Assembly (NCBI GenBank): GCA_913053845.1 | Contig: CAJXGD010000022.1 | Coordinates: forward strand, 1 to 35,160 | From: an uncultured bacterium | GTDB lineage: Bacteria > Bipolaricaulota > Bipolaricaulia > RBG-16-55-9 > DRJF01 | DNA length: 35,160 nucleotides | Direction: 5' to 3' | Shown: in pieces, positions 1 through 35,160 of the stretch | Layout: each line of letters starts with the position of its first letter | Position numbering within the stretch: the stretch's first letter is position 1 | Translations under genes and position numbers: made by a program | Notes under the pieces: model-generated | Databases searched by the model: none | Told to the model about the DNA's origin: nothing | Seen by the model: the letters and a program-made list of their open reading frames with translations, nothing else

Positions 1-62
1 TGAGCTTGCAGCCGCTGCAGCTCCACCGTGAGCCTCTGGCAGTTGGGACATTCAATAGTCAT
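1..62 (-). CDS. Possible transposase N-terminus (IS66-like), partial at window edge
   Basis: An ATG on the minus strand at 62 opens a frame that runs off the window. The 20 visible residues begin M-T-I-E-C-P-N-C followed by a leucine-rich, coiled-coil-like stretch. A CxxC pair next to a short leucine-rich coil resembles the start of IS66-family (TnpC) transposases, but 20 residues cannot settle this. A weak purine-rich stretch (GAGAGA) precedes the ATG. The frame starts 36 bp beyond the abrupt stop of the ABC permease on the same strand, so an insertion-sequence end may lie between about 62 and 110. Sequence to the left is needed to confirm it. Confidence 0.35.
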   Translation of the reverse strand, partial: MTIECPNCQRLTVELQRLQA

Positions 63-97
63 AATCTCTCGTACCCATCATAGCCATCCTCGAAACG

Positions 98-439
98 CTA
101 AACAAGTACGATCGGTTGATAGCCCAAAATTGCGTAGTCCTCCGGGGAGAGCACCACGCTGTGGAACTCGGTCAAAATCGTCACGGCACTTAGAATCGCG
201 ATCGTGGTAAAAAAGATGATGCCGGTGGCGAATAGGTCATGGTTATTGAGGATCAACACCGCCAGCAAGATCCCAAAGATGGCAGAGGAAATCAGCAAAA
301 ACCAAAAGGCCCGCAAGCCGTTTTGGCGCTGCTGGATACCGATTCGGGCCTGGCGCAGGTCGAGCTTCAGCGAGGCGCGCAGCAGCGCTCGCCACTGCCG
401 CTCATCCACGCTCAGCAGTTTCAGTAGGTAGTGCAGCAT
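98..439 (-). pseudogene. ABC transporter permease, truncated after 113 residues
   Basis: This looks like the N-terminal part of a multi-spanning ABC exporter permease. Residues 1-40 are a basic cytosolic leader. Two hydrophobic segments follow, at about 44-66 and 70-90. A conserved-looking stretch S-P-E-D-Y-A-I-L-G-Y-Q-P-I comes just before the stop. Related permeases are several hundred residues long and carry on from this point with more membrane segments, so the protein is truncated. The ATG overlaps the stop of the upstream ATPase by one base (TGATG), the usual coupling in such operons. The break may come from an insertion sequence (see the frame at 1-62) or a nonsense mutation. The ATPase is probably left without a working partner here. 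Confidence 0.6.
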
Positions 440-1206
440 CAGACCCGCTCCAACGCAGCCAGGAATTCGGCGGTGGTCTCTCCGATGTCCTGCACGCCGG
501 TCAGTTGACCGAAGACTTCTTCTAACGTTTGCACGCCCGTCCGGGCAATGATGGATGAGGTCGTGCCCTCGATGACCTGCCGGCCCTGATGGATGATCAC
601 GATGCGCGTGCAGATGCGCTCGACCACTTCTAGAATATGGGAACAGAAAAAGATAGTCTTGCCTTGGTCGGCCAGTTTCCTAAGCAGTGCCTTGACCACG
701 CGGGCGGCGTTGGCGTCCAAGCCATTGAGCGGCTCGTCCAAAAACAGCACCTCAGGATTGGGCAAGAGCGCGGCGGTGAGCAGCACCTTCTGTTTCATCC
801 CCTTGGAATATCCGCTCATCCGTTGATCCCGAGCAGCGGCGATGCCGAAAAGCTGCAGCAGCTCATGGGCACGCCTCTCGGCTAGATCACGGGGCAGGTG
901 ATGCAAGGCGGCAATCAGTTCCAGATATTCGGCGCCGGAGAGACTGGTGTAGAGCGCGCCGGATTCGGGCACCACCCCAATGCGCTTTTTGACCTCCAGT
1001 GGCTGGTGAAGCACGTCAAAACCTGCCACGCGAGCCGCTCCGCCATCGGGCTGCAGCATGCCGGTGAGGATCTTGACCGTGGTGGTCTTGCCCGCGCCGT
1101 TGGGGCCGAGGAAACCCAGGATCTCTCCGCGGGTGACCTGCAGGGACAGATCATTCACCGCGACTTTACCATCGAACGATTTGGTTAGATGCTCGATCTG
1201 GATCAT
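439..1206 (-). CDS. ABC transporter ATP-binding protein
   Basis: This is a 255-residue ABC ATPase of the ABC-2/multidrug export type that powers a membrane permease. Walker A is GPNGAGKT at residues 34-41. The Q-loop position reads V-V-P-E-S (Glu81 instead of Gln), a known variant in CcmA-like subfamilies. The signature is Y-S-K-G-M-K-Q-K (133-140), Walker B is VLFLDEP (153-159), and the D-loop G-L-D and H-loop S-H are both present. The start ATG at 1206 follows GAGGG and a short palindrome (1207-1219) that could partly mask the ribosome site. It is translationally coupled to the permease fragment at 98-439. Substrate is unknown. Confidence 0.9.
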   Translation of the reverse strand: MIQIEHLTKSFDGKVAVNDLSLQVTRGEILGFLGPNGAGKTTTVKILTGMLQPDGGAARVAGFDVLHQPLEVKKRIGVVPESGALYTSLSGAEYLELIAALHHLPRDLAERRAHELLQLFGIAAARDQRMSGYSKGMKQKVLLTAALLPNPEVLFLDEPLNGLDANAARVVKALLRKLADQGKTIFFCSHILEVVERICTRIVIIHQGRQVIEGTTSSIIARTGVQTLEEVFGQLTGVQDIGETTAEFLAALERV

Positions 1207-1219
1207 AGGGTAAAACCCT
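1207..1219 (-). promoter_or_regulatory. Small palindrome abutting the ABC ATPase start codon
   Basis: AGGGT-AAA-ACCCT is a perfect 5-bp inverted repeat ending one base before the start codon at 1206. In RNA it would place the purine-rich ribosome site inside a small hairpin. The feature is real in sequence; a regulatory role is speculation. Confidence 0.35.
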
Positions 1220-1342
1220 CAAACTGAGGATCAAGACAAATCCCGCCCTTGAAATTGGGTGGAGCGTAGCTTGTGGAGCAGAGAGGGTCAAATAGGTGCT
1301 AGAAGGACCGGCATCATTCTTTAACCCACGCCTGGTCGGCTG

Positions 1343-1585
1343 CTAGAGCGGTTGCTGACTGGCGTTGAGCACGGTGATGCCGACGAGCTGATCATTTCTG
1401 TATCTAAGCAAAACCCCGTTATCCAAAGTTTCGCTGTCGGTGGAGTGCTGTGGCCTCTGGAGGCTGATATAGAGCACATCGGCCTCCTCATCATAGTCCA
1501 CCCAGAGCTCTTTGGCCTTAAGCTTCAGCAGTCCCGGCACCAGCCGGATTAGTTCTTCTACCTCTACGGTTGAGGCTTGCGCCAT
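1343..1585 (-). CDS. DUF2283 domain protein (putative antitoxin-like partner)
   Basis: This is an 80-residue protein matching DUF2283 by its core Y-D-E-E-A-D-V-L-Y-I-S-L (residues 31-42) and the later D-N-G-V-L-L-R-Y and L-V-G-I-T-V-L-N-A-S blocks. Family length is usually 60-80 residues, so it is complete. AAGGAGG lies 8-9 bases before the ATG at 1585, a strong ribosome site. Its start overlaps the end of the preceding gene (1564-1881) by 22 bases, implying coupled translation. DUF2283 proteins often sit next to small nuclease- or toxin-like genes. Their biochemical role is not established, so antitoxin function is an inference from context. Confidence 0.8.
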   Translation of the reverse strand: MAQASTVEVEELIRLVPGLLKLKAKELWVDYDEEADVLYISLQRPQHSTDSETLDNGVLLRYRNDQLVGITVLNASQQPL

Positions 1586-1881
1586 AGGATCTTCCTCCTT
1601 TGCAGTCGAGTGAGCCTGCTCGTCAAGTAGGCCGTAATCACAAACCCATCAGAGTGCGAAATCTCTTTGTACACCACAACCAAGTGCTTGCCTCCTTCCC
1701 ACCCGCGAATTGCCAGTAGCTCGTTGTGCCAGCCTTCCACAATGAAGTTAGGCCTCTCAATGGTTTCCAAGACCAAGTACGCCTGTCCCGCCAGGTCATC
1801 GTGATGCTCCACGATATGGTACCACCGTTCTGTGGTCAATCGGATGAGGGCACCATTCTGCGACTCTGCCATGCCTATCAT
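1564..1881 (-). CDS. PBECR/RelE-like small protein (putative toxin of a pair)
   Basis: The protein is about 105 residues, starting at the ATG at 1881. GGAGGAG lies about 13 bases upstream; a longer frame back to 1995 has no ribosome site and an unconvincing N-terminus. Visible blocks are L-T-T-E-R-W-Y-H-I-V-E-H-H near the start, G-W-H-N-E-L-L-A-I-R in the middle, and H-L-V-V-V-Y-K-E then D-G-F-V-I-T-A-Y near the end. This pattern (His-rich helix, then beta strands ending V-V-Y-K-E and V-I-T-A-Y) resembles PBECR/RelE-fold RNase-like families. It is coupled to the DUF2283 gene by a 22-base overlap, the usual shape of a toxin-antitoxin pair. Nuclease activity is not proven, and catalytic residues cannot be assigned with certainty. 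Confidence 0.6.
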   Translation of the reverse strand: MIGMAESQNGALIRLTTERWYHIVEHHDDLAGQAYLVLETIERPNFIVEGWHNELLAIRGWEGGKHLVVVYKEISHSDGFVITAYLTSRLTRLQRRKILWRKPQP

Positions 1882-2052
1882 ACTTGGATGATTGCTCCTC
1901 CATGCTTTTACCGATTGGCCTGCCTCTGCGGGCCAGCACCTGACAGAGCTCGATATCCTGTTTTGGAGTTTAGAGGTCTCAGAGTGAGATGTCAATGTGG
2001 GGGGATGATTTATTCCTCTTCATCCGTCCGCTGGTTATCTTCCTGAGACTGC

Positions 2053-2928
2053 TCATCCAGCATAGCTCTCAGTTTCAGGCTGTGCCCTGCGTTTCCAGGG
2101 CGGCCAGGGCGCGGGATGAATATAGCGGTCCCAAAGGGATTCCATTTGGGGATTGGGGCCCATTTTGACTACATAGAGCAGAACAACTAAAAGAATCAAG
2201 CTGACTGTAAAAGCGGGATTGCTAAGCTCCAGGCCAGAAGAGGGGTTGGCAATTAGGGTAGGAGACAAGGAAGCCGTGATATTCCAGCCATAATGGAACC
2301 CCACCGCCAACCACAAGCTTCTAGTCTGAAGAACAGTAAGGCCCAAAGCAGCTCCCAGTAGAGATGCATTCAAGATGGCCATTATACCACCTTCATAGCT
2401 ATGCCCTAGACCGAAGAGGATTGAGGTGAGCAACAAAGCCAGTATAGGACCAATTCCTACGACAAAACTCTGCAATAAGTAGCCACGAAAGAAGTATTCT
2501 TCGAACAGCACTCCCACAAGGGTAGTGAGAGGAAGTGTCCAAGGAATCGCTGCCAATTGGGACACGTTCAGTTGAAGGCTTGGATTGTCAAACTTCAGAC
2601 GGAAGATAGAAGTGGCCAATAACCAGGAGAGACCCAACAGCAAGCCCATCGTTCCTTCAGTAAACCACCGCGAATGGAACTTTAGCCCCAAACTGCCAAA
2701 CGGACGCCGATCAAGATAACGTGTTACAAGCCATGAGGAGAATAGGACAGCAGTGAATAGTCCATATTCTCCACTACCTAACGGTAGACGTAATTCATGC
2801 TGAAGTACTAGTTGCTTCAATGCAGCTAAGCCAATGACAAGAACGACGGATAGTAAGATGAATATTAGTGCTCGCCAGCCGGACCTCACTTGGTCATGGT
2901 AGAAGAATAGAGAATGCAGATTGCCCAT
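2053..2928 (-). CDS. CPBP family intramembrane metalloprotease (Abi/Rce1-like)
   Basis: This is an integral membrane protein of 291 residues with about eight hydrophobic segments. The CPBP hallmark E-E-Y-F-F-R-G-Y lies at residues 143-150 (Glu143/Glu144 and Arg148). A second motif, F-G-L-G-H-S-Y, and a third, F-H-Y-G-W-N, supply the expected histidines and asparagine. Family members are CAAX-protease/bacteriocin-processing-like endopeptidases acting within the membrane. The start is the ATG at 2928, preceded by GAGGTG with 6-base spacing; an in-frame GTG 9 bases upstream lies within that ribosome site. It has its own promoter at 2951-2978. The substrate is unknown; the secreted protein encoded immediately upstream (3078-3677) is one speculative candidate. 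Confidence 0.85.
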   Translation of the reverse strand: MGNLHSLFFYHDQVRSGWRALIFILLSVVLVIGLAALKQLVLQHELRLPLGSGEYGLFTAVLFSSWLVTRYLDRRPFGSLGLKFHSRWFTEGTMGLLLGLSWLLATSIFRLKFDNPSLQLNVSQLAAIPWTLPLTTLVGVLFEEYFFRGYLLQSFVVGIGPILALLLTSILFGLGHSYEGGIMAILNASLLGAALGLTVLQTRSLWLAVGFHYGWNITASLSPTLIANPSSGLELSNPAFTVSLILLVVLLYVVKMGPNPQMESLWDRYIHPAPWPPWKRRAQPETESYAG

Positions 2929-2950
2929 GGAGATCACCTCTCAACTGGTG

Positions 2951-2978
2951 AGTATAGACGGATTAGTGACGGTGTCAA
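2951..2978 (-). promoter_or_regulatory. Sigma-70-type promoter of the CPBP gene
   Basis: On the minus strand, TTGACA (2978-2973), a 16-base spacer and TATACT (2956-2951) form a near-consensus promoter. It lies about 22 bases before the ATG at 2928, leaving room for a short leader with the GAGGTG ribosome site. Confidence 0.65.
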
Positions 2979-3007
2979 GGCGGATGTTTGACTGATTATA
3001 CGGGGTA

Positions 3008-3060
3008 AGCAGGAGCATCTTCCTACTGCGAATAATCCGAAAGTGGGAGATGCTCCTGCT
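3008..3060 (-). terminator. Strong stem-loop after the small secreted-protein gene
   Basis: AGCAGGAGCATCT (3008-3020) pairs perfectly with 3048-3060, and the stem can extend by about three more pairs with one wobble. The enclosed loop is about 21-27 bases. It begins 18 bases past the stop of the gene at 3078-3677. No clear U-tract follows on either strand, so it may be a non-canonical terminator, an mRNA 3'-end stabiliser or a processing site. Confidence 0.5.
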
Positions 3061-3077
3061 ATTCAAGTATTTACCTC

Positions 3078-3677
3078 TTAGTCTACGCCAGGGTTACCGG
3101 GGCCGCCGGAGATCTGAGTACCAGCGCAACTATTGTATCCACCGTCGACTTCACCTCCCCAGAAGCCAAAGTTGAACCAAACTTTAGCATGGATATTCCA
3201 ACAGCCGAAAGGTTGGAAAGAGCGAATTGGGGCTGGTTGACGAGTCACGGTTATCTCAGTAGATCCGATCACAGCGTTACCAGATAAGACAGCGCCATCG
3301 TTTACCCGGATAGGATATAGGCCTGGCTTCACCGCTTTACTTGTCAGTTGAAGTGGCTCCCGCACGTAGAGCAAGCCGATAAACGCCGGCAGCTTCTCTA
3401 GGTTTGCCACTCTCACCGGCAAGAACAGCGCCTTGCCCTCTGGATCGGCCACTGCCTTCTCGAAGTTGAACTCTTGAGGATTATAGCCCGCCTTGGCGAT
3501 CAGCGGCAACGCCTCAGCGAGCAGCCCATCGCGAACCGCACTGCTCGTTGTCGTCTGTCCTGGATCGAGCGTCACCGGCTGCGGCACTTGGGCCGCCCAA
3601 GCGACCGTACTGCCCACCAGACCTACCAAGGCCAACACGGCCACCAGTCCGACCAGTCTAAGATGCTTCTGTAACAT
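3078..3677 (-). CDS. Secreted protein of unknown function with Cys-bracketed aromatic C-terminus
   Basis: The protein has 199 residues and I do not recognise its family. Residues 1-29 form a clear Sec signal peptide: a basic start, a leucine/valine-rich core and a likely cleavage after A-W-A-A. The middle, about residues 30-150, looks like a small folded domain. The last 45 residues are rich in Trp, Phe, Gly and Asn and contain two cysteines about 25 residues apart, which could form a disulfide in the exported protein. GGAGGAG lies about 8 bases before the ATG. The gene is flanked by a long hairpin upstream (3717-3800) and a strong stem-loop downstream (3008-3060). Function is unknown; a secreted peptide precursor is one possibility. 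Confidence 0.75.
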   Translation of the reverse strand: MLQKHLRLVGLVAVLALVGLVGSTVAWAAQVPQPVTLDPGQTTTSSAVRDGLLAEALPLIAKAGYNPQEFNFEKAVADPEGKALFLPVRVANLEKLPAFIGLLYVREPLQLTSKAVKPGLYPIRVNDGAVLSGNAVIGSTEITVTRQPAPIRSFQPFGCWNIHAKVWFNFGFWGGEVDGGYNSCAGTQISGGPGNPGVD

Positions 3678-3716
3678 GGTCTATCTCCTCCTTATGGAGA
3701 TTGAGTTAAGTTTGTG

Positions 3717-3800
3717 AGCAGAGCGCACTCTGGTGCCGGCCCCTTGTTGACTCCTGATCATCTCCTCTGGGGCCTTAGAGTGAGAGCGCTCGGCTCTGCT
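3717..3800. repeat. Nested imperfect inverted repeat (84 bp) in the intergenic region
   Basis: Three consecutive arm pairs nest: AGCAGAGC (3717-3724) with GCTCTGCT (3793-3800), CACTCT (3726-3731) with AGAGTG (3777-3782), and GGCCCC (3738-3743) with GGGGCC (3769-3774). The apical loop is 25 bases. The right side carries a 10-base bulge (3783-3792). It begins 40 bases upstream of the secreted-protein start at 3677, so it could be a leader RNA structure of that gene or a DNA-level element. No known riboswitch pattern was recognised. Confidence 0.5.
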
Positions 3801-3833
3801 GCCTCTACCCTAAGCCCAGAAACCCGCCGGCGT

Positions 3834-3897
3834 CCATCAAATATTTGATGGTTCTTCCATCGGATATCCGATGGTTCTTGCATCAAGTTTTTGATGG
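3834..3897. promoter_or_regulatory. Three phased palindromes (23-bp period), probable operator array
   Basis: Three 16-bp dyads start at 3835, 3858 and 3881, exactly 23 bp apart: CATCAAATATTTGATG, CATCGGATATCCGATG and CATCAAGTTTTTGATG. The first two are perfect and extend to 18 bp (CC...GG). The third has mismatches in its centre. Spacers are nearly identical (GTTCTTC and GTTCTTG). The shared arms are CATC and GATG, which suggests cooperative binding of a dimeric regulator. The array lies between the divergent secreted-protein gene (3677) and ribD (4036), about 36 bases upstream of a likely ribD promoter. Confidence 0.6.
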
Positions 3898-3932
3898 ACA
3901 GAGTTGAGCAGGTCGGTTTATACCAACCAGCG

Positions 3933-3962
3933 TTGTTGCTCTCGTTTCTAGTGAACTACAAT
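3933..3962 (+). promoter_or_regulatory. Candidate promoter of ribD-purB
   Basis: TTGTTG (3933-3938), an 18-base spacer and TACAAT (3957-3962) make a plausible sigma-70-type promoter. It lies about 73 bases before the ribD ATG and just downstream of the palindrome array at 3834-3897. Confidence 0.45.
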
Positions 3963-4035
3963 GAACTTAAGTGGTCCTTGAGGACTGAACGTTGCACCGG
4001 CCCACCTGCTGCCCTATCCTGCCCAGTGATGAACG

Positions 4036-5187
4036 ATGACTAACAGAGAAGAGGCAGAGCGCTTCATGCGCCGAGCGCTAGAGTTGGCCGAACTGGGCAG
4101 CGGCAGGGTCAATCCCAATCCGCTGGTTGGCGCGGTCGTGGTGCGCCAGGGCTCGATAGTCGCCGAGGCCTATCATCGGGCCTACGGCGGAGCCCACGCC
4201 GAAGCCTTGGCCCTCCGGCGGGTCGGCTCGGCAGCCCAAGGCGCCGAGCTCTACGTCAATCTGGAGCCCTGCGTCGCCTTCCCCGGCAAGCAGACCCCCC
4301 CCTGCACAGAGCAGATCATCGCCAGCGGCATCGCCCGGGTGATCATCGCCACCCGCGACCCCACCCCGCAGGTCTCCGGTCGGGGCGTGGAGCGGCTGCG
4401 GGCCGCCGGCATCGAGGTCCATGAGGGAATTTTGCAACAGGAGGCCGAGCGGCTCAACGAGATCCACCGAAAATACGCCACGACCGGCCACCCTTTCGTG
4501 CTGCTCAAGCTGGCCCTGAGCGCCGATGGCAAGATCGCCACGTCCAAGGGCGACTCCCGCTGGATATCTTCAGAGCTCTCCCGCCAAGAGGTTCATCGGC
4601 TGCGCAACCGCTATGCGGCCGTGCTGGTGGGCCTGGGAACGGTGCTGCAAGACGATCCCCGCTTGACCGTACGCCTGAGCCAGGGGCGCGATCCCTTGAG
4701 AATCGTGCTCGACTCGCAGGGGCGCATTCCCTTGGATGCAAAGATCTTGCACCTGAATAGCTCGGCCAAAACGATCATCGCCACCACCGACGCGCTGCCG
4801 ACGGGAAAAGCTGCGCGCTTGAGCTCGTTAGCTGCCGAAGTTTGGCGCTTGCCTGCCGCTGAGCCAGGCCGGGTCAATTTGCGCTCATTGCTTCAGAAAC
4901 TGGCAGAGCAGCGAATAGACAGTCTGCTCGTCGAAGGTGGCTCTACCGTAGCTGGGAGTTTTTTTGCGGCAGAGCTGGTTGACAAGGTGCTCTTCTTCAT
5001 CGCGCCCCTGATCGTGGGCGGTCGCCAGGCGCCCGGAGCCGTCGGCGGAGCCGGATTGCCCCAGATAGCTGCAGCCGTTCGGCTAAAGGGGTTCTCGGTC
5101 GGTCCCTCTGGCCCGGACTTCGCCTTGCAGGGCTATCCGGAGTATGATCAAGAGAAGGGCGAGAAAGAGGAGGTCAAGCGAAAATGA
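4036..5187 (+). CDS. ribD: Bifunctional riboflavin biosynthesis deaminase/reductase RibD
   Basis: This 383-residue enzyme catalyses two riboflavin steps: deamination of the diaminopyrimidine from GTP and NADPH reduction of its ribosyl side chain. The N-terminal zinc deaminase domain (about 1-145) shows H-A-E at 54-56 and cysteines 79 and 90. The C-terminal reductase domain (about 150-370) shows L-S-A-D-G-K-I-A, G-L-G-T-V-L-x-D-D-P and L-V-E-G-G-S. The usual zinc motif has eight residues between the two cysteines; here there are ten (P-C-V-A-F-P-G-K-Q-T-P-P-C), a small insertion. The last ~13 residues are a highly charged tail overlapping purB. No other riboflavin gene and no FMN riboswitch is visible nearby. 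The ribosome site is weak. Confidence 0.92.
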   Translation: MTNREEAERFMRRALELAELGSGRVNPNPLVGAVVVRQGSIVAEAYHRAYGGAHAEALALRRVGSAAQGAELYVNLEPCVAFPGKQTPPCTEQIIASGIARVIIATRDPTPQVSGRGVERLRAAGIEVHEGILQQEAERLNEIHRKYATTGHPFVLLKLALSADGKIATSKGDSRWISSELSRQEVHRLRNRYAAVLVGLGTVLQDDPRLTVRLSQGRDPLRIVLDSQGRIPLDAKILHLNSSAKTIIATTDALPTGKAARLSSLAAEVWRLPAAEPGRVNLRSLLQKLAEQRIDSLLVEGGSTVAGSFFAAELVDKVLFFIAPLIVGGRQAPGAVGGAGLPQIAAAVRLKGFSVGPSGPDFALQGYPEYDQEKGEKEEVKRK

Positions 5188-6473
5188 TCGCTCGTTATGC
5201 GCTGGCACCGATGAAGGAGCTCTGGAGCGAGAGCGCTAAATATCAACGCTGGCTGGAGGTCGAGCTGGCGGTGGTCCAGGCTCAGGCCGAGCTGGGGCAG
5301 ATACCAGGGGCGGCCGCCGAGGTCATTGGGCAAAAAGCCCGGCTGAACACGGCGCGGGCCAAGGAGATCGAGTCCGAGATCGGCCATGACCTGTTGGCCT
5401 TCTTGCGCTCGCTGGAGGAAGAGATCGGGCCGGAGGGCCGCTTCTTGCACCAGGGGCTGACCTCCTATGACGTGGTGGACACCGCTCGCTCCTGGGCCAT
5501 GCGCCAAGCGTTCGAGCTGCTGATCCCTAAGCTGAAAAAGCTGTTGGAGATTCTCAAGAGGCGGGCTCTGGAGCAGAAAGAAACCCTGATGGTCGGGCGC
5601 ACGCACGGGATGCACGCCGAGCCGATCACTTTTGGGCTGAAGCTGCTCCTCTGGTATGATGAGCTATCGCGCCATTTGCAGCGCTTGCAGGCGGCCCAAG
5701 CGATCGTGTCCGTCGGTAAAATCTCCGGCTCGGTGGGCACCTATGCCCATGTTGACCCGCGCGTCGAGCGGCGGGTCTGCGCCCGGCTGGGCCTGCGCCC
5801 GGCGCGGATCACCAATCAGAGCCTGCAACGCGACCGCCACGCTCAAGCCCTGGCCGCCTTGGCCCTCTTGGGTGCCACGCTGGAAAAGATGGCCACCGAG
5901 GTGCGCAATCTCCATCGCAGCGAGATTGCCGAGCTCCGCGAGGGCTCGCCGCATCCTTCCTCCTCGATGCCGCAAAAGCAGAATCCCAGCTCCAGTGAGA
6001 CGATCTGCGGCCTGGCGCGGCTGCTGCGGGCCAATCTTCAGGCGGCCATCGAGAACATGGTCGTCTGGCACGAGCAGGACCTGACCCGCTCCTCGGTCGA
6101 GCGGGTGATTATCCCTGATGGCTTTATCCTAGCCGACTATTTACTGACCAGGACGACGGCGCTGATAGAGCATCTCCAGCCCGACCCGGAGCGGATGCGC
6201 AGCAATCTCGCGCTCAGCAAGGGGCTGATATTCTCTCAGACGGTGCTCTTAAAACTGATCGAACGGGGGATGTCCCGCACCCAAGCGCATGAGCTACTGC
6301 GGGCCAAGGCGCTGGCCGTGCAAAGGGGAGAAGGGGAGCTCCAAGAGCTGCTGGCCGGCGACGCGGAGGTCCGGCGCTATCTCAGCCCACCGGAACTGGC
6401 GACGCTCTTCGATTATAACTACCACTTGCGGCGGGTGGGGGAGATCTTCGCCCGCTTCTTCGGCGCAGAGTAG
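5184..6473 (+). CDS. purB: Adenylosuccinate lyase
   Basis: This 429-residue member of the fumarase/aspartase superfamily most resembles adenylosuccinate lyase, which acts twice in purine synthesis (SAICAR and adenylosuccinate cleavage). Visible landmarks are T-S-Y-D-V-V-D-T (about 93-100), G-R-T-H-G-M-H-A-E-P (about 138-147) and the mobile-loop signature near 258-270. That signature reads S-S-S-M-P-Q-K-Q-N-P, whereas family members usually have M-P-H/Y-K-R-N-P. The catalytic serines and the Lys/Asn are kept, but two normally conserved positions are Gln. The start ATG overlaps the ribD stop by four bases (ATGA), so the two genes are one operon. A related lyase such as carboxymuconate cycloisomerase is possible but less likely. 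Confidence 0.85.
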   Translation: MIARYALAPMKELWSESAKYQRWLEVELAVVQAQAELGQIPGAAAEVIGQKARLNTARAKEIESEIGHDLLAFLRSLEEEIGPEGRFLHQGLTSYDVVDTARSWAMRQAFELLIPKLKKLLEILKRRALEQKETLMVGRTHGMHAEPITFGLKLLLWYDELSRHLQRLQAAQAIVSVGKISGSVGTYAHVDPRVERRVCARLGLRPARITNQSLQRDRHAQALAALALLGATLEKMATEVRNLHRSEIAELREGSPHPSSSMPQKQNPSSSETICGLARLLRANLQAAIENMVVWHEQDLTRSSVERVIIPDGFILADYLLTRTTALIEHLQPDPERMRSNLALSKGLIFSQTVLLKLIERGMSRTQAHELLRAKALAVQRGEGELQELLAGDAEVRRYLSPPELATLFDYNYHLRRVGEIFARFFGAE

Positions 6474-6606
6474 CACAGATACAACGCGGCGCAGGCTCTG
6501 GAGGCTCAGCGGTCGGTTCGCCCTTTCTCCGGCTATGGAGTACAATCTAACCGGTCGACGAGTGCCAAGCCGGCGAATAAGATCGGTCGGAAAGCGAGAT
6601 AATGAC

Positions 6607-8310
6607 ATGAATAATTCTGCTAGTGAGCGTCCCTGGCTCAAAGCTTATCCCGAAGACATTCCCCACAGTCTGGAGTACGGCGATTTATCGCTGCCTCAGC
6701 TCCTGGAGCAGACTGCCACGGAGTTTCCCGACCGCCCGGCGCTGAGCTATTATGGCCGCCAGATGAGCTATCGGGAGCTGCACCAGGAGGTCCACCGCTG
6801 CGCCGCGGCGCTCTACGCCCTGGGACTGCGACCGGGCGAGCGGCTGGCGCTGCTCTTGCCCAACCTACCCCAATATCCCATCGCTTTCTACGGTGCGCTC
6901 GAACTGGGGCTCACCGTGGTGCAGCTCAGCCCACTCTCCAGCGCCAAAGAGTTGGCCGAGCTGCTGCGCGATTCGGGCGCCCAGACCGTCTTGACCCTGC
7001 GGCGCTTCTACGGCCTGATCGCCAAGGCCCGGCCACAGACTGCTTTGCAACGCATAATTTTGACCCGCGCCTCCGCCTATCTGCCCTCCTGGCTTAAGCT
7101 GCTCGCTCCCCTCCAGGGCATTTTCCAAAAGGAACGCCCCCAACCTGCGCCTGCTCCCTCCCCAGCGAAGCAGATATATGAATTTGGCTCTCTGCTGCGC
7201 CGCTACGGCAACCGGCCCCTGCCGGAAATCAGCCTCAAGCCGGAGCGAGACATCGCCCTGCTGCAATATACCGGGGGCACCACCGGCCTGCCCAAAGGGG
7301 CGATGCTCACTCAGCGCAACCTGGTGGCCAACGCGCTGCAACTGCGCGCCTGGTTCCCCCGGGCGCGCCGCGGCGAGGGCTCTTTTCTCTCAGTGTTGCC
7401 CTTTTTTCATGTCTATGGCATGACGGTGGCGCTGAACGTGCCCATCTCCATGGGAGCCACTCTGATCCTGATCCCCCGTTTTCAGATCAAAGAGCTGCTG
7501 CGCACGATCAAGCGCTACCGCCCTACTATCTTCCCCGGCGTGCCGACCATTTATATCGCCATCAATCAGTATCCCCATCTGGAGCGCTATCCGCTCTCTT
7601 CTATCGAAGAGTGCATCTCCGGCTCGGCGCCGCTGCCTTTGGAGGTCCAGCAGCGCTTCGAGGCGCTGAGCGGCTCTCGACTGGTGGAAGGCTACGGGCT
7701 CTCGGAGGCTTCGCCGGTCACCCATTGCAATCTCTTCTATGGCCGGCAGGTCAAGGGTAGCATCGGCCTGCCTTTGCCGGACACCGAGGCTCGCATCGTT
7801 GACCCCACCAGCGATGAGCCGCTAGAGCCGGGAGAGGTAGGTGAGCTGGTGGTGCGCGGTCCCCAGGTGATGACCGGCTACTGGAACTGTCCAGAGGAGA
7901 CGGAACGGGCGCTGCGCGGCGGTTGGCTGCACACCGGCGATCTGGCCCGCATGGATGAGCAGGGGTTTTTCTATATCGTGGATCGCTTGAAAGAGATGAT
8001 CAATTGTTCCGGATTTAAAGTCTATCCTCGTGAGGTAGAAGAGGTGCTCTATAGCTATCCCGGCGTGGCCGAAGCGGCGGTGATCGGCATTCCCGACAAA
8101 TATCGCGGCGAGTCGGTTAAGGCTTTTATCGTCGCCAAGCGCGGAGTGCGCCTGAAGACCGCTGAGTTAATCGCCTATTGCCGCGAGCGGTTGGCTAAGT
8201 ATAAACTGCCCCATCAGATCGAATTCCGAGAGACTCTGCCCAAGAGCCTGGTAGGCAAGGTGCTCAAACGAGAGCTTAGGGCAAGCAGCCAAGCCCAAGA
8301 CGGGAGGTGA
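6607..8310 (+). CDS. Long-chain-fatty-acid/aryl-CoA ligase (AMP-forming)
   Basis: This 567-residue adenylate-forming enzyme activates a carboxylic acid to its CoA thioester via an acyl-AMP. The P-loop-like motif Y-T-G-G-T-T-G-L-P-K-G is at about 220-231. G-Y-G-L-S-E-A-S-P follows near 362. The conserved T-G-D-L...D-R-L-K-E-M-I-N-C-S-G-F-K hinge lies at about 440-470 and the catalytic lysine region P-K-S-L-V-G-K-V-L-K-R near the end. The start is placed at the ATG at 6607, where similarity to the family begins; the frame continues upstream into purB without a convincing start. The gene stands just before a Liv-type ABC importer, suggesting that the imported substrate is a carboxylic acid this enzyme activates. 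Fatty versus aromatic substrate cannot be decided from sequence. Confidence 0.9.
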   Translation: MNNSASERPWLKAYPEDIPHSLEYGDLSLPQLLEQTATEFPDRPALSYYGRQMSYRELHQEVHRCAAALYALGLRPGERLALLLPNLPQYPIAFYGALELGLTVVQLSPLSSAKELAELLRDSGAQTVLTLRRFYGLIAKARPQTALQRIILTRASAYLPSWLKLLAPLQGIFQKERPQPAPAPSPAKQIYEFGSLLRRYGNRPLPEISLKPERDIALLQYTGGTTGLPKGAMLTQRNLVANALQLRAWFPRARRGEGSFLSVLPFFHVYGMTVALNVPISMGATLILIPRFQIKELLRTIKRYRPTIFPGVPTIYIAINQYPHLERYPLSSIEECISGSAPLPLEVQQRFEALSGSRLVEGYGLSEASPVTHCNLFYGRQVKGSIGLPLPDTEARIVDPTSDEPLEPGEVGELVVRGPQVMTGYWNCPEETERALRGGWLHTGDLARMDEQGFFYIVDRLKEMINCSGFKVYPREVEEVLYSYPGVAEAAVIGIPDKYRGESVKAFIVAKRGVRLKTAELIAYCRERLAKYKLPHQIEFRETLPKSLVGKVLKRELRASSQAQDGR

Positions 8311-8383
8311 TCTCGATAGCAGTCGGTCGACAGGTGTATAGATGATAACGTGCCAACGGATCACAATAAAACGAGGAGGTCCC

Positions 8384-9844
8384 ATGTCCGACGAGAAGAC
8401 GATGCAGAAAAACCAGGTCAGTCGCCGCCGTTTCTTGCAGACCATCGGAGTCGGGGCGGGTGCGCTGACCCTCTTGAACCCAGTCGGCCTGCTGCGGGCT
8501 CAGGCAGATGAGACGATTCGCATTGGGGTGCTGGTGCCCCTGCTACTCGACCAAGGAAATTCGGCCAACCGTGGTGCCTTCATCGCCAAAGACGAGATCA
8601 ATCGGAGCACCGACAAGGTGCTGGGGCGCCCGCTCCAGCTGATCACCGCCGATGACCAGGCTCTCCCTCAGGTAGGCGCACAGCAGTTCACCAAGCTGGT
8701 GACCGACCAAAAAGCCCTGCTGGTCACCGGCGAGTTCCTCGACGAAGTCATGCTGGCCATCATGCCCCAGATCGGCCGCCTAGGCGTGCCCTTCGTCAAT
8801 ACCGGTTCAGCCACCCCTCAGACCAGCCAGATGGTCAAGGGAGATTATGAGCAGTTCAAGTTTTACTTCCGGGTGATGCTCAATACCGAGGTCTTGACCG
8901 AGGACACGGTCGCGATGGCCGCCGCCCTGCTCAAGGAGAAGATGGGACTGACCGCGATGGCCATCTTAGCCGAGGACGGTCAGTTCGGGCGCGACTATCA
9001 AAAGTTCATGGAGGAGAAGCTTCCCAGCGTGGGCCTGAGCGTCGCCAAGGGCGCCTCGCTGCGCTTTCCCTTGGACAACCGCGACTTCGGCCCCTTCTTG
9101 GCCAAGATCACCGATTCCAACGCCCAAGCGATCATCATCGCCTTCGCCTTCAACTCCGGTGTGGGCTTCGTCATCGAGTGGGCTAGCAAGGCAGCGCACC
9201 TGCCGGTGGTCGGGATCAACGTCGCCGGGCAGGCCTTCGAGTATTGGAAAGATACCAGTGGTAAGGTCAGCTCGCACCTCTACGCCGATGCGGCCACCGG
9301 GGCGACGGCGGTGACTCCCAAGACGCTGCCCTTCTTCCACAGCTACGTGAAGCGCTTCAAGACGCGGCCAATCCACCCACTCTTCACCGGCTACACGACC
9401 TATGATGCGATCTACCTCATCAAGGAGGCCATCGAGCGCATTGGCACGCCCCCGCCGCCCGCCTCCGATTCCTCGGCGACGGCCAGCTATCGCGACCAGC
9501 TGGTGGATGCCCTGGAGAAGACTGACTACGTGGGGACGATCGGTCGAATACGCTTCCAAGGCAAAAACGATCGCTTCCCGCACGATCCCATGCTCAAGGA
9601 TGCCGAGGGCCACACCCTGGTCGTCCCCAAGTGGGTCCAATGGTTGGAGAAGAACGATCGGGGCCTCGTCTGGCCGCTGAGCTTCCTGCCCTCCGACGTT
9701 CAGCAGAAACTGGACGAGCAGTGGAAAGCCTATCGGACAGGCTATCAGGCCTGCAGCGGCGCTGCCTCCTGTGAGGCGCAGGATCTCAAGCAGCTCAGCC
9801 AGGGCCTCGATACAGCGCTGGGCGACAACAAAGAAACACCGTAG
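8384..9844 (+). CDS. Liv-type ABC transporter substrate-binding protein (Tat-exported)
   Basis: This 486-residue periplasmic-binding protein belongs to the branched-chain amino acid type I family (Peripla_BP_6). A twin-arginine signal S-R-R-R-F-L-Q-T-I-G sits at about residues 14-23, followed by a hydrophobic core and an A-Q-A cleavage site. The mature protein opens with I-R-I-G-V-L-V-P-L, typical of the fold. A late insertion with two cysteines about eight residues apart lies near the C-terminus. GAGGAGGT is 3-4 bases before the ATG at 8384; an upstream in-frame start lacks this. It is the first gene of the import cluster with livH, livM and livG. Such proteins also bind aromatic acids, amides or urea, so leucine/valine specificity should not be assumed. 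Confidence 0.9.
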   Translation: MSDEKTMQKNQVSRRRFLQTIGVGAGALTLLNPVGLLRAQADETIRIGVLVPLLLDQGNSANRGAFIAKDEINRSTDKVLGRPLQLITADDQALPQVGAQQFTKLVTDQKALLVTGEFLDEVMLAIMPQIGRLGVPFVNTGSATPQTSQMVKGDYEQFKFYFRVMLNTEVLTEDTVAMAAALLKEKMGLTAMAILAEDGQFGRDYQKFMEEKLPSVGLSVAKGASLRFPLDNRDFGPFLAKITDSNAQAIIIAFAFNSGVGFVIEWASKAAHLPVVGINVAGQAFEYWKDTSGKVSSHLYADAATGATAVTPKTLPFFHSYVKRFKTRPIHPLFTGYTTYDAIYLIKEAIERIGTPPPPASDSSATASYRDQLVDALEKTDYVGTIGRIRFQGKNDRFPHDPMLKDAEGHTLVVPKWVQWLEKNDRGLVWPLSFLPSDVQQKLDEQWKAYRTGYQACSGAASCEAQDLKQLSQGLDTALGDNKETP

Positions 9845-9875
9845 CATAGCGAGCTTACCTGGCCGCTGAGCTCAG

Positions 9876-10751
9876 ATGGAACAGATCGTTCTCTTCGCGG
9901 TCGTGAGGAGCGCCCTTTACGCGCTGGTCGCCCTGGGTTTTACGCTCATCTTCGGGGTGGCCCGCGTGCTCAACTTGAGCCACGGGGCGCTGCTCATGGC
10001 CGGGGCCTACGGCGCTTACATCGGCATCAACCTGTTCCATCTCAATCTCTACCTGAGCTTCGCCCTGGCCGTGCTGGCCACCGCATTGCTGGCCATAGCC
10101 ATCTACAAGGCCTTGGTCCGTCGGGTGAGCGACTCTCCCGTTCTGGTGCTCATCGTCACGCTGGCGGTCGCCTTCATCCTACAAGAGGCGATCGTGCTGG
10201 CCTTCGGCTATCGCACCCAGATCATCCCCCCGCCGATCGAGGGCACGGTGGTCATCGCGGGCACCATCATCGATAAGGTCCAACTGTTGGCCCTGGCCGT
10301 CTCGCTCGTCGCCTTGGGCCTCTTCTGGCTTTTTATCCATCGCACGCGCTTCGGGCGGGCCATCTTGGCCACCGCACAAGACCCTAAGGGCGCCGCGCTG
10401 GTGGGGATCAACCCCGACCGCGTCTACACCCTGACCTGGGCGCTCTCCGGGGCGCTTGCCGGACTGGCCGGTCTATTCTTCGCCTATCCCGGTGGGATCG
10501 TCTTCAATATGTGGGTCAACCCCTTGGTCATCTCCTTTGCCATCGTGATCCTCGGCGGGCTGGGCAGCATCCCCGGCACGCTGATCGCCGCCTACCTGAT
10601 CGGCTTCGTCGAGACGCTCACCTTCTATGGCGGCCAGTTGAACCTGCCGCTGGGGCCGAGCTGGGTGGGGTTGCCCTCGCTTTTCATCCTGATCCTGCTG
10701 CTCATCTTCCGCCCCCAAGGACTCTTTGGGGGAGAGCAGGCGTCATCATGA
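9876..10751 (+). CDS. livH: Branched-chain amino acid-type ABC permease LivH
   Basis: This is a 291-residue inner-membrane permease with about eight hydrophobic helices. It carries the LivH-like features A-L-G-F-T-L-I-F-G-V-A-R-V-L-N-L-S-H-G near residues 18-36 and V-I-L-G-G-L-G-S-I-P-G-T in the second half, the loop that contacts the ATPase. Length fits the family. It follows the binding-protein gene by 31 bases and overlaps livM by four (ATGA). Confidence 0.92.
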   Translation: MEQIVLFAVVRSALYALVALGFTLIFGVARVLNLSHGALLMAGAYGAYIGINLFHLNLYLSFALAVLATALLAIAIYKALVRRVSDSPVLVLIVTLAVAFILQEAIVLAFGYRTQIIPPPIEGTVVIAGTIIDKVQLLALAVSLVALGLFWLFIHRTRFGRAILATAQDPKGAALVGINPDRVYTLTWALSGALAGLAGLFFAYPGGIVFNMWVNPLVISFAIVILGGLGSIPGTLIAAYLIGFVETLTFYGGQLNLPLGPSWVGLPSLFILILLLIFRPQGLFGGEQASS

Positions 10752-11794
10752 TCCGCCCTCGCCTGGCACTGGTCCAGTACGGCCTCTTGGCGCTGCTGCT
10801 GGGCACGCTGGCCATATTGCCCTGGATTGGCCTGCCGACCAGCTGGTACATCCCACTGATCTTCGCCGATTTCTTCGCCATGTTCGTCATGAGCTGGGAT
10901 CTGTTGGCCGGCTATGCCGGTCAGCTCAACTTGGGTCAGGCTTTCTTCATCGGCACCGCTGCCTATACCAGTGGCTTGCTGAACATCTATCTGCATTGGA
11001 CCCCGGCCTTAACCATCCCCTTGGGTGTGCTCGCCGCGGTGGGGGTGGGGGCACTGGTCGGTGCGCCGGCGGTGCGGCTCAAGGGGCCTTACCTAGCCTT
11101 GGTCACTCTGGTGCTGCCCATCGCTGCGACCCGCCTGGTGGGCGTCTATGCGGACGTCACCGGAGGCAACCTGGGCAAGACGATCCACGATACGGTGCCC
11201 CAGGTGGGACGAGGGGTTCCCTATTTAGACTATCTGATGATCAATTATTATTACGCGTTGATCCTGATGGCCCTGATCGCCCTCTTCCTCTTGGCCATTG
11301 CCTCTTCACGCTGGGGTAAGATCTTCGAGGCCATCCGTGAGAACGAAGCAGCGGTTGCTGCTGCCGGGATCAATCCGGCTAAGTATAAGATCCTGGCCTT
11401 TATGCTCAGTGCGCTGGTCGCCGGCCTGGCCGGAGCGACCTACGTCCATCTGCCGATCTTGCCCATTCTACAAGCCGGCGGGCCCTCCGGCGTCTTCTCC
11501 TCCACCCTCTCGATCCTGATAATCGTCGCCGCGGCCCTGGGAGGAATGGGTACTATCACCGGGGCGATCGTAGGCGCCTTCCTGCTCAAGATCGGACAGC
11601 AGGTTTTGGGTGAGCTGCTGGGGACGCAGTTCTTCAGCTCGGCCGATGCCCAACGCTGGGCGACGCTCATCTTCCTCGTGGGGCTGGTTCTGTTTGTCCT
11701 CTTCGCCCGCCGCGGCCTGGTGCCGCTGCTCTTCAAGCTCCCTGGCCTGCGCCGCTGGCTGACGCCGATCCAAGGCGAAGAGGGCTCTCCATGA
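10748..11794 (+). CDS. livM: Branched-chain amino acid-type ABC permease LivM
   Basis: This 348-residue partner permease starts at the ATG at 10748, which overlaps the livH stop in an ATGA junction. The frame is open further upstream, but that region only shadows livH. Visible LivM features are S-W-D-L-L-A-G-Y-A-G-Q-L-N-L-G-Q-A near residue 45 and R-L-K-G-P-Y-L-A-L-V-T-L near 108. A coupling-loop motif, A-A-L-G-G-M-G-T-I-T-G-A, lies near 265. About ten hydrophobic helices are apparent. With LivH it forms the transmembrane channel. The stop overlaps the livG start (ATGA). Confidence 0.92.
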   Translation: MIRPRLALVQYGLLALLLGTLAILPWIGLPTSWYIPLIFADFFAMFVMSWDLLAGYAGQLNLGQAFFIGTAAYTSGLLNIYLHWTPALTIPLGVLAAVGVGALVGAPAVRLKGPYLALVTLVLPIAATRLVGVYADVTGGNLGKTIHDTVPQVGRGVPYLDYLMINYYYALILMALIALFLLAIASSRWGKIFEAIRENEAAVAAAGINPAKYKILAFMLSALVAGLAGATYVHLPILPILQAGGPSGVFSSTLSILIIVAAALGGMGTITGAIVGAFLLKIGQQVLGELLGTQFFSSADAQRWATLIFLVGLVLFVLFARRGLVPLLFKLPGLRRWLTPIQGEEGSP

Positions 11795-12543
11795 GCGAAC
11801 TCCTGCGCATCGAGCGGATCGCGAAATCGTTCGGGGGATTGCAGGCCCTGTCTGGGGTCAGCTTGAGCGCTATGAGAGGAGAGGTCCTGGGCCTGATCGG
11901 TCCCAACGGCGCGGGCAAGACGACCCTCTTCAACCTGATCATGGGCCTCTTCCGCCCCGATGAGGGACGGATCTGCTTTAAGGAGCGGGAGATCACCGGC
12001 TGGCCCACCCATCGTGTGGTGAGGGCCGGCATCGCGCGCGTCTATCAGCTAGCCCAGGCCTGTCGCAGCAAGAGCGTCTTCGAGAACGTGGAGCTTTCAC
12101 TGCTCACCGACCGGATCTTCGCCTGGCAGCCCGGCTCACGCTGCCGAGCCCGCACGCTGGCAGTCTGCGCTCAGGTCGGCCTGAGCGACGTGCTCCACCG
12201 GACGCCCCAGATGCTGCCCCAAGCACGGCTGAGGCAGTTAGAGCTGGCCCGCGCCGTGGCCACCGATCCGGACCTGCTCCTGCTCGATGAGCCCTTTGCC
12301 GGCTTAACCGCCACCGAGGTCGGGGCGCTCTCTGAGGTCATCGCCGCGCTGCGCGCCGGGGGAATGGCCATCGTGCTAGTAGACCACAACATGAGGGGTC
12401 TGATGCGCCTGGTTGATCGAGTGGTGGTGATCAACTTCGGGCGGGTGCTGGCCGAGGGGCTTCCCCAGGAGATCCTGAGCAGCCGCCTGGTGCAAGAGGC
12501 CTACCTGAGCGGCACCGCCTCGTCCGGGCCGGATGTGCTATAA
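11791..12543 (+). CDS. livG: Liv-type ABC ATPase LivG with degenerate signature motif
   Basis: This is the 250-residue ATPase of the importer. Walker A is GPNGAGKT (37-44), Q-loop Gln86, Walker B LLLLDEP (162-168), and the H-loop D-H-N has His199. Where LivG proteins normally have a signature such as L-A-Y-G-D-Q-R-R, this one reads L-P-Q-A-R-L-R-Q (142-149). The glycine and glutamine that touch the gamma-phosphate are missing. No second ATPase (LivF) follows, although Liv importers normally use a LivG/LivF pair. An asymmetric dimer with a LivF encoded elsewhere could tolerate one degenerate site; alternatively the gene is decaying, although the frame is intact. The stop codon lies inside the -10 box of the next gene. 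Confidence 0.85.
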   Translation: MSELLRIERIAKSFGGLQALSGVSLSAMRGEVLGLIGPNGAGKTTLFNLIMGLFRPDEGRICFKEREITGWPTHRVVRAGIARVYQLAQACRSKSVFENVELSLLTDRIFAWQPGSRCRARTLAVCAQVGLSDVLHRTPQMLPQARLRQLELARAVATDPDLLLLDEPFAGLTATEVGALSEVIAALRAGGMAIVLVDHNMRGLMRLVDRVVVINFGRVLAEGLPQEILSSRLVQEAYLSGTASSGPDVL

Positions 12544-12544
12544 T
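12536..12544 (+). promoter_or_regulatory. Extended -10 promoter of the Crp/Fnr gene, overlapping the livG stop
   Basis: TGC followed by a perfect TATAAT (12539-12544) is an extended -10 element. The TAA of TATAAT is also the livG stop codon. No good -35 is seen, as expected for extended -10 promoters. The leader to the ATG at 12592 would be about 40 bases. Confidence 0.55.
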
Positions 12545-12591
12545 ACCTCCAGGGGTTCGCTCCGAGAGCAATCTGTACCAAGGGAGTGAGG

Positions 12592-13302
12592 ATGAGCAGG
12601 CCGGATCAGCAAGATCTGCCTATAGTTAGAGGGGCAGTTGAGATCAAGAGCGAATTTTGCGTTTTGGCCGGCTGCCAGTCACCCCATCGCGTCAATTACC
12701 GCCAGGGTGACCTCATCTATACCCCTGGCGATCAAGCAAGTGAGTTCTACTATATTCGCCAGGGCAAGGTCAAACTGGCCTTTCTCGACGAGAGCGGGCG
12801 GCACCTGACCTTGGTGCTGCTCAGCGCCGGTGACGTCTTCGGCGAAGCGGCGCTCATCGAGGGCCAAGAGCGCAACTTGCTGGCCCAGGCTCATGAGGAT
12901 AGCTGCCTCTGCTCCTTCCAAAGGAGCCACTTCTTCCAGTGTCTAGGGAGACATCCTCAACTGATCACCTGGCTGCTGGCCACCTTTGCCAAGCGTGAGC
13001 AGCAGTTGGCCGAGAAACTCTCGTTGCTGGCCTTCAAGAAGGTTCCGGTGCGCTTGGCCCAGCAGCTGTTGAATTTGGCCCGGCAGAGCGGCGAGCAGCA
13101 GCCCCAAGGTATCGAGATACGCATGACTCACCAGGAGATAGCCGACCTGATCGGCGCGGTGCGCGAGACGACCACCATGATGCTCGATCGGCTCCAGAGC
13201 CAGGGTATCACCCGCAACGGCCACCGCAGCATCATCCTGCTCGACGCAGCACGCCTGGAGCAGGTCGCGGCCGGCCAGAGCCGGATATCCGATAATAGGT
13301 GA
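12592..13302 (+). CDS. Crp/Fnr family transcriptional regulator
   Basis: This 236-residue regulator has an N-terminal cyclic-nucleotide-type beta-barrel (about 35-150), with R-Q-G-D-L-I-Y-T-P-G-D and F-G-E-A-A-L as landmarks. A C-terminal winged helix follows, with M-T-H-Q-E-I-A-D-L-I-G-A-V-R-E-T-T (about 178-194) as the helix-turn-helix. Two cysteines near the N-terminus (F-C...G-C, six apart) are too few for the Fnr 4Fe-4S arrangement, so the effector is unknown. The start is the ATG at 12592 with GGGAG 5 bases upstream; a GTG 6 bases earlier is inside the ribosome site. It has its own promoter fused to the end of livG, so it may regulate the import cluster or respond to its substrate. Confidence 0.9.
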   Translation: MSRPDQQDLPIVRGAVEIKSEFCVLAGCQSPHRVNYRQGDLIYTPGDQASEFYYIRQGKVKLAFLDESGRHLTLVLLSAGDVFGEAALIEGQERNLLAQAHEDSCLCSFQRSHFFQCLGRHPQLITWLLATFAKREQQLAEKLSLLAFKKVPVRLAQQLLNLARQSGEQQPQGIEIRMTHQEIADLIGAVRETTTMMLDRLQSQGITRNGHRSIILLDAARLEQVAAGQSRISDNR

Positions 13303-13423
13303 GCCTGCCGTCCTCATCGTGCTCATCATGTCGCAACTGCTCAGCCTCTGCGATCTGTCGTTCCAGCTTCTGCAGCGCCTGATGGGCGTAAGACCGCCCG
13401 CTTCACTGACGTAAGTTTTCCAG

Positions 13424-14455
13424 TTACCGCTCGGTGCACACAGTCACTCCGCGCACGTGCATGGGTGCGATCGTCGCCGGTGCTATTTGTTTGCCCTGCG
13501 GATTGAAGATGAAGAGACCTCCGCTCTCAGCACCTTGGCCACCAAAGCGCACATTGGTGACATAGACACGGTCATCGGGTCCGATGGCGATCTGATTGGG
13601 GAACACAACTTTAGCAAAGACCCCCTTGAAGGCCCCATCCGGACCATATCGTAGAATCTTGTTGTTTGTAAAGTCGGTCACAAAGACGTCCCCCTGGCTG
13701 TTGATGGCAGCCATCACAGGTAGAAAGGGATAACCGGTCTCCAGGTCCTTATGGGCGAGTATGAACTCCTTGGTGGAAGTGAAGCCCGGCGCAACTGCCC
13801 GTAGTACCTGCCCTCTCGGCATAGTTGATTCATTGGGAGATTCTACGATCAACAGATCCCCTTGAAAGGGACCTGTGGTTAGGAATACCGTAGGATCTAT
13901 CGCATCAAAGACCTCTCCTGTCGGACGCAGGACCTGTTGCGGCACCTGGAACTTCCGATCGGATTGCAGCGCGCCTGGAATGCGCCAAACACCCCGTGAA
14001 CCGGCCCCTGTTGAGAATGTCCCAAAGTATAGGTCCCCGTTGGGTGCGAAGACAAGGGCATCCGGTCGTAGATCAACTCGCTGAAATACCAGTGTACGTC
14101 TACTACCATCGGAGTTGAAACGCTGTATGCGACTGTAAGCGTAGTCAGGCGCATAATCTACAACGTACAACCGCCCGTCAGGGCCACAGAGGACGATTGA
14201 TGGATCATTCAGTCCTGCGACGACATCTGTGAAGAGGCCCAGTTGCAGGTCCAATATCTTCACGATTGCACCGCTAGGTGCATCTTCCGCACGGGTAAGA
14301 TAAACGGTTCCGTGACCCGGTGAGGCCTGAGCCGCGACTCCCAACGCGCCCGCACCATCCGATATTCCCAAAGAAAGCCAAGCAACCAACATGATCAAGA
14401 GCCCAAGCCGGAACCCTGACCGGCCGCCTACCCGCATTTTGTGCAGCAAATACAT
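13424..14455 (-). CDS. Secreted NHL/SMP-30-like beta-propeller protein (no C-terminal anchor)
   Basis: The protein has 343 residues, with a basic N-terminus and a hydrophobic segment at about 16-40 that works as a signal peptide or anchor. The rest consists of propeller-like repeats, such as V-L-C-G-P-D-G-R-L-Y-V-V-D-Y, F-A-P-N-G-D-L-Y-F-G and I-G-P-D-D-R-V-Y-V-T-N. These are typical of NHL/SMP-30 (gluconolactonase-like) six-bladed propellers. It resembles the two following paralogs in architecture but is more divergent and lacks their C-terminal membrane tail. GGAGG lies 7-8 bases before the ATG. The convergent Crp/Fnr gene ends 121 bases away. The ligand or enzymatic role cannot be told. 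Confidence 0.75.
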   Translation of the reverse strand: MYLLHKMRVGGRSGFRLGLLIMLVAWLSLGISDGAGALGVAAQASPGHGTVYLTRAEDAPSGAIVKILDLQLGLFTDVVAGLNDPSIVLCGPDGRLYVVDYAPDYAYSRIQRFNSDGSRRTLVFQRVDLRPDALVFAPNGDLYFGTFSTGAGSRGVWRIPGALQSDRKFQVPQQVLRPTGEVFDAIDPTVFLTTGPFQGDLLIVESPNESTMPRGQVLRAVAPGFTSTKEFILAHKDLETGYPFLPVMAAINSQGDVFVTDFTNNKILRYGPDGAFKGVFAKVVFPNQIAIGPDDRVYVTNVRFGGQGAESGGLFIFNPQGKQIAPATIAPMHVRGVTVCTER

Positions 14456-14519
14456 TAGGATACCTCCTTCTCGAATAGATGATCGTTACTGCCTGTTGTT
14501 TACATCAAGCCGATAAGAT

Positions 14520-15569
14520 TCAACTATCCTTGGCGACCCTCCTTTTGAAGACATATACCCCCAGGAAAACCCATAGGGCAGTTAGTTCCAAAGGGAAGTG
14601 AGGCTGAGACCCGGTTGTATGGGCCGATGTGACCGTCGAGTACTTGCAGACTGCAATGCCGGCACCCTCTAATGGGATTCCTGTTACCAGCGTTTTCTCT
14701 CCTGAAGGGCTAATCCTGAAAACCGCATTAGTTGAGACAGCCCAAAGGTTATCCTGAGAATCAAAGGCCATACCGGTGATACTGATGAGTGGCCCGCCTG
14801 AGGGTACGAGATTGCTAACGAACGCACCGTCAGGCGCAAATTTGGTTATCCCAGTTATCTCACTGGTTCGCAGGGAAGCCACACCGGCGCTAACCACGAA
14901 AATTTCTCCTTGACCATTGATCGCGAGAGCAGCTGGATGATAAATATCCTTCTGAAGAAAGATCGTTGGCTCACCACAGCTGGTCTGGTTGGCGCTCGTA
15001 CAAAAATTCCGACGATTGATCTTATCCACAACGCCATCTTCAATGTCAGACACGATCAGATCACCGGCATACAGGCCCTTCGTAAGTATTGCCGTCCCTC
15101 CTCCAACGATATACTCTCCAGGAGTACCAAATTGGCGAACGATCTGAACCGCCTGATTGGCAGGATTCGCACCTTCCAGTCGCCAGGCTCCTCCTATCGC
15201 GGTATTTGTCCAATAGAGGTTCCCTTGAGGATCAAAGCTAGGTCCTTCAGGAGCATGCCAGAGGTCCTTCCCCAAGGTCCTATATATCTGAGTTATCTGG
15301 TGTCCATCCTGACTTACCCGAATGATGCGATGTTTCCCTCGTTCCGCAAAGTAGAGGTAACCATCAGGGCCACAGACCCCGAGTACCAGGTGATCAAACC
15401 CTACTACGATGGGGATCAAGCCCTGAATGGTAGGATCGACTCGGTAAATAGCACTCCCTGTTGAGTCTGTATCGTTCCATGTGCTGACAAAGACTGTATC
15501 AGCTAGAACAACAATACTCGCAACGTACACGCTCACAACCACAACTAGAAGTACTTTAAGCCAAGACAT
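14520..15569 (-). CDS. Secreted beta-propeller with C-terminal membrane tail (paralog A)
   Basis: This 349-residue protein has a signal peptide (about 1-23, M-S-W-L-K then a valine-rich core and V-L-A-D). An NHL/SMP-30-like propeller with V-C-G-P-D-G-Y-L-Y-F and F-D-P-Q-G-N-L-Y-W blades follows. The C-terminus reads F-P-L-E-L, a hydrophobic helix, and K-R-R-V-A-K. That tail is tripartite (P-x-E, helix, basic end) and matches the tail of its neighbour. The layout resembles sorting-type tails such as PEP-CTERM, although the motif is not the standard V-P-E-P. The gene is a tandem paralog of 15668-16726, sharing the near-identical start M-S-W-L-K-V-L-L. A GGGGG ribosome site lies about 9 bases before the ATG. 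Confidence 0.75.
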   Translation of the reverse strand: MSWLKVLLVVVVSVYVASIVVLADTVFVSTWNDTDSTGSAIYRVDPTIQGLIPIVVGFDHLVLGVCGPDGYLYFAERGKHRIIRVSQDGHQITQIYRTLGKDLWHAPEGPSFDPQGNLYWTNTAIGGAWRLEGANPANQAVQIVRQFGTPGEYIVGGGTAILTKGLYAGDLIVSDIEDGVVDKINRRNFCTSANQTSCGEPTIFLQKDIYHPAALAINGQGEIFVVSAGVASLRTSEITGITKFAPDGAFVSNLVPSGGPLISITGMAFDSQDNLWAVSTNAVFRISPSGEKTLVTGIPLEGAGIAVCKYSTVTSAHTTGSQPHFPLELTALWVFLGVYVFKRRVAKDS

Positions 15570-15667
15570 TGTGCTAACCCCCTTTGATGATAATCGAGTT
15601 AAGCTACGGTACAGATGTCATACACTACTCTCTTAGACTACCTAGCAGTGAGCTAGATTACATACCA

Positions 15668-16726
15668 TCACTTACAATGGTGTACTATTCTTTTCCCGAA
15701 GGTATAGAGCCCTAGATAGAGCCATATGGCACCTAGCTCCACTGGCACGTGATGCTGAGAACTGCTTGAGCCTCCCGCTGTGGTTGCGGAATCTTTGCAA
15801 ATGGCAATCCCCACTCCTTCGAATGGAACGGCTGATACAAGCGTCCTTTGACCAGAGGGCGTTATTTTGAAGACGGCGTTAGCGGTAACGGCCCAGAGAT
15901 TGTCCTGCGAGTCAAATGCGATACCGTCTGCTTCGGTATTACCCAGATTCACAAACTGGCCCATAAAAGAGCCATCCGGGGCAAACTTGGTTATCCATCC
16001 TCTTGAGGGATGCCAAGACGTATTGCTTGTATTGCTGCTACCCACAAAGATTTCTCCGCGACTGTTGATGGCCAGGCCGAATGTTTGACCCAGGTTTTCC
16101 TGGAGGAAGACTTTAGGTTGAGCGCAGTTGCTACTGCTTGCGCTGGGGCAATCCGCAGGGTTGATCTTGTAGACCACGTTTCCCGCATGGTGTGATACGA
16201 TAACCTCTCCAGCATACGGTCCCTTCGTCAGAACGGCTGTTGCGGCTCCTATCCAATGACCAGGGGCAGGCCCGAATGGAGCAGTGATCTGAAGTGGATC
16301 TTTCGCTGGATCTGCACCATCTAACCTCCAGAGCCCGCCGTATCCCCCCGTAGTAAAGTACATGTCCCCTTGAGCATCAAAGCTCGGTCCATCAGGACCG
16401 CTATACATGTTGGTAGGTTGGTCGGACTGGCCAGGCAATTTCGCCACCGTGGTTAGTTGAGTACCGTTTTGAGTTACACGGATGATGCGAAGATTTATAA
16501 CATCCGAGAAATACAGATTGCCATCGGGGCCGCAAACCCCTTGGTCCCAACCGGGGATGCCGGTTTGAAGTATGGGTATTGCTCCTTGGATGGAAGGGTC
16601 TACGCGGTACAGAGACGTCGGAATGTCCCAATTCCATGTACTGACAAACACAGTATCAGCCAGACCGACTGAATTAGCAAGCCACATAGTCACCACTAAA
16701 ATCAGAAGAACTTTAAGCCAGGACAT
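15668..16726 (-). CDS. Secreted beta-propeller with C-terminal membrane tail (paralog B)
   Basis: The protein has 352 residues and the same plan as the downstream neighbour: signal peptide, propeller, and a C-terminal V-P-V-E-L-helix-G-K-R tail. Blades include V-C-G-P-D-G-N-L-Y-F-S-D, F-D-A-Q-G-D-M-Y-F-T and I-N-S-R-G-E-I-F-V-G. Two cysteines in the central region (D-C-P...N-C-A-Q) have counterparts in paralog A. AAGGAGGT lies 7-8 bases before the ATG. Upstream are three 11-bp-spaced TAGTA repeats and then the SARP/BTAD regulator gene on the same strand. This suggests the regulator controls the propellers. Function is otherwise unknown. Confidence 0.75.
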   Translation of the reverse strand: MSWLKVLLILVVTMWLANSVGLADTVFVSTWNWDIPTSLYRVDPSIQGAIPILQTGIPGWDQGVCGPDGNLYFSDVINLRIIRVTQNGTQLTTVAKLPGQSDQPTNMYSGPDGPSFDAQGDMYFTTGGYGGLWRLDGADPAKDPLQITAPFGPAPGHWIGAATAVLTKGPYAGEVIVSHHAGNVVYKINPADCPSASSSNCAQPKVFLQENLGQTFGLAINSRGEIFVGSSNTSNTSWHPSRGWITKFAPDGSFMGQFVNLGNTEADGIAFDSQDNLWAVTANAVFKITPSGQRTLVSAVPFEGVGIAICKDSATTAGGSSSSQHHVPVELGAIWLYLGLYTFGKRIVHHCK

Positions 16727-16790
16727 CGCATTGACCTCCTTTTGAGGCGCTGTAGATACCTCTACGACATCACCACCCTACCACACCGAC

Positions 16791-16820
16791 CTACTAGAGA
16801 CGTACTAAATCCCTACTAAG
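16791..16820 (-). promoter_or_regulatory. Three TAGTA direct repeats at 11-bp spacing, SARP-type operator
   Basis: On the minus strand the heptamers TTAGTAG, TTAGTAC and CTAGTAG recur with cores at 16814-16818, 16803-16807 and 16792-16796, exactly 11 bp apart. Characterised SARP regulators bind heptameric direct repeats at one-helical-turn spacing, and the gene just upstream encodes a SARP/BTAD-type regulator. The first repeat overlaps that gene's stop codon. Possible -10 boxes downstream are TAGGGT (16780-16775) and TATCTA (16758-16753), both weak. Confidence 0.5.
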
Positions 16821-17646
16821 CAGGTCCAAAGGAACAGGAAGATGGTGACCTGCAGGGATTATTATTAAACTTCTCAGTCCGGATCGCCTCGCAGAGCGCC
16901 CGCGTCTCCGGCGAGGGCTTGGCCGCAAAAAACTCGGCCAGCATTCGTTGTAAACGTCTATAGGTGCGCATCATACCTGCAGAGTCACCTAGCCGAGCGT
17001 AATAGCCCATCAACTGCCGGTAGACCGTCTCGCTGCGCGTCGGCTCCAGCTCGATTGCTTGCTCGACCCGCGCGATCGCCCTCCGGTACTGCCCCAAACG
17101 CGCGTAGCACTCCCCCAGGCGCGTCAGCAGCTCCCAGTAGATGCGCCTCCAACGCCCCTGATAGGCCAGCGCCCAGCCCTCATAGCGCTCTTCGGCCAGA
17201 TAATCGCCCAGATAGAGCGCGGCCGCCCGCTCGTAATGGATCACGGCTTCATGTCCCCTCCCGGCTCCTTCCAGAGCTCGGCCCTCCCGATAGGCACGCT
17301 CAAAACGCTCGCTGTCTATCTCGCAGTCGGCCGGGGGGTCGAAGCGATAGCCCCCACGTAGTGTTCGAATGTAGCGCGACTGTGCGCCCTGCTTCAGGCT
17401 AGGCTCCAGAACTCGTCGTAGCTCGCTGACGCGATTGCGCAATGAGGAGACGGCCCGCTCCTGACCAGAATGGGGCCATAGCCACTCGATCAGCTTATCT
17501 TGAGTGACTACCTCCCCCCTCTCACTTACCAGGATGGCCAAGAGTTGCTTGCACTTGCATGTGCGCCACTCGTGCAGGCCGATCGGGTCCGTCTCCCCCT
17601 CGCGCCAGACGTGCAGTCCTCCAAAAAGCTGAATTTTTAGGGTCAC
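16816..17646 (-). CDS. SARP/BTAD-family transcriptional activator
   Basis: The protein is about 276 residues. An OmpR/PhoB-like winged-helix domain occupies about residues 3-93, with L-F-G-G-L-H-V, a W-R-T-x-K-x-K-Q-L-L-A-I-L block and L-R-G-G-Y-R-F. A bacterial transcriptional activator domain of TPR-like helices follows (about 100-240; G-D-Y-L, L-G-E-C-Y-A-R-L-G-Q-Y). No ATPase or sensor domain follows, so it is a short stand-alone SARP. The start is taken as the GTG at 17646 because GGAGGGAGG precedes it; an in-frame GTG at 17670 lies upstream of that ribosome site and has none of its own. Its likely targets are the propeller genes downstream, given the 11-bp repeats at 16791-16820. Confidence 0.85.
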   Translation of the reverse strand: MTLKIQLFGGLHVWREGETDPIGLHEWRTCKCKQLLAILVSERGEVVTQDKLIEWLWPHSGQERAVSSLRNRVSELRRVLEPSLKQGAQSRYIRTLRGGYRFDPPADCEIDSERFERAYREGRALEGAGRGHEAVIHYERAAALYLGDYLAEERYEGWALAYQGRWRRIYWELLTRLGECYARLGQYRRAIARVEQAIELEPTRSETVYRQLMGYYARLGDSAGMMRTYRRLQRMLAEFFAAKPSPETRALCEAIRTEKFNNNPCRSPSSCSFGPA

Positions 17647-17726
17647 CTTACCAGCACACCCTCCCTCCACTTAAAGACTGCCGGCGGAGATGGAGGTGAA
17701 CCTAACACCCTGACCCCTCTCCTTCC

Positions 17727-17863
17727 CTAAACGACACCGGGAGATGAATCTCCCGGCTACGAGAAGGCTGGGAAACCCTCTGTGAGGGTTGACGGCATTC
17801 GAACCTCGTAGGGGTTTTGTGCCTCACCGTAGCCGGGGATTTTAATCCCCGGTGGGTGTTTAG
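17727..17863. mobile_element. MITE-like palindromic element (about 137 bp)
   Basis: The ends are imperfect inverted repeats of about 35 bp, bounded by CTAAAC at 17727-17732 and GTTTAG at 17858-17863. Each end contains its own hairpin: CCGGGAGAT/ATCTCCCGG (17737-17756) and CCGGGGATT/AATCCCCGG (17833-17852), both followed inward by GCTACG or its complement. A central hairpin pairs CTACGAG (17758-17764) with CTCGTAG (17805-17811) and AACCCTC with GAGGGTT (17774-17790). There is no coding capacity. It sits 3 bp after the stop of the propeller gene at 17866-19134. A mobile MITE or a repetitive REP-like element are the main options. Confidence 0.6.
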
Positions 17864-17865
17864 CG

Positions 17866-19134
17866 TTACTGGAGCGGCGAGACAGGGCTGAAGACGGCGT
17901 GAAACTCGTTGGCCGACGTGTCGGTCAGCCGCGTCCGATCGCTGCCATCGGCATTAGCCAGATAGAGATCATACTGGCCGTTCTCTTTGTGTGAGTAAAG
18001 AATGCGATCCTGCTCATCCCAAGTCTCGATCTGCCAGGATTGGGCCTGCCAATAGACCCAGTTCTCACCCTTATCGAGCCATTTGAGTCCGGTGCCGTCT
18101 GCGTTCATGACACCTAGACGACCCATCTCCGCCAGCGGCGGATCGCTGGGATCGCTGGTGAAGCAAAGCTGTTTGCCATCAGGCGACCAGTTGGCCTGCA
18201 CCTGGGAGGCCTCGATATGGCGCAAATAGCGACGCGAGGTGCCGTCGGGCGCGATCAGTTCTACATCCGAGGGTTTGTTGTAGTCGGCGGCCAGACGATA
18301 GACGATCTGCTTTCCATCGGGTGACCAGGCTGCGATCCCACTCTGCGTGGCCCGGTCGAGCGCTCGCGGGTCGCTCCCATCGCGGTCCACGATCCAGAGC
18401 TGGAAATGTCCATTATGACCCAAGTTGAAGACGATCTGCCGCCCGTCCGGGGAGAAGCTCGGCTTATTGATCTTGCCCTCAGAGGTGAAGATGCAGTGAT
18501 CAGCGGTGGCAACCTCTCGGATCACATCCAGCTTCAAAATACAAAGCTGACTGCCCACCAGGCCACCCCGAGTGAACAAGAGCTCGCTCCCATCAGGCGA
18601 CCAGGAGATCCAGTCCTCATCCTCCGGCGTGTGGGTCAACTGCTTGCTCAGGTTGCCCTCGGGACTCATCATGAAAATGTCATCATTGCCCTCTCGATTG
18701 GAAAGAAAGGCGATCCATCGGCCGTCCGGTGACCAGCGAGGCTGGCGCTCGTTGGCCATATCAAAGGTCAGCGCTCGCGTGTGACCATACTCATCCATCA
18801 GCCAAATATCATTGCTCCCGTTCCGGTCGGAAACATAGGCGATCACTCGATGCAGCGGCGGCGGAGCCGTGACCAGATAGTGTTGGTAGACGCTCTTGAT
18901 CGCCACCGCATCCCCGCCGATCATCAGTGCGGCCAGACCAATCCACCCCAGGGCTAAGCTGTACAGCCATCGGCTACTGAGGACCTGCAGGCTGCTGCTC
19001 GCCCTCAACTCCTTTCGTGCCCGTAAGCCCACGGAGGTCCAATAAGCTTGCCCCAACGCGAAACAGAGCGCCGCGCCTCCGGCTAAACCTAGGGCAACCA
19101 ACAGCAACGCGCCTACAACCTGAGAGGAGAACAT
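17866..19134 (-). CDS. Membrane-anchored TolB-like (PD40) beta-propeller protein
   Basis: The protein has 422 residues. Two hydrophobic segments, at about 6-30 and 57-77, anchor it in the membrane; a basic stretch lies between them. From about residue 95 the protein is a TolB/PD40-type propeller with repeated W-S-P-D-G or F-S-P-D-G turns and Y-V-S-D-R-N-G-S-N-D-I-W-style strands. Such domains usually mediate protein contacts outside or at the membrane. The ATG at 19134 has no Shine-Dalgarno sequence, and a promoter at 19148-19177 places the likely transcript start about 6 bases before it, so the mRNA is nearly leaderless. It is divergent from the CHAT gene and shares the control region with it. 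Confidence 0.82.
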   Translation of the reverse strand: MFSSQVVGALLLVALGLAGGAALCFALGQAYWTSVGLRARKELRASSSLQVLSSRWLYSLALGWIGLAALMIGGDAVAIKSVYQHYLVTAPPPLHRVIAYVSDRNGSNDIWLMDEYGHTRALTFDMANERQPRWSPDGRWIAFLSNREGNDDIFMMSPEGNLSKQLTHTPEDEDWISWSPDGSELLFTRGGLVGSQLCILKLDVIREVATADHCIFTSEGKINKPSFSPDGRQIVFNLGHNGHFQLWIVDRDGSDPRALDRATQSGIAAWSPDGKQIVYRLAADYNKPSDVELIAPDGTSRRYLRHIEASQVQANWSPDGKQLCFTSDPSDPPLAEMGRLGVMNADGTGLKWLDKGENWVYWQAQSWQIETWDEQDRILYSHKENGQYDLYLANADGSDRTRLTDTSANEFHAVFSPVSPLQ

Positions 19135-19147
19135 AATAACCGGCTAC

Positions 19148-19177
19148 ATCTTATGCAGTCGGCAGAATGGTTGTCAA
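19148..19177 (-). promoter_or_regulatory. Promoter of the TolB-like gene
   Basis: Minus strand TTGACA (19177-19172), 18-base spacer, TAAGAT (19153-19148). Only 13 bases separate the -10 box from the ATG at 19134, giving a very short leader. Confidence 0.6.
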
Positions 19178-19190
19178 CTAGGGAGTTGAC
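19173..19190. promoter_or_regulatory. Inverted repeat joining two divergent -35 boxes
   Basis: GTCAACT (19173-19179) and AGTTGAC (19184-19190) are perfect inverted arms around a 4-base centre. Each arm contains most of one -35 element, one for the TolB-like gene and one for the CHAT gene. A single dimeric factor here could control both promoters at once. Confidence 0.5.
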
Positions 19191-19219
19191 TTTGATGATT
19201 GAGTTGTGCTAAGCTCAAT
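19186..19219 (+). promoter_or_regulatory. Promoter of the CHAT gene, with overlapping dyad
   Basis: TTGACT (19186-19191), 18-base spacer, TAAGCT (19210-19215). ATTGAG (19198-19203) and CTCAAT (19214-19219) form a 6-bp dyad with a 10-base centre across the -10 box, a plausible operator position. Confidence 0.45.
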
Positions 19220-19243
19220 TTGAGGTAGGTTAGGGGGCACAAA

Positions 19244-20896
19244 ATGAGAGGGGCTACCAAGACATCGGATGCCCAGGTCGCTGATGTTTTACCCGGTGAG
19301 GTGGCCGGTGAACAGAGTTGGCGGTTTGAAGCGAGCGAAGCCGATTTTCGCTTCGCAGTGCTCCATCCGGATATCGCAGTGGCTCTAGTCGAAACGCCGT
19401 TTCACTTCTCAGGGACAGCCGAGCGAGCTTGTCAGGGTGAACTACGAGGGGTGCGGATCGCGTGGCACCCGCTCCTGACCACCGAGCTCGCCAAGACCCA
19501 ATATAGCGTACTGGTGAAGCTCCAGGCAGCTTTCTCACCCTTCTGCCCGGCATGGCGCCTCGATCTCAGCGCAGCGTCTCAGTACCAAGCTCTCCAGGTC
19601 AATGTCCGCTGTTATCCCCTCTTCGGCCTATGGACCTCCCTGTGGCTCCGGCCCACCCAAGCGCTGTGGTTCGATCTGCTCCAGGCGCTGGTCTGCAGCT
19701 TAGGTCACGCAGCGGAGCGGCTTGCTCAGGGAACTCCCGAGGAATTGTTAGGTTCGCTGGCCTCACCTGAGCAACGGGCCTCACTCAAGACCTATCTCCA
19801 ATCGCGTGACTCGACAGTCCGATCTGTTACTCTTGAAGGCAACCCCGCCGCCGCATCGCTCAGCATACTGGATGTAGGCGACCGGACGCTGGCTCGCTTT
19901 CGGACGAACCTGCCTCGCCCGCGGCGAGGGCAAGAGGCGGTGCATGTCGGTCAGGCAGAGCGGGCCGAGCTCTTCGCTGCTTTTGGGCGACTGGCTCGTG
20001 CCGGGGTTGCTTTTTCGACTTTGCGTGGAGCGGAGGAACGTCGAACCTTGGGACGCGACCTGCACGAACGGCTGATCCGGCTGGGCCGCCGCCTCTACGC
20101 GCTCTACATCCCGAGGAGCACTCACGGGTATCTCACCGCGCTGCTCGAAGCGCACCCAGAGGCCCCCTTGCGCCTGGAGACCGAAGGCCCGGTTCGCGCA
20201 CTCCCTTGGGAACTGCTGCACAACGGTGAGGATTTTCTCTCGCTGCTCCTGCCCTTGGCGCGTACGCCGGTTCAGATGCTGGAAAATCCGAGGGGGTTCA
20301 TCGGTTCCGTGCGCCGAGTCCTGCTGGTCAGCCCACAGAGCGAGCTTGAGCAGGCGGCCGGTGAGATAGGGACAATCTATCAAGTTTTGACCGGCGAGCT
20401 TGGGTTGCAGGTCGAAGTGCTCGCCGGGCGCGACGCCTCAAAAGCAGAGTTGGTCCGCGCGCTCCGAGCAGGGAACTTTGACGCGCTGCACTATTCGGGC
20501 CATTCGTGCCACGATCCCGATCGGGCCGGCGCAAGCTATCTCATCTTGAACGGGGGACGCAAACTGCGTGCCGACGAGCTGAGACGCTTGGCCCAGGAGA
20601 GTCATCTCAAGCTGGTATTCCTCAACTCCTGCGCCAGCGGCTCGACGGTCGGGTGGGCCGGTGAGGGGGTGGCCGGGCTGGCCGACGCCTTTGTCCAGAA
20701 CGGGATTCCCTCTGTGATCGGGATGCGCTGGCCGGTGAGTGACCGGGGAGCTCGCACGCTGGCCCTCGCCTTCTACCATGAATTGGCCCAAAGCGGTGAT
20801 CCCGCTGCGGCCCTCAGGCAAGCAAGGTTGGCCGTCGGCAGCGATTCCGATTGGGAGGACCCCACCTGGGCCGCGCCGCTGCTCTATTTGGCCTAG
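19244..20896 (+). CDS. CHAT domain (caspase-like) protease
   Basis: This 550-residue protein has an unrecognised N-terminal half (about 1-290) and a C-terminal CHAT domain (about 300-550). The caspase-like catalytic pair is visible: H-Y-S-G-H-S (His416/His420) and L-N-S-C-A-S-G (Cys463). Typical surrounding motifs are L-P-W-E-L-L-H-N-G and V-I-G-M-R-W-P-V-S-D. CHAT domains are cysteine endopeptidases related to caspases and separases. AGGGGG lies about 7 bases before the ATG. The stop shares a CTAG tetranucleotide with the stop of the convergent anti-sigma-like gene. Its neighbours (TolB-like propeller, zinc-finger protein, sigma-like protein) suggest a regulated proteolysis module. No signal peptide was seen, so it is probably cytosolic. 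Confidence 0.88.
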   Translation: MRGATKTSDAQVADVLPGEVAGEQSWRFEASEADFRFAVLHPDIAVALVETPFHFSGTAERACQGELRGVRIAWHPLLTTELAKTQYSVLVKLQAAFSPFCPAWRLDLSAASQYQALQVNVRCYPLFGLWTSLWLRPTQALWFDLLQALVCSLGHAAERLAQGTPEELLGSLASPEQRASLKTYLQSRDSTVRSVTLEGNPAAASLSILDVGDRTLARFRTNLPRPRRGQEAVHVGQAERAELFAAFGRLARAGVAFSTLRGAEERRTLGRDLHERLIRLGRRLYALYIPRSTHGYLTALLEAHPEAPLRLETEGPVRALPWELLHNGEDFLSLLLPLARTPVQMLENPRGFIGSVRRVLLVSPQSELEQAAGEIGTIYQVLTGELGLQVEVLAGRDASKAELVRALRAGNFDALHYSGHSCHDPDRAGASYLILNGGRKLRADELRRLAQESHLKLVFLNSCASGSTVGWAGEGVAGLADAFVQNGIPSVIGMRWPVSDRGARTLALAFYHELAQSGDPAAALRQARLAVGSDSDWEDPTWAAPLLYLA

Positions 20897-21519
20897 CCCT
20901 TCCCCAGGAGATAGCTCCGCAGCTGGCCGGACCACTCAGCGCTCAGACCGCATTCTGTGCCATGGTGCTCGATGAGCTCTCCCAGTCGTCGGGGCGGGAT
21001 GTCACCGAGACTCCGGGCGTGCTCCCGTTCCAGAATCGTGGCCAAGAGGGCCGCGACTGCTACAGCGATCCGGTCATCGGTTGCGCCCCTGACCGGTTGA
21101 GGTCTCGCATGGGCGATCTCTCTCAAGGGCCTTTCGGCCAACAACTCCCAGATCTCACCCCAAACTTCAAGTTCCTGGGGACGATGGAGATTCAGAAAAC
21201 CCTTCAGTTGCTCGAACAGCTCGTTTTTCTGCGCGCGCTCCAGCAATTGATCTGGCTGAGGCAAGGCCGCGCTCAGCCGATCGCTCAGCCGATCCCAGGC
21301 GGCCCGCAGGTCGCTCAGTGCCTCGAAGCACTGCCCACAGCTATTCAGATGCGCCGCGACCGTCATCCGCTCGCTCCGATCGAGCTCCTCGGCGGCATAG
21401 GCGATGAGCAGCTCCTGGGGGAGATGGTCGCCATACTCAGGCATGACAGCCTGTCCCCGGAACGCTTGCATCAGGAAAGGCTGCAATTCAAACTCGTTCG
21501 GCCGTTGGCTCAATGGCAT
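20893..21519 (-). CDS. Zinc-finger (zf-HC2) anti-sigma-like protein
   Basis: The protein has 208 residues, starting at the ATG at 21519, which has GAGAGGAG about 6 bases upstream; further in-frame codons upstream lack this. Residues 34-72 carry the anti-sigma zinc motif H-x3-C-x2-C (His57, Cys61, Cys64) after L-L-I-A-Y-A-A-E-E-L. The remainder is helical. No membrane segment is seen, so unlike many anti-sigma factors it is probably soluble. The start overlaps the end of the sigma-like gene by 32 bases, the usual sigma/anti-sigma coupling. The stop overlaps the convergent CHAT stop. The protein could be held in complex with the sigma-like protein and be a CHAT substrate; this is inference. Confidence 0.7.
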   Translation of the reverse strand: MPLSQRPNEFELQPFLMQAFRGQAVMPEYGDHLPQELLIAYAAEELDRSERMTVAAHLNSCGQCFEALSDLRAAWDRLSDRLSAALPQPDQLLERAQKNELFEQLKGFLNLHRPQELEVWGEIWELLAERPLREIAHARPQPVRGATDDRIAVAVAALLATILEREHARSLGDIPPRRLGELIEHHGTECGLSAEWSGQLRSYLLGKG

Positions 21520-22669
21520 TCTCTGCTCCTCTCTGAGCATCTGTCTCATCGCTGGCAAAGCCCAATGCTCGTGCGGTCAGGTTGAGGTCGCGCTCGATGC
21601 GACGCTTGGTCATATAATCACCTGGATGAGGGCCACCGGGAAACCGACGACAGACCTCCACCCAACTGAACCGGCATCCCTGGATCATATCCAAGGTTAC
21701 CTGCTCCAGAGGGGTGACCTGAGGTGGCTTGGCGCGCCCGACGGCGGGGAAGTGGCTGAAGACATAGATCATATACGCCTTTAAACCTGTCAGCGCGCGG
21801 CGCGACTCGCGCTTGAGCTGGGCGAAGATCAGGCAGAGCTCCAGACGCCGCCGCTCGGCCGGATCGCGCAAGTCAGTTAGAAAATGAGCTAAGCGGTCAT
21901 CAGGGCGGTGGCAACGGACCAGCCGGTCCTGGTAGCGCAGCCGCTCCAGAGCCACGCACGCTTCGTATTCAGGCTGCTCGGCGAAGGTCGTCCAAGCATA
22001 GTTTTCCAGCTCATGCTGGGGAACCTCCTGGCGAAATCCCAGCCGGGGGCAGACCGGTGTGATCCAAGGGCAATACTGGCACGCCCTACGGCGATGGTCC
22101 GAGGAACCGCTGAAGGCGGCGCAGAGGCGATCGAGCAGTGAGCCGCTCTGAGATGAACTTCCGTCCAGGAGCTCATATTGTCTGGACACGAATTCGGCCA
22201 AGAAGTAGTCGCTGAGCCCTTCGAGTGAGGGGTGATCAGAGATGCTGAAAGAGGCGGCAAAGCGCTTTCCGAGCTCCTCTTGCAGCTCATATTTAGCCCA
22301 GCTGAGGTAGCGCCGGTGCGTTTGCGCTCGGTGGCTTGTCGCGATGCCTACCAGCAACTCATGCGTGGTATAGGGCCTGCGGTCAAGTCCCCGGCGGCGC
22401 AACGCCTCGATCAGGCGGTAGCGGACCGTCTCTCTCCCGATCCGCCGGATCTTGCCGCTTTGGAGCTCACCCCAGAGTGCAGTGAAGGCATCCAAGACCG
22501 CGTCTTCCAGCTCATCTTGCTTACGGGGACGACCGCCGCTATGATGCCCAGCGAAGAGATGCTTGAGCTGTTCGGCGTAAAAACCCCAACTGCGCAGCAA
22601 TTCCAGCGCTATCTGTTGGATCAGCTCACGCCGAGCCAGCGCCTCCCGGTCGTTCACGACTACCTCCAT
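21488..22669 (-). CDS. Divergent sigma-factor-like protein with Cys cluster
   Basis: The protein has 393 residues, starting at the ATG at 22669 with GGTGGAG just upstream. I do not recognise a standard family. Residues 50-95 resemble sigma-70 region 2 (D-E-L-E-D-A-V-L-D-A-F-T-A-L-W, then R-E-T-V-R-Y-R-L-I-E-A-L-R-R-R-G). Residues 197-207 hold C-x2-C-x6-C, a possible metal site. The C-terminal about 60 residues contain a helical, basic segment that could bind DNA in place of region 4. The protein is much longer than an ECF sigma factor. The coupled anti-sigma-like gene supports the assignment. The start lies inside the end of gltX (44-base overlap). An unrelated DNA-binding role cannot be excluded. 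Confidence 0.5.
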   Translation of the reverse strand: MEVVVNDREALARRELIQQIALELLRSWGFYAEQLKHLFAGHHSGGRPRKQDELEDAVLDAFTALWGELQSGKIRRIGRETVRYRLIEALRRRGLDRRPYTTHELLVGIATSHRAQTHRRYLSWAKYELQEELGKRFAASFSISDHPSLEGLSDYFLAEFVSRQYELLDGSSSQSGSLLDRLCAAFSGSSDHRRRACQYCPWITPVCPRLGFRQEVPQHELENYAWTTFAEQPEYEACVALERLRYQDRLVRCHRPDDRLAHFLTDLRDPAERRRLELCLIFAQLKRESRRALTGLKAYMIYVFSHFPAVGRAKPPQVTPLEQVTLDMIQGCRFSWVEVCRRFPGGPHPGDYMTKRRIERDLNLTARALGFASDETDAQRGAENAIEPTAERV

Positions 22670-24146
22670 TTTGCTCCACCAGCGGCCGATTGAGCTGTCC
22701 GGTTTCAATCAATCGAGCCGTCCGCTCCAGCCGTTTGGCCGTCTCCTCTCGGCCCAAAAAGGCCATGATCTCAAATAACCCCGGCCCGCGGGTTACGCCG
22801 GTCAGCACCACCCGACAGGGCTGTGCGGCCGCTTTGAGCGAGCTGCCCTGAGCGGCCAGCAGCGCCCGCACAGCCGGCTCCAACCGCTCTGGAGTGAATT
22901 CGCTCAGCTCGCCAAGTTCGGTGGCCAGAGCGCGCAACAGCGGCACCACATCCGGGGTCAGGAATTTTTTAACCTCCTGGGGGTCGAACTGCAGCCGCTC
23001 GGTCAATAGATAACCGGCAGATTCGGCCAGCTCCACCAGCGTATGGACGCGCTCCTTGAACAGCCCCACGACGGTCTGCAAGCGCTCGGCCGGCAGCGCC
23101 TGAGCCTCCTGGGTGCTCATGATCTCTTGCCGGACCAAAAATTCGCGCAGCAGCTCCCCCAGCCGCCCGGGATCGCCGTGCATGAGATAATGCTGGTTGA
23201 GCCAGAGCAGCTTCTCTTCATCGAAGACCGCCCCGCTGGCTCCCACCCGCTCCAGCGAGAACTTTTCGATCAGCTCCTCCCGCGAAAATATCTCCTGCTT
23301 ATCGTCATAGGCCCAACCCAGACGGGCGATGAAGTTTAGCAGCGCTTCGGGTAGGAAGCCTCCATCACGATAGCTCTTGAGGGAGGTCTCGATCTGGCTG
23401 CGGCGCTTGGAGAGCTTGTGCCGGCTCTGGTCCAAGACCATGGGCAGATGGGCGAATTGGGGCAAGCCGTAACCCAAAGCCCGATAGAGCTGAATCTGCT
23501 TGGGGGTGTTGTTCAGGTGCTCATCGCCGCGAATCACGTGGGTAATCTTGAGATCGGCATCATCAATTACCACCGCAAAGTTATAGGTCGGTCGCCCGTC
23601 GGAGCGCAGGATGATGAAGTCGTCGAACTCCGCATTGTCGAACTCCACCTGACCCTTGACCAGATCCTCCACCACCGTAACACCGCTCTCAGGGAACTTG
23701 AAGCGCAGCACCGGCCGGCGCCCCTCGGCGATCAGGCGCTTTTCATCATCTGGGCTTAGCCGGCGGCAACTCCGGTCATACCTGACTTGGCCCCCCTGGG
23801 CCAGCGCCCGGCGTCTCTTGGCCTCCAGCTCTTCAACCGTGCAGTAGCAATGATAAGCTCGGCCCGCGGCGAGCAAACGCTGGGCCGCTTGGCGATAGCG
23901 CTCCAGCCGCTCCATCTGGTAGTAGGGACCCTCGTCCCAATCCAGACCCAGCCAACGGAGTGTCTCCATGATCGCTTGGGCCGACTGGCGGCTTGAGCGC
24001 TCCGTATCGGTATCCTCGAAGCGTAACACGAACGTTCCACCGTGTTGCCGGGCGAAGAGCCAGTTGAAAAGCGCTGTGCGCGCCAGGCCGATATGAGGTG
24101 CGCCGGTAGGTGAGGGCGCAATGCGCACCCTAGCTCTATAACTCAT
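22626..24146 (-). CDS. gltX: Glutamyl-tRNA synthetase
   Basis: This is a class I synthetase of about 506 residues that charges tRNA-Glu (and possibly tRNA-Gln, if the non-discriminating pathway is used). The HIGH-type motif P-S-P-T-G-A-P-H-I-G lies at residues 11-20 and the KMSKS-type motif K-L-S-K-R at about 244-248. Between them are E-D-T-D-T-E-R-S-S and V-I-R-G-D-E-H-L-N-N-T-P. The anticodon-binding C-terminal domain is present. The start is the ATG at 24146, where the family N-terminus begins; 16 extra in-frame codons upstream are not conserved. It follows korC by 69 bases and overlaps the sigma-like gene, so that gene is probably transcribed with a housekeeping gene. Confidence 0.95.
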   Translation of the reverse strand: MSYRARVRIAPSPTGAPHIGLARTALFNWLFARQHGGTFVLRFEDTDTERSSRQSAQAIMETLRWLGLDWDEGPYYQMERLERYRQAAQRLLAAGRAYHCYCTVEELEAKRRRALAQGGQVRYDRSCRRLSPDDEKRLIAEGRRPVLRFKFPESGVTVVEDLVKGQVEFDNAEFDDFIILRSDGRPTYNFAVVIDDADLKITHVIRGDEHLNNTPKQIQLYRALGYGLPQFAHLPMVLDQSRHKLSKRRSQIETSLKSYRDGGFLPEALLNFIARLGWAYDDKQEIFSREELIEKFSLERVGASGAVFDEEKLLWLNQHYLMHGDPGRLGELLREFLVRQEIMSTQEAQALPAERLQTVVGLFKERVHTLVELAESAGYLLTERLQFDPQEVKKFLTPDVVPLLRALATELGELSEFTPERLEPAVRALLAAQGSSLKAAAQPCRVVLTGVTRGPGLFEIMAFLGREETAKRLERTARLIETGQLNRPLVEQNGGSRERPGGAGSA

Positions 24147-24215
24147 CGTTTTCCATCTCAAAGAAATGATAGGCGATCCGGAGCTGCCCGTCAATTGGGG
24201 TATCCGGCGCTTGGT

Positions 24216-24779
24216 CTAGCCGACCGCCTTGGCCTGGGGCCGGCCCAACCGGGCTCCAGCCTCAAGAGCGCTTGCGTTTAGCTCACGATACTTGGCCGGC
24301 ACGCGGCGCAGCACGGCCTCCTTGAGATGGGCCTCACTGACCAACCCCAACAGCCGATTGAGCGCTCCCAAGGCCACCACGTTGGATACCAATTTGTTGC
24401 CTAGTTCTTCGGCAGTGTGGATGATGGGCAGGGCATATATCTGTTGCGGATAGCTCTCCGACCGGCTCAGCGTCACGTAGAAATCGTCAACCAGGATCAA
24501 GCTCTTCTCCGGCATCTGCGAGCCATACTTGTCAAAGGCATCCTGTGAAATGCTGAGCAGGAAATCGGGCTCGCTCACTTCGGGATAAGCGATCGGTCGG
24601 CTGGAAAGAATGACTTCCGAGCGCGAGGCCCCCAAGCGGGCCTCCGGCCCATAGCTCTGCGTCTGGGCTACCCGATAGCCCTCCAAGAGGCCGGCCTCGG
24701 CCAGGATCACCCCGACGGTGATCAGCCCTTGGCCTCCTGAGCCTGAGAGCCGCAGTTGATAGGGATCTTGAGGTAACAT
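24216..24779 (-). CDS. korC: 2-oxoacid:ferredoxin oxidoreductase, gamma subunit
   Basis: The 187-residue gamma domain shows R-L-S-G-S-G-G-Q-G-L at residues 9-18 near its N-terminus, and later Y-G-P-E-A-R-L-G-A-S-R-S-E-V-I. Both are family hallmarks. It completes the KorDABC complex, which oxidises a 2-oxoacid (most likely 2-oxoglutarate) to the CoA ester while reducing ferredoxin, or runs in reverse. Its start touches the korB stop. Confidence 0.9.
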   Translation of the reverse strand: MLPQDPYQLRLSGSGGQGLITVGVILAEAGLLEGYRVAQTQSYGPEARLGASRSEVILSSRPIAYPEVSEPDFLLSISQDAFDKYGSQMPEKSLILVDDFYVTLSRSESYPQQIYALPIIHTAEELGNKLVSNVVALGALNRLLGLVSEAHLKEAVLRRVPAKYRELNASALEAGARLGRPQAKAVG

Positions 24780-25687
24780 TAAGCTACACCGGCTTTCTCT
24801 TGCTTGTCGTGAGTTTGCAAGCTCTGCTGCAGCTCCTGATAGCTCTGGGTGTATTCGGGGCGGTCCTCATTGCAGAAGATGCCGGTCAAGATCTTTCCCG
24901 CCAGCTCTTCAGGCAACATTCCCTTGGCTTGCTCCAAGGAGACCGTCTGGGCTCTGACCTGCTCCTCCCACCGGTGAAGCACCTCCGGCAGCTCTTCCAA
25001 GGGCAGGGTCTCGTCACGCAGGTGAAAGAGCATCTCATGCGGATCGCCCAGTCCGTTCATCCGCCCAAAGTAAGTCGGGCACTGGCAGAGCACCTCCACC
25101 AGCGAAAAGCCACGATGAGCCAAAGCGAGCTGGATAAAGCGCTTCATCTCCTGATCTTGATTGTCGAAGGTGGTCGTGCGGGCCACAAAGCTCGCCCCGG
25201 CGGCCAGGGCCAACTGGGCGATGTCGAAGGGCGGATCGATGTTTCCCGTGCGCGTCGTCGCCGTGCGCGCCCCCATGGGGGTGGTCGGTGCCAGTTGCCC
25301 CCCGGTCTGGCCATAGAGACCATTATTGAAGACCAACAGAGTCAGATCGATATTGCGCCGACAGGCGTGAATGAAGTGATTGCCCCCGATGCCGGACGCA
25401 TCGCCGTCACCGCTGGCCACGACGACGTGCAGCTCCGGGCGCGCCAGCTTGACCCCGGTGGCAAAGGCCAAGGCCCGCCCATGAGTGGTGTGCATGGTGT
25501 TGAAATCCAAGATGAAGGGCGTCCGACCCGAACAACCAATGCCTCCGATGACTGCCACCTCGTCCTTGGACCATCCCAGCTGGTCGACCGCCTGGATCAA
25601 CTCGCGCACGATCGTTCCATTGCCGCAGCCGGCACACCAGACGTGTGGCAGTTCTTCCCCGCGCAAGTAGCTCTCAACTCGTGGCAT
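24779..25687 (-). CDS. korB: 2-oxoacid:ferredoxin oxidoreductase, beta subunit
   Basis: The 302-residue thiamine-diphosphate-binding subunit shows W-C-A-G-C-G-N-G (Cys18, Cys21), G-C-S-G-R (Cys52), the TPP motif G-D-G-D-A (93-97), and Y-G-Q-T-G-G-Q-L-A-P-T-T-P near 125-137. The G-Q-x-x-P-T-T-P block favours the 2-oxoglutarate (Kor) branch over pyruvate. The start overlaps the korA end by 14 bases. The extra cysteines suggest a cluster-bearing or structural metal site. Confidence 0.92.
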   Translation of the reverse strand: MPRVESYLRGEELPHVWCAGCGNGTIVRELIQAVDQLGWSKDEVAVIGGIGCSGRTPFILDFNTMHTTHGRALAFATGVKLARPELHVVVASGDGDASGIGGNHFIHACRRNIDLTLLVFNNGLYGQTGGQLAPTTPMGARTATTRTGNIDPPFDIAQLALAAGASFVARTTTFDNQDQEMKRFIQLALAHRGFSLVEVLCQCPTYFGRMNGLGDPHEMLFHLRDETLPLEELPEVLHRWEEQVRAQTVSLEQAKGMLPEELAGKILTGIFCNEDRPEYTQSYQELQQSLQTHDKQEKAGVA

Positions 25688-26840
25688 GAGCTGCCCTCCT
25701 TTGACGCTTGCTCTCGGCGCTAGGCCCCGCTTGCTCCGTGATCGCTTCGGCGATCTGCTCCGGGGTGATCAGGTAGCCGTCCACCCGCCCCAGCCGCGCC
25801 ACCGGGACCTGACCGGCCAGGATCCGCTCCACTTCGAGCACTAGCTGTCCCAGGTTGAGCTCCGGCACGAGCACCCGCTTGATTTGGCCGCCCTGAATCG
25901 CTCCGCGCAGCAGCTCAGCCGGGAAGGGCCAGAGGGTGCGCAGCTCCAGCAGGCCTGCGACCAAACCCTCCGCGGCCAGCAACTGGACTGCCCGCCGAGC
26001 GGCGCGCACGGTGATGCCATAGGCCACGATCAGGGTTTCGGCGTCATCGGGAATCTCCTCAGAGTAGCGCGCCATGGTCATCGTCTGCCCCTCGATGCGC
26101 TCCATCAGCGCCCGCAAGCCCGCAGCGGCCTGAGCCCCTCGGGCGACGAAGCCCTGCTTGTCATGGGCCATCCCGGTGACATTGAAGCGTTTACCACCGC
26201 CCAAGGGCAAGAAGCCATGTCCCCCAAAAGGCGCGAAGGCCTCCGGCGAAGAGGGCGGCTCGCGATCAATGACCTCTAGCTCGCCGGGCTCTGGCCAATA
26301 AATATCTTCACGCAGGTGCGAGAGCACCTCATCGAGCAACAGGATCACCGGGACGCGGTAGCGCTCGGCGAAGTTGAAGGCCTCTACCGTCATCTCGAAG
26401 GTATCGCGCACCCCTGAAGCGGTCAGCACGATCACCGGATGATCCCCATGCGTTCCCCAGCGGGCCTGCATCAGGTCAGCCTGGGAGGTCTTGGTAGGTT
26501 GGCCGGTGCTGGGGCCCCAGCGCTGGGAATCTACGATCACACAGGGCGTCTCGGTGATGGCCGCATAGCCGATCCCCTCCTGCATGAGTGAAAAGCCCGG
26601 TCCGGAGGTGGCGGTCATCGTCTTGGCTCCGGCCCAGGCGGCCCCGATGATCGCCGAGATCGAAGCGATCTCATCCTCCATCTGGATGAAGACCCGGCCC
26701 TGCCGGGGCATCTCCCGGGCCATGATCTCCAGGATCTCGGTGGCCGGGGTGATGGGGTAACCGGCATAGAAGTCACAGCCCGCATAGAGTCCACCCTGCG
26801 CGCAGGCCTCATTGCCTTGTACCAGCCTGCGCTTCTTCAT
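25674..26840 (-). CDS. korA: 2-oxoacid:ferredoxin oxidoreductase, alpha subunit
   Basis: The 388-residue alpha subunit shows G-N-E-A-C-A-Q-G-G at the N-terminus, G-Y-P-I-T-P-A-T-E-I near residue 29, T-S-G-P-G-F-S-L-M near 80, and W-G-P-S-T-G-Q-P-T-K near 117. These form the pyrimidine-side TPP pocket and the CoA-binding region. The second half carries the swivel domain. It overlaps korD by four bases. In the KorDABC order the operon starts from the ferredoxin gene. Confidence 0.93.
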   Translation of the reverse strand: MKKRRLVQGNEACAQGGLYAGCDFYAGYPITPATEILEIMAREMPRQGRVFIQMEDEIASISAIIGAAWAGAKTMTATSGPGFSLMQEGIGYAAITETPCVIVDSQRWGPSTGQPTKTSQADLMQARWGTHGDHPVIVLTASGVRDTFEMTVEAFNFAERYRVPVILLLDEVLSHLREDIYWPEPGELEVIDREPPSSPEAFAPFGGHGFLPLGGGKRFNVTGMAHDKQGFVARGAQAAAGLRALMERIEGQTMTMARYSEEIPDDAETLIVAYGITVRAARRAVQLLAAEGLVAGLLELRTLWPFPAELLRGAIQGGQIKRVLVPELNLGQLVLEVERILAGQVPVARLGRVDGYLITPEQIAEAITEQAGPSAESKRQRRAAHATS

Positions 26841-27070
26841 CGCGCCACCTCAGCTAGCACGACCGGCTTCTCCAACCAGATCGCAAAATCGGGACAACGC
26901 AGCTCGCAGAGCCCACAGAAAATACAGTCTTCCAGCTTTACAATTACCACTTTGTCCCGCTCATTCAGTGCCAGCACCTGACGGGGACAGCTCTCCACGC
27001 AGAGCTCACAACCCTTGCAACGATGAGATTCCAGCACCAGGGCCCAGTCACCCTGAGGATAACGTTCCAT
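26837..27070 (-). CDS. korD: Two-cluster 4Fe-4S ferredoxin subunit
   Basis: This is a 77-residue ferredoxin with two complete 4Fe-4S motifs: C-K-G-C-E-L-C-V-E-S-C-P (Cys18, 21, 24, 28) and C-I-F-C-G-L-C-E-L-R-C-P (Cys49, 52, 55, 59). It passes electrons from the oxidoreductase to free ferredoxin. The ATG at 27070 is chosen because GGGAG lies 9 bases upstream; a longer in-frame start at 27169 has no such site and adds residues outside the ferredoxin domain. It is the first gene of the kor operon. Confidence 0.9.
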   Translation of the reverse strand: MERYPQGDWALVLESHRCKGCELCVESCPRQVLALNERDKVVIVKLEDCIFCGLCELRCPDFAIWLEKPVVLAEVAR

Positions 27071-27168
27071 GACTATCTGCTCCCTTCGGCGATAGCTTGG
27101 GCCTACCTGTTCTTGCCAAGCAAAGCTCAGCTCAGGGGCAAGATAGCATAGCTCAGCAGTTGTCACCA

Positions 27169-27217
27169 TGATCTAGGTCATATTTGTCCCTGCTCTAGCT
27201 CATAGACCAGGCTAGAG
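27169..27217. promoter_or_regulatory. 22-bp-spaced CTAG repeats plus inverted copy, candidate operator
   Basis: TGATCTAGGTCATA (27169-27182) recurs 22 bp later as TGCTCTAGCTCATA (27191-27204), with 12 of 14 bases identical. An inverted CTCTAGC/GCTAGAG pair (27193-27199 and 27211-27217) adds a third copy of the core in reverse. The cluster lies in the 250-bp divergent region between korD (start 27070) and the aminopeptidase gene (start 27323), so it could control either. Confidence 0.45.
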
Positions 27218-27285
27218 TGGCATCCTAACTGCCAGTTGGCCTACTGACCGCCCGACCGGCGGGCCTGAGGCGTGGAGCCCCACTG

Positions 27286-27314
27286 TTGACTTCCTTCCGG
27301 CCAGGGGCTATATT
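27286..27314 (+). promoter_or_regulatory. Promoter giving a probably leaderless aminopeptidase mRNA
   Basis: TTGACT (27286-27291), 17-base spacer, TATATT (27309-27314). The ATG at 27323 is only 9 bases beyond the -10 box, so transcription would begin at or within a couple of bases of the start codon. AGGGG and CCCCT (27303-27307, 27315-27319) flank the -10 box as an inverted repeat. Confidence 0.6.
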
Positions 27315-27322
27315 CCCCTGCG

Positions 27323-28435
27323 ATGAGCGTCTACCGGAGTCGCCGAGCGAGATTGCGGAAGCAGCTTCAAGACGAAGGTCTGGCCTGCGCGGTGATCATG
27401 CCCGGCCCCAATCTGAGATACCTGACCGGCTTGCAGATGCACAGCAGCGAGCGGATGGCCCTGGCCTTCTTCTCAGCGCAGCAGGACCAAGAGCCCACCT
27501 TGCTCCTGCCGGCACTGGAGCGCCCCCAGGCCGAGGCCCAACTGCAGGATGCCGCCCGCTTCTACGCCTATGAAGACGTTCAGGGCCCTCAGGCGGCGCT
27601 AGGCCGGATCGCCCAGGAGCTAGAATTGGCCGGCGGGCGCTTGGGCATCGAATACCACCAACTGCGTGCCCTGGAGCTGCGCGCCATCGAAGCGGTCGCA
27701 CCAGGCTGTCAAACGGTCTCGCTGGAAGCGCTCCTGGCCCGGCTGCGCTCCATTAAAGACCCGGAGGAACTGGCAGCCCTCAGGCGGGCCATCGCCCTCA
27801 CCGAAGAGCTTTTAGATCGGACTATCAAGAGCATCCGGCCCGGTCAGAGTGAGCGGGAGGTGGCCAGATATTTCCTCCGCGCCCTGCTGGAGTCCGAGGC
27901 CGAAGCGCCCTCGTTTACGCCCATCGTGGTCTCCGGACCCAACGGCGGCTCACCCCACGCCCTGCCCTCCGAGCGCCGCCTGCAGCCCGGTGACCTGATC
28001 ACCCTCGACGTGGGAGCCAGCCTGGAGGGCTATCCCGGCGACATCACCCGCTGTGTGGCTTTGGGCGAGCTTGAGCCGGAGTTGGCAAAAATCTATCAGC
28101 TCGTGCTAGCGGCCAACAGCGCCGGTCGCCAGGCCTGCCGGCCCGGAACGCCGGCTGAGACTGTAGACCGGGCGGCGCGCCAGGTGATCGAACAGGCCGG
28201 TTATGGGCAATATTTCATCCATCGCACCGGACACGGGCTGGGCTTGGAAGTCCATGAGCCGCCCTTCATCATCGCCGGCAACCCTCAGCCGCTGCAACCG
28301 GGGATGACCTTCACCGTCGAGCCGGGAATCTACCTGCCAGGTCGAGGGGGAGCGCGCGTAGAAGACGATATACTAATTACCGATAATGGCGCCGAGACGC
28401 TGACCCGTTTTCCCAGAGAGCTGATTCACTTGTGA
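27323..28435 (+). CDS. M24 family Xaa-Pro aminopeptidase/dipeptidase
   Basis: This 370-residue metallopeptidase removes residues next to proline. An N-terminal creatinase-like domain (about 1-130) precedes the pita-bread catalytic domain. All five metal ligands are visible: two aspartates in L-D-V-G-A-S-L-E-G-Y-P-G-D-I-T-R (about 228 and 239), the His in H-R-T-G-H-G-L-G, the Glu in T-V-E-P-G-I-Y, and the Glu in A-R-V-E-D-D. No ribosome site precedes the ATG, and the promoter position implies a leaderless transcript. The stop overlaps the start of the FAD-subunit gene. Confidence 0.92.
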   Translation: MSVYRSRRARLRKQLQDEGLACAVIMPGPNLRYLTGLQMHSSERMALAFFSAQQDQEPTLLLPALERPQAEAQLQDAARFYAYEDVQGPQAALGRIAQELELAGGRLGIEYHQLRALELRAIEAVAPGCQTVSLEALLARLRSIKDPEELAALRRAIALTEELLDRTIKSIRPGQSEREVARYFLRALLESEAEAPSFTPIVVSGPNGGSPHALPSERRLQPGDLITLDVGASLEGYPGDITRCVALGELEPELAKIYQLVLAANSAGRQACRPGTPAETVDRAARQVIEQAGYGQYFIHRTGHGLGLEVHEPPFIIAGNPQPLQPGMTFTVEPGIYLPGRGGARVEDDILITDNGAETLTRFPRELIHL

Positions 28436-29415
28436 AGAACTTCGAGCACGTCAGCGTCGCCAATCTGGCCCAGGCGATCCAGTGGCTGGATGACGATGCC
28501 AAGCCGATCGCCGGGGGGACCGACCTGTTGGCGGAGATGAAGGAAGGGATCATCTCGCCCCGGCGGCTGGTCAACCTGAAGACTATCCCCAGCTTGTCGC
28601 AGATCGAATATGACCGACGGGAGGGGCTGCGGCTGGGGGCACTGGTCAGCCTGGCCCAACTGGAAGAGCATCCGCTCATCGGCGAAAAATATCCGGCCTT
28701 GGCTCAGGCGGCCGCCCTGGCCGCCTCGCCGCAACTGCGCCAGATGGGCACCCTCGGCGGCAATCTCTCTCAGAGCCCTCGCTGCTGGTACTATCGCAAC
28801 GCGCTTTTCCCCTGCTGGCTCAAGGGTGGCCAGAGCTGCTTTGCCGTCGATGGGGAGAACGCTTACCATGCCATTTTAGGGGGAGAACCCTGCCATTCGG
28901 TCCACCCTTCGGACCTGGCGCCGGCGCTAATCGCGCTAAATGCTCAAGTCCGAGTGGTCGGGCCGGAGCTGGACGGCAGCTTAGCCCTGGAAGAGCTCTA
29001 CCGGCGGCCCTCCGAGGCCCATCGCCGGGCGACCATCTTGGGGCCGCGCGAGCTGATCGCCGAGCTCTCCCTGCCTGCGCCGGCTGCGGGCAGTCGCAGC
29101 GTTTACCTCAAGGTGATGGACCGCGCGGTCTGGACCTTCGCCCTGGTGGGTGTGGCTGCGGCCCTGCAACTGGACGAAGGGGGTCGGGTGGAGCGAGCGC
29201 GGCTGGTCTTGGGCGGTGTGGCGCCCATCCCCTGGCGGGCCCAGGCCGCCGAAGAAATTTTGCAAGGTGAGCAGCTAAGCGCTGAGTTGGCTCAGGCAGC
29301 GGCCGAGGCAGCGCTAGCCAATGCCGAGCCCTTGCGGGACAACGGCTACAAGGTCAAATTGGCTCAAGAGTTGGTGCGACGAGCGCTGTTGCAGTTGGGC
29401 GATCAAGAGACATAG
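28432..29415 (+). CDS. Xanthine dehydrogenase family FAD-binding subunit (orphan)
   Basis: This is the 327-residue medium subunit of a molybdenum hydroxylase. FAD-binding motifs are P-I-A-G-G-T-D-L-L near residue 25 and M-G-T-L-G-G-N-L-S near 105. A cysteine-containing stretch (R-C-W-Y-Y-R, then P-C-W-L and S-C-F-A-V-D-G-E-N) resembles YagS/HcrB-like subunits, where an iron-sulfur cluster can bind. The start is a GTG overlapping the aminopeptidase stop. Neither the 2Fe-2S subunit nor the molybdopterin subunit is present here, so its partners must be elsewhere or it works differently. Confidence 0.85.
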   Translation: MKNFEHVSVANLAQAIQWLDDDAKPIAGGTDLLAEMKEGIISPRRLVNLKTIPSLSQIEYDRREGLRLGALVSLAQLEEHPLIGEKYPALAQAAALAASPQLRQMGTLGGNLSQSPRCWYYRNALFPCWLKGGQSCFAVDGENAYHAILGGEPCHSVHPSDLAPALIALNAQVRVVGPELDGSLALEELYRRPSEAHRRATILGPRELIAELSLPAPAAGSRSVYLKVMDRAVWTFALVGVAAALQLDEGGRVERARLVLGGVAPIPWRAQAAEEILQGEQLSAELAQAAAEAALANAEPLRDNGYKVKLAQELVRRALLQLGDQET

Positions 29416-29427
29416 TAGAATATAAGT

Positions 29428-29503
29428 TGGCTCCTCGGGCTGGACTCGAACCAGCAACCTATCGGTTAACAGCCGATCGCTCTGCCAATTGAGCTACCGA
29501 GGA
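29428..29503 (-). tRNA. tRNA-Asn(GTT), CCA encoded
   Basis: The minus-strand sequence folds as a cloverleaf. A perfect 7-bp acceptor stem pairs 29497-29503 with 29432-29438. The D-arm is GCTC...GAGC. The anticodon stem is ATCGG/CCGAT around loop CTGTTAA with anticodon GTT. The T-arm is GCTGG/CCAGC with TTCGAGT. The discriminator is G, and CCA is encoded at 29430-29428. It lies 28 bases after dinB on the same strand, converging with the FAD-subunit gene. Confidence 0.95.
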
Positions 29504-29531
29504 ATCGCCGTCATTATAGCGCTCGAAGTTG

Positions 29532-30641
29532 CTATTGTCCAACGCCGGAGTTTGTCCGAATAGAGCGCTCCTGCTCGAAAAGCGCCAGTTGACCTGTGCC
29601 GGACAGCCTGAGATTGGATACGCCCACCCCCAACAGGCGCACCCCCAGCGAGAGCGTCACCTTCGTCTCAAAGAGCAGCTCAATCTCGCGCTGCAACGCC
29701 TTCGTGCTGGATATCGGCAGCGGCAGCGTGTGGCTGCGGGTGATCGTCTCAAAGTCGGCAAAACGGACTTTGAGCTGGACCGTGCGTCCCTCTAGTTTTG
29801 CCTGGCGCAGGTCACGCGCCACCTGCTCAGCTAGCCGCGATAACACTCGCTTGAGCATCGTCGGATCGGTTAGATCGTCAGCAAAGGTGGTCTCACGACT
29901 GACCGACTTGGTCTCGCGTTTCGGCCGGACCGGCCGATCGTCGCAACCTCGCGCCAGCCGGTATAGCTGCGCGCCCTGAACGCCGAAGCGGCGAACCAGC
30001 TCCGCCTGTGATAGTTTTTGCAGCTCGCCGATGGTGCGTGAGCCCAGCGCGAGCAGCTTCCTTTCCGTGGCCGGACCCACGCCCCAGAGCCGCTTGACCG
30101 GTAGGGCGGGCAGGATCTCCCGAGCCTTGCGGCGATCTATCACCAGCAAACCGTCAGGCTTGCCCAATTGTGAGCCCAACTTGGCCAGGAATTTGTTGCC
30201 TGAGACTCCCACCGAGCAGGGCAGTGCCACCTGCTGACGGATCTTCGCTTTGAGCTGGCCTGCCAGTTTGGCGGCCGAATCCCATGAGAGCTCGGCCCTC
30301 AGCTCTAAAAACGCCTCATCGAGGGCCAGCGGCTCGACTAAGGGTGTGTACTCGAGGAAGATAGCTCGTATCTGTCGCGATATATCTCGGTAGTGCGCAA
30401 AACGTGGTTGAACCAGCACGGCCTGGGGACAGCGTCGCAAGGCCTGGGCGATGGGCATAGCGCTGTGCAGGCCAAACTCGCGCGCCTGATAGGAGGCGGC
30501 GGCCACAACCCCGCGCCGCGGTGATCCGCCCACGATGACCGGCCGGCCGCTGAGTTCTGGTCGGTCGCGTTGCTCGACAGAAGCGTAGAACGCATCCATG
30601 TCCACGTGCAAGATCCGCCGCCGAGCTGGAACGCTTGCCAA
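29532..30641 (-). CDS. dinB: DNA polymerase IV (Y-family)
   Basis: This is a 369-residue translesion polymerase. The catalytic motif H-V-D-M-D-A-F-Y-A-S-V-E is at residues 12-23 (Asp14), and the second motif A-L-D-E-A-F has Asp108/Glu109. The thumb, palm and little-finger regions are complete. Near the C-terminus Q-L-A-L-F (followed by E-Q) fits the sliding-clamp-binding motif. The start is a TTG at 30641, supported by GGAGGG 5 bases upstream. A tRNA-Asn gene follows in the same direction. No LexA-type operator was recognised upstream. Confidence 0.93.
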   Translation of the reverse strand: MASVPARRRILHVDMDAFYASVEQRDRPELSGRPVIVGGSPRRGVVAAASYQAREFGLHSAMPIAQALRRCPQAVLVQPRFAHYRDISRQIRAIFLEYTPLVEPLALDEAFLELRAELSWDSAAKLAGQLKAKIRQQVALPCSVGVSGNKFLAKLGSQLGKPDGLLVIDRRKAREILPALPVKRLWGVGPATERKLLALGSRTIGELQKLSQAELVRRFGVQGAQLYRLARGCDDRPVRPKRETKSVSRETTFADDLTDPTMLKRVLSRLAEQVARDLRQAKLEGRTVQLKVRFADFETITRSHTLPLPISSTKALQREIELLFETKVTLSLGVRLLGVGVSNLRLSGTGQLALFEQERSIRTNSGVGQ

Positions 30642-30650
30642 CGGTCCCTC

Positions 30651-31445
30651 CTATCGGCCTAACACCTCGATCATCTGCCGCTGAATCCGCCCGTTGCAGG
30701 CCAGCAGTTGGCGATCGCCCAGCTTGTAAGTGCCGCCGCCGAAGTCGGAGAGCCGCCCGCCGGCCTCGGTGATCAATAGCCAGCCGGCCGCCACATCCCA
30801 GGGCTTGAGGTCCAGCTCCCAGAAGCCGTCGAAGCGCCCACAGGCCACCGCACAGAGGTCCAGCGCCGCCGAGCCGTCCCGCCGGATGCCCTGGGCCAGC
30901 GGCAAGAAAGCCCGAAAAGCCGGCAGGTTCTCCTCAATATGCTCCAGGATCGGAAAACCGGTGCCCAACAGGCTCTGCTTTAATGTTGGCGTCGGCGAGA
31001 CGCTGATCCGCTGTCCATTGAGAAAAGCGCCCGCTCCGCGCTCGGCGGTGAAAAGCTCGCCCAAGATCGGCGCATAGACCACGCCGACCTCCGGTCGCCC
31101 GGCGCGCACCAGCGCTATCGAGACGGCAAAGAGCGGATAAGCGTGCGCATAGTTCATCGTGCCGTCCAAGGGATCAACTACCCAAAGATACTCGGCCTCC
31201 CCCCGGCGGGAGCCGCGCTCCTCGGCCAGCAGGCCGTGCTCCGGACACTCGCGTTGCAGCAGCTCGACTATCGCCTCTTCAGAGCGCCGGTCGAACTCGG
31301 TCACCAGGTCCATGTGGCTGGACTTGAAGCCGATCTGCCCCACGTGACCAAAGCCCTCACCCAGGATCTCACCGCCCAGCCGCGCCGCGCGCTCCGCCAG
31401 CTCCAGCCAATCCTCTCGCTCGCACCGCTCGCTCATCTGGCTCAT
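30651..31445 (-). CDS. Inositol monophosphatase family protein
   Basis: This 264-residue Mg-dependent phosphatase belongs to the SuhB/IMPase family. The first metal motif is E-E (75-76). The second is D-P-L-D-G-T-M-N-Y (91-99), where most members have T-x-N-F. The C-terminal W-D-V-A-A-G-W-L-L-I-T-E-A-G-G motif is also present. Substrates could be inositol phosphate, histidinol phosphate or similar. The start overlaps the metallophosphoesterase stop by four bases, so it is translationally coupled. Confidence 0.9.
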   Translation of the reverse strand: MSQMSERCEREDWLELAERAARLGGEILGEGFGHVGQIGFKSSHMDLVTEFDRRSEEAIVELLQRECPEHGLLAEERGSRRGEAEYLWVVDPLDGTMNYAHAYPLFAVSIALVRAGRPEVGVVYAPILGELFTAERGAGAFLNGQRISVSPTPTLKQSLLGTGFPILEHIEENLPAFRAFLPLAQGIRRDGSAALDLCAVACGRFDGFWELDLKPWDVAAGWLLITEAGGRLSDFGGGTYKLGDRQLLACNGRIQRQMIEVLGR

Positions 31446-32185
31446 ACCCCGGAGAGCAAGCGGTCGCCCAGCTCCGAGGGCAGCCCGGCCTGCCGGATCT
31501 CTTGGCGTGTGCGCTCAATATCGTAGGTCACTCGGTGCCACTCTATCTGGCCGCCGTTCTCATCCAGGGTGAGCAGGCCAAAGCTGGCCCGGGGGTCCCC
31601 GTCGCGCGGCTGGCCCACGCTGCCCGGATTGATCAGATAGCGCTCGCCCGCCTCCAAGCGCTGAGTCTGGTCGCCCACGGCCCGCAAGCCCCCCACCTCG
31701 CTGCCGCTCCAGCTAAAGAGCGAAGGAATATGCGAGTGGCCGAAGAGACAGAGCTGTGCTTCGCTCTCCTGGAAATTTATATAGGCCGTCTGGCGGTCCA
31801 GAATATACTCCCAAATGGGATCACGCGGACTGCCGTGGACCAGCAGCAGATTCTCGTGCGTCTCTCTCAAGGGACACTCAGCGAGATAAGCTCGGCTGGC
31901 CGGACTCAGCTTGTCTTGCGTCCAAATGATCGCCTGGCGGGCCCGCCCGCTAAAATAGTCAATGTTGATCTCGCCCAGAGCGCCCGCATCGTGATTGCCC
32001 CGCACGCAGAGCGTGGCACATCTCTGAACTTCAGCCACACACTCGTCGGGGTGGGCACCATAGCCCACGATGTCTCCCAGGCAGACGATCCCATCGACTC
32101 GATACTGCTCGATCTCGGAGAGCACCCTCTGCAGGGCGGTCAGGTTGCTGTGGATGTCTGACAAGAGAGCCCATTTCATCGTCAT
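31442..32185 (-). CDS. Metallophosphoesterase (YfcE/MJ0936-like)
   Basis: This 247-residue calcineurin-like phosphodiesterase has metal motifs D-I-H-S-N (Asp10, His12), G-D-I-V-G-Y-G (Asp38), G-N-H-D-A (Asn64, His65), L-L-V-H-G-S-P-R-D and F-G-H-S-H-I-P. All five family motifs are present, so it should be active. It overlaps both neighbours by four bases, giving a three-gene operon with the cyclodeaminase-like protein and the inositol phosphatase. The natural substrate cannot be told. Confidence 0.9.
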   Translation of the reverse strand: MTMKWALLSDIHSNLTALQRVLSEIEQYRVDGIVCLGDIVGYGAHPDECVAEVQRCATLCVRGNHDAGALGEINIDYFSGRARQAIIWTQDKLSPASRAYLAECPLRETHENLLLVHGSPRDPIWEYILDRQTAYINFQESEAQLCLFGHSHIPSLFSWSGSEVGGLRAVGDQTQRLEAGERYLINPGSVGQPRDGDPRASFGLLTLDENGGQIEWHRVTYDIERTRQEIRQAGLPSELGDRLLSGV

Positions 32186-32823
32186 TGCTCGTTGATCCAG
32201 CCCTCGACGATGGTGATGGCGGCCCGGCGGTGGGTGCGAGCCCGCCTGACCAGGTCCCGGCTCTTCTTGTGGTAGACGCGGCGGAACTTTTCATCCTTGA
32301 CCTGGCTGAGGTTGGTCTCCACGTTGAGCAGCGCGGCGTGTACCGCACCTTCGGCCAGCAAGCAGGCGGCACCCGCATCGCTCACCGCGTTGCGATTGCC
32401 CTTCTCGGCCACCCGCTCGGCGATCCCAAGCACCGCCCGGCAGGCCTCCGCCGTCTTGAAAGGCACCTCGGTGGCCCGCTTGAGCGCCGACTCTATCGCT
32501 TCAGCACGCTTCTCACGCTCCTCGGCAGTGCCCTTAGGCAGCCGATAGGCGGCCAAAACGCCCTGAAAAGAGGTGCTGTCCTCATCAGCCAAGGCTACTA
32601 GACGATCGCGCAGCTCGCGCGCCTCGGCCTCCAGTTGCCTCATCTCCTCGGCCACGCTCTCATAGCCCTTCTTGTCCATGGTCAGCCGGCTGACCAGGTC
32701 TACCAGCGCGGCGCCCAAGCTGCCGGCGATCGCCGCTGCGCTCCCGCCCCCCGGCGTAGGGCTCTTCGCCGAGAGTTGCTTGAGATACTCGTCGATCGTC
32801 GCTTCTCCTGTGCTAGTTGCCAA
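32182..32823 (-). CDS. Cyclodeaminase/cyclohydrolase family protein (FchA/FTCD-C-like)
   Basis: This 213-residue helical protein matches the formiminotetrahydrofolate cyclodeaminase/methenyltetrahydrofolate cyclohydrolase family. The N-terminal motif S-P-T-P-G-G-G-S-A-A-A (about 21-31) and the later N-R-N-A-V-S-D-A-G-like block (about 141-150) are the main landmarks; here the block reads G-N-R-N-A-V-S-D-A-G. It would act in one-carbon folate metabolism. The start is a TTG at 32823 with GAGGTGAT 6-8 bases upstream; no ATG is available near the N-terminus. A MetE-like fragment at the right edge is another methyl/one-carbon gene, but it is not adjacent. Confidence 0.87.
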   Translation of the reverse strand: MATSTGEATIDEYLKQLSAKSPTPGGGSAAAIAGSLGAALVDLVSRLTMDKKGYESVAEEMRQLEAEARELRDRLVALADEDSTSFQGVLAAYRLPKGTAEEREKRAEAIESALKRATEVPFKTAEACRAVLGIAERVAEKGNRNAVSDAGAACLLAEGAVHAALLNVETNLSQVKDEKFRRVYHKKSRDLVRRARTHRRAAITIVEGWINEQ

Positions 32824-33248
32824 GATTAGATCACCTCAATAAGATTTTAAGCTATCTCTGACGATCATACTCTTGTTGGCACCCCCTGGCCGGCGCTACC
32901 GGTGTCACTATACGACGGATCGGCTCACCCTGTCAAATACAAGCCTTCGGAACCGGTATCAACTCAAGGCTTTCAGGATTTCACGTTTTCTTCACGCTGG
33001 TCGTTTCATGGTGAGGATTGGTTGTGGGGGCTTGACCGATGCAGGATGCACCCTGATATGGGATACAATCCCATCATCATCGGGGTTTTGTCCTCGTACC
33101 TTACCTCCGGGGCGGTGAGTTTTGCCCGGTGAGCTGTAGAGGAGCGTGGTTCGAATCCGTAGGTCGAGCCCTCTTATCCCGGATTTCCCAAATAGAGGCC
33201 GCAATGGAGTATAATGAGAGGTGGTGTAGACGGAGCACTTTGCGGAGG
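32824..33248. other. Gene-poor intergenic stretch with no supported gene
   Basis: No convincing coding frame is seen; short open frames here overlap each other on both strands, have no good ribosome site and show no recognisable domain. A T-loop-like GGTTCGAATCC near 33150 is not part of a foldable tRNA, because the neighbouring stem has a mismatch and two wobble pairs. The stretch may hold decayed sequence. A clear promoter follows at 33249. Confidence 0.5.
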
Positions 33249-33288
33249 TTGACTTTTCGCCGCGTCAGGTATATAATATCCCTATAAT
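33249..33288 (+). promoter_or_regulatory. Strong promoter upstream of the HEPN-like gene
   Basis: TTGACT (33249-33254), 17-base spacer and a perfect TATAAT (33272-33277) form a near-consensus promoter. A second TATAAT (33283-33288) lies 11 bases downstream. The leader to the ATG at 33367 would be about 75-80 bases and contains CTGATA/TATCAG arms that could pair. Confidence 0.7.
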
Positions 33289-33366
33289 GATATCTGGAGA
33301 TCGCTGATACTGGGTATTGGGCAAAACTGCCTGAAAACTCTATCCATATATCGTTATCAGGGCAAT

Positions 33367-34674
33367 ATGGCAAGTGAATTAATGGTTCGCCAGAACTGGA
33401 GGAATGAGTCAGTGGGCATCGACGAGACTCCCAGCTTCAGACACCTTGATGAGCAAATGCGTGGCTTTGACCTTATTCTCCACGCTAACAGAATGCTCCG
33501 TCGGATTGGTTTGGGCAGTCGAGCGCTGGCAGGGCTCCAACAGCAAATGGATGAGATTCGTGCGCAGATGCGGGAGCTTGCGGACTACCCGGAGCGCTTC
33601 AATCAGTACTTCTCGAAAGATGGCTGGCTAGCGCATGGTCATCTCGACTTCACTATCATGAAGCGGGCTGTGGACGAATACGAAACGAATGGTCCAGAGG
33701 TCGCAACCGGCGTCCTGCTGCAGTATTTCGGACCGAACAGCATTGGTGATCGGTTGTTCTTCTTGAACGGCGTCGAGGAATTGAGAGTCCGGCGCCGCCT
33801 GATAGACCTGGCATTCGCTGACTACCAAGCTGGCAGGTACCATGCCGTCGTCCCCTTGCTTCTGATGCTCATCGACGGCGCGGTCAATGACACCGTCGGC
33901 AAAGGGTTTCACGCTCAGACACTCGATCTTGATGTCTGGGACAGCATCACAACAGCTGATGGTGCAATCAACGACATCAAGTCGATCTTCCAGCAGAGTC
34001 GTCGCAAGACCCGCACCGAGCCAATCCTGCTCCCCTACAGAAACGGAATCCTCCACGGGATGGATCTTGGTTACGACAACGAAACCGTCGCGGCGAAGTG
34101 CTGGTGTTTCCTCTTCGTTGTCGCCGACTGGATTGCGGACAAGAAATCCGAAACCCAGCGCCGAGAGCGGTTCGCTGAGGAGACTCGTGTTCCATCGCTG
34201 CGCGAGCTCGCTGCACAGCTTGCTGAGAACCAACGCATGAAGCAGGCAACCGCGGAGTGGTCCGCTAGGGAGATTCGGCCAGAGCAGCTGGAAGCCATCA
34301 ACCGCGAATGGTCAGCAGACCCTGGAACGCCTGAGGAGAGCGTCCTGATGTTCCTGGCCCTGTGGACTGTGCGCAACTACGGAGGGATGGCCAAACTCTA
34401 CTGGGCAGCTGATGACCCACAGTCCGGGCGACACGCGGGAGATGTGCGAATGATGCTGGGAGGAGTGAGCGTGGACTCGTATCTAGTCGACCACATCGAC
34501 GACCAGGCCGCCGCAATCACGCAGGTGAGGGTCATCGTGAATCCCGCAAGCGAGCACCCATGCTATTACATGTTTCGCTTGATCTACGAGACCGCCTCAG
34601 GCGAAGTCCTTCCGCGTGGGCTTGCCGGTGGAGCTTGGCGTATCGTGTGGGTTCAGCCTTGTGAGCAGCCATAG
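33367..34674 (+). CDS. HEPN-like domain protein of unknown function
   Basis: This 435-residue protein belongs to a hypothetical family I know only by pattern. The central region (about 130-260) is helical and contains P-Y-R-N-G-I-L-H-G (near residue 223), which fits the R-N-x3-H signature of HEPN ribonuclease-like domains. Residues 1-120 include a coiled-coil-like stretch with regularly spaced charged residues. The C-terminal 130 residues appear to be a separate alpha/beta domain. No signal peptide or membrane segment is present. HEPN proteins often cut RNA in phage defence or toxin systems, so a defence role is possible but unproven. It is followed by a DUF4926 gene on the same strand. Confidence 0.7.
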   Translation: MASELMVRQNWRNESVGIDETPSFRHLDEQMRGFDLILHANRMLRRIGLGSRALAGLQQQMDEIRAQMRELADYPERFNQYFSKDGWLAHGHLDFTIMKRAVDEYETNGPEVATGVLLQYFGPNSIGDRLFFLNGVEELRVRRRLIDLAFADYQAGRYHAVVPLLLMLIDGAVNDTVGKGFHAQTLDLDVWDSITTADGAINDIKSIFQQSRRKTRTEPILLPYRNGILHGMDLGYDNETVAAKCWCFLFVVADWIADKKSETQRRERFAEETRVPSLRELAAQLAENQRMKQATAEWSAREIRPEQLEAINREWSADPGTPEESVLMFLALWTVRNYGGMAKLYWAADDPQSGRHAGDVRMMLGGVSVDSYLVDHIDDQAAAITQVRVIVNPASEHPCYYMFRLIYETASGEVLPRGLAGGAWRIVWVQPCEQP

Positions 34675-34930
34675 TCGGGCGAACAAGAGGTGCGTAATAC
34701 ACTTTGAACTGCTAGAAACTGTGGTCTTGGAGCACGATCTTCCTCAGCATGGGCTGAAACAGGGGGACCTCGGCACCGTGGTCGAGCGATATGAACCCGA
34801 CGGGGTGGAGGTCGAGTTCGTCACCGCCGCAGGCCAGACCCAGGCTGTGGTGACGTTGCATGTCAAAGATCTGCGCAAGGTTGAACCCACGGACATTGTG
34901 GCGGTGCGCTCTTTGCAGCCGACAGCCTAG
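34661..34930 (+). CDS. DUF4926 domain protein
   Basis: The protein is about 89 residues and matches DUF4926 by H-F-E-L-L-E-T-V-V-L, D-L-P-Q-H-G-L-K-Q-G-D-L-G-T-V-V and the following V-E-V-E-F...Q-A-V-V-T-L blocks. The start is uncertain. The only in-frame candidate near the family N-terminus is the GTG at 34661, inside the end of the upstream gene. However, AAGAGGTG sits about 3-6 bases before an ATA codon (34697), where family members usually begin M-K-F-E-L. The start codon may have mutated, or ATA may be used. DUF4926 genes commonly sit beside small toxin-like genes; the function is unknown. Confidence 0.7.
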   Translation: MSSHSRANKRCVIHFELLETVVLEHDLPQHGLKQGDLGTVVERYEPDGVEVEFVTAAGQTQAVVTLHVKDLRKVEPTDIVAVRSLQPTA

Positions 34931-34963
34931 CGCGCAAGCGTGCCCGGCCACGGAAACCATCAC

Positions 34964-35160
34964 CTACTGAAGCGCCACCTCGGCCAGGCGGGTTCCCTCG
35001 ATCAAATTACGCAGTTTCTGATAAGAGACTTCCCAGCTGCGCGTGCGCAGGCCACAGTCGGGTGACGGTGAGATCCGCCCCGGATCGCCCAGCACCTGGA
35101 CCGCATAGAGGATGCGATCGCGCACCAGCTCCGGCGGCTCGATCGTATCCCGGTGAATGT
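34964..35160 (-). CDS. MetE-like cobalamin-independent methyltransferase, C-terminal part
   Basis: A minus-strand frame is open from the window edge to TAG at 34964. About 65 residues are visible, including H-R-D-T-I-E-P-P-E-L-V-R and I-S-P-S-P-D-C-G-L-R-T-R-S-W, ending K-L-R-N-L-I-E-G-T-R-L-A-E-V-A-L-Q. The P-D-C-G-L block is the C-terminal zinc-ligand region of 5-methyltetrahydropteroyltriglutamate-homocysteine methyltransferase (MetE) and related zinc methyltransferases. The N-terminus lies outside the window, so MetE proper cannot be told from short MetE-like proteins. Confidence 0.82.
   Translation of the reverse strand, partial: IHRDTIEPPELVRDRILYAVQVLGDPGRISPSPDCGLRTRSWEVSYQKLRNLIEGTRLAEVALQ

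Follow-up and report, generated by a model that had tools for sequence, protein, structure and literature searches.

Does a CHAT-domain cysteine peptidase, encoded in a bacterium of the phylum Bipolaricaulota next to a sigma-like protein and a zinc-finger protein, belong to a protease-triggered transcription switch? The window analysed here, a stretch of 35,160 nucleotides (contig CAJXGD010000022.1), is one whole contig of a 2.3-Mb genome that is held in 91 contigs and is about 91% complete. A sequence-only reading of the window had proposed a system of four neighbouring genes, in which the CHAT peptidase would cleave an anti-sigma factor and release a sigma factor, with a membrane propeller as the sensing surface.

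Gene organization of the locus

All four open reading frames of that proposal were confirmed at the positions given for them. The gene for the sigma-like protein lies on the minus strand (21488..22708) and encodes 393 amino acids when read from the ATG at 22669, or 406 when read from the TTG at 22708; it overlaps the 3' end of gltX (22626-24194, minus strand). The gene for the soluble zf-HC2 anti-sigma-like protein (20893..21558, minus strand) overlaps, in turn, the 3' end of the sigma-like gene. Its reading frame of 221 amino acids begins with the TTG at 21558, and the ATG at about 21519, which still overlaps the end of the sigma-like gene, is the likeliest start. The CHAT gene (19244..20896, plus strand, 550 aa) converges on the zf-HC2 gene, and, as had been pointed out earlier, a single CTAG (20893-20896) is common to the two stop codons. 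Because the CHAT gene is on the opposite strand, it is not co-transcribed with the sigma/zf pair. The propeller gene (17866..19134, minus strand) is divergent from the CHAT gene across an intergenic region of 109 bp (19135..19243). On direct reading, this region contains a putative inverted repeat, TTGTCAACT-AGGG-AGTTGACTT, and a putative sigma-70-like promoter, TTGACT-N18-TAAGCT, preceding the CHAT gene.

The CHAT domain spans residues 281-546 (Pfam PF12770, E 1.1e-40), and the residues singled out in the sequence-only reading were confirmed: His416 and His420 in HYSGH (416-420), and Cys463 in NSCAS, with the His420/Cys463 dyad intact. No TPR match was obtained for this protein in a Pfam search, and a hydropathy scan gave neither a signal peptide nor a membrane helix. 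It is the sole CHAT gene in the genome. CHAT is rare in the order (3 of 19 genomes, one copy each) and stands beside the sigma/zf pair in one genome only; at the other CHAT loci checked in the phylum, the sigma/zf family was absent within about 1.5 kb. The propeller is of the PD40/TolB type, as had been recognized (PF07676, E 5e-40), with two hydrophobic segments in its N-terminal part. However, contrary to its proposed role in the system, no TolB-type propeller is regularly kept next to the sigma/zf pair in relatives, and the propeller probably adjoins the module without being part of it. The statement that no CRISPR genes are visible agrees with a profile search, in which no Cas10 exceeded the cut-off in this genome of about 91% completeness.

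The sigma-like protein and its zinc-finger partner

The 393-residue protein has no match in Pfam, NCBIfam, PADLOC or PDB sequences, and the loci of its family are absent among the Sigma70_r2 matches listed with the Pfam HMM. As these resources gave no match, the designation "sigma-like" was put to profile comparison (hhalign), in which the two halves of the family were compared with 18 ordinary ECF-type sigma factors of the same order. The protein is laid out as a region-2-like N half, an insert of ~120 aa and a region-4-like C half; the cysteine cluster reported earlier (C210, C213 and C220) is present, lies within the insert, and is missing from most aligned relatives. The N half scored 36.7 against ECF region 2 (P 1.2e-4), and the fused forms scored 40.8; the nulls, which reached 18.1 at most, were 14 unrelated families, six column shuffles and a reversed alignment. 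For the C half, the match to the helix-turn-helix of region 4 is in register but weak (score 22.4, P 0.011, null maximum 17.2). AlphaFold models were made for P0004 (pLDDT 68) and for a compact relative, L047 (pLDDT 85, pTM 0.70), and Foldseek searches with these two models against PDB folds returned nothing significant.

The presence of region 2 is therefore supported by the profile scores, and the evidence for region 4 is suggestive. One could suppose instead that this is some other helical DNA-binding or signalling protein that happens to pair with a zf-HC2 protein, which would fit the lack of Pfam, NCBIfam and PDB matches, the silent Foldseek search and the weak region-4 signal. We consider this unlikely, as the N half matches ECF region 2 far above the nulls and precedes the helix-turn-helix of the C half, as it should in a sigma factor, and as an overlapping zf-HC2 partner gene is typical of sigma factors. 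Judged by profile comparison, the reading of the 393-residue protein as a very divergent sigma factor is supported.

The description of its partner as a soluble H-x3-C-x2-C protein held up. The zf-HC2 domain scored above the cut-off (PF13490, E 3e-5), with HLNSCGQC at residues 70-77, and no membrane helix is predicted. A ChrR-family anti-sigma model also aligned with the protein, below its cut-off (E 5e-7), and H45, H70, C74 and C77 are invariant in 11 paired zf proteins. Class I zinc-binding anti-sigma factors are characterized by an N-terminal Hx3Cx2C motif and a gene next to that of a sigma factor, and both features are found here; the protein is thus anti-sigma-like and a candidate anti-sigma factor of the sigma-like protein.

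In a profile search, the sigma-like family was detected in 19 of 19 genomes of the order and, outside it, in a small number of genomes belonging to other families of that class. Searching the genome collection directly with the 393-aa protein returned nothing; an alignment of close relatives returned four loci, all from Candidatus Fraserbacteria, Acetothermia or Bipolaricaulota, and a broader alignment contained no conserved stretch. Members are of two kinds, those with the region-2 half (either fused to the C half or as two adjacent reading frames) and those with the C half only. At most loci, the C half and the zf-HC2-type partner overlap or are directly contiguous, and the pair, with its overlapping or abutting genes, recurs across the order. 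The sigma-like and zf-HC2 genes are thus shown to be a conserved, overlapping gene pair.

Peptidase genes adjacent to the pair

A peptidase gene is directly adjacent to the pair in 15 of 15 readable loci with the region-2 half, the window included, and these peptidases belong to five unrelated classes: a subtilase (S8) in seven loci (L045, L051, L053, L083, L084, L085 and L092); a matrixin (M10) in three (L044, L047 and L052); a caspase (C14) in three (L087, L088 and L089); a trypsin-like peptidase in one (L086); and the CHAT peptidase in the window. The peptidases that were checked have their catalytic motifs. At the S8 and M10 loci, the peptidase gene is co-directional with the pair and within about 90 bp of it. 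Three loci were left out of the count as unreadable. Two of them, L090 and L091, run off their contigs; the third, L046, has a reading frame of 116 aa after the zf gene that resembled a subtilase prodomain by eye, and it was not counted because Pfam gave nothing for this frame.

Of 29 C-half-only loci, two have an S8 peptidase, divergent in both, no more than two genes away, and two M20 exopeptidase proteins were also found. More typically, these loci are flanked by SBP_bac_5 transporters together with propellers, or by RrnaAD and FAA-hydrolase genes. This tally covers the commonest 25 of 103 Pfam families, such that a rare peptidase could be overlooked, and this, together with the two S8 neighbours, weakened the use of the region-2-less pairs as a clean negative control. 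The difference between region-2 and C-half-only loci gave a Fisher exact value of 6e-10 by locus. As the loci are related, the region-2 set was, for caution, also collapsed to seven lineages, giving 4e-6 with the C-half-only set left uncollapsed. These genomes are rich in S8 peptidases (2-25 match segments each) and have fewer M10 peptidases (0-7); under our assumption of 25-60 endopeptidases per genome, adjacency by chance would be expected at about 3-8% of loci.

The sequence-only reading named a lack of co-occurrence in relatives as a refuting condition, and the strict four-gene system was rejected by it: relatives keep neither the propeller nor CHAT next to the pair, and the place of CHAT is taken by a subtilase, matrixin, caspase or trypsin-like peptidase. 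What survives of the proposed protease-linked switch, and is strongly supported by co-occurrence, is its general form, a sigma-like protein, a zf protein and some peptidase. Since a peptidase regularly occurs in the neighbourhood of a conserved sigma/zf pair, such a switch is a sensible reading, and we conclude that the locus is a real, unnamed peptidase-linked sigma/anti-sigma module.

Exchange of peptidase class and cellular compartment

The tree of the sigma-like family carries six changes of peptidase label; with the unconfirmed L046, which had been given a label of its own, set aside, five were read off it. For S8 and for M10, at least two changes each are required by supported branches; the exact places of the window and L086 are unsure because both are on long branches. 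At L044, a reading frame of 240 aa just upstream of the sigma gene has 42% identity over 212 aa to the L092 subtilase, in the N-terminal non-catalytic part of the latter; nothing of the catalytic part is left, and the zf gene is followed after 8 bp by a matrixin gene. From these remnants, L044 is apparently one subtilase-to-matrixin replacement caught half-way. Such repeated exchange of class, about five times in all, suggests that the peptidase belongs to the switch itself.

According to a simple hydropathy scan, the zf proteins of two loci, the window and L086, are without a membrane helix, and the peptidases of these loci (CHAT and trypsin-like, respectively) are without a signal peptide. 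Every other intact zf protein has at least one membrane helix, and the accompanying peptidases begin with a hydrophobic signal wherever their N-terminus could be read. The zf reading frame of the C14-linked locus L087 has no membrane helix either, probably because the frame is broken, as seen by eye in comparison with L088. The subtilases examined carry a Fervidolysin-type propeptide and are, therefore, probably made as zymogens. Anti-sigma factor and peptidase are thus predicted to share a compartment, matched across loci, with the soluble arrangement represented by two cases.

Trigger or output

We propose a peptidase-linked switch in which the peptidase is the trigger, a reading to which we give about an even chance. 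The zf protein would keep the sigma-like protein inactive; the neighbouring peptidase, once activated, would cut the zf protein; and the cut would release the sigma-like protein, which would then redirect RNA polymerase. Most relatives would have a membrane-anchored anti-sigma factor that is cut by a secreted peptidase (propeptide subtilases, matrixins or caspase-like proteins). As both partners appear to be cytoplasmic in the window, CHAT would act inside the cell, much as Csx29 acts on Csx30 but without CRISPR. Such cutting would account at once for why the peptidase gene stays adjacent, why its catalytic class does not matter and why the two proteins share a compartment.

As the main alternative, the peptidase might be an output: the sigma/anti-sigma pair would detect a stress itself, through its zinc finger or its membrane part, and turn on the adjoining peptidase gene, whose class could vary freely as long as the product was a peptidase. 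It is common for sigma factors to control genes in their vicinity. The adjacency fits this possibility too, and the close, co-directional peptidase genes of the S8 and M10 loci, which look like co-regulated genes, are either neutral or in its favour; moreover, soluble zinc-finger anti-sigma factors may themselves sense redox conditions (PMC7406223, PMC8999054). Yet an output role alone does not predict that anti-sigma factor and peptidase share a compartment, and CHAT and the pair are convergent in the window, without a common promoter. Inspection by eye upstream of the peptidase and sigma genes for a shared promoter motif revealed only ordinary -10-like boxes, several operons having a TATAAT-like one and no shared special promoter. 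We regard the output role as possible but rather unlikely, the compartment match and the convergent orientation in the window slightly favouring a trigger. Mere coincidence of convergent genes, the module having lost or moved its peptidase and CHAT serving another purpose, is a further explanation for the window itself, suggested by the opposite strand of CHAT, by its occurrence beside the pair in a single genome, and by the other CHAT loci checked in the phylum, which are without the pair within about 1.5 kb. We think this quite improbable, given that the only CHAT gene of a 2.3-Mb genome touches the zf gene, that every other readable region-2 pair has an adjacent peptidase, and that a soluble zf protein suits a cytoplasmic peptidase, as in L086.

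Extending the trigger reading to the whole family, we tentatively envisage a "peptidase slot", a picture that is somewhat more likely to fail than to hold. The sigma family, divergent and sometimes made of two polypeptides, would be released by any endopeptidase with access to the compartment in which the anti-sigma factor lies; S8, M10, C14, trypsin-like and CHAT peptidases would be interchangeable, and the membrane anchor of the anti-sigma factor would be gained or lost to match.

Relation to known systems

Experimental precedent for a peptidase that cuts a sigma inhibitor is provided by Csx29/Csx30/CASP-sigma of type III-E CRISPR systems (PMC10028731), in which a CHAT peptidase likewise stands beside a sigma factor and its inhibitor. 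The spacing between His and Cys is 43 residues in both peptidases (H615/C658 in Csx29, H420/C463 here). However, type III-E systems comprise the TPR-CHAT protein Csx29, Csx30 and CRISPR effectors, whereas the window has a zf-HC2 inhibitor, a CHAT protein without a TPR match and no Cas10 above the cut-off, and in its relatives the position of CHAT is taken by other peptidases. In CalpL/CalpT/CalpS (PMC11417357), where cleavage of the anti-sigma factor was shown experimentally to start sigma release, a peptidase, an anti-sigma factor and an ECF sigma factor also act together, but the peptidase is of the Lon type and fused to a cA4-sensing SAVED domain, the sigma factor is an ordinary ECF, and the system depends on type III CRISPR.

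Several peptidase classes beside a sigma factor have also been reported for ECF54, whose neighbourhood contains carboxypeptidase, subtilase and CHAT proteins, with an example from Geodermatophilus (PMC8999054). ECF54 is described as having no anti-sigma factor, its peptidases being proposed to act on the sigma factor itself; by description, the present family is set apart by a zf-HC2 partner gene overlapping the sigma-like gene and by being missed by Pfam models. For the S8, M10 and C14 relatives, the removal of membrane anti-sigma factors by peptidases, as in RseA/DegS and RsiW, is the likely parallel, although these, as cited in PMC10028731, follow one fixed peptidase pathway with no interchangeable neighbouring gene. 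TRADD-N/EACC2 systems resemble our loci in having caspase proteins, some with trypsin-like ones, beside an ECF sigma factor gene; they differ in their multi-domain caspase fusions and TPR (DUF1822) partner, and the parts of the source consulted mention no zf-HC2 pair (PMC8195603). The theme of a peptidase-linked sigma factor is therefore not new, as peptidase-gated sigma factors are known and ECF54 has been reported with peptidase neighbours. Among open-licence PubMed Central papers, we found no description of this sigma family, its zf partner, the five-class exchange or the matching relocation of the anti-sigma factor.

The known peptidase-released sigma factors form separate, fixed pairs. 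If one family retains a peptidase but varies its catalytic class, selection would be seen to act on "a cut in the right compartment", and CHAT and caspase switches of the CRISPR type would be connected with the ordinary proteolysis of envelope-type anti-sigma factors. As standard models miss the sigma family, such switches are invisible in the current annotation of Bipolaricaulota, and possibly elsewhere. One sigma/anti-sigma family with five natural peptidases would offer a direct test.

Split and partial sigma-like genes

Several relatives encode the sigma-like protein as two ORFs, and the break point is identical in all eight loci. The two ORFs are separated by 9 bp in five loci of group f4 (L051:6122-7321, L053:5729-7054, L083:3849-5084, L084:2899-4272 and L085:545-1780), and they overlap by 4 bp in three loci of group f6 (L046:7246-8507, L088:1605-2890 and L089:1855-3128). 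These splits do not look like errors of assembly, and the ORFs appear to encode a sigma factor made of two polypeptides; SigO/RsoA of Bacillus is the case with which to compare them.

Paralogues consisting of the C half only occur in nearly all genomes of the order, at 29 loci (L048, L049, L050 and L093-L118), one being in G000:C29 (L097:5645-6091, minus strand). Most have a zinc-finger partner and lack a nearby region-2 half. As neighbours they usually have SBP_bac_5 transporter genes together with propeller genes, or else RrnaAD/FAA-hydrolase genes.

Peptidases and candidate sensors in relatives

Locus L044 retains a leftover subtilase N-terminal domain (6295-7017) immediately 5' of the sigma-like gene, and a matrixin now lies 3' of the sigma-like/zinc-finger pair. 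At L086:1703-6953 (G076:C75), genes for a 918-aa protein, a trypsin-like peptidase, a sigma-like protein and a double zinc-finger protein follow one another on one strand. The 918-aa protein, encoded directly upstream of the other three, had no Pfam match over the cut-off, and is possibly the sensor of this system.

In f6 genomes, the membrane zinc-finger proteins (L088:2877-3707 and L046:8519-9250) end in an extracytoplasmic stretch in which a LysM-like repeat can be made out by eye, though only as a resemblance; Pfam gave no match for it.

Features of the window

The divergent CHAT/propeller promoter region contains an inverted repeat, TTGTCAACT-AGGG-AGTTGACTT (19160-19200), which overlaps a -35-like TTGACT. 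At 13424-17670, minus-strand propeller-type genes, including two close copies of each other (14520-15569 and 15668-16726), adjoin a BTAD/OmpR-type regulator (16816-17670). The insert of the sigma-like protein (21488-22708, minus strand) carries CQYCPWITPVC at residues 210-220; the aligned relatives do not share this motif, which might form a metal or redox site.
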